Below the pieces are notes generated by a model. It was given only the letters and a program-made list of their open reading frames with translations. It was not told where the DNA came from and ran no database searches. This document shows positions 1 through 64,000 of a DNA stretch of 64,000 bases, piece by piece (positions within the stretch are counted from its first letter, which is position 1; each line of letters starts with the position of its first letter). The stretch covers positions 62,001 through 126,000 of the forward strand of contig JAQGBZ010000178.1 in NCBI GenBank assembly GCA_034687125.1, read 5' to 3'. Source of the DNA: Neelides folsomi (taxonomy: Eukaryota; Arthropoda; Collembola; Neelipleona; Neelidae). The position numbers and the translations under genes are program-made.

Positions 1-48
1 AAAATTGATTTTTTAAAATTCAATAAATAACCAAATAGTTCAACTCAC

Positions 49-1419
49 GTCAAAGTTTGATTTGACCCTCGCTGGATTTGTGCTTTTTGGAATAACCGCA
101 ACTCCAATTTGCATTAAAAACCGCAACAAAATTTGCCCTGGGTCTTTATTATATTTCTTTGCAATTCTTCCAACAAGCGGATCTTCAAGTAACGTTGGTG
201 GGGTAAATGGTCTAATTATTGAAAAAGAAACATAATTAATACATACAATGTTGGGAATTTATAATATGTAAAAGCAAATATTTTTATATTTGGAATTACG
301 CCCCAAGTGCATCGTAAAAAACTTTTCTCCCGGGTGAAGAAAGTGGTGCATAAGCAACGACTAAAGTAAGATAATTCAAAATATAATCCATACATTAAAA
401 ATTTTTAAATTATTTGCATATGTCTCAGGATAAAGTTGTTATTTAAGTTATAAATATTTTGTGACTTTACTTGTAATGTTGTTTTTTTCACAAAATTCCC
501 GCATTTCTTTTTGTTGGAAATAAGCGTGAAGTTCAACCTAATTTAAATTTTATTATAGTTGAAAATACATTTTTTTAAATAACATTATACTCGTATGTAC
601 ATATACAGTACAAATACATAACTATTTAAATATATTTTTTAATTTACTTGTTGATTCGCCGGTTTAATCCGACTGATGTTCAAAATCCTCTGAACCTGTT
701 TCACATTGAAATTGGAAATGCCAATTGATTTTGCAAGCTTTTTATCAACGAGATTTTCCATTTCTTTCCAAATGGCTTCCAAATTGGTTGTTGGGTCAAT
801 AAGCATGACTCCATCTTTGTTTGGAAACGGGTCGGTGTCAGAAATGTACTGAAGAGCAATTGGCCCATGGACAAGATACAAATCAATGTAATCAAGCTGA
901 AGGGCCTTCATTGATTTACGAATGAACTTTTCAACCAGCTCTGGTTTCATGGCAATCATTGGAAGCTAAAAAAAATTTTAACTAATGTTTTCCCACTATT
1001 GTCATTAAACAAATAAGTAAAAATTTAAAGTAGAAGTTTTAAATTCCAAATTTAATTCCGAATTTAATTAAAATTCACCTTGGTAACGATGAAAAGATCT
1101 TCTCGTTTTACTTTTCCAGAATCAATACATTTCTTTAAAGTGTTTCCGATCACTTCTTCGTTCATATAAGCAAATGCCGTGTCAAAATGGCGATAACCAG
1201 CGTCAATCGCAGCTTCCAAAGCATTTTCCAATTCTTTCGGGTTACTTGCCTTTTATTTTTAATTGAAAATTATTAATTATTAATACTAATGTCATTTTGA
1301 TTAAAATCTAAATTTATTTATTTAAAAATTCAAAATTGTTTTACGAAACTTACGAGAAATGTTCCAAGTCCAATAATAGGCATTTTAACGCCATTGTGAA
1401 ATGTTAAATGATTTTTCAT
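49..1419 (-). CDS. Aldo-keto reductase (AKR), 3' end beyond window
   Basis: NADPH-dependent oxidoreductase reducing aldehydes and ketones in the cytosol. Six exons read on the minus strand: 1419-1354, 1249-1079, 965-648, 537-471, 360-300 and 211-49, together 282 codons in phase, all with GT-AG introns. The protein opens MKNHLTFHNGVKMPIIGLGT, a typical AKR start. The catalytic tetrad is complete: Asp45 (RHFDTA), Tyr50 (FAYMNE), Lys79 (FIVTK) and His112 (YLVHGP), with family spacing. GISNFN and IPKST are the usual NADPH-pocket motifs. About 30-40 C-terminal residues are missing because the last visible exon ends in a GTGAG donor at 48. The start is the first ATG ahead of the TIM-barrel strand. 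AKR identity is firm; substrate cannot be told. Confidence 0.93.
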
Positions 1420-2803
1420 CTTGTTATCTGTTAACTAAAACTTGTTCGGTGAAGTCTTGAAAACTCCTCAAATTAAAACTTTTAAATTGTCGAGGAGCGT
1501 GACTTGAGGAATCGGAGAGTAAAAAGGAATAAAGGATTGAAAAGCTCAAAGCGATTTGTTTTATGCTTTTCTTTCTTTATAACTCATACGTAAGAGTTAT
1601 AACTTATAGCTAGCATAGCATTATAATATTTAAGCTTATCATCCGGTCAGCTACAACCAAGGACGCAATTGTCCAATTATATGAATTTGTCCAAATTGTG
1701 TACGCTTATTATCTCTATACTTTAAAAAGATTAAATTAAAGAAGAGTGCAAAATCACGTTAAATATCAACTTAAATTATCATTAATTAAAATAAAATAGA
1801 AAACATTTTTAGATATTTATCTATTAAATGAATTACAAACCATATAGTTCATTCTAACTATGAGAAATAAAAAATTACATACATCAATATCATATGTAGG
1901 AACTATAGGAAGCATTTTAATGATTTACTATACTTACATACCTAATAGTCTATAAAGAATATCTAGCAAGAATATTCAAGTACAATTTTCAGATCGATAT
2001 TTTTTGGCATATTTTCATTCCTGTACTCTACAATTATTGTAGCACGTACCTATACATACATATATAATTAGACATACAATGTACTTATAGTATAATCAAA
2101 TAATCAGTATAACAATGTTGAAAATTTTAAATAATTCGTTCGTTGAGAATGCATTTTGAAGGACGTGAATGGTATATGGTAAATATATTTACAATTCATA
2201 TGGTTTGTATTAAAATATCATATTTAATGTATTGGTCGATGAGGGAATATATATTATGCTTATGTATTAAATAATATTTGGAGAGACACTCCACTTAATG
2301 GAACCGGCGAGTCATTTATTCTCGTTTTTTATCTCCATAATGTCTGTTTAGAATGAACTAGAAGTTATGGGAAATGAGGATGAGATGATAATGCATGTTC
2401 AGATGCATTACATAACTTCACTTTTTAACTCACCAAGGTTGGTGAATGCTCAAGGTAATTTTTTCACCTTTTGTGATGTTTGAGATGTTGAGAAGAAAAA
2501 AGCTTTTCCTGCTCACACACAAATTGTCAATTAGAAATGACATAATTCCTTATCTCATAACCACGTTACAATTCTAATAATTTATTAAAGGAATATGAAG
2601 CCTTTGATACTAAGATTAGATATGACATTATAATGAATTAATGAACAAATGACAGTTTTTATTATTTTTATTTAGGAACATTAATTCATTCATAATATGT
2701 GATATCGTATACCTAGATGTGTTTAATTAAGATGAAATAACATTTGTTTTAATACAATAGTTTTAAATTATAATTGATTAATTGATTATATAGGTAATGT
2801 AAT
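1420..2803. other. Intergenic, AKR upstream flank to IR1 3' end
   Basis: AT-rich non-coding DNA. I see no ORF with protein-like composition and no convincing repeat. The first few hundred bases must hold the AKR promoter, but no distinct core element stands out. Confidence 0.5.
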
Positions 2804-5056
2804 TTATAATGCATCTTGCATAACAGAAACATATCTGAATATTTTAGATTTGATGTAAATTAATATTTCACTAATAAAAATCAATAAAGCTATGAATTGT
2901 CCAATTCCAAGTAAAATTACAATAAATGAAGCTTGTGAAATTGTAAATCCGCTCTTTTTAATATTTGCATTTTTTACAATTTTTCTTTTTCCTAACATTG
3001 AAGTTGCATCATCCAAAATATCAAGCCATTTATTCCACAAACCAGCTTTTTCAATATGAGAAACAGCTTTGTCCATTTTTTCTGTATTTATAAGTATTTA
3101 ATAATTATTATTACTTTAATACTGCACGTGAATATAGAGTAGTATGTATAAGGAAATTTTTGTTAAGACATTAAAACTGTATATGACTTAAAGGAAATTA
3201 CTTTTTAAAGGTGATCTCGGCTGAAGTCCAATACCAGTCCAAGTTGGAAACATTGAATCTTTAGAATTGATTAATTTACCTTTTCCGTTGGCATCGTTAG
3301 CAATGAAGCCTTGAAAATATTTATTCAAAAAGTCATAAGCGACACAGGAAACTTTTTTATTCACTGCTTCGTTCATACACTAAATGTTAAAGAACACAAT
3401 ACCGCTTTAAAATTAATAAGATATTTTTGTATTTAATAACAAATAATGATAGGTACATAAAATATTACATGTGTAAGATTTTCTGTAAATGGTAAATTGA
3501 AGGATTTTTTCAAAAATTGATTCCCAAAAGAATTATTCAATTTATCAAAAAAGTTATAAAGGACACTTCCTTTTAATTGCATAACTTTGATCTCATAATC
3601 CGAATCAACTAAATCTCGAAATGTTAATGGTGGGAAAATATAAGTTGGTTGTACAAGAAAAGAAATGATTTTTGACTTGTAGATTGAACCTAAAATTATT
3701 AAAACGATCAACCACGGACCAACTAAAAAATCGACTTTGTTTCGAATTCTTTTTTCTTTAACTGATTGGTCAATAGCCGGAAGAATAATCCGAGAAGCAA
3801 AAAAGCTCAAAAACGACAAATTGATTTTTCCCTTGTTTAAATCTATAAAAACATAGCAAATGAAAAAAGTTATTGAAAATGTAGTAAAAATTCCAATCCA
3901 AACTTTCATGTCAAATGGTGAAGAGAAAAACGAGAAATTTGGTTTGGTTTCTTTTGGGCCACCAACAGTAAAAATTATACTGTTACAAGAAAATATTTTA
4001 GAAAATTCAATCACATGCCATCGTCCATGTGTTATGGCAATTCCAATTGTAAAATCAGCTTTTTTATCAATTAAATCTTGAACTAAACCATTCCATTTCC
4101 CGCCCTTTTCAAATCCATATCCTGAACTGAATTTCTAATAAATAATATTTAAAATATTGATTATTAGTTATTCTTTAATTATACATAGTACAGGTAAGGT
4201 TTCCGTACTTATATAATATTGTGATAAAATTTATATCTAAATTATTTTCAATAAAATTATTTAATTTATTTAATTTTACTTTAAATTGATGTGTTGCATT
4301 AAACACTTTAGCCAATACCTCACCGCGTTCTTGTAAAACATAACCTTCAATTTTTTCGGGTTGTACCAAATAATAAGGTTTCATAAATTTATTTATTTTC
4401 CATGGTGAGGTCACGAGTTGTTGGATTTCTTTTCCTTCATCGTTCGACTCTTTCACTTGAACTGAAAAGGAAATTGATGAGAAATCGTTGAGAGGAGAGA
4501 AATTAATTGTGGGTTTGGTGTGTGGGCCGTGAAGAGTCCTCGTAATAGAAAACAAGTTCATTCCATTTCCTTCCATCAGAACAAACAATTCTCTTTTATT
4601 CTCTCCAGAGATCCAAAGGAAATCATCAGGAGATTGAGGGAATAAAGGAAGAAGCTCGACAAAATGAATTACAACATTCATTCTCCCGATTAAATATTTT
4701 TCAGCTGATCCATCTTTTTTCACAATTCTGTTCAATTCACTCCCATTGTTTCCTAACATTAAATGATTTTTATGTTTTAAAACATTTTTTGATAAATTGT
4801 AATCTTTGTTAAAAATAAAGTATGAATTAATATTATTAATGCTACAATTCTGTCCTTCGTAAATATGATCAAAGTTAAAATTTGTAATTTGGTAGTCGAA
4901 GTTTATTATAATTGAATAATTTGTAAAATGCAAGGTGTTAACTTTTTTATAATTTGTGAAATTAATCAAGGCATTAATAACATTGAAATTTAAAAGAAAT
5001 GCCAATATTGAAATTTTTGATAAAACTTGAAACCATTTAATGAAAAGTTTATGCAT
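2804..5056 (-). CDS. Ionotropic receptor (divergent IR), IR1
   Basis: Predicted ligand-gated cation channel of the iGluR-derived IR family, acting in chemosensory membranes. Exons (minus): 5056-4209, 4126-3469, 3379-3202 and 3081-2804; 1962 nt, 653 residues. MHKLFIKW at 5056 begins a clear signal peptide. An in-frame ATG at 5227 would add 57 residues ahead of it and is less likely. The S1 lobe has GKWNGLVQDL and ADFTIGIAITHGRWHVIEFS, keeping an arginine near the usual ligand-contact position. TM1 is around VWIGIFTTFSITFFICYVFI, followed by a pore-like stretch, TM2 (GPWLIVLIILGSIYKSK), the S2 lobe and TM3 (ASFIVILLGIGQFIALLIF). The exon 1/2 junction is the least certain: phase 2 is kept by donor AA|GTACGG and acceptor TTCAG|T. 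Family membership is secure; ligand is unknown. Confidence 0.85.
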
Positions 5057-5227
5057 TTTCCTTGTTTTTATTTTTTTTATTTGAAGAGAAGAAGAATTGT
5101 CACTTTGTTGAGAAAGTGGGGAAAGAGAAGAAGTGAGATCTTGGGTCGGTTTCCCCTTAGTTTTAAAAGGAAATGGGAGTTTGGAAAATAAATAGGGAAG
5201 GAAACACGATAACTCCATTACATCCAT

Positions 5228-6096
5228 CTTTTATTAGAAAGAAAACATTTTGGAGTGGAGAAAAAGAACAAAGGAATTATCTACAATAGCCATAATGCTC
5301 CCCAATCTATCCAAAAGTTTTAGAGACAAAGAAATTGAAAAAGAAAAAAGAACCTAAATTAATCAAATAAATTTGTGTCATGAAACTATATACTATGAAA
5401 AAATAATTTCACAAGATAATTACATAATCGAAACGGTTAAAAAAAAGTCTTAGCTATAACATAACTACATAGCCTACCATATTGCTAATTATTTATAATT
5501 TAATATAAGCCAAGGCCCATCCATGAAATAAAAATTTATTTTCCGATTATTAGAAGTTAACTATTTCGTTTTTTAAACCAAACTTTTGACGAAACTACAA
5601 ATGAAATAATTTCTAAAACTCCTTTAATCTTATTAGTTTTAATTTAACATTAATTTGGCGTTTTCCAATGTTTATTTACTTTCATCATTAGAAAATTTTT
5701 AGTATTGATTTAGAGTTTCATTTTTTCATCAAGTACTGCAAATATTCATAGAATAAAATTTGTGCAAACATGCTCTACTGAATTTGTGATCAATCTTGAT
5801 TGATTGGTTTTATTTCTTAGGCTTAATGAAATTTCGATTTTCAATCAGTCAATCAGACTATCCTTAGAACCAATGTGGTTTTTACTATGCAAACAAAATT
5901 AGATAGACGGTATATGCACTGTTGTTAATTAAAGAATTTCCTAAAAATAAACAATTCCTTTATTTGGTATTTAATCAATTATCCGATTAATCCAATAGAC
6001 CTTCAAAGAGGTGACTCATTTACAACTCCACGCACCCTTCAAGTTGAAGGCTTCAACTTATGGTTAGAATTAGAAATATAATATCGACATTCTGAA
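5228..6096. other. Intergenic flank upstream of IR1
   Basis: AT-rich sequence between the IR1 5' end and the MITE at 6097. I see no gene-like ORF and no RNA gene. It probably holds the IR1 promoter. Confidence 0.4.
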
Positions 6097-6477
6097 CTAT
6101 AGTCCATTCCCAAAATCGGTGCAGGTGAGTTTGAAAAACCCGCATATAATTTCCAGAGATACGAATTACAATTTAATGGTGACAATTAATTGTAGTATTG
6201 CATATACAATATTTAAACTAATTCATTACTCATCTACAAAATACATACAAAACTATTTCAATAACATTTCATTGCATTTGAATTTTACTGAAGTTTTAAT
6301 GCAAGAATAAAATAATGAAATTGAGGCCAAAATATAAAATAAACATTAAACATTTTCAAAACAATATAAATTAGCATACTACAATTAATAGTAACAGTGA
6401 AATTGTAATTCGTATCTCTGGAAATTATATGCGGGTTTTTTAAACTCACCTGCACCGATTTTGGGAATGAACTATAG
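6097..6477. mobile_element. MITE A: foldback element with ~78-bp inverted repeats
   Basis: Left arm 6097-6174 and right arm 6400-6477 are near-perfect reverse complements. Both run from a CTATAG end through GTYCATTCCC, AATCGGTGCAGG, AACCCGCATATAA and CCAGAGATACG to AATTACAATTT. The 225-bp centre has no transposase. The terminal CTATAGYYCATTC is shared with the element at 53585-53714, so this is a family. It is a non-autonomous DNA transposon; a TA target duplication hidden in CTATAG is possible but not provable here. Confidence 0.9.
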
Positions 6478-7552
6478 GTTGTTATTCTTTTTTAGAACGA
6501 AAAAACGAAAAAAATTAATAAGAATAAGGAATAACGAAAATGTGCAGTATACTGAGTGAGAGAATCCTCAGTTACCAGGTTTAGAGAAAGAAATTTATCT
6601 TAATAATTAATAACATTAAATAATACTTACATAAATACAGTTTTTTCTGTATAAAGAGATATATTATTCTACAATAGTAGATACCATGTATACTTGTACA
6701 TACTCTAGATATATATATATATATAATATTTATATTTAACTTTTTATAAAAATTATTTTACATTTATTAATCTTAAAAAACAACTTTTGGTTACTGCATC
6801 AGAGAAAATTACACTTAAATTGCACCGTTAAACATTTTAACCATAATAAAATGTTAAATTGTTTGACAAATTGTCATATAAAAATTGTCTATAGCTTTCC
6901 TATGCTAAAATAGTAGAATTGCTAAAGAGCTGTCAAAAACACCCGTGGTCCATTCTTCATATTTTATTACATGTTTAACTATGTGGAGCTGTTGAAGTTC
7001 AATAGTCTTTTCAACACCTTATGAAATTTCGATTTTACGTTCTTCCTAACACATACAAATTGCCTCACAATTCACATCGTCAAAACTCAAAAAAACATTA
7101 CTTAAATACACTTTACAATACTTTACATACACTTTACATGGTAAATAGGTCAAAAGGCAGAAGGTTTTATATGTTCCATTGAAAAAGATAAATTGTACAC
7201 CAAAGGTTGAATATAAGAAGGGAATTCCAGCAAAGGAATATTTATTGAAATTGCAAATAAATTCTTGTGTTATCTCTCAGCATGGAAATTTCAATTTTTT
7301 GATCAATTCAAAATTCAATACATTTCTATTAACTCATACAGCTTACAACGAATACTTTAAATACATAAATACAGTTATATTTTATTTAATGTTCAGTGTA
7401 TTAAAAGTATGTATTATATAAGTAATATTTTATATATTTATAGTATTTATAATATAATAGAACTAAACCAGGAATTCATACATTGACAATGACATGAATA
7501 AATTGAAATAGTTTGAATTACTTTAAATAAAACCAGCGAATATTTTCATGTA
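6478..7552. other. Intergenic, simple-sequence and AT-rich
   Basis: Non-coding stretch with a short (AT)n run near 6709-6726. I found no supportable gene; small ORFs here have random-looking composition. Confidence 0.4.
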
Positions 7553-7918
7553 TTATGTTTGGAATTCAATCGTTTGATACATTAAGTCTCGGCTAAATTC
7601 CCGCATGTACTTGAACATGAAAAGTATCTTATTAAAAAGGAATTGCGAGGATTTAAAGGAATGATTCCTATCGTAAGAATGAATTGATGGGAAGTTTCTA
7701 TCGTTATCTGCTATATAACCCAAACCATTGGTTGATGGTTCCACGTATGGAATGTTGGTAACATTGGTAAGGGATTGACATGGTCGTAATTCCGTTTCTT
7801 CACTCCCAGGAGGAATCCAAATAAAATTCAAATTGGGGATTGGCGACTTTCCCTCCATCACTTCCCATATCTCCTTCAATGGAACATTCCTCACAATCTC
7901 AGGACAATAAATTACCAT
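7553..7918 (-). CDS. Hypothetical ORF, 121 codons
   Basis: An uninterrupted ATG-to-stop frame on the minus strand, about 730 bp upstream of and divergent from the signal-peptide exon of the kelch-like gene. Its product is proline- and asparagine-rich with no signal peptide, membrane span or motif I recognise. There are no flanking splice sites I can tie to other exons. It may be a real small gene or a chance ORF in the upstream region of its neighbour. Confidence 0.2.
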   Translation of the reverse strand: MVIYCPEIVRNVPLKEIWEVMEGKSPIPNLNFIWIPPGSEETELRPCQSLTNVTNIPYVEPSTNGLGYIADNDRNFPSIHSYDRNHSFKSSQFLFNKILFMFKYMREFSRDLMYQTIEFQT

Positions 7919-8645
7919 TCACTTCTCTTTTCAATAATTTATACCTTAAAACCTCTTTTCACTCCAAAAAATACATTTTTAACTTCCTTTACTAATTCAC
8001 ACTCAAAATACACTCTAAAATAAGCGAATTAAAATATGCGAATTTAAAATAAGCGAATTTAATATAAAAAAAACTAATAAAATATTCTTTTTATAGAATA
8101 AAAATTCTTTGAATTTTAAATTTTATAAAGTACTAATATAAAATTAATACGGTGATATTTATAATTTTGTGTATAAGAAATAAAGTTAATGGATTAACCA
8201 TTGAAGACTGTGTGTTTAGTGTTTAATGTTTGTGCGATGTGTCAGACGTTGTAAAGATTGAATAATTTATGGATTTATAGAAGGAATCATTACACAAAGG
8301 TAGAAGGATGATAAATAGTTAATCAAGATATGAAAGGATGAAAAGAGATGAGGGGAAATGCATTAACCTTTATGGTGTTTATAGAACCAGAGAGGGAATA
8401 TATTTAAGAGATAAGCTCCTTTCTATATCTCTCTCTTTTGCCTTTCACTGCTGCGCGGGCGGAGTGGCGATGTCTATGATCTACAAAAGGGGAATTCCGC
8501 CTTCAGAGACCGTCTTTTGCCCTTAGAGGAACCAAAGGAGTTTTCCCCGTTTAACTCTTCTCTTTGCCCCAACACCTTTCTCCACACACCAACGTTTGAA
8601 AAAGAGGAGAAGATTCTCAATGGGAAAATAAACCCAGAATTTAAA
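7919..8645. promoter_or_regulatory. Upstream region and 5' UTR of kelch-like gene
   Basis: About 730 bp ahead of the start codon at 8646. From roughly 8440 to 8600 the base composition becomes clearly more GC-rich than the surroundings, as expected for a promoter-proximal 5' UTR. An in-frame upstream ORF begins at 8517, but the signal peptide starts only at 8646. No TATA box or initiator could be assigned. Confidence 0.3.
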
Positions 8646-11600
8646 ATGTCTACCGGGACATATTTATTTTTTATCTTTTTAATTGCTCCATTTTCATTAA
8701 GTTTAAATCCCGGGTCGGATCATAACAGACCGATTGGCCCGGCAAGATTGAATTTATTAGTGGGGGAAGAAGTTGGGGGTGTTTTATCAACAACTGGAAA
8801 GAAAGTGGAAATCATTCAAATCACCCAAGATGAGATGAAGAGGAGTGAAGTTGTTATGAAAGGGGTTGTTAATGATAATCCGCCTGTCGCCATGCCAACG
8901 TCACGTCAAATTTCCAGACGAGAAGCGAAGACCGAAGGAGAAACCAAAAGGAAGAATGGATTCGTTGCAGGTGATTAATTCACTATTTATTTTACTTAAT
9001 TGCTAAAAGCATCTAACAACCATGCAAATACTAATTATTTTATCAAGAGCGGAAATTTTGGTTGGGAATTATTTTCCCTTAGCATACATCGCATAACATA
9101 TGTTGAACAAATGGAGGTTTTACGCACTTTGGGGAATGTAAAGTTATGATGAATAATTGATTGATTAAATGAATTAAAATTTAGGTAATTAATTAAAACA
9201 TGGAGGCCGGTGGAATATTTTAGTTAATTCCTAATTATTTTTTATAGTTAAAACTTGGACCATTTAGAACTTTTTAATAGCTCCATAAGAGAAATTGAAC
9301 AAGGAGGATTTATGAATTTAAAATAAGCTCTTTAAGTACATTCGAGGATATGAAGAGATAAAGTTTAATCAAATGGACGAGAGGAAAATGGAAGGATTAT
9401 AAAGTCAGGAGGAAATGAGATTTTAATTTTTAAATTTCTTATTAAACATAAGGCAGGAACTTTGCCCTACATTTCGAACTATAATTAATATTCTTCCCAC
9501 GATTTAAAAAGGACTTCTTAAATTATGCAAATCAATTCACCTTGCAATTATATTTAAATGTCCCAACCCTTTTATTAAAATAATTGTTTTGTAATACTAA
9601 CATTATTAGCTGGACTTTATAATACTTCTACTATATTCTAGAATCAATTTTCCAATTTATAATTCTTTAATTCAACTTCTCAATTCTCAATAATAGGAAT
9701 TGGAAAATAAATTGAAATATCAATCGAAATAAATATTCGATATTACAAACACGTGTTCACTGCATGTTCATTTCCAATTATGATAGAAAGTAAATGATTA
9801 TTGAGTAGATTAAGAGAAAGAAATAAAACAAATATTTCTGCAAGAGCAAAAGGGTCAAAGACAATAAATAAAGAATAAATGTTAGGAAAGGGATATAACT
9901 TTAAATGGAACAGGAGAGAAGGAGATGGAGAAAATAAAGGAGATGAGCTCCAAAACAAATATTTTCCATTCGGTAAAACATTACAACTCTCGGCACTCCA
10001 AGGAGGAAATTGAATCTCAAACTTCCAACTTCAACTATTCAACTCCTATATACAATTCACATTTATTTCCTCTTATTGAAAATCTCAATTTTCTTAGAAG
10101 TCCCAAGGTTTACGTCCAAACGCAGTCAGATAAATATAAAATGCGTAGAGATGAATTTATCCTTCAGTTTGTATACCTATGTAATATACATAAGTTGTTT
10201 TATAAGTTGTAAGACTAAATCCTGATCTTTTTTATACTTTCTTTTTACTTCCCATTTTGGTTCATTAACCACGTGAAGAGTTTTCCCTCATAAACCATAT
10301 AAAGTATCATTCATATGAAGCTTTATGATCATCATCTATGCTTATACCTTCGTGTATCATACCTTTGCATTCTTCCACTGAATTATGAATATGTGAATGT
10401 CAATGGTAAGGAATTATATGAAACTTTTTCATACATATTTGAGACTCGAGAGACATAAAATAAATGTTGGTCGTTATGGGGGAAAATGTCTTAATCCACA
10501 AGGATTTCTTATTATAATGATCTGATGGTTATAAAGGTGAATGATGCGAATATTTTCTAAAACATGACCTTCGGATACATTTTTCGAATAATTTTTCTAT
10601 TGGAGAAAGAAACGAATAACAAATATTTCGGAAAATGAAAATCTTTATAAAAATCATAGCTGTTGGTTGTTGTATAAAAATCATAGGGCTCATTAAAAAT
10701 TGTTTACTAAAGAAATATGATATTTGTTTTGACTTTTTTCTCATTTGCATCGTTTTTGTGCTTATTTAATGGGCCGGATTTTTTTAAGTTAAAAATGTAA
10801 TTCAATCTCGTATTTTATATCAAGATGGGATAATAGGGGAACTCATAAGATGTGAATAGCCATTAAAGAGAATTGTCCTTGAAAGTTGCAAATGGGAAAT
10901 TATGAAGTGAAAGCAAAGAACCGTGCTTAATTGCGTCTCGAACAATTCCCTCCAATTTTTCATTAAAATCTTCATTCGAGTTTTATTAACAATTTATGAA
11001 AAAAACTTTTCAAGTTTAATCAAACTCCCTTTTTAAGCTTTTTTAATGAATAAATGCCTTGAAGAATTTAAATTTGAGATTTAATAAACTTTTCAAGCTT
11101 AAGCAATCCGATCCAATAATTCACTTTGCTAATATTGAAGATTTTCTCACAATGTTAATAAAGAGAAAAATTCATTTTGAATTAGATTCTTAATAATAGT
11201 GGAATTTGAAACATTCAAAATTATACTTTCAAATGTTCTAAACAATCACAAAAATGCTTCATGACATGAGAAATTTAGAACATATCTGCTATTACATAAA
11301 AAGCGATAGAAAGATGGTATACATAAAGTGATAGGAATTCTTATTTGGGAATTCCGAAAGAAGATAGTTAGTGAAATAGAAAGAGAAAAATATTCAAATT
11401 CCATTCACCGGAATTTGAGAAAAGAATGATAAAAATTTCTATTGAATTTCCTCACAATAGAAAATAGTTACTTTTGTATTGAGAAAAATGATGTTTATTA
11501 GGGCGAAAAAGAGGAAAAGCTGGTTTGAACAAAATTCTTATCAACAGGTTTTGAGCTGTGGAAAATAACAAAAAGGATTTTTATAAGATTTAAACAAAAG

Positions 11601-14600
11601 GGACGCGACGGAGCGGAATAATATTTTATTTATGTTCTTTAAGTTTTTTTAAAGTTTATTCTTTAAAAAATTTAATATTTGTACATGAATCCATTCACAT
11701 CTAGTACAAAATTAATAAACATTCATTTAATATTAAAATTATATTTATTAATATTATACGGACATCTATCCTACATATATTTATAATATAGGATAGGTAA
11801 ACAAACATGGGTACGGTCTAAAATAATAGGTATGATATATTTGATATAAAATAGCATCACAAATCTTAATATTTAAAAGATGAAAGAAAAATTGAATTTA
11901 ACCTCAATATGACAATGTAAATAAATATATAGGTATCTTATTAAAGAGTCACATCATTATTTTGGTTTGCTTAAAGATTGTAAAGGCTATAAGCTTAGCG
12001 TTATTTTCATATAACGTAGTAAATAAAAATGATCTAAAAGGAATTGTGTATATAAATTTTTTATTGACGTTGTGTGTGTGTTTGGGCAGCCGTTTTAATG
12101 AGGCCATATGAGAAAGTGGGTTTAATTAAGGGGGAGTTTAAGTAGGAAAAGAATTTTATGTGAAGAACGGTCGAATTTCTTTTCCTCCTCCGACTTTCAT
12201 GCTTCTTGCCCCTTCATTACTTTTATTTACTTCCACTGAGCCGGAAAAGGGAAATAAAAAGGGAATGTCTCCCCTTACAAATTTATTAGGGGAGAAAATG
12301 TGTCCAAAATGCTTTCTCTTCATATAATATTAACTTTATTGAATGACCTATTAAATTTAATTGATTATAAAAACAATATTTTGATCTTAAACCGACTATA
12401 TAAGATTTAACGAACTTTTTATCTCCTCATTAATACCCTTAAATAAAATCTAACAGAAAAATAATAAATATTATATTTATTTTAATTGATAAAATATGAG
12501 AAGAATTTTGTTAATATATACATGTTAATATTCTCCAATTATAAAAGAAATCTCAATTTACAACAAATAGGAATAAAGTTAGATAACTTTTGAATTTTGA
12601 GATTCCAAGTAATATTTTGAAGGGATGCAATTTCAAGAGAAAATGAGATTTTGGGAATCGAATATCAAATTACATTTTTCGGTTCTACTCATTATCCCAA
12701 TACAAAAAACTGAAAAATATTCATTCCCAGTTGGAGCTTTAATTTCGCTATATATTGCTATGTTCCACCACATAACGATTATTAGATTTTTTATAACTTA
12801 TTTACGCAGTTTCTAAATTACAAAAATTTAAATTTCAAAATGTCCTGTTCCTCCCATTCAATTAATTTCCCCTCCCGTTGGCTACCTCCATTTATGACAT
12901 TTTTCCTAATTCAATTTGACTTCCCGTTTCCATTACACGAGGTGAAATAATTTGAAATCATGAAAGTGTGAATTTTAAATTAGAATATAAAAAGAACACA
13001 GGAAGGAAAAAAAGGAGAGAAATCTCCGAGTATTTTTCCTGTGGAAAGTAAGAGTTAATTTATAGAGTCGGGATTTATTTTCTTTTTCCTTAAGCCTGCG
13101 TGCTCCTCCGTAATTTGTCTCTCTCGGAAATGTCTCATTTCCACCGGCCTAAAACCTCGAGATTCTAAATAATAATGAAACACATACACACACACCACCA
13201 CCACACGTTATTTACAACCTCCCTTCAAAACACATATCTTTTTACTACATACATTCTCCTATCTCTCCTTATCTTAAGCTCCTTTGATACAATATGTTCC
13301 TTTACCACTTGTCTTTAAGACTTTCTCCAAATTGAACGTCAACTTCACCCATGCATTAAATGTTGTAAATATAACATACCGCATGTGTACATACATACAA
13401 ATACCATATACTCTTTTTTTGTTTTATAAATATCGGTCTATCAAAGCCTATTGTTTTATCATACTTTAAAAATTATATATGTTAGCGTTACTTTAAGCTT
13501 AATAATAAGGATGCGTACAAAGGGAACAAGTTTGAAAGTTTATTCCAGTTATTATAATTTAAGGACTTGGTCGCTTGGTACAGTGTGTCTATAAGAGAGT
13601 TTATCAACGTTGGCGGTATCTGTCTCAATTAATCTGTTTGTGAAAGTCTTGGAAGACATTTCCCGTTTATCACTCAACCTCTTGCATATATTTAAGACTT
13701 GGGGAACCTCAGGAGTCATTTGGAGCTTGGGAAATGAAGAGCCGCTGAACATGAGATTGGAGTGGGGGAGATAAGAACGAATTCTCCCACGTACAACACT
13801 CAGCTCACATTACTCAAAAAGATTCCAAACTCCCACTTTGTACAAAGCCTTGTTCGTAAAAATCTGCCCTTTCTGATAAAACTTTCTCTGTTCAAAATAT
13901 TATTTTCATGGTTAAACCAAAGAAAATTTTTATAAAGGTCGAGAGAATTCTCAAAGTTGGGAAAAGTTTTTCGATAGAATAAAAGTGTAATTATGATGGA
14001 GCTAAATTATGTGAAAATTTTCAATAAATTTAGGCAGTTTTTAGTCTCTTTATTAGAATGTTTTAAAAACAAGCTAGCAGATAAAAATATTGAAAAATAA
14101 AGTAAGTTCAAATACATATGGTACTAGAGAACATATTTATATTACTTACATATAAAGTGTATATGTGAATAAAAAAATTCTAAATGTGAATTTAAGATGT
14201 TTGAGTGGACACGTAGCATGAAACCAGAGATAAAACGTTTTCATTTTGAAATTGAGTATTCCCTTTGAGTGCTATTGGACCAAGGTTGTAAATCCATTAG
14301 AAAGGGGGACTTTATAGTCACTATAGTTTTGGTAGTACTTTGGAGTTTTAAAAGCCGAAGGTCATTTATTTGTTCTTGATGAAAAAGGACGCGGGGAAGA
14401 TCAATTCATTAAGAGAGCAAGTGGAAGCTTGGAGTTGGAAAGAAATCAACAATGGTCCACCATATTAATTAAAAAGTGGGAAATGGGAGAAAGTTTCTTC
14501 TATTAATTAGAATAATTGATGCGGGAGGTTCTTGAGAACTCCTGCGGCTTCCAATTCTCATCGCCCTCATCATCCCGAGCATTAAACCACTACAGCCATC

Positions 14601-17600
14601 ATTCCTCATCCTAATGAGCCTTCAAATCCCGAAATCCTCACGTTCTCCCCATTACCTCCTGCCTTCCTCTCCAAGCGATACAGGGAATTTGGCCACAAAA
14701 AACTAAACAATGCCCACAAGCAAGACTTAACAAAATCTCGCCCTACATTTTGAATTCGCCTTTCTAAATAATGAACAAAATCTATTCTTGTACTTTTCAT
14801 ATCACAAAGATTATTATAAGATATCCCGTATCTACACATTAGTACAGATAAATACATTGGTAGTATTAATGAAAAATAATAATATTACAGAATTAATGTT
14901 TTTGATTTTCGTGTCTTGAAAATCAAATTCTGAATGAAAGGAATAAAAATAATTGATTGCGCAGTTGGTGGGAAATTTTAAAAAAATGTTTGTTAAACCT
15001 GAAAATTCCTTTGATTGTTCTTTGGTGATTTATGAGCCAATAAAATAATATTGGCACACCCGCTGACATTTGAAATATGAAAAGGAATGAATCAATATAG
15101 CTGGTTGTAAAAGGAGCTTCGAGTGTCGACCCGATTAAACCTAGATTTATTTGTAGGAAAAAGGCAATAAAAACCTTCACCAGCCAAACTTCATTCTTTC
15201 AACTTACAAGAGTCGAGAATTTAAAAAACACATAAATTTGGTAATAAATGCCGTCGCTAATGTTTTCTTTAACTTTATTCGCGTGAATCAATATTTCCTC
15301 TTTCTTCCCTTTTAACAGTAAACCTTGCTTAACAAATGTTTTCCAATTTCGATAAATTTTTCCATCACAATGAGCTTTTATAGTGATTTTATTCCAATTG
15401 TTATAATGAATTTAAATGAATACAATTCCTTACTTTGTGCTTTGTGTAAAAATGTTGTTTATTTTTATAAAAGCGTTTAGAGAAACTTACAATGTTATTT
15501 TTGCTAATGTATTTTCGCTATTCACTGTAATATACTACATTTACTTTTGTACACATATAAGTATGTGGGTATATTAAAAATAATTGGGTCTAAAAATCAA
15601 TAAAATGAGGGCTGGAGACTGAAACAATGCCAAAAGTTGGGAATAAATGTGTGAATATTTCGTATGAAAAAAATAGTTTTATGAAAGATTTATTTGACAA
15701 CTTCACTTCATCTTTTCCACTATACATAAATTGAAGTATTGGGACGTTCTTCTTTGTCAGCGTTGTCAACTCTTCCCAATTCCTTCTAAGTCCTCGCAAT
15801 TTCATTTTTTTCTCTTCAGCCTCTTCGCATCTCAAATATTTCAAATATCCCACATATCACGTAGGTGTTTGAGTGTTACTTCAAAGTTATAATAACTATA
15901 TTTGTAAGTATAAAAACATCTTAGGTCTTAACCCTATAATAAATATTCATACCGGTATACAGAACGGTAACTCATATTGGTAGCAAAAATAAGAATAGTG
16001 TTTTATACACATTTCATAAGTTCCATATTATATTTGCACAAACATTACTTTCCCCTGTAATACTTTTACGATATGGAAATTTCTATGAATTTTTTCCCTT
16101 TTCTCAATTTCTCAACTTGTCAGCATCACGATATTGAAACTATTAGATGAATTGGAATGAGAAAAGTTATGAAATATTTGACAATTTGACATTAAACCCA
16201 CGTTGAATTATTTCCATATCTTGGTCGAATTTAAATAATAGTATTTTACATTTTGGTTGAAGAATGTATACTGTATTTATCCAATTAACTTGTACATTTT
16301 TAATCTGCGTAATTTAAAGGGGCGTAAGAAATTGTGGGAAAACTTACGACGCACATCGTGTGATAAAAAACATTAACCAGGTTGAAATATGAATTGGTAA
16401 ATGAAGTAAAACATGAAGTAATTGAGTTAATTTGTAATGGAAGAAATAGAAGTGGCGGATGGCATGCGGTGGAGTGTGCGATTAATAAGAGCATATTAAG
16501 ACACGTGGGAGTGTCACATAAAAGAAAATATAAACGCATATTCTCCCATTTTCTCATAGTGAAAGGAAGGGGATTTTTTATACATAGCGGGTTCTTCATA
16601 TGGCTTGGGCTTCAAAAATGTTGGCTGAATCCCCGAGGGATAAAGCTGCTTTCGCCATTACGTCCATTACTTATATAAAAGCTTATATAAATAAATAATA
16701 ATTACGGAAAATTTTATAAGTTTATATAGAATTTTATTTCGTATATGATAATGAAAATAATGATAAATATACATGTTATATATTGTAGAATATAAATATT
16801 GTATACATATTTATATTCTACAATATATAAATTATATAACTTTTATTACTTACCTATTAAATATATATATATGATAATATGACACATGAATACTTTCCAT
16901 GAAACAGATAATTAAGTTAATTATTTTCTTGTTATAACTAATTTTGTATTTAATGAATTAAATATAATATTATTTCAAATAATAAACTTGAAATTGGGTT
17001 GATTTGTGTGCTTTGTCCAAATTCTATATTACTTGTGTTATTTGATCTTTGCGGTTTGATCTTTGGCTTGGATTTCTCTGGAGTTTATGAATCCCGGAGA
17101 GTTTGTTTTCTTCCAGAGATTATTGGATTTGCGGGCGAGGTTTGAGAAGGCCATATTTCTCTCTTTGAAGATTACAAGGAGTCATTAGGTTCAGAATGGG
17201 TTCAGATGACCATATTTACTTTACCAAATAATATATTGCCTGGATCCATCCACCCATTCACTTCTGATGTAAATATTGTAAATTGTATATTCTAACAATA
17301 TACCAATATACCATAAATATGTTCAATTTCAATTAAAGTATATATATTATGTACTTATTTATGGTATATGGTATGTATCTATAATGTAATGAAAATATCA
17401 TGAGCCAATGTATCTACAGGGCAAATTCAATTTTAAATGTAATATTAAATCTGGATATATCCGTTGCTTTACATTCGATGTTGTTTGTGAATTTTGCTGG
17501 TATACATGTAATAAATATCAATGGATAAATTTAAAAGACATTAAGTTAAATGTAAACTGATGATGTCTGATGAATTTATGTGTGGGGATAAGTGTGAAGG

Positions 17601-20600
17601 AGCTAAAAGCCGTCTTGTGAGGGAATTAATGGGATTCTCATCGGAAGGAGATTAAATGGATATTAGGAAATCTCTTAATTAAACTTCGTCCCAGAAGATG
17701 AGGGTCCAATATAAGAATTCAATTTACTTTGAGGAGGAATGGAAGTGAAAGGGAATTGAATGAAATCTCGAGGATTCTCCAAAATACATCCCAGAAATTC
17801 AAAGTCCGTGAAATGGATTCCCAATCCTTTACGCATCTCTCCCTCCAACCGCTTTCACACAGATCCTAAACCGCAATTCCCATTAGATTTAAACTTTCAA
17901 CAATAATTCAATATTGATATTTCATTCTTCAATCCTACATAAAAGCTCAAAAAACCCTCCAAAATCTAAAAATCTTATCGTTAGTAAAAATCTCAATATG
18001 TTCTTTTAAGCTCAAGAAAACTCAAGATTATAATAGAATATATATTCTATACAAAATAAAACTTATACGGTATAATATATATTGTGTACTAATATGTATG
18101 TAATATATAATCTTGAATAGAAACTTCTCCAAATAATTTAAAAGTAAATAATTCTAAACTTAATTTCAGGAAATTCAAAATTTGCCGCTTTTCTGTAAGT
18201 TTAATTACCATGTGGGATAAATTGTAGTTAAAGTTTTGAAAGGTTGTTCCAAGTTAAAGTACAATTAATCTTCGTTTTCCCACAACCGTCTCCCTAATGT
18301 GCGAAAAGTGTTGGAATTATCTGCGACCGAACTTAAGTTTTACTGTTGTTGGGTAGAGGCGTAAAAGTGTTTGAGAGTTTTCCCCTTAATTAAATGAGGG
18401 GCTCGTGTTTCCCATGAGGAAAATGTATGCTTTTACACATGATCCTGTACCCTTGTATTTGTATAGCTACATCCACTCACCCTTCATATAATATCCAATA
18501 TATCCTTATTCCCTACAAGTGTAAATACATGTGAATAACATATATCCCAAGAAGGATTTTACTTCCTACGTGCCTTGGTGTACGTGAGAATGAATATCCC
18601 ACTGAGAGTTGAATCCCCGTCGTCTAGGGAGAAAGATTCTTCGGAATCTCTCAATTGGAAGGAGAAGCAATAAAAGTAATTTAATTACCCCCCTCCTCCC
18701 TCACTTAATTACTTTCCCCATCAATCTCACAATGAATCAAAAGGAGATCGCTTTCATATTTCATTCTCTCCGATCTTCCTCAATTTCATCCCCAACAGAA
18801 CTTATATTTATACTCGTGTTCTTCCTAAACCAAAAATGTTTCCCCTGAACGTGCCAGAAATACAAAAATAGTACTTTTATTTGAAGATCAAATTTAATAA
18901 AAAGGACTTATTAAAGTATAAAACTTAACTAATATTTAACTATACCTGCATATCTAAATTTTACTTGAATGTGCAATATTATACTATTTATATATTCTCT
19001 ATATTAAGTAAAGTATGGTTAATATAACAAATTAAACATGCATTACTCAACTGTAAGTTAAGTTGACACAAGACATAACCTTTGGTTAATTTATCCTGAC
19101 CTGATTTGATTTATCTAAAAGCATAAGTTGAATGGAAGAATGTAAGTAAATATTAAATAAAATATGGTAAATATGTTTTGTCTCTGTGGATTAGAAGATG
19201 TAAAACAGAAAAGTGTCAAAATGTCATTTCTGCCCAACTTTCTCGATCGTTTCTCTGGTTGGGAAGGAGTTGGGGATTAAAAAAAGGAAGAGCAGATGTG
19301 CACACGACATCCCCACTCAATGTTAAACGACAAAGTTCGGGAGAATGAGGAAAAACAGTTTTTCTCCTTGCATTTACAATTTCATTTTCCATCCATCTCA
19401 CTTTGCCCAACCTTCGAAATTTAAAACTTTCTCCTTCCACTTAAACACTTTTGACCTTTTAAAACATTCATGAAAATAATCCCAACTTATCCATGTCACA
19501 CACATCCATACTTATACTTATATATATTATATTTATATGCATATTTTTATTTTTATATACATACATTACATGAAATATTAATATGAAAAAATATACAAAT
19601 TCCAGACTAGCTAAATATGAAATTATTTAAATTAATATTATTTTTACCTCTTATTTGCTACTTTAATTTTAATTTTAAATAAATATATTAAATACTTATA
19701 CTTATCTGTATATGTAAGGTATGTGTACTTTATTACATCTTGCATACGTCATGTAAGATGAATGTATAATTTAAATTATTAAAATTTCCGGCGGTATATA
19801 TGATATTGATATGGAGAATGGAAAATTTGAATTTCGCTTCCAGGCTGAATAATATTAGATAATAAAAGGCATATAAAATTGTGTTTTATGTTGATAATGT
19901 ATGGTGATTGAAGTAATGTTGTATTTTGCCTCGGGACACATCCGTTATCATCTTACACAACCCCTCGTCTGGAGCTATCAATCAAAAGGCAGGGGCGGAA
20001 GAAGGCAATTTGCGGATTTTCATCCTCGTCTGACTTTCCGCGGTTAATTCGGCGGCATAATTCCCTTCTTCTCCTCCAATGGAGAGTCGCTGAAGGGAAC
20101 CGGAGCGGAGATAGGAAAATCATACAGTTGAGGAATGTACACGCTTCAATGAACAACAGAATTACAAACGAACCAAGTTGTTCACAACATCCATTGACAG
20201 CAAATCGATGGGTTTTGGACTATAGCTCTCACAAACTCATAAACTTCATTCTTATACCATTCATATTTCATTATTAAGTGGCCAGACCATTTTTTTCAAA
20301 TTAACTCTGGTTAAAAAACGCGCTGTATATAAAATGTATAAATAGGATTATAAAAAATTCAACAAGGCAGTAATATGCTGAAAATACAAAAGAGAAAATG
20401 CAAGAGTGAAATTAGCAAGAAAATGGTTAAATATTAATAAATTGTTCTACGGACCAAAATTAATGTAATAAAACATGAAGAATTTAAGGAAAATTTTGAA
20501 AATTTCTTGCAGCGAGAAAATTTTAAACTTGAAGCTTCGCATTAAGTTTTCCATTTGAAGGTCCATAAATAAATTAATAAAATAATGGAAATCCTTCCGG

Positions 20601-23600
20601 TAGTGTTATGAGTTTGTAAAATGTAAAGTTTGAAGCAAAGTGTTCATTTGTTTAAGCCTCTTATGAATAAGTAGAGAAGCTTCAATGTCCGCCGTTAGAA
20701 CGCATAAGAAATTTTAATCCTTTGTTTCCTCCTCTCCCGGGGAAATTTCTCTTTGCTCTGAGTAAACATCCTTTGAAGGAGACGGAAAGGGAAAAGTAAT
20801 TAAATCCAAGCTCTCCGCCAACTCCCATTAATATCTTATTGTGGAGGCGGACGGTTCTTTATTCACCCACAAAATAATTTTATGATCCATTTAAAACGCT
20901 TTTAAAAACAGATCAAACTTCCCACTTCAAAACCACGCCTTTTCAATATTAAATCTTTTTATGGAACATTAATTCTCCAAAATTAAAACCATTTAATAAA
21001 AAAGATTCTCTGTTAAAAGATTCACTCTTTTCTCAAAAATTTCTAATTTTTAATTCAATATTTAATTTACAGATTACACAATTAGAGTAATAATTATTAT
21101 AAGTAGTTGGAAAATGATATAGTAGTTAGTTGCATCTATAATGGTAAGAAATTTGGTAAATAATGTTAAGATTAATATTGGAATAATTATATTAAAATTG
21201 AGATTTTTGAATATTAATCAAAAGACAAATTCTGTCGCATTATTTAGTTGTAGTTGATCTTAACGAGTCAACAAGTACAGGAAAGATAGGGAGTTAATAC
21301 GCGTTGAAATGAGATTAAGAGTTGAGTGGATTAATAAAAAGATTATGTAGAAATCTTGGGATTATTATACGCCAGGGATCTTTGTGCTGAGTTTGAGAGC
21401 TGAGGTTAACTAATGCTTGTGAAGATAAGAGGGGAAAGTTTTGGTGTCTGGGATGGTCGGAGCCACCAGGCGCCATAAAGAGATTTTCCTCAACAACTTT
21501 CAAAGTTTCTTCAAACTCCTCGAAACTTCCCTTATTTCACCTTTTAACTACACCATAAGTCCATATACTCCGTCTCGACAATGAATTATGAACAATTCGT
21601 TAAAGACTTCATGTTTCGTCAAACGAAATTTAGATCTCTTTGCGCCCTTTACTTCATAAACCTTTTCACATAGTTAGGATTTATAACTTAAAATTATGGT
21701 CATAATTTATGATGTAATATTAAATTTATTATCTTAAATTATAATCATCATTTTAACATTAAACTTTAATAGGAAAAATTAATTTAATAATAATAATTAT
21801 GATTATTTTATAAATATTTAATAATGAAATAACGATTCACTAAATACTGCAAAATTTTAGAATTTCAAATTAGGTTTAATGTATGTAAAAGGAATTTTAT
21901 AGTGAAATGTTAAGTAAATTGGCAAGAAATGAACCTGACTGTGTATTAATATTTAATGACAATTGGGGTAATTAATGTAATGGATGTAATTAAATAAATT
22001 GGGTGAATTCTTTCAGCTCCCTTTGTGTCTCCTTTAATAATAGAGGTGAATTAAAGAGGGCCACGCTGGATAATTTTATTTCATCATACTTTCATAGAAA
22101 TTCTCTTTTTAATGGACCTTTTTATAAATGGAACTTAATATTTTATTCCTTTTTCAAACATTTTCTTTGTTCTCTGAAACTGAATTGAAAATTCCCAACT
22201 TTCTCCTTCTCAAATTGAAGAGAAAATATTCAAATTAATAATTTGGGACGGAAAAGGTAGAAGAAGAAATTCATCATAATGATTTACTACTTTCAAGAAT
22301 TGAATGGGAAACTTTGTTGGAAATTTTCCATCAGCGTTTTACTCAATAAATTATTCGATTCAAATGAAGGTTTTGACCAACTTTTTTATTTTTATCTAAA
22401 AACTGAATAAATATACATTAGAATTTTCATGCATATTATCTTTATATCATTTTATAATTTACAGAAAATGATTTTACAGAATTTCCGAAATCTTTATTTT
22501 ATTTCAATATAAAGTTCCAAGTGTGAAATTGATGCGTAAAATGTAATTATGTAATAATTGTAAATTTTAATATAGGAAATTTGAAATATGAAAAAGGCAT
22601 AAGGGATTGGAAATCGAAGGCGCCTTTGAACTCGCAATTAAATTAATGGGGGTAATTAATATGGCTTTCCCTTTACATTTCATCCTATAATATAGGTCCA
22701 TATGATCCATATGTATCTATGAATTATTGGGGTTTTTGAACATGAGTCGCATTGTCATGTGATCCCTCGGTTTAATTGCCCGCTCTTAATTACACTTTCA
22801 AATGTCACCATGGAAGGAAGTGGAATGGAAAGTTGAAAGAATTTCCTCATCCATTACAAAACTCCCTTTAGATCCATGTTATAACTCCTAATTAGGGCAT
22901 CATTAGCATGGCTATTGAACATGAAACTTATTAATCTCCTTCTCAAAATTTCTAATATCAAAAGAAAATTTAATATCGCGGGAAATTTAAAATGACCAAT
23001 TGAAAATTGAAATTTTTGCTTAATTTACAAGATAATTAATTTAATTTACATTTGTTAGTTGAACTACATTAAACTTTACACAATTATTGTAGTTCAATTT
23101 CGGTGGTAAATTTAAATTTAAAACTTTGTTTTCTTTTTCAGAATGGGAAGTTGAAGAAGTTGATGGATTAAACGGAGAATTTCCTTCTCCTCGAAATTTT
23201 CCATCATTTTGGCATTCTGGTAGTGGATCTCCTTGGTGGATGTTTGGCGGGGTCGAAAACTCAAGTTTGGGTCCCTTAAGCGACCTTTGGACTCTTGATG
23301 AAGAACTTGGCTCGTGGCGTCTCGTGTTTGACCCCAAAACTCACGCTCACTTCTCATCCCCCATTTCATCTTCTTGGCCTGAAAACATCAATTCCTCGTT
23401 GCTCTGCGGTCTCTCCACTTCTATCGCTGCTTTCCCTTTAACCTCCGGTGGAAAAAAACCCGTGAGTCGCTCTTTACATTTTGTCCTAAAACTTCTCCGC
23501 AAACTTTTCACCTTACATCCGCAAAAACGATTGTGTTCCTCTCGCTTATATCTCTTCACAAAGTTCTTAGAAAGTCAAAGACGATAATGTTTTGGAAACT

Positions 23601-26002
23601 TTGCTCATATGCGTAAAATTATATTTTATTCCCTGCGTTAGAAAAACTTATCTCTGCTCTTTCGGCCTTCTTTTCAATCTTTTATCAATATTTACCTTTG
23701 TTTATTAAAGATGACCTAAACTTTTAATATTACATTTAAAAAATTTAATTTTTCAATAAATTCATGAAAAGGTTTAAAATTCAAAAGGCGAAATTCATGA
23801 AAATTTGAAAAACGAAATTCATGAAAATTCAAAAAACGAAATTCATGAAAATTCAAAATCGAAATTTACAAAAGAAATTCCATAATTAAATTTCCAAAAT
23901 TCAAAATACTTGGCACTTTTTAGTTATATTAAATAAACCTGACTTTTTGCAATATTAAAATGAAGAAAAATTTGAATAAATTCCAGATTGGTGAGCATCG
24001 TGGTATGAGTGAAGAAAGCGTGGTTTGGACTTATGAAACGAAGGAAGGAGTTTGGACGGCGTACATCTGCTGCGACGCCTGTGTCCCTTCCAACCCCAAC
24101 TCCACTCTCAATTTCTGCCCAAAGTTCGAGGAAAGTTCTTCGTTCTGGTGTGGTTCAGATGGTCTCCTTGGTTTTCAACTTTCTCCTCAAACTCCGCTCC
24201 TCCGACAATTCGCCCACCTATGGAAATTTTCCCTCCTTTCCAACGAATGGATCAAAATGCCAAATGTAACGTTGAGCAAGAAATCTCTCAAAATCCTCAC
24301 AACACGTCCCTGCCGCTCAGTCGCTCCGGAAAATCCTCCACCTGAGCTCGAGACTTCCCTGTACATTTTGTGCCCGGTGGAGGCCAAGGGCGGGAACGAG
24401 CTGAACATTTTAAAATTTTCCCCTGCTTCTTCCTCAATCAATTTGCTCCCCTCGACCGTCACCCTCAATGTGGCTTTCAAGGACGGGGATTTATGGAGGG
24501 ATAAATCAAGGTCGGTGCTCAACGCGGTTTATTTGGCTGATTCCAACGCGACGGTTCTTTTGATTGCTTATGGAAGGCTGTTGGATTTATTTGTTGATTT
24601 GGGTGGGAGGTCGGGGGGATTGACGAGGGTGGAAAACGTGTGGAGGGGAAATAGTTTGCGGGAATTTCAAACCGTCGACTATTTTTACTCCCTGCAGATT
24701 ACGATGGGCGGGCGGAATTATTCTTTTTATATGGGAAATCCCAGGGGCGCCCCTTTACGATTTCAACCCAACGAGCGTGGAATTCCTAATGGGGAAGAAG
24801 AAAATGCTGGGCGGCTCGCGTTCTTCATTCGGTTACAAAGTGACGAAACTGTGTTTTTACCTCCCAGAGACGCCGACATGCTTTCACCCATCACTCCACA
24901 AACCTCAACCACTTTATTTAATTTGACTCAATTTGACACACACGTGACAATCTCACCGCCAATTTCAAATTTTTCAACACCACAACCAATTCCAAGTCAT
25001 TCAATGTCGCTCACAACTTCTAAATCTGCACAGCCAAATTTAAACCCTTCACTACCGCCAAATTTAAACCCTTCACCACCACCAAATTTCCCAACATCGC
25101 GAAATTTAAATTCTTCAACATGGCCAAATCTTCAAAAACCACCCAACAATACAAGTAACGAATTTGATGTGCCAACAAACAATAGACTTAAAGCCCAAAT
25201 CAAAATTCCGCCAAATGAATCAAACGAAATCAGTCAATCAAATGAAAATTCAAATTTACAACAAAACGCATCAATTAGCACTTCACATTCTTCAGAAATG
25301 TCAAAAGAAGTGCCAGTCAATCCAAAGCCAACACCAATCCAAACACAACACAAAAAAGCCCCCAGAGGGAAAAATTTAAAAATTGCGGGCTTAAATCGTC
25401 AAAATTTAAATGCTGCCCTCGGGCCCAATTCCCCCGACTTGAACCTCAATCATCATAAAATCGTCATTGGAACTTCACCTCCCTCTTCTACAGTTAAAAC
25501 TCCACGTGCAATGCCAATGGTCCGAAGGATTTCTGAAAATTCCCTCGAATCTTCACCGTCGGCCCTCACTTTAAAATTCCCCGCTCAAGTGTCGGAATTC
25601 CAGAGGGAAAATTTGCATGAACAGCATTTAGTCACCAGCACAACTCCTAAGCCTAAAGGGAAGACCAACGGGGAGGTTTTTGATTCCAAGGGAACCAATT
25701 CCCACAATACTTATTCCTCCTCTGAGGTCGTCATTGACTCCAATGATCAAACGAGGTTAATTAACTCGTCCGGTGGCTTCGGGTCCGGAAGTGAAAGTTC
25801 AAAGTCTATGATGTTCTTTTCCCTCAGTTTGAGCTTTTTCGGGGTTTTCGGTTTCATCCTTTTTGTCCGGCGGTGTGTCAAATGCCCGCCGGCCAATGAA
25901 AGTGAATTTGTTGCGGGAAGTAGTTTGAAAGAACTGCCGATGAGATATTCTTCAATTCCTGACGAGCTTTCGTTTCATCACAACCACACACCCATTGTAT
26001 GA
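8646..26002 (+). CDS. Kelch-motif type I membrane protein, secreted ectodomain
   Basis: Three exons: 8646-8970, 23142-23461 and 23987-26002; phases 1 and 0 match, giving 886 codons plus stop. Exon 1 starts MSTGTYLFFIFLIAPFSLSL, a signal peptide, then a charged linker. Exon 2 holds a kelch-like blade (FPSPRNFPSFW, WWMFGG, LSDLWTLDEELGSWRLV). Exon 3 begins with a second blade-like segment (LWKFSLLSNEWIKM) with several cysteines. A Ser/Thr/Asn/Pro-rich stalk follows (about residues 300-800, with repeats of PPNLNPS), then a membrane span at about 823-842 and a 44-residue cytoplasmic tail starting RRCVKC. Only two blades are visible, fewer than a closed kelch propeller needs, so more exons could lie in the 14-kb intron. 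I do not recognise the family. The exon 1 link rests on phase and signal-peptide logic. Confidence 0.7.
13182..13203. repeat. CA/CAC microsatellite
   Basis: A run of CA dinucleotides merging into CCA/CAC triplets in the long intron. A simple slippage repeat with no assigned function. Confidence 0.7.
16776..16830. repeat. Perfect 24-bp-arm palindrome (hairpin, 7-nt loop)
   Basis: 16776-16799 is the exact reverse complement of 16807-16830, with TGTATAC between. The sequence is AT-rich but not a simple AT repeat: the arms include TTGTAGAATATAAAT. It would form a strong hairpin in DNA or intronic RNA. No known element is recognised. Confidence 0.8.
23788..23875. repeat. Short tandem repeat, ~25-bp unit, in intron 2
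   Basis: About four imperfect copies of a unit containing GAAATTCATGAAAATTCAAA lie head to tail, ending about 110 bp before the exon 3 acceptor of the kelch-like gene. Likely replication slippage. Confidence 0.7.
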
Positions 26003-29000
26003 TTTATTACATTTTACGGCTTTTACTTTTGGTGTATGGGTTTATAATATATTGTATATACATAATAGATTATATGATTATATCGTAAGAAACCATAATA
26101 TATTTTTGAAGGTTTAAAAGATTTAAGTTTGTTATAGAGAGAAATTAGATTTGGATGAAAGAACTTTGCAGGATCAGAAGGTGAGGGTTTAAAATTATTT
26201 AACAGATTTACGAAATCTTTGAATGTAATTAACTTGCGAGTCAGTTCCCTTTGAGACTCTCCCATTCAATTTGGGTGAATGGAAGAGAAATCCCATTCAA
26301 TTCACAAATCTCGCCATTCAAATTCCCCTTCTATTCATCCTTTTTTGCAAAATTTCAAATTTTAATATTCGGCTTATACAACCAATTTCACATCCCTTTT
26401 CATCTCAATATTCTTTTAAATCAGACGTTACAATCCATATTCATTTCGATATTAATTATTGTTAAAATTAATTATTCATTATTTTACAAAAGAAAAATTT
26501 TATTTTAAAAATATTTTTATTCAATTAAAAATATGGGATTGTATACAAAATGTAAAAATAATTATACTCTATAAGTGTGTATAATTATGACTGTATTATG
26601 ACTATTATGCATGTTATACTTACATAATAGGTATAAGCTTACCATATATGGTATATAATGAATATTGTAAAAGTCATATTACTTAATACTTAAGAGGTTA
26701 ATATTATTATATATTATATTATTACGCAGGCCGTGTAATAAGTATTATAAATATTATGTATTATATGGAAAAATTCTTAAATGTTATATTAAAGTTGAAG
26801 TTGGGTGTTTGAAATGTTGATTTATTGGTGTTAATTAATTCTAATCCAATTAATGTTTAAATATGATGGCTATATTTATAATAATTGTTAAGTGGTGATT
26901 ATGATATATGGTATAGGATATTTAACTACTACAATATAATACAAATAGACAATACAATCTTTATTTAATATATGGAGTGAATTGGATAGATAGATTTTGG
27001 TATAGGATTAAACATTGTTGACTGACTCTTTAGAAGCGTTAATTGAAAAGGATTTGAGTAGCGGGAAGGAATAAAGTTTTAATTATTCCTTTGCAATGAG
27101 TTTAATTAGAATAGGAACTTTAGAAATTCATTAATTTCCTCATTCAATCTCGTGTCTTTATGGAACAAGACAACGAAATTCATCATTACGACAAAACAGT
27201 ATTCACAACTTTACGATTAAAATTTATAATACATACAATATTGTACTATATATAATAAATACTACTATACATACATACACAATAATATTAAATACTAAAT
27301 TTAATGCTAAAATGTATAAACAAATATTTCTAGAATATCAAATATCCAAAATACGGATATGACATCAGCATATACACTTTAAAAAACATACATAGGTACA
27401 TGTAAATATATAAATACTAATAAGTATGCTTAGGCATACATTATAGTAGTAAATAGATCGTGGCATTTTCGGACATATGGGGGTAAAGTATCAAGTTTAT
27501 TTAAAGTATAAATTATTAACGTGTATTTGTAATATAATTTATTTCAATTACTCCGAATTTTTGTTAGAATTGTTCGTTTGTAATTTAGTATTTAAAATGT
27601 AAATACATTAGATTTATGTATACAATACGTGATTTAAGAATTTATAAGAAGTATTGTGAGTATATTGTTAGTTTTGTTTTTTGTTGGGTATAAGGGGTTA
27701 TTCCAAAATGTGTTGAGTTGGGTATCTTAAATCCATTGTAATTATTCATGGGAGTTTGGGGATTAAAATGCATAAGTTATAAAATGATTAGGAATTTCAT
27801 GGGAAAATGGTTCGAATAAATATTGTTGTTTGAATTTAGGGAAAATGAAAGCGGGAATTCTCATTTGGGCTTTTGTGAATTCGGGTTTAATTAATTTGTA
27901 TAGGTGGTGGTTCCCCTTGTGTGTAGTGTTGAATGGTAAGTGGGGTGTGTAATGTGTTGCGGGATTTAATTAAAATATAAATTGCATTTCCTAAATCTTT
28001 TAATCCAACCGCTGAGGCTTCCGCCCAACCAACGGTGTTGAACCCAAAGAACGCCAACCAAATTGGAGAATTAAAACAAAGTTCGTCGTTAAGAAACCTT
28101 CCCTCTACAAATTCCCTATTTCATATTCCGTTCGGCACGTTAATAATGCAAACGACTTTATAATTACCTTCACAGCCTTTTTTAAATTATGTTATTATCG
28201 TCGTTGATAAATCCCTAAACTTATAATTAATAAAACTCCTGCTCCTTCATTTTAAAAATATAAACCTTGGATGCTATTATAGTGAGTATGTATGAATAAA
28301 ATTAAATTCATTTATTTTATAAATTATTCAGTATTAAGTTAAACATTTGTATAAATATTTAATCGTGGTTAAATTAATCTGGTCTGACTGAGAATCTTAA
28401 ATAAAATATTAATAATGTAAAACAATAAAAAAAATCGTGAAGTTTTTAGCAACTAATGTAAATGAATTAAAATACGATTTTCTATTTAGAATGTAAATAC
28501 TTTAAATATTACTATGAATAAAATGTATAAAGGGAAAAGTTAATCAATATGGTTGAATTTGAAAATTTGAAATTGTGAAGCGAATATGTGATAAATGTGT
28601 AAATAAATTCTTGATATTCCAAACATGCGTCTTTCTCTGTACCTTACTTACCATATATACCATTATTATTCTTTTCACACTCAAAAAATAAAATATGTAT
28701 TATAGACTTTATTGAGTATATTATTTATTGTTTTAATAATTAAGCAACTATATAAAAGAAAATGAAAAGGATTTACTGGATGGCTTGTAGGAGAGAAAGA
28801 ATTGAAGTTAGTTAAAGTTAGTGTTAAATGTAGTTGATAAAAAAGTTTCACATCTCTTATTGCATTTGAGCCTTTTTGTGCGAGAAAGTTCATTTTGCCT
28901 TAAGCTATAAGTGAATGGGAAAAGTTTGAAGTCTCTCACAAGAATTCCCATTGATATAATACTCGTATACATATTTCAACTACTTTGAGTCGAGATCGAT

Positions 29001-30639
29001 AAGAATCCTCCTTTACAATTTACCATACAATGAACAGTCAAGTCTTGCAATTTAATCTTAACTTTTCGGATCAACTTCACACCTACACTGACCTTCAAAT
29101 AGAGAACGAACGTCTTTAACGTATTATGTATTGGTAACGTATTGGTATATGTATTCAATATGAAGAAAATATTATTTAATTTTAGACAATTTATTAACTT
29201 CTTATTTACGAATATATTGTACCCAAATAATCCAATATGAGTAATCAATAATGGTTTTAAGAACAGAAACTTTAAAAATTTCATTAGCCGCAGAATTCTA
29301 ACCCAATTTTCTCAATATTGTTATAAAGGACATTGTTATATTTGTTTCTCCACGACTCAATGGCTTTGTAATATGCGACAACTTGATCTTTATATTCTCT
29401 TCATATTTCATAAGTAAATTTAAATTCAAGTAAAATATATAAACATCGCTTTGATTATAATGATATTTTGCTATAATTGCAGCCCATTTATGAATTTTAT
29501 CTATTAGGTTTAATAAAAAATTTTAACAAATGTATTATATATTATAGCATAAATTACTTTTATACCCTAAAATATATAAAATTAATTAATATAACAAAAT
29601 ATATTTATATAAATGAACAACATTGTAATTATGAATTTTAAATTACCATTAATAGAATCTTCCATTTTGGTAGCAAGAGAATGAATAAATTATTCGATGA
29701 AGTCAGAGTCAAATGATAATATTAACAAAAAAATTAAAGTGTTTAATCGTTTTATCAATGAAGAGTTATCTGATAACTCTTATTGATTACAGAAAACCAA
29801 TATCAACTGGTGAGAATATGAATATAAATTGAGAGTTTTATCAGTAATCAGATAAAGTTTTTCAATTCAAAAAATTAAATTCAGAAAATCGCTTTTGAGT
29901 CTAAAGCATGCGATATGACTATAATAGGAAAAAACATTTCGACCATTATTTAAATTTGGAGAGTAGTTTGTTTGAGTATGAGAAATTGTAAATGGAGTTA
30001 AAAGGTTTTAAAATAAAAATGTGGAGAAAATGGAGCTGAAGTGAAAGTGGAGTATTTACACAAGTGTAAATTCCTCCCTTCTTCTTCCACTTTGAATGTG
30101 AGAGGAAACTCTGTCCGTATTTCTTTTCTTACATTTGAAAGATAAATTCATTGATAGGAAGAGGAATTTGAAAAATACATTTTGTCCGAAGAGAAGAAAT
30201 TTGGGGTCTTTGTGAGTCAGGGGCGAAATCCACCCTTTTGTCTCAACTGACACGGAGAGATTTAAATAACAATTCATTGTGAAGACGCAACCTAATACTT
30301 TAAACACTTAGGAGGATTCCAAAGGAATATTGATTTTCCCGCCAACGCCACCCATTCCAAATCTCCATCCCTCACCCTCACTTCCAAAAGGCTCCAAACG
30401 ACGTCCCAACTTTAAAAGAAATTTAAATGAATCAAGATTTGGGCCAAGTGGGCCGAAAGATACAAACAACTTCTAATTCCTAATTGGCCAATTAAAAATG
30501 GAAATGAAGAATTCTAATCTCGGGAATTGAATTATTCAATTTCAAATCATTCACTTATTATTAGTTTCACTAAAAATCACATTAGTTAAATTAATTTAAT
30601 TAAAAATGACACGTGCGAAAAAGAAAGTAATGGTTATGG
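26003..30639. other. 4.6-kb AT-rich intergenic region
   Basis: Very AT-rich, with tracts near 26500-27000 and 27230-27620 made almost wholly of A/T. Short ORFs such as 28976-29284 (-) are low-complexity and lack splice context or motifs. Small inverted repeats occur, for example around 29768-29786 (AGAGTTATC against GATAACTCT). I see no supportable gene. Confidence 0.5.
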
Positions 30640-31640
30640 TTAGAGTTTGCGTAACGAAATTTTGAGTTTTCCCTCCATCCGCATGCGCATCGGTGAGTAT
30701 CCAATTTGCGTCTTTGCTCTCATTTGTCTGCATTTTTCATCAAATGATTTCGAACAATACAATCCAGCATTACAAATTTTTCTAAAATCTTTATGGATTT
30801 CCTCTGGTTTCTCGATGCCTTGTGGTTTTTCTAAAAGTTGATCTTTTGCGTATTCAATAGCTGCAAGAGTGTGGCCGGGACATTTGTCTTCTGTAAGTAA
30901 AGGTCGATGCCAACAAGCGACTTTAAGAATTGGTTGTAATTTTTGCCCATTTAAAGTTCGACTTCTAATTTCATGGCTGAAAATAAAAAAATCTTCATTC
31001 AAATTATGCAAACTTAATAAAATGAACAGGAAATATTTATAATTCTGTATTTCCATTCATGAAATACATAATACGTTATTAAATATCAGTAAAATAATAA
31101 TCATTAGTAATGCCATACTATTTCTTTAAATCGGGAAGTTCAATACTCGATTCAAGCAAAATTGCCAATTTCTTTTCCCACTTTATTTCTTCATTGTTTG
31201 TTCCACAAGACGCGTATGAACTTCAACTCCGTCGCTTCTTGTATGTGAAATTTCTTGTATGGCTTAGGATGTGAAATTCTCTTCGGATCGCAGAAACATC
31301 CCGAATCGCAATTGTGGTACTCAAGAAATTCAAAATATTCCGATTAAATTCCCATGTCAATTCTAATGATGTAACATTCGCCTAGCACTCTTTTCTGTTT
31401 AATCATTCTTAATATGTCATCCAAATTTTAAGGTGGATAAGGATAATCGTGATCGTATTTAAAATGATTGCTTTCATTAATTTTCAATTTCTCTTCGATT
31501 CTTTCAGGTTTTCCATTTTCCATTGGAGTTTGGGAAGTAGATTTCTTCATTTCCTTCATCATTTGGTTCACAAACTAAAGAAATCCCAATAGCTAATATC
31601 ACAATTTTAAATATCACTTTAGATTTTTGATCCGAATCTC
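30640..31640 (-). pseudogene. Decayed cysteine-rich secreted gene (DUF4789-like)
   Basis: Reading the minus strand, a signal-peptide-like segment (VIFKIVILAIGISLVC) lies near 31620-31575. After a frameshift near 31530, one frame runs from 31562 to 31190 but carries two in-frame TAA codons (near 31430 and 31349). Protein-like pieces persist between them, such as LDDILRMIKQKRVLGECY and NCDSGCFCDPKRISHPKPYK. A downstream open frame, 31056-30640, contains VACWHRPLLTEDKCPGHT and NAGLYCSKSFDEKCRQ, probably the 3' exon behind a TTTATTTTCAG acceptor. The order signal, acidic stretch, CxCD, HP resembles the intact gene at 45608-46409. I infer a dead paralogue; the 3' exon alone could still be used. 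Confidence 0.5.
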
Positions 31641-31773
31641 ATTTAATTGAAAAATTATAAGCCATTGAATAAATAAATAAACTTCGATAAAGAAACCTTA
31701 GAAATTTTATCATTTTATATTTTTTTTAGTTATTAGTCTATTGTTTATACAAATAAAGCATTGTGTTTAGTGT

Positions 31774-32640
31774 GGTTAACCGACAACTCAGTACCGGGTA
31801 CTAAGTACCGACAACTTAACCCCAGCTAATCAGTCCCAAAATATTATTACCTAAGTTATTCATACCCAAAGCATTTCAGTCCCACTACAATTCAGTCATC
31901 AGTTATTCTGTCGCAGTTAATATTCACCACCAAGTTGTACAGTCCCATTACAACTCATACCTATCTGTACATATATGTACAAATTAAATTGGATTACAAA
32001 TGGGATTTGCCACTTGTTTACTCACTAATACATACCTAGTAAAAATGAAGAATTACAATAAAAATTTAAATCCTAAATCGATTATGACAGACTAAAAAGA
32101 TTTCCCGGAATTTAAACAAAGATGTTGCTTTTCCACTTTATGCAATGCATATGGCGAATTATACAAAAATTCTTTAAAACAAGCTTAAACTCAACTTATG
32201 TAGAATTTAAACAATATGTTATACCAAATTCAGAAATTCATTATGGGAAATGATTTATGATTTTTTTAAAAAAAAATACTCGAGCCTAGGTCTAAAATGT
32301 GTCCGAGGCTCATGGTTTTAAAAGGTGACCATGGGACAGATATCGTACCCTTACTGTAGAGTAGATATCATTTAATTGTTTTTTATGGATAGAAGTTACA
32401 AACCCGTCGGGAGACAGGTCGATTGCTGGTACATATAATATAATCTTAATTTACCATAAATATTGAAACTGGTGAATTTTCGTGGGAGTGAGTAGTTGAG
32501 GACAAAATTTTCGTGGGACTGATTAAGCTATGTATGATGTGTCGCGGGTATGAGTAGCTTAGGCATCAATATCTTGGGACTTACTAACTGGGACTGAATT
32601 GTCCGATACTGAGTTACTGGGACAGAATCGTCATAGAATC
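31774..32640. mobile_element. Foldback transposon with degenerate GTCCCA modules
   Basis: The first ~240 bp and last ~190 bp are imperfect reverse complements: CAGTACC, AATCAGTCCCA, TATT.ATgCCTAAG and ACTCATACCC recur in the same order in both arms. Each arm is itself built from short tandem variants of CAGTCCCA spaced 20-30 bp apart. The element is flanked by the direct repeat GTTTAGTGT at 31765-31773 and 32641-32649, an 8-9 bp target duplication, as in hAT-like insertions. The centre (about 31980-32460) has no transposase ORF, so it is non-autonomous. Confidence 0.8.
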
Positions 32641-32649
32641 GTTTAGTGT

Positions 32650-35284
32650 AATATTGTAATATTAAAATGTTGATCATTAAAAAGTCCCATGATCATAAAA
32701 GTCAAATTCTGTTGGGGAAATTACAATAAATTGTAATATAAAAGTATATCCGAAGATTCGGAAAGATGAGCTTAAGAAAATGAGTAAAGCGAGAATGGAT
32801 CGCGTGAAGGGTTGAGATATGAAAAAGTAATAAGGAGAAGGTTGTTTTATTGAATGGGGATTTATTTTAAGGGGAAGTAAAAGGTTTCTTCAGTTCTTCC
32901 ATTAAAGGGGAAGAGAAGGGCTTTTATCATCACCTAAATACCCTTCGAGGGCGATGTAATAAATTCATCACTTTCATCTCTCTTTCAATATTTGAACGAG
33001 ACCAAACTCCCGGTTCGAATCTATCAAAATATGGAGCTTTTATTCTATTACTTTCAATATTTTACAAATGCCCAAGGCCAACTTCCGTTTAGATCTTTCT
33101 TCTCCATTGACAGATATCATTGATACATTGATCATTGATAATAAACTTATAGAAACTTCTTTTTTTATACAATTCCTATAAATAATATGAAAATATGAAA
33201 AATGATGAATTGAATAAATTTTTGGATATTCATTTTCAAATCTTCCTCGGTTTTAATTTCGTTATTAATCAATTATTGCCAAGGGCGACATTTAGATTTA
33301 CTAATATTTATTTTACCATCGTATTTTAATTTTTTATTGGCCAAGTTAAATCATTGGTATTATGCATAAATCATAACAATTTAAATTCTAATAAAGTAAT
33401 CGAAATTACAATTGTATTTTCGATTATATTTTTGAAAAAGAAGAAATTTAGCGAAAGTCAAAGAAAGAACAAAGCGTTTAATGAAATACGTGAGGTTTTT
33501 GGAACGGGAGTTGAGCTTTTCAAACTTATTGCAAATGTAAAACCAAATGTGTGTTTTAAAAGTATTAAAACTTCGTGTCTTTGGAGCTGTAGTGAACTTC
33601 CCTATGGACCACGTGTATAAGAAAAGGCCCAAGTTTAGGAACTCTGTTGGGGAGAGTCACGTTGAAGGAAATAAATAAGGTGTTAAGGAGACAAGTTCAT
33701 TTTTCTAAACTGTGTCTCTAAGCGTGTCGGAGTGTATGAAATGGGCGCATTACTTTCCTTACACTTTCTTCTTCCCAGACGTTTAATCTCGGCAGTTGCT
33801 CGGTTCAAAATAAATTAAATTATTTAAAAACCCGTTTTCATCCTTTAAATGTCTCTTTGAAGTTCATGGATTCAATTTCATTTTTCTAACTATCTACTTT
33901 GAATACGCATTACAGCTTCTTTAATATGATGAGTGAAACTTTTAAATATTTCATATATTTTATGTGACCTAATGAAACTACGAATTGTATGGTTATTTGG
34001 AGTGGAAATACGATACATGGACTTGTGCATAACTTGAGGGAAATAAAGAATGGATTTAATAGAAAGATAGGAATTTCCCTGTAGGGTCGTTGAGACTAAA
34101 TTGAATCCATTGAATCTTTCCAACTTCCACATTTATCCACTAATCATTCAAAAAAACTCGAGGAAATACAAAATGCATGAGTTTGAATATCAACATTTAG
34201 TAAATGTACATAAGAAATACTTTATAAATATGAAACTACAGATCAACATTAACTAACTGAGCCCGGGAGATTGTTCAATTACTATTTTACCATACTCAAT
34301 TTTTCTTTGTGAATGGTTTTTAAATGTAACCTTAACCTTAAGCCAACTTTAATATAACTTTAACAAAAGGACATATTATGTCCTTATTTTGTCCAAAAGG
34401 ACATGCTTATACTATTTATTATATTTATATGGTATAGGTATGGATAAAAGAAAGGGAGTTTTTGGGTAAAGGAGTGAATATAATAAATGAAGGGGGGAGA
34501 TTGGTTAGTGGAGAGTCTTTTGGTAAGATGAACTGTTTTCTCCCTCTGTTCATTAGCCGTGTGAGAGGTGGAGAGAAATGGGGAAAGTTGACCACTTGCC
34601 CTAATCACTCCATTTCCGCACTCAAAAACTTTTATAGATACTTGATACAATATATTATAGTACTACATATGTATATGCTACTAGCTACTACGGTACACAC
34701 GCCTACATATCCTATACTCATGGAATTCCAGTCTCACATCTACAAATTATGTACCTATGTATTTTTGTATCGTAGAATAGTAGAAAGTATTACAAATATA
34801 TGATAGTAATAAGTATGTTTGTACGACTAGTTTATTTTTATTATTATAGAACCAGGTTTATTGAGGATTGAGGCATAAATTACTCTACACAGAGTAAATA
34901 CTATATATTGTGTATACCAGCACCAGCACACTACATTTATAACATAATATACTCGTATTATAAACATTATATATTTTCACAATTCAAGAGCTTGATATGT
35001 ATTAAATATAAACAAAATTAAAAATCACCCATATGATTTTAATCTTTTAGTTAAAACAATTCAAATATTTTTTATAAAAAATAGTCACACAGATGAAAAG
35101 CACCAAGAAAATCATGCAATATTTTAAATATTTCTGGAGTTGAGCTTCATTCGCCTTAATAATGCAGTGTTGCTAACGGCATTTGAGCCATTTGACTGAC
35201 ACGCTCTTTGTACGTAACAAACGGAACTTCTTACTTTCCAGCATACTATATTATAATATATGTTAATATTTGTAGATGGATATG
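32650..35284. other. Intergenic region
   Basis: Mixed AT-rich sequence. Short ORFs at 33354-33632, 33890-34132 and 34384-34803 overlap on opposite strands and show no motif or splice context. A small inverted pair based on AAGGACAT/ATGTCCTT is at 34371-34405. Nothing I can call a gene. Confidence 0.45.
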
Positions 35285-35944
35285 TTAGTAAATGATTTGA
35301 TTCGACGGAATTCGCTGATTTTGATCAAATTCTCTTTGCATTGATTTTACTTCTTCATCGGTCACCATATCCATTTCATTTCCTTCAATCTCCTTGTTGC
35401 TCAGGTTGAGTTGAAGCATTTTAAGGAAGTCTTTAGCAGCATCTATCATTGCTTACTTATTATCCATCCCAGAGCCAAAAAATGTATAATAATTAAATTG
35501 GAATACTTTAAGTTGTTTTAACAGTGGAAAACTATTAAGATCAATCGCTCGTATCATTTGAAACTTTTTAGTTTTCTTCGCAGCGAATTGTCTCATGATC
35601 TTTTTCTCTTCTTCAGTCAAATCAATTTTAAAATATTTGGCAACTGGAAAATCTTCAACACATCTCACTTTTTTGTAGCCTATTCTGTCTGGAATGTCAT
35701 TAACAGGTGAAGCTTGATTTGGAACAACAAAAACAGTTTCAATTGGAGTCACTTTTTGTTTTTTCTTGCAATTAATTGGAAAACCCGTTTGAATGAAATT
35801 TCCACTCATTTTTAATTTCCTTTCTTCTTCCCATTCTACAAATGATAAATTCATTTTTCTTCTTTCGATAATGTAAAGAGCTTCAAGGCTGAGTTGAACA
35901 AATTCCTTCTTATTTAAAAATGTTTTCTTTAGTTCAAGTGCCAT
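35285..35944 (-). pseudogene. Unrecognised ORF with one in-frame stop
   Basis: A single frame of 220 codons on the minus strand. The first 163 codons are open and end in TAA at 35455-35453. The same frame then continues open for another 55 codons (AMIDAAKDFLKML, then MDMVTDEEVKSMQREFDQN) to TAA at 35287-35285. The product is charged, without signal peptide or membrane span; LTEEEKKIMRQFAAKKTKKF is a helical basic segment. Both parts have coding-like composition, which suggests one ancestral protein broken by a nonsense mutation. The first part may alone be functional, or a very short intron starting at AA|GTAAGC could remove the stop. I do not recognise the family. Confidence 0.45.
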
Positions 35945-36103
35945 CTAAATTTGGAATGTCGATCCGTAATGTTAATTCCTAATCTGGCATGTGTCTAAGT
36001 CCAGAATTCTCAGCCCCCTGTTAAATAAATGATTAAACATGTATAATATGTAAACACAATATACAATATAAATAAAACATAATTTCATTAATTATGTTTA
36101 TCA

Positions 36104-37256
36104 GATGAGCATTGCGTTTTAAAGGATTTTATATGTAATGGAATTAAAAGTTGCTCTCTGATGAATATCAATACGGAAAATGTTCACATGAAGAATTTAA
36201 ATGTCGTAATGGTAATTGAGTACCTAAGGATAAAATCTGCGATGGGGAAAACGATTGTCAAGATGGCATCAATGAAATGAATTCTCAATATTCATGTAAA
36301 AATGGCAATTGCGTCAACTGCTTGCAAATCTGCAATTTTGTAAATGACTGCGGGGATGGGAGTAATGATATAAATTTTAGAAATTGCACAGAAAATGATT
36401 ACAATTGTATTTATGGCAATACATCAACTGCAACACCAACAATTACAACCGCTACAAGAATTCCATATTCTTGTGGCATTTTACGATTCCAGTGTGATCA
36501 TTTTGATTTGATATAAAGATGTGATTTTCAACTGAATTGTTTGGATGGCTCAGATGAAATGAATTGCGAAGATCATTGCGAATATCATTTACCATTTAAT
36601 GTTAGTAGGTATTCTTATGTCTTGGGATATAAGTGTAAAACTGGAAGATGTGTACCATTGCGTTATAGATGCAATGGTGTTAATAATTGCGAAGATCAAT
36701 CAGATGAATTTGATTGCAATAGAACATTTCAAACATTAACAACACCTTTGCCAATTAAGCAGAATCTTACCATTGATTGCCATTCCATGAATTTCTATGC
36801 ATTAATAAAGATTGTATTCAATTCTTCAACAAATGTAATGGAGTTCCAAATTGTATTAATGGTTCAGATGAACTAAATTGGGAGAATTATTGTCGAATTG
36901 GAACCCAAGATGGATTTAAATGTAAAAATTACAAATGCATTGATATGAACCTTAAATGTAATAATTTTAACATTTGCGATGATGGTTCCAATGAATTTGG
37001 ATGTTTTCCATGCCAACCAAACGAATTTAAATGCAGAGATGGAAAATGCATTGATTCAAATTTGGTCTGTAATTCTCAAAATAATTGCCAAGATAAATCT
37101 GATGAATTTGAGTGTAAAGGTGAAAATTAATGCGAAAATGGAACTTCCAATTTAAATTGCGAATCAAGCTCAAGTTCATTTTTTATTTATATTATTTTAA
37201 TTTTTGGTATTGTTGTGTTTGTCAATATTTTTATTGTTGTTCTAAGAAATTCTTAA
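36104..37256 (+). pseudogene. LDLa-repeat membrane protein pseudogene
   Basis: Seven or eight LDL-receptor class A modules (six cysteines, calcium-binding acidic motif DGSDE) can be followed by eye, ending with a membrane span (SFFIYIILIFGIVVFVNIFIVV) and stop at 37256. The frame is broken repeatedly: a frameshift near 36158, TGA in place of a module cysteine at 36218 (after RNGN), TAA near 36514, a frameshift near 36790 between DCHSMNF and CINKDC, and TAA at 37128. Modules such as the one with YSYVLGYKCKTGRCVPL match the module with YDSLGYKCKNVKCVPM in the next gene, so this is a tandem paralogue that has decayed. Confidence 0.8.
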
Positions 37257-37328
37257 TTTAAACATTTTATTAACACGACGTCTAAGGTTAAAATATCCAT
37301 AGAATTATTAATTAATAATGGCAATGTA

Positions 37329-37412
37329 CAGGGTGGGCCATGAGTATTTAAGCATCTTTCTTTTTTAAATGAACAATCGTATAGAAAAGAAATATACTTA
37401 TGGCCCACTCTG
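37329..37412. mobile_element. 84-bp mini-MITE, TA-flanked, CAGGGTGGGCC ends
   Basis: Begins CAGGGTGGGCCATGAGTAT and ends with the imperfect reverse complement ATACTTATGGCCCACTCTG, with TA on both sides (37327-37328 and 37413-37414). End sequence and TA duplication fit a Tc1/mariner-type non-autonomous element. Confidence 0.85.
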
Positions 37413-37732
37413 TATATTATGTATCATCTAACTAAATATTTATATTATAATGTAATTTAATTCATATTTGGTAATGTTTAATGAATTTGTTCTAAATATA
37501 TCAATTCATAAATACATATGATAAATTTATAAATGACATGAATGATTAATGGTTAGTGATTATGATTAGAAATAAAGCATTAAAAGCATGTTATTTATAA
37601 TTGCAAATAATAATAAAAAACGATGTACTTGTAAGCTCTCTGTTAAATTTTTCCTAGATTAAAATAATAAGCAACATAAACGAGATTTAATGTGTAAGAA
37701 ATTATAAGGAACATTGAAGATACCGGGTGGCC

Positions 37733-37798
37733 CAGAGTTATCTGAGTTTTTTCATAGCAACGTATATTAAAAAAACTCGTTAACTCGGGGCCACCTTG
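37733..37798. mobile_element. 66-bp mini-MITE, TA-flanked, CCGGGTGGCCC ends
   Basis: Left arm CCGGGTGGCCCAGAGTTATC with TGAGTTTTTT, right arm AAAAAAACTCGTTAACTCGG with GGCCACCTTG, flanked by TA at 37731-37732 and 37799-37800. Almost wholly inverted repeat. Its ends resemble the elements at 37329 and 41253. Confidence 0.85.
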
Positions 37799-38228
37799 TA
37801 TATGGTAATTGAAGATGATGAAAAGTTCATAATAAATAAAAATTAATATTTGAATATGATTAAAAAATTAATACCCAATGTTGCATATTTTATTTAATGT
37901 ATCGTTCTTATAATTATAATTTATAAATGTTATCTCTATTAACCAAGCGTAAAAATTTATTTCTAGATATTTATATATATATTGAATTTAAAAAATCGAT
38001 AGTGATAACAAAATTGAAATACTTAATGTGTAAATATAATTTATATAATTAAACAGGCATTTTAGTTCCATCAGTCTTTACATGAACGTTCAAAGAGAAG
38101 TCATGTCCTTTAATTTTTTTATTAATTTATTATCACTACATATTAGTATTTAAGTCATACAAATCGAATATAATATTCAGCTCGCAATAAAAAAAATTTG
38201 GTGCTTATTTTATTGTAAATAAGTAATA

Positions 38229-41216
38229 ATGAATAGCATACAACTTAATAGCACTAATTCTACATTTGGAAATTATCATGATTTTCCATTTATTGCTCAA
38301 ATTAATTTTCGAAAAAGTGGCGAAAATTTTCGGGTTTGTGACGGAACGATTTTAACTCCTTTGTTGGTCCTCGCCGCTGCACATTGTTTGTATGGGAGAA
38401 ACGATTCCGACTTTGAAATTACTATAAATGATTATCCACGGGAAATTCTAATTTCACATAAAACCTCGAATTTCTCAAAATTGAATCTTTTTAAACAAGT
38501 AAAAGCTCCAAAGAAAGTTTACATCCATCCAATGTATAACGCAAGTTCCATTCCTCTTCACGACATTGCAATTATCGAATTCAATGATGAATTTGTATTT
38601 CGTCCTTTAATGACTTGGATCGCATCAAACCATTTTATACCAGGTAAATAATAAATAAAATGAATCATCACCTGTATGAAAGCAATAATATTATTGATTA
38701 AATATGTTATTTAATATATATTTTATACATTCTTTAATAATTAAATACTGCGTATTATATACAGCGTCACCGTAAAAAGGGTACAAATTCGTTCGCATAT
38801 CAATAAATCTAGCTTAAATAATATCCTTTATTTCGAAAGGAACGATACATTATTATATAAGTAGCTTAATTTAACTGTTATAATATACTACGCCTTTGAG
38901 GTCACGATGTGCTCACCCGTAAAATTATTATTAATACCAAAAATTTATTATATTTATCTATAGATCAACTTAACGCGGTATTACTTGGGTGGGAAAAGAA
39001 CGAGACAAAGATTAACAGAAAAGAAATTAAAAAAGTGAACATTAAATTATTAAGTAGGCATGGCTGCAATGAAATAATTTCTAAACTGTTTGATTACCAA
39101 ATTCCAAACATTTCAAATTGGATCATTTGCGGGGAATATGAAAACATTAAAGATGATATTTGTGATAAAAATTATGAGTGGGGACCTTTGCTTTGAAAAA
39201 GTAAACTCGTATTATTATTATTATAAAATTCCAAAATTGTCATTTATAAATACGTATTCTTCTATGGAACAAATTTTAATATTAAATTTATTTACATTTA
39301 TATTCTAGAAGCTTTTACCCGATTGGTAGCATATCCCAACGATTTTTTGTGTGGCTTGCCACTTTTGGAGCCAAGAACATTTTGCTCATCAAATAATTCA
39401 AAGTTTATTAGTTTTTATTCTTCTATGGGAAATTACTTTCCCTGGATCTCAAATAGAAATTACAAGTAATAAAGAAAACATTTTACTAAAATTTAAAATT
39501 ATTTTAATGCTATAATATTATTCAATTATATATGTATATAGTCTAATACTTAAGTATATTATATTGTAGCATTATAAATTATAATGTTACAATGCTGTAT
39601 ATATTTTATGAAAAATCGGTATATAATTTGAAATCATTATTTCATTTCATTAAATTATCATTAATTAAAAATATTTTAGAAAATCATATCAACCAACGAT
39701 ACCAAGAATTCCATGTGAAGAAGATCAATTTGAATGTGTTAACTTGAAATGTATAAATAATTCTTCCCTCTGTGACTATAAAAATGATTGCGGTGATGGA
39801 TCAGACGAAATGAAGTGTGGAAAATGTCATGGAAATTATCTTTGCAAAAATAATAAATGTATATTTCATCAATTTGTTTGTGATCTTGAGAACGATTGTG
39901 GTGACGGATCGGATGAAATTGGATGTTCACCATGCCAACAAGAAGAATTTAAATGTAAAAATGGGAATTGTATTAATTCAACTTTTGTTTGCAACAATTT
40001 TAATGATTGTGGAGATCGGTCAGATGAAACAAGATGTACAACTTGCGTTGGAGGTCTTTTTCGATGTCCAAACACTGACATTTGCCTCAATCAAACATCA
40101 CTTTGTAATGGAATCAAAGATTGCAAAGATGGCTCAGATGAATTTAATTGCGATCCATGCAAGAATGAACAATTCAAATGTAAAAATGAGAGATGCATTA
40201 GCAAACTTTTCGTCTGTGATTATGACAATGATTGTTTTGATTTTTCTGATGAATTTAATTGTGGAATTTGTAATGCAAATGAGATGAGATGTCGAAGTGC
40301 GAATAACATAACGTGCCTTGACTCAACATTGATTTGTAATGGAGTTAAAGATTGTCCGAATGGCCTTGATGAACTTGGATGTAAAAACTGCGGAAATAGG
40401 GAATTTTCGTGTTTATCAGATGGAAAATGCGTTTCACTCTTTGCATTGTGTAACGAATATAAAAATTGCATAGATGGTTCAGATTTATACAATTGTGGTA
40501 ATTGTTCCCTTGATGAATTTACATGCCGAAATGGTATATGCTTACCAAAGAATAAAACCTGCGACGGGGAAAATGATTGTAAGGATGGGACCGATGAAAT
40601 GAATTGTCCAAATTGTCCTTCATCACTTCTATTTACATGTAAAAATGGAAACTGTATAAAGTATGATGAAACCTGTAATCTGGTAAATGACTGTGGAGAT
40701 GGAAGCGATGAAAAAAATTGTAGAAATTGTATAGAAAACAATTCCACGTGCAATCATGGCATTCCAAAAACCACAACTACAACACCTAAACCAATTGGTA
40801 CTTCAAAATGCGGTCCTTATAATTTTGAGTGTGATAACAAAGACTGCATTGATTCAAATTTCAAATGTGATAATGATCGGGACTGTTCGGATGGCTCTGA
40901 TGAAAAAGACTGCGAAAATCATTGCCGATTTATATCACCATATCTATCACCATATGATTCTCTTGGATATAAATGTAAAAATGTAAAATGTGTCCCAATG
41001 AATAATCGATGCAATGGAATGAATGATTGTGGAGATCGACCTGACGAACTTGATTGCTTTACGACAGAGAGTGAACGCGAAAACGGAACTTATAATGATT
41101 CTCCAGTCCAGCTCAACTCCAGTTTTCATTTATACCATAATTATAATTGCCATTGTTTTTTTCTCTTAATTGTTGATTATATGGTCAAGTTCATTTTAAA
41201 ACGCTTTATTGTTTGA
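38229..41216 (+). CDS. Trypsin-like domain followed by 11 LDLa repeats
   Basis: Exons 38229-38643, 38964-39200, 39309-39465 and 39680-41216; every junction keeps phase (1, 1, 2), so protease and LDLa parts form one gene. The chymotrypsin-fold part has His52 (LVLAAAHCLYG) and Asp112 (HDIAIIEF). The GDSGGPL loop is replaced by KNYEWGPL, so the catalytic serine is lost: a serine protease homologue, not an enzyme. A TGA follows GPLL at 39194-39196, exactly where a cysteine normally stands; the chain resumes with KKAFTRLVAYPND and ends YFPWIS. Eleven LDLa modules and a Thr-rich linker follow. No signal peptide is seen, so a 5' exon may be missing. With a nonsense codon this may be a pseudogene, or an assembly error. 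Confidence 0.6.
39702..41065 (+). repeat. Eleven LDL-receptor class A modules
   Basis: Domain repeat within the fourth exon of the preceding gene. Each module of about 38 residues has six cysteines and most have the calcium-box pattern DCxDGSDE, for example NDCGDGSDEMKC and RDCSDGSDEKDC. Modules 5 and 6 deviate (DCFDFSDEF, CPNGLDE), and module 7 has SDLYNC, so calcium binding may be weaker there. A Thr/Pro linker (KTTTTTPKPIG) separates module 9 from 10. LDLa modules bind ligands or lipoproteins. Confidence 0.9.
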
Positions 41217-41252
41217 ACTTAATTATACATTTCACATAATATCTACTTATAT

Positions 41253-41395
41253 CGGGTGGGCCAGAGGTCTACACGTATTTTTAATTTCGCTAAAATTGGC
41301 AGGTACATACTTTATATGCCGTATAATATAAGTAAAACTTCATATTATTCAATTGGCTATTTAAGCATCTTTATTTGAGCAGAGATATACTCCGC
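41253..41395. mobile_element. Degenerate copy of the GGGTGGGCC mini-MITE
   Basis: Starts CGGGTGGGCCAGAGG after TAT, like the left ends at 37329 and 37733. Internal TATTTAAGCATCTTT and ATATACT match the interior and right side of the 37329 element. No clean right inverted repeat remains. A decayed relative. Confidence 0.4.
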
Positions 41396-41457
41396 ATGAG
41401 ATTAACCCTTATATCATTCTAATATTGAAAGATTAAAATAATATTTCTAATAATCCG

Positions 41458-41568
41458 AATCAAGCTCAAGTTCATTTTTTGTTTATATTATTATAATTTT
41501 TGGTACTGCTGTATTTGTCATAGTTGTTTTTGTTGTGGCCAAGAAATTCTTTATTTACTTGGGCTAAC
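41458..41568 (+). pseudogene. Orphan membrane-segment exon, copy 2
   Basis: An open frame ending TAA at 41568 encodes ESSSSSFFVYIIIIFGTAVF then VIVVFVVAKKFFIYLG. It closely matches the membrane tail of the LDLa pseudogene at about 37159-37256 (ESSSSSFFIYIILIFGIVVF). It lies 3' of the intact LDLa array and could be an alternative last exon or a left-over duplicate. Confidence 0.55.
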
Positions 41569-41640
41569 TAAAATTGAATAAATCATTCTATCTTTCAATT
41601 AAACGTTTTATTGCAAATATTTGTAAAATCGTTTGTGATA

Positions 41641-41751
41641 AAAATAATGATTTATATTATAATTTTTGGAATTGTTGTTTTGATCATAATTGTTGCTGTA
41701 ATAGCCAAGAAATTTTACTTTAAATATATTATGTATAATTTTAATTATTAG
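41641..41751 (+). pseudogene. Orphan membrane-segment exon, copy 3
   Basis: A frame encoding SFVIKIMIYIIIFGIVVLII then IVAVIAKKFYFKY, closed by TAG near 41751. The IYIIIFGIVV core and AKKF juxtamembrane residues match the copy at 41458. Probably another duplicate of the LDLa gene's 3' membrane exon. Confidence 0.45.
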
Positions 41752-41978
41752 GTATGTTGGTTCTTTCCGAATATAAATAACAATCATTAAAAATAAAATA
41801 CTTAGGTTGTAATAAAACATTGCGGTCTAATTGATTACATAAATAACATTTTTAATAATTAATTAATAAGAGTTCATTAATATGTAAGAGCTTATTTATC
41901 CAGTTAAAATTATTGCATTGATAAGTACATTGAAATTAAGGTAAAAGGACAAACATTGTATTATCATAATTATATAGG

Positions 41979-42050
41979 TACTTATGATACATACAGTTAC
42001 ATTTGCCATTGTTATATCTATTTTAGTTATTCTTGTTACTCTAGGATAAT
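41979..42050 (+). other. Possible fourth membrane-segment exon
   Basis: After a TATATAG acceptor-like site, an open frame reads VLMIHTVTFAIVISILVILV then TLG and a TAA at 42048-42050. Hydrophobic like copies 1-3 but without clear sequence identity, so it may be coincidence in AT-rich DNA. Confidence 0.25.
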
Positions 42051-42375
42051 TACTAATTGACTGCTTTATCAAATTGGATGACTGTATGACATTATGAAAT
42101 AGGTGTTTGATAACTTTTGATTCTATTATTATAGGATTAGTAGAAGCAATAACAATTTTGATTATTTAAAAGACAATACTTGTTTTATAATATGGAGTAT
42201 GTACTTCAGTACCAAAAAGAATATTCGAAAGTATAAAACATAAAAATTAACAATATATGATGCACCATTTTATTTTACTTTATTGCTTGTAACCTTAAAA
42301 TAAATAAATTATAAAAATACTAATAGTTTTAAAAACATACAACTTTTGTTTAATTAATAAAATCGCAATTTAAAA

Positions 42376-45347
42376 ATGATAAAAATAATTTTCTTTTCTT
42401 TAATTTTGACGCTTACCAGTGTCCATGGGTAATTTTCATCATTTATTTTTAATAATTATTTATTTAAAATTATTTAAAGAGTAATATTCAGAATTTACTG
42501 TTAATTTAAAGTAAATCACTTTGGACATGGGAATGTGTTGAAGACACAATTGATGGCCCTTCATGTCAAAGAAGATTAAACCTCAATGAAGAAAATCAAA
42601 TTTTTGTCGAAAATATTCCCATGGAAGTTTGTTGGTTGACTTGCGGAAAATTTGGTTCACTTTGGCCTTTCCCAACAGGACAAGTAAATTAATAATTAAA
42701 TTTAAAATATTGAGTATAAATTTATAAAATAAAATACGACATTTATATACCTTTAATATTTAATTTTTTATATTCACCGAAGACAGCCTTAAGCAAAAAA
42801 GTAGTAGCAATAAATTCCAATGAAATTAAGTTGTCAAAAATTCAATCACCGAATCAAGATATCGATCAAATGATTCAAAAAGCATTTATGAGTTTCAACA
42901 ATTCAGTTCATTCTGTAAATATTCATTCTTAATTAATGTAATTAATCAAATATTTTAGTTAATAAGTTATTTAATTATTTATAGTTAATTGAAAGCGAAT
43001 TTGAAAATCCAGAAATTAAAAAAGGTTTGAAAATAGAAGTTTTTGTTACAAGTCCGCTAACGTCATTGAACATTTTGGATAATATTGATGAATCCTATAC
43101 ATTGACATTACTGGTAAACATTTTAACATAAACGCATTTAATATAATTGCGAGTATATAGTACAGGTATTACTATTATTTACTATTAAAATTGCTTATAT
43201 ATATATATTATTTTATCATATCAAACACTTCATCGTGCAGGATAATGAAAATGAAGAATTAACAGCTTCCATCGGGGCAGAAACTTTTTTTGGTGCGCGT
43301 CATGCGTTTGAAACACTTTCGCAGCTTATAGCTTATGACAATGAAAATTCATCTTTAAAAGTAAAAAAATACTTTATTTTTTATGAATATGCGTATTTAT
43401 TATATGTAAACTCTTACAATGCTGACAAGTTTTTTTCCCATTTCAGATAATTAATGGTGGTTCGATTGTTGATAAACCAAAATTTTCATATCGAGGCGTG
43501 CTCATCGATACTGGAAGAAATTATATTCCCTTTAAAGCATTACGTAGAATGGTCGATGGTCTCGCAGCAAATAAACTTAACGTTTTACATTGGCATTTAA
43601 CAGAAAGCAATTCATTTCTATTTGAATCTAAGCGCGTCCCACAAGTATACCTTATATGGTTTTGATCCGATTACACATACCTAAATATACATCACACATA
43701 CTTAAAATAATTTTTCCAATAATTTTTTAATGATGAATTTTTTTTATTAATTTAGATGAGCAGATTTGGAAGTTTTGATTCTAAAAAAATATACAAAGAA
43801 TCGGAAATTAAAGAATTTATTTCTTATGCACTTCAACAAGGAGTGAAAATAATTCCGGAATTAGATGCACCCTCACATGCTGGTAAACATTTGTTTGTTA
43901 AAATTAAGTAAACTCCAATTAATTTATTGTTCCTTATCAAAATATCATAACTTAATTATTTCAGGTAATGGTTGGCAATGGGGAAAATTAAACGGATTGG
44001 GAGATTTGGCAGTTTGTGTTGAAGCCCAACCTTATAGAGATTATTGCATTCAACCTCCTTGTGGACAATTAAATCCATTGAATGATAATATGTACACCAT
44101 TTTGGGTTAACTCTTAATAAATTTAACTCATTAAATTATTTTTAGTTTATTGAAGAATTAGAGATCTTATATGTGAAGGCACTTTTGAAAACACCAAATT
44201 TTGTGTTATTTGAATAGGAGATTTATACAAAGATTTTCTCGACACATTTGACCAAGATGTGTTTCATATGGGCGGTGACGAAGTTTCATTTAAATGTTGG
44301 AATTCAGTTGAAGATATTACTAAATGGACAAACGAGACAGGAAATAGTTTGATGGATCTTTGGGGAGTTTTCCAAGAACGAGCATTTTTAAAATTAAAGG
44401 AAGCAAATGGAAATGTTAAACCGATAGTTTGGACATCAGAAATGACAAATTCTGCTAGGAAATTTTTGAATCCATCTGAATATATTATTCAAGTTTGGAG
44501 CAATTGTATACAAATATTTTATATTGTAACGTTAATTCTCTTAATTATCATTTTCTCTTAATTATTCAAAGCAGTATATTACATTTAATTTTAACACAGC
44601 AAGTGATGGAGTCATAAAAGAAATTTTAGATGAAGGATACAAAGTTATTTTCTCTAACAACGACACAATGTATTTGGATCATGGTTTTGGACCTTGGCGT
44701 GGAACTGAAAACAAAGCAAAAATGATATTTTGGCAGGTATTTAAAGTTGATTTATTTAATTGTTATAAATATACGAGTTGAGCATAAAATATCATTTTAT
44801 TCAATTCTTATTTCTATCTGCTTTTGTTTCACTTTATAAAAATAATTATTCATTTCCAATTTTTATAGACACTTTATGGACATGATATTCTCAAAAATGT
44901 CGAAAATTCAATTGGAAAGACCAAAACGGAGCAACTTTATAATTCGGGAAATATTTTAGGTGGTGAAGCAACACTTTGGTCTGAAAAAGTAATATACCAT
45001 ACTTACCCTGAAATATAATAAATAATGTATTATACTTCAAATTTGAATATACCATATTGTAAATATTTTCATAACACTAAATAAAAATAAGTATGCAGTT
45101 TTACAAGGTTACAACTTTAATGTGAAAAATTATTATCCAGGGAGACGAACATAACATGGATTTTAAATTGTGGCCAAGATCCTCTGGTTTGGCTGAACGA
45201 CTTTGGAGCAATCCAGAAGAACCAACGAGATTTGCATATCCAAGATTAATCCAGCAAAGGGAAAGAATGCTCAAAAGAGGAATTTCCTCTGACACTCTTT
45301 TACCTGAAGCTTGCCGATACATTTGGGGATTTTGCGATGATTTGTGA
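42376..45347 (+). CDS. Beta-N-acetylhexosaminidase, GH20 (chitooligosaccharidolytic type)
   Basis: Removes terminal N-acetylglucosamine from chitin oligosaccharides or glycans; secreted. Twelve exons: 42376-42428, 42512-42683, 42783-42914, 42985-43113, 43241-43360, 43447-43644, 43756-43882, 43965-44105, 44218-44505, 44600-44736, 44869-44988 and 45141-45347; 1824 nt, 607 residues, all phases match. MIKIIFFSLILTLTSVHG is a signal peptide. The family core is plain: RGVLIDTGRNY, NVLHWHLTES, PELDAPSHAG, and the catalytic pair Asp378-Glu379 in HMGGDEVS, then the C-terminal ERLWSNP. TESNSF replaces the more usual TDSQSF. Length is normal and no lesion is seen. It converges on the gene at 45608, whose 3' end lies 261 bp beyond the stop. 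Confidence 0.95.
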
Positions 45348-45586
45348 ATTGTTAAATGATTAAGTAATTTATAAATATGCTTAATGGTTAATGGCAAAAT
45401 TAGTTAACCAATTAAAATTTTAATATGTTTTATTGTTGTAAGTGTATTTACATAATCATTTTCACTTAATTATTAATTAATTTATAAAAATTTCATAAAA
45501 ACTTATTTTAAAGTTCAGTACTTGTACTGGTAATTTTTGATAAACTATTTGGTATAATAATGCTAAAATGATTAGTTAAATTGCAC

Positions 45587-45592
45587 AATAAA
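45587..45592 (+). terminator. Poly(A) signal of hexosaminidase
   Basis: AATAAA 240 bp after the stop codon, in the short interval before the convergent gene. Placement is right for cleavage and polyadenylation; alternatives cannot be excluded in AT-rich DNA. Confidence 0.4.
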
Positions 45593-45607
45593 AATGTTTT
45601 CATTTAT

Positions 45608-46409
45608 TTAGGGTCTTCTACTTGGCGGTTTCATCTTTTTAATTGGCTTACTGTAATAGTCTTTAACACATCCATATTTATACGTGTAGCGTTCACCAGT
45701 TTTACAGAATAAATTTGACCCTGTTGGTGAATTAATACTCAAAGGCTTGATGCATTTTGCCACCATGTCTTCATATTTAATAATTCCATCTAATTCTTGA
45801 TTTCTTCCATTTCTTGTTGAGCAGGGAGATCCCAGAAATACACATTTATTATTTACATAAACAACCCTTTGGACTTCTTCACCCCGATCTAATAAATTCT
45901 GAATAAAACTATGACAGGGATTCGTTCGACAACGAAAAGATTTATCTGCATTTATCACCAGCCATTGTTGGGATCTGCAATATGCCTATATATACAAAAA
46001 GAACATCATTTCAGATAAATAATAAATTCAAGTAAAAATAATTATTTATTTAAAGTACCAAAGTTTCAATTAAAAATATATTGATTTTAAACAATTTACC
46101 TGCTCATTAACAAAATAACATTGATTTGTATTTGGATGAAAAATGAGCGGAACTTCGCTTATTTTAGAGTCACAGACACAATTTTCTGTGTTGTAATCGT
46201 AAAACATATTATTTCCACATGTGCTGGTTTCTTCTTCATAATCAGTTTCTTCAGGGTCACTAAAAGTTCAAAAGATATGTTTTAAAATAATAGATTAATA
46301 TAAAAGTGTTAAATGGTATCGGTTACACTTACTTTGCTGGAAATGCTTTATTGTTTGCATAAAACGTAATTAAAAAAATTGCAGTGAATTCAAATTTAAA
46401 AACATACAT
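45608..46409 (-). CDS. Small cysteine-rich secreted protein, DUF4789-like
   Basis: Three exons on the minus strand, 46409-46333, 46259-46100 and 45985-45608 (phases 2 and 0), 204 residues. MYVFKFEFTAIFLITFYANN is a signal peptide, followed by an acidic stretch (DPEETDYEEE). The core has CVCDSKISEVP, FHPNTNQCYFVNEQAYC and CRTNPCHSF, then a cysteine-rich C-terminal half ending in a basic tail (KKMKPPSRRP). The CxCD, HPxTxxCY, (G)xC order recalls the arthropod DUF4789 family of secreted proteins of unknown role; that assignment is from memory of the pattern. A broken relative appears to lie at 30640-31640. Confidence 0.8.
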
Positions 46410-47614
46410 TTCAATAATTGGCAGAAAATTGCATGCAAATAAAAGTTTTGCAAATTAGCAATTATGGTTAATTATTTATGTTTGAAATATTGAATAGAAA
46501 ATCTTTGTTTACATTATTCAATTAATTTTAGTCTAAAATAACAAATGATTTTAAGTTTACTTTAAATAATTTTAAATCTAAAAACGTGTAACTTTCGATA
46601 CGTTAGGTTTAAAGTTTGTAGATTTGTAGTCTGTGTTTGTAGACTGTAATTGTTTTGTGGACTGCTATACTGGAAGGAATTTCATTGGCATATTTAAATT
46701 AACAAATTATTCCGGTTTAACAAGAAATCAAAAAAATACTCTAAGCAACATCATAAAAGGAGTCGTTTCCAAGAATCTCTCTTTCTGGAATTTACGTTTC
46801 AAAATTACGTTTGGGATTTTATTGTCATAATTACCTAGTAAATTAATGCCAAAAATAAAATCCCCATTTCCTAATACTTTATTTTCACATTAATGACAAA
46901 TCTTATTAAAAATATTAATTTTAATGAATGAATAGAGGTTTTATTAATTTCTATAAAAATTATTATTAAAATCCAATATAAAGAAAGCATTTTAAACATT
47001 GTTTAATTAGTTTGATTTTACATTTACGCATTTAAAAAAATCTCATAATGGCTGATTGGTTAACGGGGAAATAATTAGAGCATTAGAAATGATGAACTAA
47101 ACGTTGAAATTAAAAAAGAAAATCTTGATTCCTTTTCTGTTCATTTACAAAGGAATAATCCAAGGAGAACTGGTTTCATTAATGCAATGTAGTGTTATAA
47201 AAATTCCACTCACATGGTACATAGAAAAGGATGCTATATTTGCTATTAGATGTTTTATATTGTTTTTTATTTTATTATGTTATTGAAGTAAAACATTTTC
47301 CTGCAAACTGTAGATAAATTCCTTTAAATGTATATGTGTAAATACAATTACAAAAGATTTTTCTATCTGAAGTTCAAGGAGATGAACTTCAAAATGTACT
47401 TATTATTTCCTGCTTGTGTCAATGGATTAGTTGTAATTAAATAGTAATGAGAAAAATGTTCATTTATCCCAATGTTCATTGCAGTTAAATCGAATAAATA
47501 ACAGCCACATTAAAGTATTCAGTTTTTATTATAAGTGTAGGTACAGTACTAACATTCCATAGGAATTCCAAATAAAATAAAATCACAAAATTTTAGCAAA
47601 TTTGAAGCCGAACA
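46410..47614. other. Divergent intergenic region
   Basis: 1.2 kb between the start codons of two divergent genes, so it should hold both promoters. Short ORFs at 46633-46830 and 47104-47286 are low complexity. No repeat or RNA gene is recognised. Confidence 0.5.
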
Positions 47615-48884
47615 ATGGAACTTCAGCATTTGATATTTGGATTTTTTAGAATTTTGTGTACAGGAAGCAGTTGGATTTTTAGTCGGTTGAGAAATGTTCG
47701 CTTAAAGGAAGAAAATTGTAATTCGGTTGTTGATAAAATTGTTATTGTTACTGGAGCAAATTCAGGAAGTGGAAAAGCTCTGGCGGAATTATTGGCAGCA
47801 CGTGGAGCTACGGTCATCATGGCTTGCAGGAATTTAATAAATGCTAAAAAAGCTGCTGAAGAAATTCAAAGCAAAAATCCGAAAGCTAAATTGGTAATTT
47901 TAATAAATAACCATTAAATATATTATTTTAAAAAAGTTTTTTATATTTTTTTAATAAATTCTGTGTAGTAAATTAATTGGGAGATTTCTTATAGGATATT
48001 TTACGCTTAGATCTTGAAGATTACGAATCAATTAAACAGTTTGTAAAAGAGGTTGAAGCCAAATATCAATTTATAAATATTCTAATTAATAATGCTGGAG
48101 TATTCAATTTAACAAATAAAATAATAAGATCAAAAACTGGGAATGAAGTTCATATGGCTTCTAATTATTATGGGCCGTTTGTTCTTACAAAACTACTCGT
48201 TCCATTATTTAAATTAGATGGTCATTCTAGGTATGATAAAATAAATACTTTAATAAATATAATTTAACAGATAATTGCAATTAACGTTTTAATATTTTTC
48301 TATTAAAGGATTGTGAACGTTGGGACTTCTTTTTTAATGCTTGGGAATATAAATCTTGAGGATTTAAATTCATTCAAAAATCCTAATTTTGGATTTGGAA
48401 ATACAAAATTGTACGGAAATTCAAAACTCGCCCAAGGTTATTTTTCTTACGAGCTGAGTAAGAAAGTTCAAGAAACAAATATAAAAGTTTATTCAGTATG
48501 CCCGGGACTATTTAAATCTGAATTGGGAAATGTTGACACTTGTTTAATAGCATCTCTGAAATATTTAATTTACCTTGTTTTATCAATGCCAGTGGATCGT
48601 GTAAGTAATCAAATAATTTTAATTTTAATTGATAACTGATAACACTTATATTCTTATTGTTATTATTAATTTACTTATTATTATTGAATAATTCGTATTT
48701 CAATTTATTAAAGGCATGCGAAAGTATTTTGTATTGCGTTTTATCAAATGAAGTGTCCAATGAAACTGGAAAATATTATCGACATGGAAGAATATGGCCC
48801 AAGATGTCCAATGCTTTCGATGATGATTTAAGCAAATCTCTATGGGATCAAACGGAAACTGACTTGCAACATATGAACATATAA
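47615..48884 (+). CDS. Short-chain dehydrogenase/reductase, retinol dehydrogenase 11/13-like
   Basis: NADP(H)-dependent oxidoreductase of retinoid- or lipid-aldehyde type, membrane anchored. Exons 47615-47893, 47995-48230, 48309-48600 and 48714-48884, phases 0, 2, 0; 325 residues. A hydrophobic N-terminus (LIFGFFRILCTGSSWIF) resembles the family's membrane anchor. The Rossmann motif is TGANSGSG (residues 46-53), with Ser where Ile is usual. LRLDLEDYES, NNAGV and the active-site Tyr207-Lys211 (YGNSK) are present. The catalytic-serine strand reads RIVNVGTS rather than RIVNVSS, so the serine may be shifted by one position. VCPGLFKSEL matches the family's PG motif. Length is normal. Substrate is unknown. 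Confidence 0.9.
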
Positions 48885-49546
48885 AATTCATGATAAATAC
48901 ACATACGATTGGATAATACTAACATTCAGCAAATTATTTATTATTGAAACTGCGATATACTATAGTTCATTGATTTAGATTAACATAATTATAATCCATA
49001 GCCATTGAAATTGTATTAATCTAAATCAACCCAAAGCGCGCGAAATGGATTTGTTCAACGGCAGGTAGTAATAGAGACCATATTATAGGGTTGAGTGTCA
49101 TTTAATGTACTTATAGCACACATGTATGTTAAACCTTTATGTAATAACAAATCTTATTCACTCAAATTTTCGGAATTTAACGAAATATTTAGCTAAAAAG
49201 AACTTGGAATGACTGGCAATTTATTCGTGAAAGGATTTTCCTTAAAATTTATTTTTGCTTTTCGGAGAAGGTAACCATTACTTTCCGTTTCCCGTCGGTG
49301 AGGATGAGGAAGGTAAATTATATTTACTTGAACGTTATTGACATATTTAGTAGTCATAAGTCATAAATTAATTTGTTATATTTCTAACTAACTTGAAATA
49401 TAAAGTTAAGATTTAATACAATCTATAGTTTTAATTAAGATAAATAACAAAAAGTAGGTAAGTAATATAAATTACTAAAGCAGTGTTTTGTACCTAACCT
49501 ATACTAAATCGCTTCTAATAAGTAATTATTATTAACACTTGGTAAA
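48885..49546. other. Intergenic, with imperfect hairpin near 48960-49030
   Basis: Contains CTATAGTTCATTGATTTAGA and, about 50 bp on, the complementary TTAATCTAAATCAA. The CTATAGTTCATT start resembles the ends of MITEs A and B, but no clean right end is present. Otherwise featureless. Confidence 0.35.
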
Positions 49547-50031
49547 ATGAATTCTCTTGTTAAATTTCTCGCTGTTTTATTAATTTTCTTAACCATCGAG
49601 ATTTCAAATGGAGTTTCTTCAAAATGCAAAAAAGAGTCAATTAATGCTAAGTATTTTAGAAAGTCTTGATTCTTTTGGGGATGGAAATTGCAAGTAAGAA
49701 AGACTTGATCATATTTTATGATGGGTTTATGATTTTAATCCTTTAATATTTAATATTAACAACAATAATTTAAATTTCTCTTTAAAGATCGCTTTACGAA
49801 GCAGAAAAATGTTTAAAAGATGAAAAAATAATTGACGATTGTGAAACATTGGAAGAAAACAAATATGCTTACTTAGAAAAAATTGAGATAAGGAAAAACA
49901 AAATGAAAACAGATTATAATAGAAAATATTGCAATAATGCTATTTCATATCGTTACAATTTGGAACTTTTACTTTCTGTATTTGTCATTCAAGTACTAAT
50001 ATATAGAATATATACAAATATCATGTATTAA
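49547..50031 (+). CDS. Small secreted protein with hydrophobic C-terminus
   Basis: MNSLVKFLAVLLIFLTIEIS is a signal peptide. The next coding piece, ESLDSFGDGNC, ends at a CAA|GTAAG donor at 49693. The second exon, 49788-50031, continues in phase (KSLYEAEKCLKDEK, DDCETLEENK) and ends with a hydrophobic stretch (LELLLSVFVIQVLIYRIY), like a tail anchor or GPI signal. In the first exon, the signal-peptide frame and the ESLDSF frame differ: reading straight through gives TGA at about 49668. Either a one-base error or frameshift near 49655, or an unseen splice, joins them. Family not recognised; four cysteines in the mature part. Confidence 0.5.
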
Positions 50032-50193
50032 TATTACATATATATTACAATATTACCTACATGCCTACTTTCATTATAACAACCCTATTACATACTTATA
50101 GTGATTATATCTATGTAGTTCTTTATAGTGTATTTATATTATATCTGTATAATAAAGAAATTAATTTATTCGATCATTATAGTATGTAATTGC

Positions 50194-51954
50194 TTAATTA
50201 AAAAATAATATTTCCTTTAAAAATATCAAAATATCAATTAATAATAAAACTGACAACAAATAAAACACCGTTGATACTCTTGAATTTATTCCGATTTTTT
50301 CAATTTCATTTTCCGAATTTGTATTATTTTGCTTTCTATTCATACTATATCTGAAAAGATAATTTTCATTTTTAAAAAGGAAACTTATAATTCCAAAGTC
50401 TCTCCATTTAAGCAAAGTGCGAGTCAACCATTGTCGTCCATAACCTTCAAAAATCCAAGTTCGGTCTGATCTTAAAGATTCTCCTTTAATCGCCATTGGT
50501 TTGCAATTAATTCCAGAGCTTGAGTTAGAGTGTTTATAAGAATTCAAAATCGCTTCAGCTTTGTTTTCTTGAATCGGCATGATTATTTTGATTTTTGGAT
50601 CTAATAACAATTTTCTCATACCATTCCGGTCCAATGTTTCATTTATTTGGTAAATGCTATCATTTAGTTTATCCAATATTTTAAATTTATTAAATTCAAT
50701 TCTATAAAACACAATGTTAAACAAATCATCAGAACTTATAGGGCTGTACAATTTATAATTTCTCTCAACCAATTCTTTTATGTTGCTCATTGAAACTTCC
50801 AATCGTGGTTGAATTACATTTGAAGTAAACTCGGCTTCATAAGTGTTTGACGTAACAATTGCAAACAAAGTAAAAATAATTTTGAATCTGCATTTAAAAT
50901 TTGATGGATCTTGCCGAACCAAATTAGAAAAAAGGACAATTATATTATTAAATATATTATTATTTTTTGAAGTAAAGATCATTAAGATGGCTAACATTAC
51001 TATCAATAGGAATATTGAAATCCAAGTGTCGAATTTAAAACCTGTGGCCCAAAGAGAATAATCTTGTGCTTCAATTTTATAATCAAAATCGCAGTATGTA
51101 ATTACGTAATTTATGCTATTTTGTGTAAAGTAGGATTTATTGGTTTTATAAACAAATGGCCATGAATTTTCAGAAAAAAATAAACTTGTGTAATATTTTG
51201 AAATTTTTCCAAAATGTGCACTTGGAAAATATAAAGCTGTGAAATTATAAATAACACCAAGTTGTTCAATAACGCGATAATTAGCCAAACAATAAGGATA
51301 TGTTCTCCCCTTATAATTAGTCGCTAGAGGACTCAAACAATATTTTTTGTCGGCTTCTTCAAAATTCGAATCTTGAACGTCTATTACATTATTATCAAAA
51401 TTATTATTGAATTGATAATTGAAATTAAACAATCCATCAATTTTCTGTAAATGAATATTTCGGTAAGGACAAAATAAATAATAATTTGTTGTTGCATTTT
51501 GCACATTAATAAAATAAATTTTACTGTTTGAGAGTTTGGCAGCTTTAATAATAATATTTTGATCAAAATGGCTTAAAATTGCCAAAAATAAAATAATTGA
51601 CGAGTTGTAAATATAATTTGTATATTTTGATAATCCAAATGAATATTCGTTTAAATTATCATTGAATGAAATTTGACATCTTGAATCTTTAAACTTTAGT
51701 GTGATATTCATTATTTTTTCAGAGTAGTTTTTATAGTTGATTTTGGAATCAAAGTCAAGATGTTGGATTAGAAAAGGATCAGATTTTTGACTCAATTTTA
51801 TTGCAAATTCATTTTGATCAACTTTATTCAATGCTATTAATTTATTGCAATTTTCAAATTTATTCAACAAATCAATTCTTTTAAGCTGTTCAAATGACAA
51901 ATTTATCCAAATTGTTGTTAATGCTAAATAAATCAAAAGTGTTTTTAAATTCAT
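50194..51954 (-). CDS. Ionotropic receptor (divergent IR), intronless, IR2
   Basis: Single-exon gene of 586 residues for an IR-type ion channel. MNLKTLLIYLALTTIWINLS is a signal peptide. A long Asn/Ile/Tyr-rich ligand-binding part precedes TM1 (about 309-328, TWISIFLLIVMLAILMIF). A pore-like segment and TM2 (about 357-375) follow. The S2 lobe has ELVERNYKLYSPISSDDLF and a last lobe with RQWLTRTLLKWRDFG, then TM3 (about 562-582). Unlike IR1, IR3 and IR4 it has no introns, suggesting an old retrocopy or intron loss. The canonical iGluR ligand residues are not recognisable, which is common in divergent IRs. No internal lesion. Confidence 0.85.
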   Translation of the reverse strand: MNLKTLLIYLALTTIWINLSFEQLKRIDLLNKFENCNKLIALNKVDQNEFAIKLSQKSDPFLIQHLDFDSKINYKNYSEKIMNITLKFKDSRCQISFNDNLNEYSFGLSKYTNYIYNSSIILFLAILSHFDQNIIIKAAKLSNSKIYFINVQNATTNYYLFCPYRNIHLQKIDGLFNFNYQFNNNFDNNVIDVQDSNFEEADKKYCLSPLATNYKGRTYPYCLANYRVIEQLGVIYNFTALYFPSAHFGKISKYYTSLFFSENSWPFVYKTNKSYFTQNSINYVITYCDFDYKIEAQDYSLWATGFKFDTWISIFLLIVMLAILMIFTSKNNNIFNNIIVLFSNLVRQDPSNFKCRFKIIFTLFAIVTSNTYEAEFTSNVIQPRLEVSMSNIKELVERNYKLYSPISSDDLFNIVFYRIEFNKFKILDKLNDSIYQINETLDRNGMRKLLLDPKIKIIMPIQENKAEAILNSYKHSNSSSGINCKPMAIKGESLRSDRTWIFEGYGRQWLTRTLLKWRDFGIISFLFKNENYLFRYSMNRKQNNTNSENEIEKIGINSRVSTVFYLLSVLLLIDILIFLKEILFFN

Positions 51955-52819
51955 TTTTTATTAAGAGAAATTGCTAATTCTTAATATCAAAATAATTTAA
52001 TTTTTTTAAACTTAATGTTCCCAGAATCAATTTCTCATTTTCTTTTATATTCCAATTGGCAATTAATAATTTAACCTTATATTATTCATTAAATCATTAA
52101 TTATTCATTAATTCTTTGACTTTGGTTAAATGTTAAATCAAATAAATTGAATGTAATGTAATAATTCATTTAATATTACCATTGTGTTGTTAGAATTTAG
52201 TTCCTTGACGTCAATACAACTTGCCACATTTTCTTTTATTATGCAAGATGTTTATATAGGCAATCAAGCACGAAGTCAAAATAAATTGTTTGAGTTTACT
52301 ATTGAATTTTTAATTACATAAAGTAATTAATAATAATTCACAAATGTAGTTTTTTTATAATAACTTAAGTGAATTTGTGAATATCATTATATAAATACAA
52401 ATATAACATTAACATCACGCGGGTACGTTTAAGTTTCCAGTTTCCATATAACTTTTTTCTTAAACACATTTTCCAATTGGAAAATAAATATTAGATATGT
52501 TATAGCAAAATTATTGTTATTCAAATGAACAGATCTATCTTTTAATTGTGGTTTTGCATTTGAAAAAGTTTTTTTTAAAGTAAGCCATATCCGAATTTCT
52601 CAATAATAGAGATAATATTAGACCAATATCAAATTACACCTGATAAATATATACACTTTAAAATATAAAACTAAAAATCTGTTCATTCGAATAACAATAA
52701 TTTTGCTAGTATATAAGAAGCGAAAGTTATTTCTGTTATTTCATTTATTTCTAACTTTATCAATCATGAAAAAAGTAGAAAAGTACACACAAATTTACTT
52801 TGAGGACATGTAAATTCAC
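51955..52819. other. Upstream region of IR2
   Basis: AT-rich non-coding DNA. AATTATTGTTATTCAAATGAACAGAT at 52511-52536 (given here only by position: 52511-52536) recurs inverted near 52679-52705, making a ~195-bp foldback that may be another small MITE. No gene. Confidence 0.4.
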
Positions 52820-53213
52820 ACCTAGGTACGATATACATATGGGCTGAGTTTTATTTTTCCCTCCAGCTTTTTTGGCAAATTTTGAAAATTGCCAATGTAC
52901 GTAAATGATACGGATATTATTTACCATAATGACAATTGCCAACTGCCACGATGGCAATTTTTCTGTTGCCATATTGGCAATTGCTATGATGCATTTTATT
53001 TAATTTATTACATGTTAGGTTAGGTTAGGTTAGGTTATTTGGCGAAAGACGTCATTCCCATTAATTCTAACCTAACCTAACCTAACATATCCAAAAACAA
53101 TAGAATACAATCAACTACGAGTCAGAAAGCAATTGCCAGCTTGGCAATTGCCAAAATTTGCCAAAAAAGCTGGAGGGAAAAGTAAAACTCGGCCATACAT
53201 ATGTACCTAGGTA
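52820..53213. mobile_element. MITE C: ~390-bp foldback carrying internal TTAGG arrays
   Basis: The arms are reverse complements over roughly 60 bp: ACCTAGGTAC, ATATGG, GAGTTTTAYTTTTCCCTCC, AGCTTTTTTGGCAAATTTTG. Further in, AATTGCCA/TGGCAATT words recur. The centre has four head-to-tail TTAGG units around 53016-53038 and their inverse (CCTAA units) at 53069-53085, facing one another. No ORF. A non-autonomous DNA element. Confidence 0.85.
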
Positions 53214-53339
53214 TGTAACCTAGCTATTTTAATCTTCAAATCAATACACATTTCATATCACAAGTGGGGACAAATATTACTTAATTGATAAGAGATTAAA
53301 TGTAGTAATTAAATTTAAAACCTTGGAAAATGGGTTTAT

Positions 53340-53500
53340 GGCAATCGGCGGTAACCGCCCCGCCTTAATAACTATGACTTCGGCTCCATACTAAACTATC
53401 CTCCATATTTGTTTCACGTTTCAGCGACCTTTCGTGTGAAAGGCCGCTCAGTAAAATGCGTTATAATCTCATTATAGAAACCCCATTCGAGTTTCCAATG
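53340..53500. other. Locally GC-richer unique segment
   Basis: Contains CGGCGGTAACCGCCCCGCC and nearby short self-complementary words (CCTTTCGTGTGAAAGG at about 53430-53445). This stands out from the AT-rich flanks. I could not fit it to tRNA, snRNA or 5S structure; it may be a repeat or an unrecognised RNA. Confidence 0.25.
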
Positions 53501-53584
53501 TTAGCAAATTGTGAAGCTAATTTCTTGACAAAAAATTCTTTGACCATTAATTAAACCGAATCGTAAACAGCTGCATGCGACGAA

Positions 53585-53714
53585 CTATAGTCCATTCACT
53601 CTGAATAAAATCGACAAACCAAAATTGGCGCCTAATTAATCCCATTCATTTACATAGAAATATTTAGGCGCAATTTTTGGTTTGGCGATTTTATTCAGAG
53701 TGAATGGGCTATAG
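53585..53714. mobile_element. MITE B: 130-bp foldback, same end motif as MITE A
   Basis: Left arm starts CTATAGTCCATTCACTCTGA and runs through ATAAAATCG and CAAACCAAAATTGGCGCCTAA. The right arm is its near-perfect reverse complement, ending GAATGGGCTATAG. Shares the CTATAGYYCATTC terminus with the element at 6097. Confidence 0.9.
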
Positions 53715-54423
53715 TAATCCATTCCAAATGGACACCTATCATGTTAATCCAAAAAGTTAATATGTTTAACCACTCTTAAACTACGGGTATAAGCTACTGA
53801 TCGCAAAACCCCGGAATTAAATTGTGTGTACCTATTTACAAGTTATATTACGTTATATAAACATAAAAAATTCACCATTTAGAATTACATAAAGAAAAAT
53901 ACATTAGTAAGAACATAGAAATAAGTTAATAAAATTAAAAATATTTTTAAAATTCGAAATTTTTCTAAAATTTATATAATGATAAAAAATTTCCATCGTT
54001 TTTTCCGTATATTCCCTTTAAAATTGTGAGTTTTGTATGTATTTTATTATGATTTCAATCCCTCAACCCTCAACTCCGGGTTGGCTTTTAGCATTCAACC
54101 CCGGTGTTCGCCACGGAAGACGACCCCGGGGTTCATTCACTAGTATAAGCAAATTAACAAATATTAATAAAAGAAATTCTCAATATACAGAATGTAATAT
54201 TATTACAATTTTATTAGTCTATTGAATGTTTATTATTTCCAAAAATGAATTCAAATTATTTGGTGGGACTCAAGACACAATTAGCATTATTATGATGAAG
54301 ATAAAATCTATATCTTATCAATAATGCAAAAACTCGTGGTCATTAAAATAGATTTTTTGGGAAACAATTACACTTATGTCAAGATTGGATCCATGTTCAT
54401 TAAAGTTTAAAAAAGGTTACAAA
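53715..54423. other. Intergenic upstream of IR3
   Basis: AT-rich, with one GC-rich patch near 54060-54140 containing CCCCGG repeats in both orientations. It should include the IR3 promoter. No gene is visible. Confidence 0.4.
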
Positions 54424-57400
54424 ATGATCACAAATTTTTACTTGAATTTTGTATTACTTCTCATCAATTTTAAAATTTTAAAATCAAGTTCTACCCAAAA
54501 TTGTTTAAAACTACTAAACATATTTAATCATTTTGACATTATAATTAAATCTGCAAATTGTAATTAACATATTTTAAAAATAAATTTTATGTAAATACTT
54601 TAAAATAATATATTAATAAATAATATAATCCTATAAACATAAAATAATTAAATGCTCCTTATTATTTAAGCAAAACGATTTATAGACAATTTAGATAAAT
54701 TAAATGAATACCAAATATCGTTTTTAAATGAGAAAAGTGAAGATTTAAATTACAATGATTGGCGAAAACTTATCCTATACATTCAAGATTCGACTGATAA
54801 TAATGAGACAAACACATACATTAACTTCACCAATGAAGTAAGTAATAAAAAGATATTCATTTAACTCATATAATTAAACCAAATTGAAATCAAATATATA
54901 ATTTATGAATTTTTTGTCCTTAAAAATTTCATTTAAATTTCATTTAGATATTAGATTTCAATAATGTTCAAGATCTAAAGTTTTCTTGGGATCCTTATTT
55001 CATTATTTGTATGAAAATGAATAATTCTTCAAATTTCGAGTCTAACAATGCTATTAGAAACATTCCCTACTCGAGTAATATATTTATAGTGACGTATAAC
55101 AATAGAAAAACTTTTACTATAAATGAAATTTATAGTTATAAAACATTAACAGTAATCCAAGAAATTGAAAGTAGAAATTCATTACATATTTACGATTTTC
55201 TAATGAAAAATTCCAGAAGGTCGAATTTAAATTTGATTCCAATAATTGGAATTTCAATCGTAAGATTATTGAAATATAAAATAAATATTTAATTAAGTAA
55301 AATTTGATTAAAAGTATACTTGCGCAGGAATTACTTCAATACAGATCTGCAACCAAGTTTAAAAAAAAGAATAATCAATCCGAGATGGATGAATTTGAAA
55401 GTGGATTTAAAGTTGATGAATTTCGATATCTTAGAGATGCTTGTAATTTTACGTATGTAATCCATTGCCCATTGCATATTAAAATATTGTTTTGAAAATT
55501 TTTCAATAAGTTCAAGTATTTGATTTAATGAAATTTCAAAATTCGCTTATATTAGTGAACGCGCCCTTGTTGGTAAAGGTTTTGTGCGCGAAGGAGTTAA
55601 TGGAACTCTGACTGGCTCGACTGAACAAATTAACGACGATCTTGGAGATATTTCAATTTCAGCTACTGAATTTCTTTTATATCGAGTTTCTGGTCCCGAT
55701 GGAATTACATTTTTGCATCCAACTTTTCAAAATAAGTAAAATAAACTTATGATTTTATATTTAATTAGTAAAATCACCATATAACGTATAATATTATTAC
55801 AAAATATTATATTGTAATACTTAAACGAGATTATAATGTACATTTTTTGCATATTTGAAGCATAATTGCAATTTTTAAGCAACCACATTCAAGTTCGAGT
55901 AGAGATTTTTATATTTCATCATTTAATATTGACACCTGGCTAACAACCATTGGATCATTTCTCTTGATAATTTTGACTTTTAATGCAATGAAAAAAACAA
56001 GAGAAATTTGCCAAGTTTCCGATGAAAATGATAAAACATTTATTAATAGTATTGAAATATCCACAATAAGCATTTTTTGCCAACAAGGTGGATTAAAACA
56101 ATCAATATTTATTTTCATAAACTAATTTGTTTAATCAATCATATACGTATATTTTTTATTTCAATTATAAATTAATAAATGGTATTCAGGTACTCATGAC
56201 CATCCTGGTTCTTATTCATTCAGAATTGTTTTAATAATTACTTTGTTCATAACCAATTTATTGTTCATTGCCTTCTCAGCTTCATTCATATCAGTTTTGA
56301 GTGGTGAGGAAAAAAATTAACGAATAATTTAATAATTTATTGCAATTATTCTTAATTGGTATTTTTTAGTAAAAATTGATCCAATCAACTCGTTTAATGA
56401 ACTACTTTCTGCCTCATTTCAACTTTATAGCGACAATTACATACCTACGTCAAAATACTTCATTTATGTAACATATACAAATAACATATTACAATATGAT
56501 ATAAACATTGCAACCATTATTCTCAATTAACTTTACACTATGTATTTATGTACTATGTACAATGTACTATGTATTTATGGTACTTATATCTGTATAGAAT
56601 AATTTATGTAATTTAATAATAAATTCTTAAATATGTATATGAGAATTTATTATTTTTAAATTCTATAATGAAAAAAATTATTTTGAAAGGAACTTGAAAC
56701 TGCAAATATAATCCCAACCCGATCCAAAAATGAAAGCAATCAAAATATTTCAATTGTATTAGAAAAAATTACTCAAAATATAAAATCAACAATTATTACA
56801 ATTTCTGATTCTGTTTATCCCGTTTTGACATATCAAAAATATGATCCAGAGTTTATATGTGAAGAATTTTCTAAAGTCAATGTGTGGGATATGAGATTGA
56901 AAGAAAGCATGTTTGTTAAAAGAGGATCGCCATTAAGATCTTTATTTAATTACAAGCAAGTTTTATTATAAAACTCTATACATTGAATTTTTGGCTAGGA
57001 TTTACGAGCTCGGATTCAATCCTCAACATGACACTCCATAGTGGGCTTACCATCCCCTCCATGGTGACTCGATGGCCTTTTCATCATGGAGTGTGTCATT
57101 GTAAAGTTTTAATCCTCCATGACATTCTGGAGATTTTTGGTTTTTTCACCATGAAATGTCATGGTGAGGATTGAATTCTCCATGAATTACTGAGTATTTT
57201 TGGCTATTTCACCATAGAGTCTCCATGGACAGGGGGTGGTGAGCTCACATGGAATGTCATGGTGATGGTTAAATTCTCTATGAAATTCTGAGCATATTTG
57301 GTTTTTTCACCATGGTGAGAGTGGTGAAGGTTCCATGGTGAAGGTGGTGAGTTCCCTGGTGTGACGAGCTCGTTAATCCTAGCCGAATTTTTATAACATT

Positions 57401-57671
57401 ATAGCTAAAATGATCCTCAAATGTTAATCAGCTGAATTGTGAATTATTTTAATATTTTAATAGAATTGTCGGAATGCAAGAACGAGGTATTATGAAGCGT
57501 CTTGGAAAAAAATACATTAAAACAACATCAGTTGAATGCTTAAATAAATTAAAAGGCAGCGAAAAAAATGATCTTTTTATTAAAGATATTATAAGTCCAA
57601 TTGGAATTCTTGTAATTGGGCAAGCAGTAGCATTAATAATTTTATTTATTGAATATTTCAGTTTCAAATAA
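54424..57671 (+). CDS. Ionotropic receptor with conserved iGluR pore, IR3
   Basis: Ten exons: 54424-54559, 54671-54837, 54948-55259, 55328-55452, 55556-55735, 55861-56087, 56190-56303, 56370-56467, 56690-56955 and 57464-57671; 610 residues, every phase consistent. MITNFYLNFVLLLINFKIL is a signal peptide. The ligand lobe has ISATEFLLYRVSGPDG. TM1 is in DTWLTTIGSFLLIILTF; the pore keeps FCQQG, and TM2 ends SASFISVLS, the IR form of the iGluR gating motif. The S2 lobe includes FVKRGSPLRSLFN and IVGMQERGIMKRL; TM3 is PIGILVIGQAVALIILFIEYF. The last intron uses a GC donor (AA|GCAAGT) and contains a transposon. It looks intact and is the most canonical IR in the window. Confidence 0.9.
56993..57384. 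mobile_element. MITE D: 392-bp element in last intron of IR3
   Basis: Ends GGCTAGGATTTACGAGCTCG and CGAGCTCGTTAATCCTAGCC are inverted repeats of about 20 bp with one mismatch. An 8-bp direct repeat GAATTTTT flanks it at 56985-56992 and 57385-57392, as in hAT-type insertions. The interior repeats CACCATGG-based words (TCACCATGGAG, GTCATGGTGA) in both orientations. No transposase. Confidence 0.92.
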
Positions 57672-57692
57672 TAAATTAAATGCCACAATTGG

Positions 57693-57898
57693 TTATATTC
57701 TAATTTCAATCAAATATATTATTCCAGCTAATGCAAAAACAATAAATAAAAATAGTTCTTTTATATGTTGTAAGCGTATTAAAATTTCTTGCCGATTTTG
57801 ACCAAAATTCATTTTCATATTGTTTATAAATTCATTAAATTGTTCATTTTATTTAGAAGATAAAAATCGTTGTGTGTAATTGACAAAAGAAGTTTTTC
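57693..57898 (-). pseudogene. Truncated copy of the last exon of an IR4-type gene
   Basis: Minus-strand frame KTSFVNYTQRFLSSK, then a TAA where IR4 has Glu, then NEQFNEFINNMKMNFGQNRQ and a membrane span ending at TAA 57695-57693. It aligns along its length to IR4 residues KTSFLNYTQLFLSSKENEQF and on. The 5' side stops abruptly at the repeat starting near 57899. It is a duplicated, non-functional terminal exon 3' of both IR3 and IR4. Confidence 0.85.
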
Positions 57899-58045
57899 CA
57901 TGGTTCAAAACCATGTTCCATGGTTCCAGCGTGCGTTTGAATAAGAATGGGGATTAGCGCCATCTAACCTAATCTAACCTAGCCTAACATATAAGAATAG
58001 GGAACCATGGTGCCCCATGGTTCTAGCAGGGTTTTGCAGAGACTC
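57899..58045. repeat. Insertion-like repeat with CCATGGTTC and CCTAAC words
   Basis: Two direct copies of a CCATGGTTCYAGC...GGTTTTG-like block about 110 bp apart bracket a CTAACCTAATCTAACCTAGC stretch, a degenerate TTAGG array. It sits exactly where the IR exon fragment is truncated. Termini are not clear, so class is unknown. Confidence 0.5.
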
Positions 58046-58128
58046 AGAATCTCAGCCGAAATAATACCTAATAAATATACAACTTTTTTAAATATGTACA
58101 AACAAAACAACAAATTTGTTCATTTGAA

Positions 58129-60666
58129 TTACAATAATTTTATTCCAAGTTCAATCAAAAATATTATTCCAGATAATGTAAAAACAATGGATAAAAATAA
58201 AAACAGATCTTTTATGTGTTGTAAACGAATTAAAATTTCTTCACGATTTTTACCAAAATTCACTTTCATATTGTTCATAAATTCATTAAATTGTTCATTT
58301 TCTTTAGAAGATAAAAACAGTTGTGTGTAATTGAGAAAGGAGGTTTTTGCTAATTGGTTTTTCTTTTGGAATTCTAGATATATTTTCCGTCCCTCGTTTT
58401 TTGAACTTCTCAATAAAAAATACTCCCTATTGAAATGACATAATATTAATTCCAAATATGCAGTTATATTTATCATCTCAAATTAATTTAATTCATGCTA
58501 TGCCTATGTATTGCTATATATATAACGTAGAGTTATAATTTTATTTACCATTCTTGGAAAAGTCCTGCTTGATTAATTCGGCCAATAAAGTTATTTATTA
58601 AAGTTTTATATTTAAACCCTTTTCTAAAAGCCCAACCACTTTTTAATTCAATCATTTCTTTTGGAGATGAAAACCAAATGTCGCTTAATTTGTTTTTTAA
58701 CCCAACGCTTGCTTGAACTTTTACTGAATTAATTTTGTTAAAAAAGTTAAACCCAATACACGAAGTTTGTCGAATTAGAGGGAAAACAAAACAATCGTTC
58801 ACATTTGTTCTTTTTGAGTTGTTGCTAAGCCTTTCGAGAACTTTATCCAAAATTGGATTCCCTATAAAACATACAGAGTTCTTTAAAAGCCAAATATTTA
58901 AATCAATCAATTTGCTTTATATTTTAAATAGAAAATATTGATTGCATTTACTTTTAAAATTATTTAAATTACAAAATTGTATATGGAAATTTAATATCCT
59001 TTAAAGAATTTACCAAATTGCTCTTGTTGAATATTTATGTAACATGAAATGTTATAACTTGACGTTAAAAGTTCAGAAAGATTTTTTGGATGCTCTCCAG
59101 GCTTCAATTCAATTATAAAGTCAAATAACTTGGATTTATAAGAAGATCCAATAACAATAGCCGAAATCCACCAAAAACCAATCAAAAATTTCAGTTCATT
59201 ATTAATTCTTAAAAATTGTGGTTGTTCAAAAATGGCTCCAAATAATTTTAGAATGTCTCCATATTCTAATAAAAAGTGAATTTCGGAGATTTATCATTTA
59301 ATGAATTTTAAAATTTAAAATTGCATTTTATTAATTTTATTACTATTGTCTTAGTATTGTACCTTTATAAAGAACTAACATTTTAAATTTATTTCTCGTA
59401 AATCTTAGACCAAAACTTAAAATTGTAAGGGCTAAAAAACTCATAGCAATTAAAATCCATACTTTGGTTGAATATGGATTAACAAGAAGTTCAATTAAAT
59501 ATTTTGATTTTCTGGTATTTGAAATATAAAAATTTATATAATCGTAGTACACTGGACTTGTATATTCAAGCTCCCATGGAAAATCATGAAATGGAATTAA
59601 ATTCGTTGCTACGTGCAGTTGTTGTGTATTCAATAATCCCACGAGTCCATCCCACTCATTTCCAACTTTAGTTCCAATTTTCTGAAATTATAATTATTGT
59701 AAATATTGTCAATAAAAATCAAATAATTACTATTATGTAGAACCATATTTAATTTTTAAAACTTACCAAAACTTCAGTAAGTCTTGCATTTCTACATTGA
59801 AAATTCATATGTTTACAAAGGGTTTGGGTTGGGAATTCTTGCATATCAATTGTAGTTGATGTTGAATCTAACCCACTTACAAGACTTGACAGATTTGTAT
59901 AAGGAGCTTCAAAATTGCTAACAGCTTTTTGAATTGCGCTCCAAGATTTTATACTGAATGGGTTGCCAAATATCAATTCGCCTTTAAAATTCAATTATTT
60001 TACAAATTCAATTACTTCCACATACCTTCATTACATTCATTTAAATAGTATGCATTGTATATTTAACTGGTATTTGCTATTTTATAAATTTATAATTAAA
60101 TATGTTGTACTTGAATTATATTTCAATGAATTCATTTCAGGCATCCAATTAAATGAAACATCGCAAAGTTCATAAAAATCTACAAAACGATTTCTTTTCC
60201 ATGTGCCTCTTAACACAAAAAGTGAATTGAAATTTTTTGATAGAATATTGCACAATTCTAAATCATCCATTGTGTCACTTTTATAAATTAGCCTAATATT
60301 GTTAGGAGAATATTTTTTGTACTGAAAATGACAAAAAATTATTATTAAGCATTTGATTGAGTTTTCAGAACATTTCAATTAATTAAAGTATTATTCATGT
60401 GTATCCAATTGTTATGATTAGTTTACTTTGATAAATGTTATTAAATTTTTAGTTTGGTTTTCCCAATTTATATCAAATTGAATGTTTAGTGCTGAGTTTT
60501 TATGTTTTATAACAAATGGTATAAATTTATAAACTGAAAAATATGGATTTAAAAGAATATTTATATTTTGAAAATTTTCATTGTGTTTTGTAAATCTAAT
60601 TCTTATTTTCCCGTTTGTTAAAACTGATAGATTAATTAACAAACCACAAAAAATTAGGAATTTCAT
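58129..60666 (-). CDS. Ionotropic receptor (divergent IR), IR4
   Basis: Seven exons on the minus strand: 60666-60427, 60321-60111, 59981-59767, 59681-59363, 59265-59014, 58861-58549 and 58426-58129; 1848 nt, 615 residues, all phases match. MKFLIFCGLLINLSVLTNG is a signal peptide. S1 has GNEWDGLVGLLNTQQLHVAT; the usual ligand arginine is absent (IPFHDFPWELEYTSP). TM1 is KVWILIAMSFLALTILSFGL, TM2 FLIGFWWISAIVIGSSYKSK. S2 has SSPKEMIELKSGWAFRKGF, a common IR signature, and TM3 is FLFLSIVFTLSGIIFLIEL. Exon 6 and 7 proteins match IR5 closely. It is tail-to-tail with IR3. Confidence 0.88.
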
Positions 60667-62151
60667 TGCTATTATGATCCCATTAGATAAATTAATCTAT
60701 GAAAAAATCTATCATAAATGACAGCAATGCTTTATATTCATTAAATAAAACAGGCAAATCTCGTTTGAATTGATGTTAAAGAAAATACGACAGAAAATGA
60801 ATAAAATTATTTTCATTCAGCTGACCAAACAACTTCTGAATTTGTAATTTTGTTGGAACATTACAAAAGTGTTTACATTACGTTTTCAATGAAAATGTAA
60901 AGGATTCAAAGAAAATTTTTGTTCTTTACTAATAGACAAATGTATATAAATAACATTTTGCATTTAAAAGTGCACTTTATGAGTAAACATCTTTACCTTT
61001 TTAAATTTACTTATAGTAATTGATTAGAATCGACATAAATATGAATTATGCTCCTTAAGGTTTCTAATCGAACCTTATTCTAATTTAGCATTTTTCTGAA
61101 TCACATTACACTCATGATTGTAAAGGGAGTATTCCCATTGTATTGGAATATTCTCGGGAATATTCCCTAGAGGTAAATGGAAAGAAATGGAAAAGAATGA
61201 TTTTCAGATTTTAGGCTACGCAACCTTTTGAAATACCGGTCCTAGCTCAAACTAATAATTGTTTGGCCGCAACTCAACAAAAGGAAGTATTTAATATATT
61301 ATATTCAGGCATGTGATATTTTTCCCTTTTGTGGCAAAAGGGAAATTTTTCCAATGGAAATATTTCTATTTTCCCGAAAAGAGAAATAAATGATTAACTC
61401 TACCTATGGTATACTTTTTAAATATTAATGTATTTTAAGTGTTTAATTGTGATTTTTAACTTAGATAATCATCAAAATTAACTTAAATCTTAAAATAATT
61501 AATTAAACTTTTATTAATTATATTTAACTAAACATTATTTAATCAAAATTTGAAGGTTGGCGTAGCTAAAAGCTAAAAGTTTCTATTTTTTCATTTATTT
61601 CCCTTTTGCCTCAGGGAATATTCCCGGAAATATTTCCATTTTTTTCTATTTTCCCTTTCCCTTGGAAATTTTCTCTTCCCAACCCTGGTTATATTTTAAT
61701 TTATAATTAATAATTTAGAAGTAATTCAGTCCTGAGATAGAGAAAATTGGATATAATAGGTATAGTCCCAACATAGGTGGCGTAACTCCATTTATTCCCT
61801 GAAATAGAAATATTCCCGAAAAAGGGAAATATTTCCTTGGAAATATTCCCTCGAGGTCAAAAAGGGAAATTAATATCAACCCTGATTACACTGAATAAAG
61901 ATTTACATTTAAATGACTCATTCAACAAAGGATTTATTACATATTTTTAAAAAAGATCATAAATAAGAAACATTCATTTCATCTCAAATTATTCATTATC
62001 ATCTTTGAATATTTAATGTTTAAATTATTTTTAATATGAGTTGAAATATTAATAAATGACTCTTTGAGCTTCCCTTAAATCTTGCAATTTTTTATGCTTT
62101 GGGAAGGGTTGGAAAAACCAACAATCAATACAGGGATCCATAACTATTTAA
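60667..62151. other. Intergenic with TTCCC-rich dispersed repeats
   Basis: Besides presumed IR4 promoter sequence, this stretch holds two repeat blocks with GGGAAATATTTCC-like palindromic words, annotated separately. No coding sequence is evident. Confidence 0.5.
61311..61690. mobile_element. GGGAATATTCCC-rich element, possible hAT-like MITE
   Basis: Left end CAGGCATGTGATATTTTTCC and right end (reverse complement) CAGGGTTGGGAAGAGAAAAT share a CAGGSWTGKGA start, an imperfect terminal inverted repeat. Arms are dense in AAAGGGAAAT, GGAAATATTTC and GGGAATATTCCC words. A related block spans about 61117-61190 and another 61780-61885, the latter also ending AACCCTGATTA. No ORF. Confidence 0.5.
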
Positions 62152-62168
62152 ATGGAAGCATCGTTGTC

Positions 62169-62495
62169 TTATTTGAATTTTTTGATTTTTAAATTCTCAA
62201 GTTTATCTCGAGTCCATTGTAATTCAGGAGGAAGAAATTCAACCGTTCGAATTGATTTAAAAGCCAAAGATTGTAGCTTGTGCGGCGAAACGAGAAACCG
62301 ATTGCAAAAGAATTGCAACAGTGGGAGTTGTTGCACTTCTGAAAACGGCGTTGATTTCTTCAAGATTTGGTGCAATTTGCATAATTTCATCAAACAAGAA
62401 ATTTTCATTTCCACCAATTCTCTCGAATGAAGATTGCGAAAATTATTGCAGGTGATTCGAATACTCCAGCTAAAAGATCCCGTAACAAAACTCAA
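62169..62495 (-). CDS. Hypothetical ORF, 108 codons
   Basis: An open frame on the minus strand between IR4 and IR5. The segment PLLQFFCNRFLVSPHKLQSL with AFKSIRTVEFLPPELQ faintly recalls a SOCS box (LxxxCxxxL then a leucine/proline pattern), but this is a weak match by eye. Plus-strand frames over the same DNA are also partly open and protein-like, so strand is uncertain. No splice partners were found. It may be a gene remnant. Confidence 0.25.
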   Translation of the reverse strand: MSFVTGSFSWSIRITCNNFRNLHSRELVEMKISCLMKLCKLHQILKKSTPFSEVQQLPLLQFFCNRFLVSPHKLQSLAFKSIRTVEFLPPELQWTRDKLENLKIKKFK

Positions 62496-62499
62496 GAAG

Positions 62500-63163
62500 T
62501 TTTGAAAGTTGTTTCAGAATATGGTAAAAGACCCTGTATTGAATATATTAAAGGAATTGCCAGTGTTATTGACTTCATTGAATGATCATCTGAAGACTTT
62601 TATCTATTTTATTTTTTATTTATGAGATTATAGCATTTGATTGTATATTATTTCTAATTACTAATTAACTAGAATTACTATTCAATGATTTTATTTTAAA
62701 ATAATAAATGTTTTATTGTACCTTAATATTTCTACAAATATATTTTCATAACTATGTTTGAGTAATACTGTCATTAATATCACTATTCAATTAAAACTTG
62801 TACACAATATTTAACCAGATTATTTTATTAATAACTATGTTAAGGAGCAACTATGTTTTATCCTTACTATATTATTTCTCACTACCATTATTCTCACTAT
62901 TATTATTCCTCACTAACTTAATTCCTTACTAACTTTACTCCCACTATCTATATTCCTCTACGTTTCTTCCGCCTGTTTTTAATACTATGTTATTACCGTC
63001 ACCCTATATTATATTTACATACTCCGTTTGCATTATTTTTTTATTTAAGCATTTGACAATGTGTAATTAAGATTAGATTAATATTACAAACATTCCGATA
63101 ATACCATGAATAGTGCACTTTTAACAAATTGAAAAGAACAGAAAAGTTATAATTGACAAAAAG
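62500..63163. other. Intergenic before IR5 3' end
   Basis: AT-rich. A stretch near 62840-62950 has loosely repeated TTCCTCACTA/ACTATTATT words. No gene or clear element. Confidence 0.4.
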
Positions 63164-63873
63164 CTAACATAAATTGTATTTACATTTAACACTAAAATTG
63201 TTTATAATTTCCAAAATAAATACAACACTTGCAACTAATAAACAAATGAACAAACCAATAAATATTTCTTTAATATGTTTTAATTGAACCATGATTTCTT
63301 CATGATTTGTTTTAAGTTTCATTTTTATATTCAATATATCATTATTCAATTTAGCATTTTCTTGTTCAGTGAAATATGAGTAATTTCTACCCATTGAACT
63401 GTTTTGGTATCTTTTTAATGAGTCCAAATAAATTTTCCTTCCTTCGTTCTTAGCATTTCGCATCAGATAGTATTGCCTAAAATTAATATTATATTTGTTA
63501 ATTAACGTTATAAATCAAACCTCCCCATAAGCCAATAAATAAAGAATTTGGGTTTTATGTTACCAAATGTATATAAGGCCTCCTTGGTTAAACCTTCCAA
63601 TGTAATTATTAAACACTTTTCGATATCTGAATCCTTTTCTGAATGCCCAACCTGAATGTACTTCTGAAATTTCTTTAGGTGAATGAAACCAAACGTCGTT
63701 TAATTTAACATTTATTCCAAAACTGGTTAAAAGCCTCTCAGAATTTACTTCGTTAAAAAAATTAAATCCAATACAGGATTCACTTTGTTTCATAAGTGTC
63801 ATCAACAAACATTTGTTTACATTTGTCCTTTCATCTTTATTTGTATTGACTCTTTTCATAATTTCTGGTATTC
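63164..63873 (-). CDS. Ionotropic receptor IR5, last two exons (partial)
   Basis: Two exons, 63873-63564 (entered in phase 1) and 63476-63164 (phase 2), give the C-terminal 208 residues of a receptor whose 5' part lies past the window end. The penultimate exon has SCIGFNFFNEVNSE, HSPKEISEVHSGWAFRKGFR and NNYIGRFNQGGL, closely parallel to IR4 exon 6. The last exon has RNAKNEGRKIYLDSLKRYQN and the membrane span IFIGLFICLLVASVVFILEI, parallel to IR4 exon 7. Exon borders and phases are identical to IR4, so the two are recent tandem duplicates. No lesion in the visible part. Confidence 0.87.
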
Positions 63874-64000
63874 CTATTTTTACATAAATTTACATAAAAA
63901 ATAGTTTTGGTCATTAATCATTATAATAATTACATTATTATAATGTATTTGTATATCTGTTATTAAATGCAACGCCTTGAATAACATGAGCCAGAATTAA

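Follow-up and report, generated by a model that had tools for sequence, protein, structure and literature searches.

Does Neelides folsomi encode a protein in which a trypsin-like domain stands ahead of an array of LDLa modules, and can the gene that suggests this order still be translated in full? The question is raised by four exons in a stretch of 64,000 nucleotides (here called the window), which corresponds to positions 62001-126000 of contig C178 in a genome assembly of 75.1 Mb and 840 contigs and has a GC content of 28.8%. The exons are as follows.

Exon 1, 38229..38643, plus strand: first half of the trypsin-like domain, matched by the Pfam Trypsin profile for this exon alone (7.7e-10, 39.4 bits).
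Exon 2, 38964..39200, plus strand: second part of the trypsin-like domain, with the KNYEWGPLL loop; 55% identity to the homologous exon of C377a, a paralogue.
Exon 3, 39309..39465, plus strand: end of the trypsin-like domain (FISFYSSMGNYFPWI), with phase 1 at its start and phase 2 at its end; aligned to C377a.
Exon 4, 39680..41216, plus strand: 11 LDLa modules, with a Thr/Pro linker ahead of the last two and a degenerate 3' end.

The cumulative intron phases are 1, 1 and 2, with AG acceptors on exons 2-4 and GT donors on exons 1-3 (GTAAAT, phase 1, on exon 1). When the protease exons were joined, with an X at an internal stop codon, the Pfam Trypsin profile was matched at 3.9e-15 over residues 15-208 (56.7 bits against a cut-off of 20.6), and this part of the gene belongs by that curated profile to the S1 (trypsin) fold family; exon 2 searched alone against Pfam gave no match. 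Exon 4 passed the cut-off of Ldl_recept_a (PF00057) in 11 stretches (1.1e-94, 310.8 bits) and shows 64% identity with C377a across query residues 1-353. The domain search of the joined protein, together with the paralogues described below, thus upholds the original prediction of a trypsin-like fold followed by 11 LDLa modules. Among solved structures, the best match to the window protease part was PDB 2xxl (Gram-positive specific serine protease, 3e-7), which we take to be the clip-domain protease Grass of Drosophila; unlike the window gene, it is annotated as a protease, and the part that matches contains no LDLa array.

With regard to catalysis, exon 1 retains the AAHC and HDIAI motifs, and the positions of the catalytic His (38382-38384) and Asp (38562-38564) are kept. 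The serine loop reads KNYEWGPL (39167-39190), in which Glu (39176-39178) occupies the position of the catalytic Ser. The triad of an active S1 protease (His, Asp, Ser) is therefore incomplete, and the gene does not encode a normal serine protease, as had been proposed from this loop.

The order of a trypsin-like domain and then an LDLa array is real and is common to a family of genes in this genome. By searching the genome with the window protease part (E up to 10, weaker matches being taken as other trypsins), relatives were found at C377 (two), C576, C709, C332 (two), C254, C232, C148, C171 and C579, which together with the window gene make 12 loci; ten of these were modelled, the broken C377b and C576 being left out. 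In all ten models (window gene included), an LDLa exon lies downstream of the protease exons in the same orientation; in C579 and C148 it has just one or two modules. The phases are 1-1-2 in nine of the ten, the remaining model, C332b, having 1-1 and no third intron. Splice sites were picked from candidates that keep the phase, with regard to consensus score and to the site used in relatives, and were not always those with the top score. This procedure makes the phase agree across each intron, but it does not impose the values 1, 1 and 2 that the models share. The in-phase junction search rejected frames that contain stops, and window junctions via 39200 are for that reason absent from its list. 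In a phylogenetic tree, a branch (97/94) separates the ten family domains from five other trypsins of this genome, the five being a small sample given at least 177 trypsin matches, and the window gene groups with C377a (100/100) on a long branch.

The family is mixed in its catalytic motifs. GDSGGP is retained in six of the ten modelled members (C332a, C332b, C254, C232, C148 and C579) and lost in C709, C171, C377a and the window gene, and judging from their sequences these four look catalytically dead. C254 has coagulation factor IX as its best S1 match (1.4e-23). In C377a, His and Asp have been lost too, and a Pfam search at E 0.01 reached its LDLa modules (10 stretches) and did not recognise Trypsin, so that the identity of its protease domain is drawn from its likeness to the window gene.

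The premise that trypsin-family proteins mostly carry LDLa modules N-terminal to the protease fits the tabulated architectures. The modular serine proteases ModSP and HP14 have the order LDLa-CCP-protease (PMC10036332), and SmSP1 has LDLa ahead of the protease (PMC3967958). ModSP and HP14 resemble the window gene in combining LDLa modules and an S1 domain in one protein, but their order is reversed and no CCP was found in the scanned window exons. The same genome has LDLa ahead of the protease at no fewer than four loci (C136, C39, C438 and C122), which are ModSP-like by eye. On the other hand, the premise has exceptions. Nudel of Drosophila is given as TM-3LDLA-PD-2-4LDLA-PLD-3/4LDLA (PMC10036332), and is treated also in PMC4676143 and PMC1761132. 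Like the family, it carries LDLa modules on the C-terminal side of a protease fold, in its case after both the protease and the protease-like domain, so the order in the window is unusual and not unprecedented. Nudel differs in its N-terminal TM, its N-terminal LDLa modules and its two protease domains, whereas the window gene has a single protease-like domain with nothing found ahead of it, and the LDLa array forms the rest of the protein. LDLa modules and a TM before the first protease domain, as in Nudel, were not found in the window gene, the LDLa modules upstream of it being part of a separate broken copy; nor was there a second protease-like domain after the LDLa modules, since exon 4 contains LDLa only and no protease match lies further downstream in the same contig stretch. 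Outside the family, the protease also comes first at at least three loci (C472, C486 and C74, the last by position), which differ from the family in their short C-terminal runs of 2-3 LDLa modules on separate exons; C472 and C486 differ further in a signal-peptide-like start and a separate branch in the tree.

Whether the window copy can be expressed in full is a different matter. An in-frame TGA (39194-39196, plus strand) lies inside exon 2 directly after KNYEWGPLL, one codon and one base ahead of the exon end, and the frame of the intact paralogue C377a continues through the matching site. A further lesion was found at the 3' end by three-frame translation and comparison with the tail of C377a.

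TM-like tail remnant, 41107..41169, plus strand: out of frame with the LDLa array and cut short by TAA.

The end of C377a is a strongly hydrophobic segment (19-residue hydropathy 3.57) with a short basic tail, against which the tail of the window gene reaches 1.76 when read in frame and 2.05 when read in the shifted one. Because of the TGA and the shifted tail, the window gene as assembled is unable to encode the full protein. Thus, the four phase-matched exons originally proposed stand as to coordinates, phases and splice sites, but not as an intact frame. Selenocysteine at the TGA was considered and rejected, as an Rfam scan of 38000-44000 (E up to 10) detected no SECIS; the sole match in this interval was a snoRNA (E 5.2), far under the gathering score.

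The locus is also surrounded by fragments of its own kind, which point to repeated tandem duplication.

Broken upstream tandem copy, 36220..37256, plus strand: LDLa modules with stops and a frame change, with its own TM-like tail and stop.
Lone TM-like tail copy, 41454..41567, plus strand: reads SESSSSSFFVYIIIIFGTAVFVIVVFVVAKKFF.
Second lone TM-like tail copy, 41647..41751, plus strand.

The upstream fragment ends 973 bases ahead of the exon 1 ATG, and searching with the protease part gave no protease exon that would belong to it. LDLa modules upstream of 38229 in the same transcript had been named as what would speak against the proposed order; such modules are literally present, but their frame is broken and they have their own tail and stop, which rules them out as the 5' part of the window gene and marks them as a separate copy. 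Besides the window gene, there are three damaged copies (C377b, C576 and this fragment). A short repeated motif, GGGTGGGCCA or GGGTGGCCCA, was seen by eye near the duplicated tails, at about 37330-37420, 37720-37800 and 41250-41270, and may represent a mobile element connected with the duplications.

Several other features were noted in the surroundings. A beta-hexosaminidase (GH20) gene lies directly downstream (42380-45000, plus strand; 1.3e-14 on one exon). Two ionotropic-receptor-like ORFs are present on the minus strand (3436-4134 and 50197-51957), with matches to Lig_chan-Glu_bd (2.7e-8) and Lig_chan (1.9e-5, under the cut-off), and further pieces of this type were seen by eye near 58.1-59.7 kb and 63.2 kb; positions 58132-58482 gave no Pfam match. 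In the genome, 7tm_6 had only three matches, the best at 8e-8; COX1 was detected, and Dioxygenase_C, a family reported from spider mites, gave no match. A 689-codon ORF (23933-26002, plus strand) lies in a stretch of 45% GC inside the 29% GC window; it had no Pfam match and shows a C-terminal hydrophobic segment by eye.

How long the window gene has been impaired, if it is, can be approached by comparison with C377a. The pairwise dN/dS is 0.33 (dN 0.31, dS 0.96), with 0.38 for the protease and 0.29 for the LDLa part (shifted tail included), which indicates that the pair has long been under constraint, the value being an average across both copies and not of the window branch alone. The joined frame of 782 letters has a single internal stop and the LDLa frame is open for 515 codons, and for these reasons the window gene may remain in use. 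Neutral drift was simulated from the C377a frame, with 200 runs per distance. At 0.02 substitutions per site, 20% of the runs ended with at most one stop, and at 0.05 or more no run did; any loss would therefore be recent, constraint having ended recently or not at all. In terms of a pseudogene, disabling lesions are present (the TGA in exon 2 and the shifted tail), and a long-term loss of constraint is not seen in the pairwise dN/dS and the single stop.

These data bear differently on the possible readings of the locus. That the protease exons and the LDLa exon are two neighbouring genes is hardly credible, because their order and phase-2 junction recur in nine of the ten models and a continuous frame in C332b (L047, minus strand, 5053-7278) spans both the protease end and the LDLa array, which largely refutes this reading and removes the concern that two genes were joined by eye. 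A working gene that splices around the stop is quite improbable, even though both routes are in phase: joining exon 1 to exon 3 gives 703 letters without an internal stop, and a donor at 39053 (TAA followed by GTAGGC) bypasses the TGA and removes the Ser loop. Either would leave a shortened protease-like domain with the LDLa array, but both drop a segment that aligns well with intact C377a, and skipping exon 2 leaves a partial barrel. Somewhat better placed, though still unlikely, is the reading of a functional gene for a complete protease-homologue LDLa receptor, in which both lesions come from sequencing or assembly errors or from a null allele of one individual. The low dN/dS, the open LDLa frame and the presence of one stop only, when neutral decay soon yields several, all agree with it; it has to account for two separate lesions in a locus ringed by broken copies. 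We consider it probable that a duplicating trypsin-like-then-LDLa family has recently lost this member through disabling lesions, which we infer to be present in the living animal as well, and that an intact member would be a membrane-anchored, calcium-dependent, non-catalytic binding protein.

For the subfamily formed by the window gene and C377a, this preferred reading suggests the following. The protease site appears dead, and the intact member ends in a TM-like segment with a short basic tail. It would most likely be a binding protein that is anchored in the membrane and dependent on calcium, with LDLa modules that may capture a ligand and a protease-like domain that could offer a second, non-catalytic binding surface. 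The suggestion of an adaptor or receptor is plausible for intact C377a with its TM-like end, but the window copy itself has a premature stop and a shifted tail.

The N-termini of the family are difficult to reconcile with such a role. In all ten models a conserved start Met, preceded by an in-frame stop, lies shortly ahead of the protease domain, and hydropathy (not a trained predictor) indicated no signal peptide in any of them. The best N-terminal 10-residue hydropathy ranged from -0.06 (window gene) to 1.83 (C332b), compared with 2.08-2.96 in three secreted trypsin controls from the same genome, C332b being near the lowest control. By this measure of hydropathy only, the window gene does not show the signal peptide of a type I membrane receptor. 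A hidden signal-peptide exon within 1.2 kb upstream was found in none of nine of the ten loci (for C332a, only 470 bases lie upstream), by a weak test that admitted only GTAA/GTGA donors and hydropathy of at least 2.0; C332b had one candidate, of a kind that 30% of C332b shuffles yield too. In C332a, the sequence from the upstream in-frame stop through IING, the motif with which the protease domain begins, contains no AG. The disulfides of LDLa and trypsin domains require an oxidising place, and the lack of a recognisable signal peptide fits badly with a cell-surface protein.

Other members of the family appear to continue beyond the LDLa array. CRAL-TRIO exons were found at an intron-like distance after the LDLa exons in four of the ten models (C709, C254, C232 and C171; L046, L048, L049 and L051), and a thirteenth locus, C623 (L053), has LDLa and then CRAL-TRIO exons, its protease part being unseen and its 5' side lying at the contig end. 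The joined models of C232 (Trypsin 5.6e-42, 5 LDLa, CRAL_TRIO 2.5e-16) and C709 (Trypsin 3.7e-30, 5 LDLa, CRAL_TRIO 8.3e-14) match all three domains in Pfam. C254 and C171 were modelled just to the start of the CRAL-TRIO part, and for these two loci and C623 the domain is recognised by the resemblance of their exons to those of C709. In favour of a single transcript, the segment ahead of the CRAL-TRIO exon in C709 lies within the LDLa frame and is joined by donor 4207 to acceptor 4311 in phase 0; in C254 and C232 (models) and in C171 and C623 (reading of the sequence), a small exon intervenes, phase 1 in and phase 0 out. This small exon has no Met to start a separate gene in C254 and C623; a Met is present in C232 and C171, which counts against a single transcript. 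A further point against it is that the in-phase junction search, blind to the small exon, led to different or poor junctions in four of the five CRAL-TRIO loci. A separate CRAL-TRIO relative, C411 (L072, about 1988-2500), was observed by eye to have a signal-peptide-like start (MFKLCIVAAIVFLGQKAQG); a secreted SEC14-type protein is therefore likely in this animal, and tandem genes instead of a fusion are a real possibility. Separate CRAL-TRIO genes behind the LDLa exons are nevertheless disfavoured, and single-chain trypsin-LDLa-CRAL-TRIO fusion genes are possible. No description of a fusion of serine protease, LDLa and CRAL-TRIO was found in the open-licence papers searched. In C148 (L050, minus strand), the protease-LDLa exon continues in frame into a Pro/Glu-rich stretch with a weak VWC match (0.0016, under the cut-off), perhaps a second kind of chimera.

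It may be suggested, tentatively and with considerable doubt, that the family made chains of trypsin-like, LDLa and CRAL-TRIO (SEC14-type) domains, in which an array capturing a ligand or lipoprotein would be tethered to a lipid-transfer domain and a protease or dead-protease head and exported without an ordinary signal peptide, the window gene being a membrane-anchored side branch. If this is true, a protein of this kind could draw lipid from a particle that it has bound and carry it extracellularly, and its protease domain would be a sensor or switch.

The window copy is in the first place a caution, since taken alone it looks like a working gene, an impression that the stop and the shifted tail call into question. 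Proteins that combine S1 and LDLa domains are common, usually with LDLa ahead of the protease, and this family reverses the order. With its reversed order, the loss of Ser in four of ten members and an apparent CRAL-TRIO domain in some, it is a case in which the conversion of protease genes into genes for receptors or carriers can be examined.
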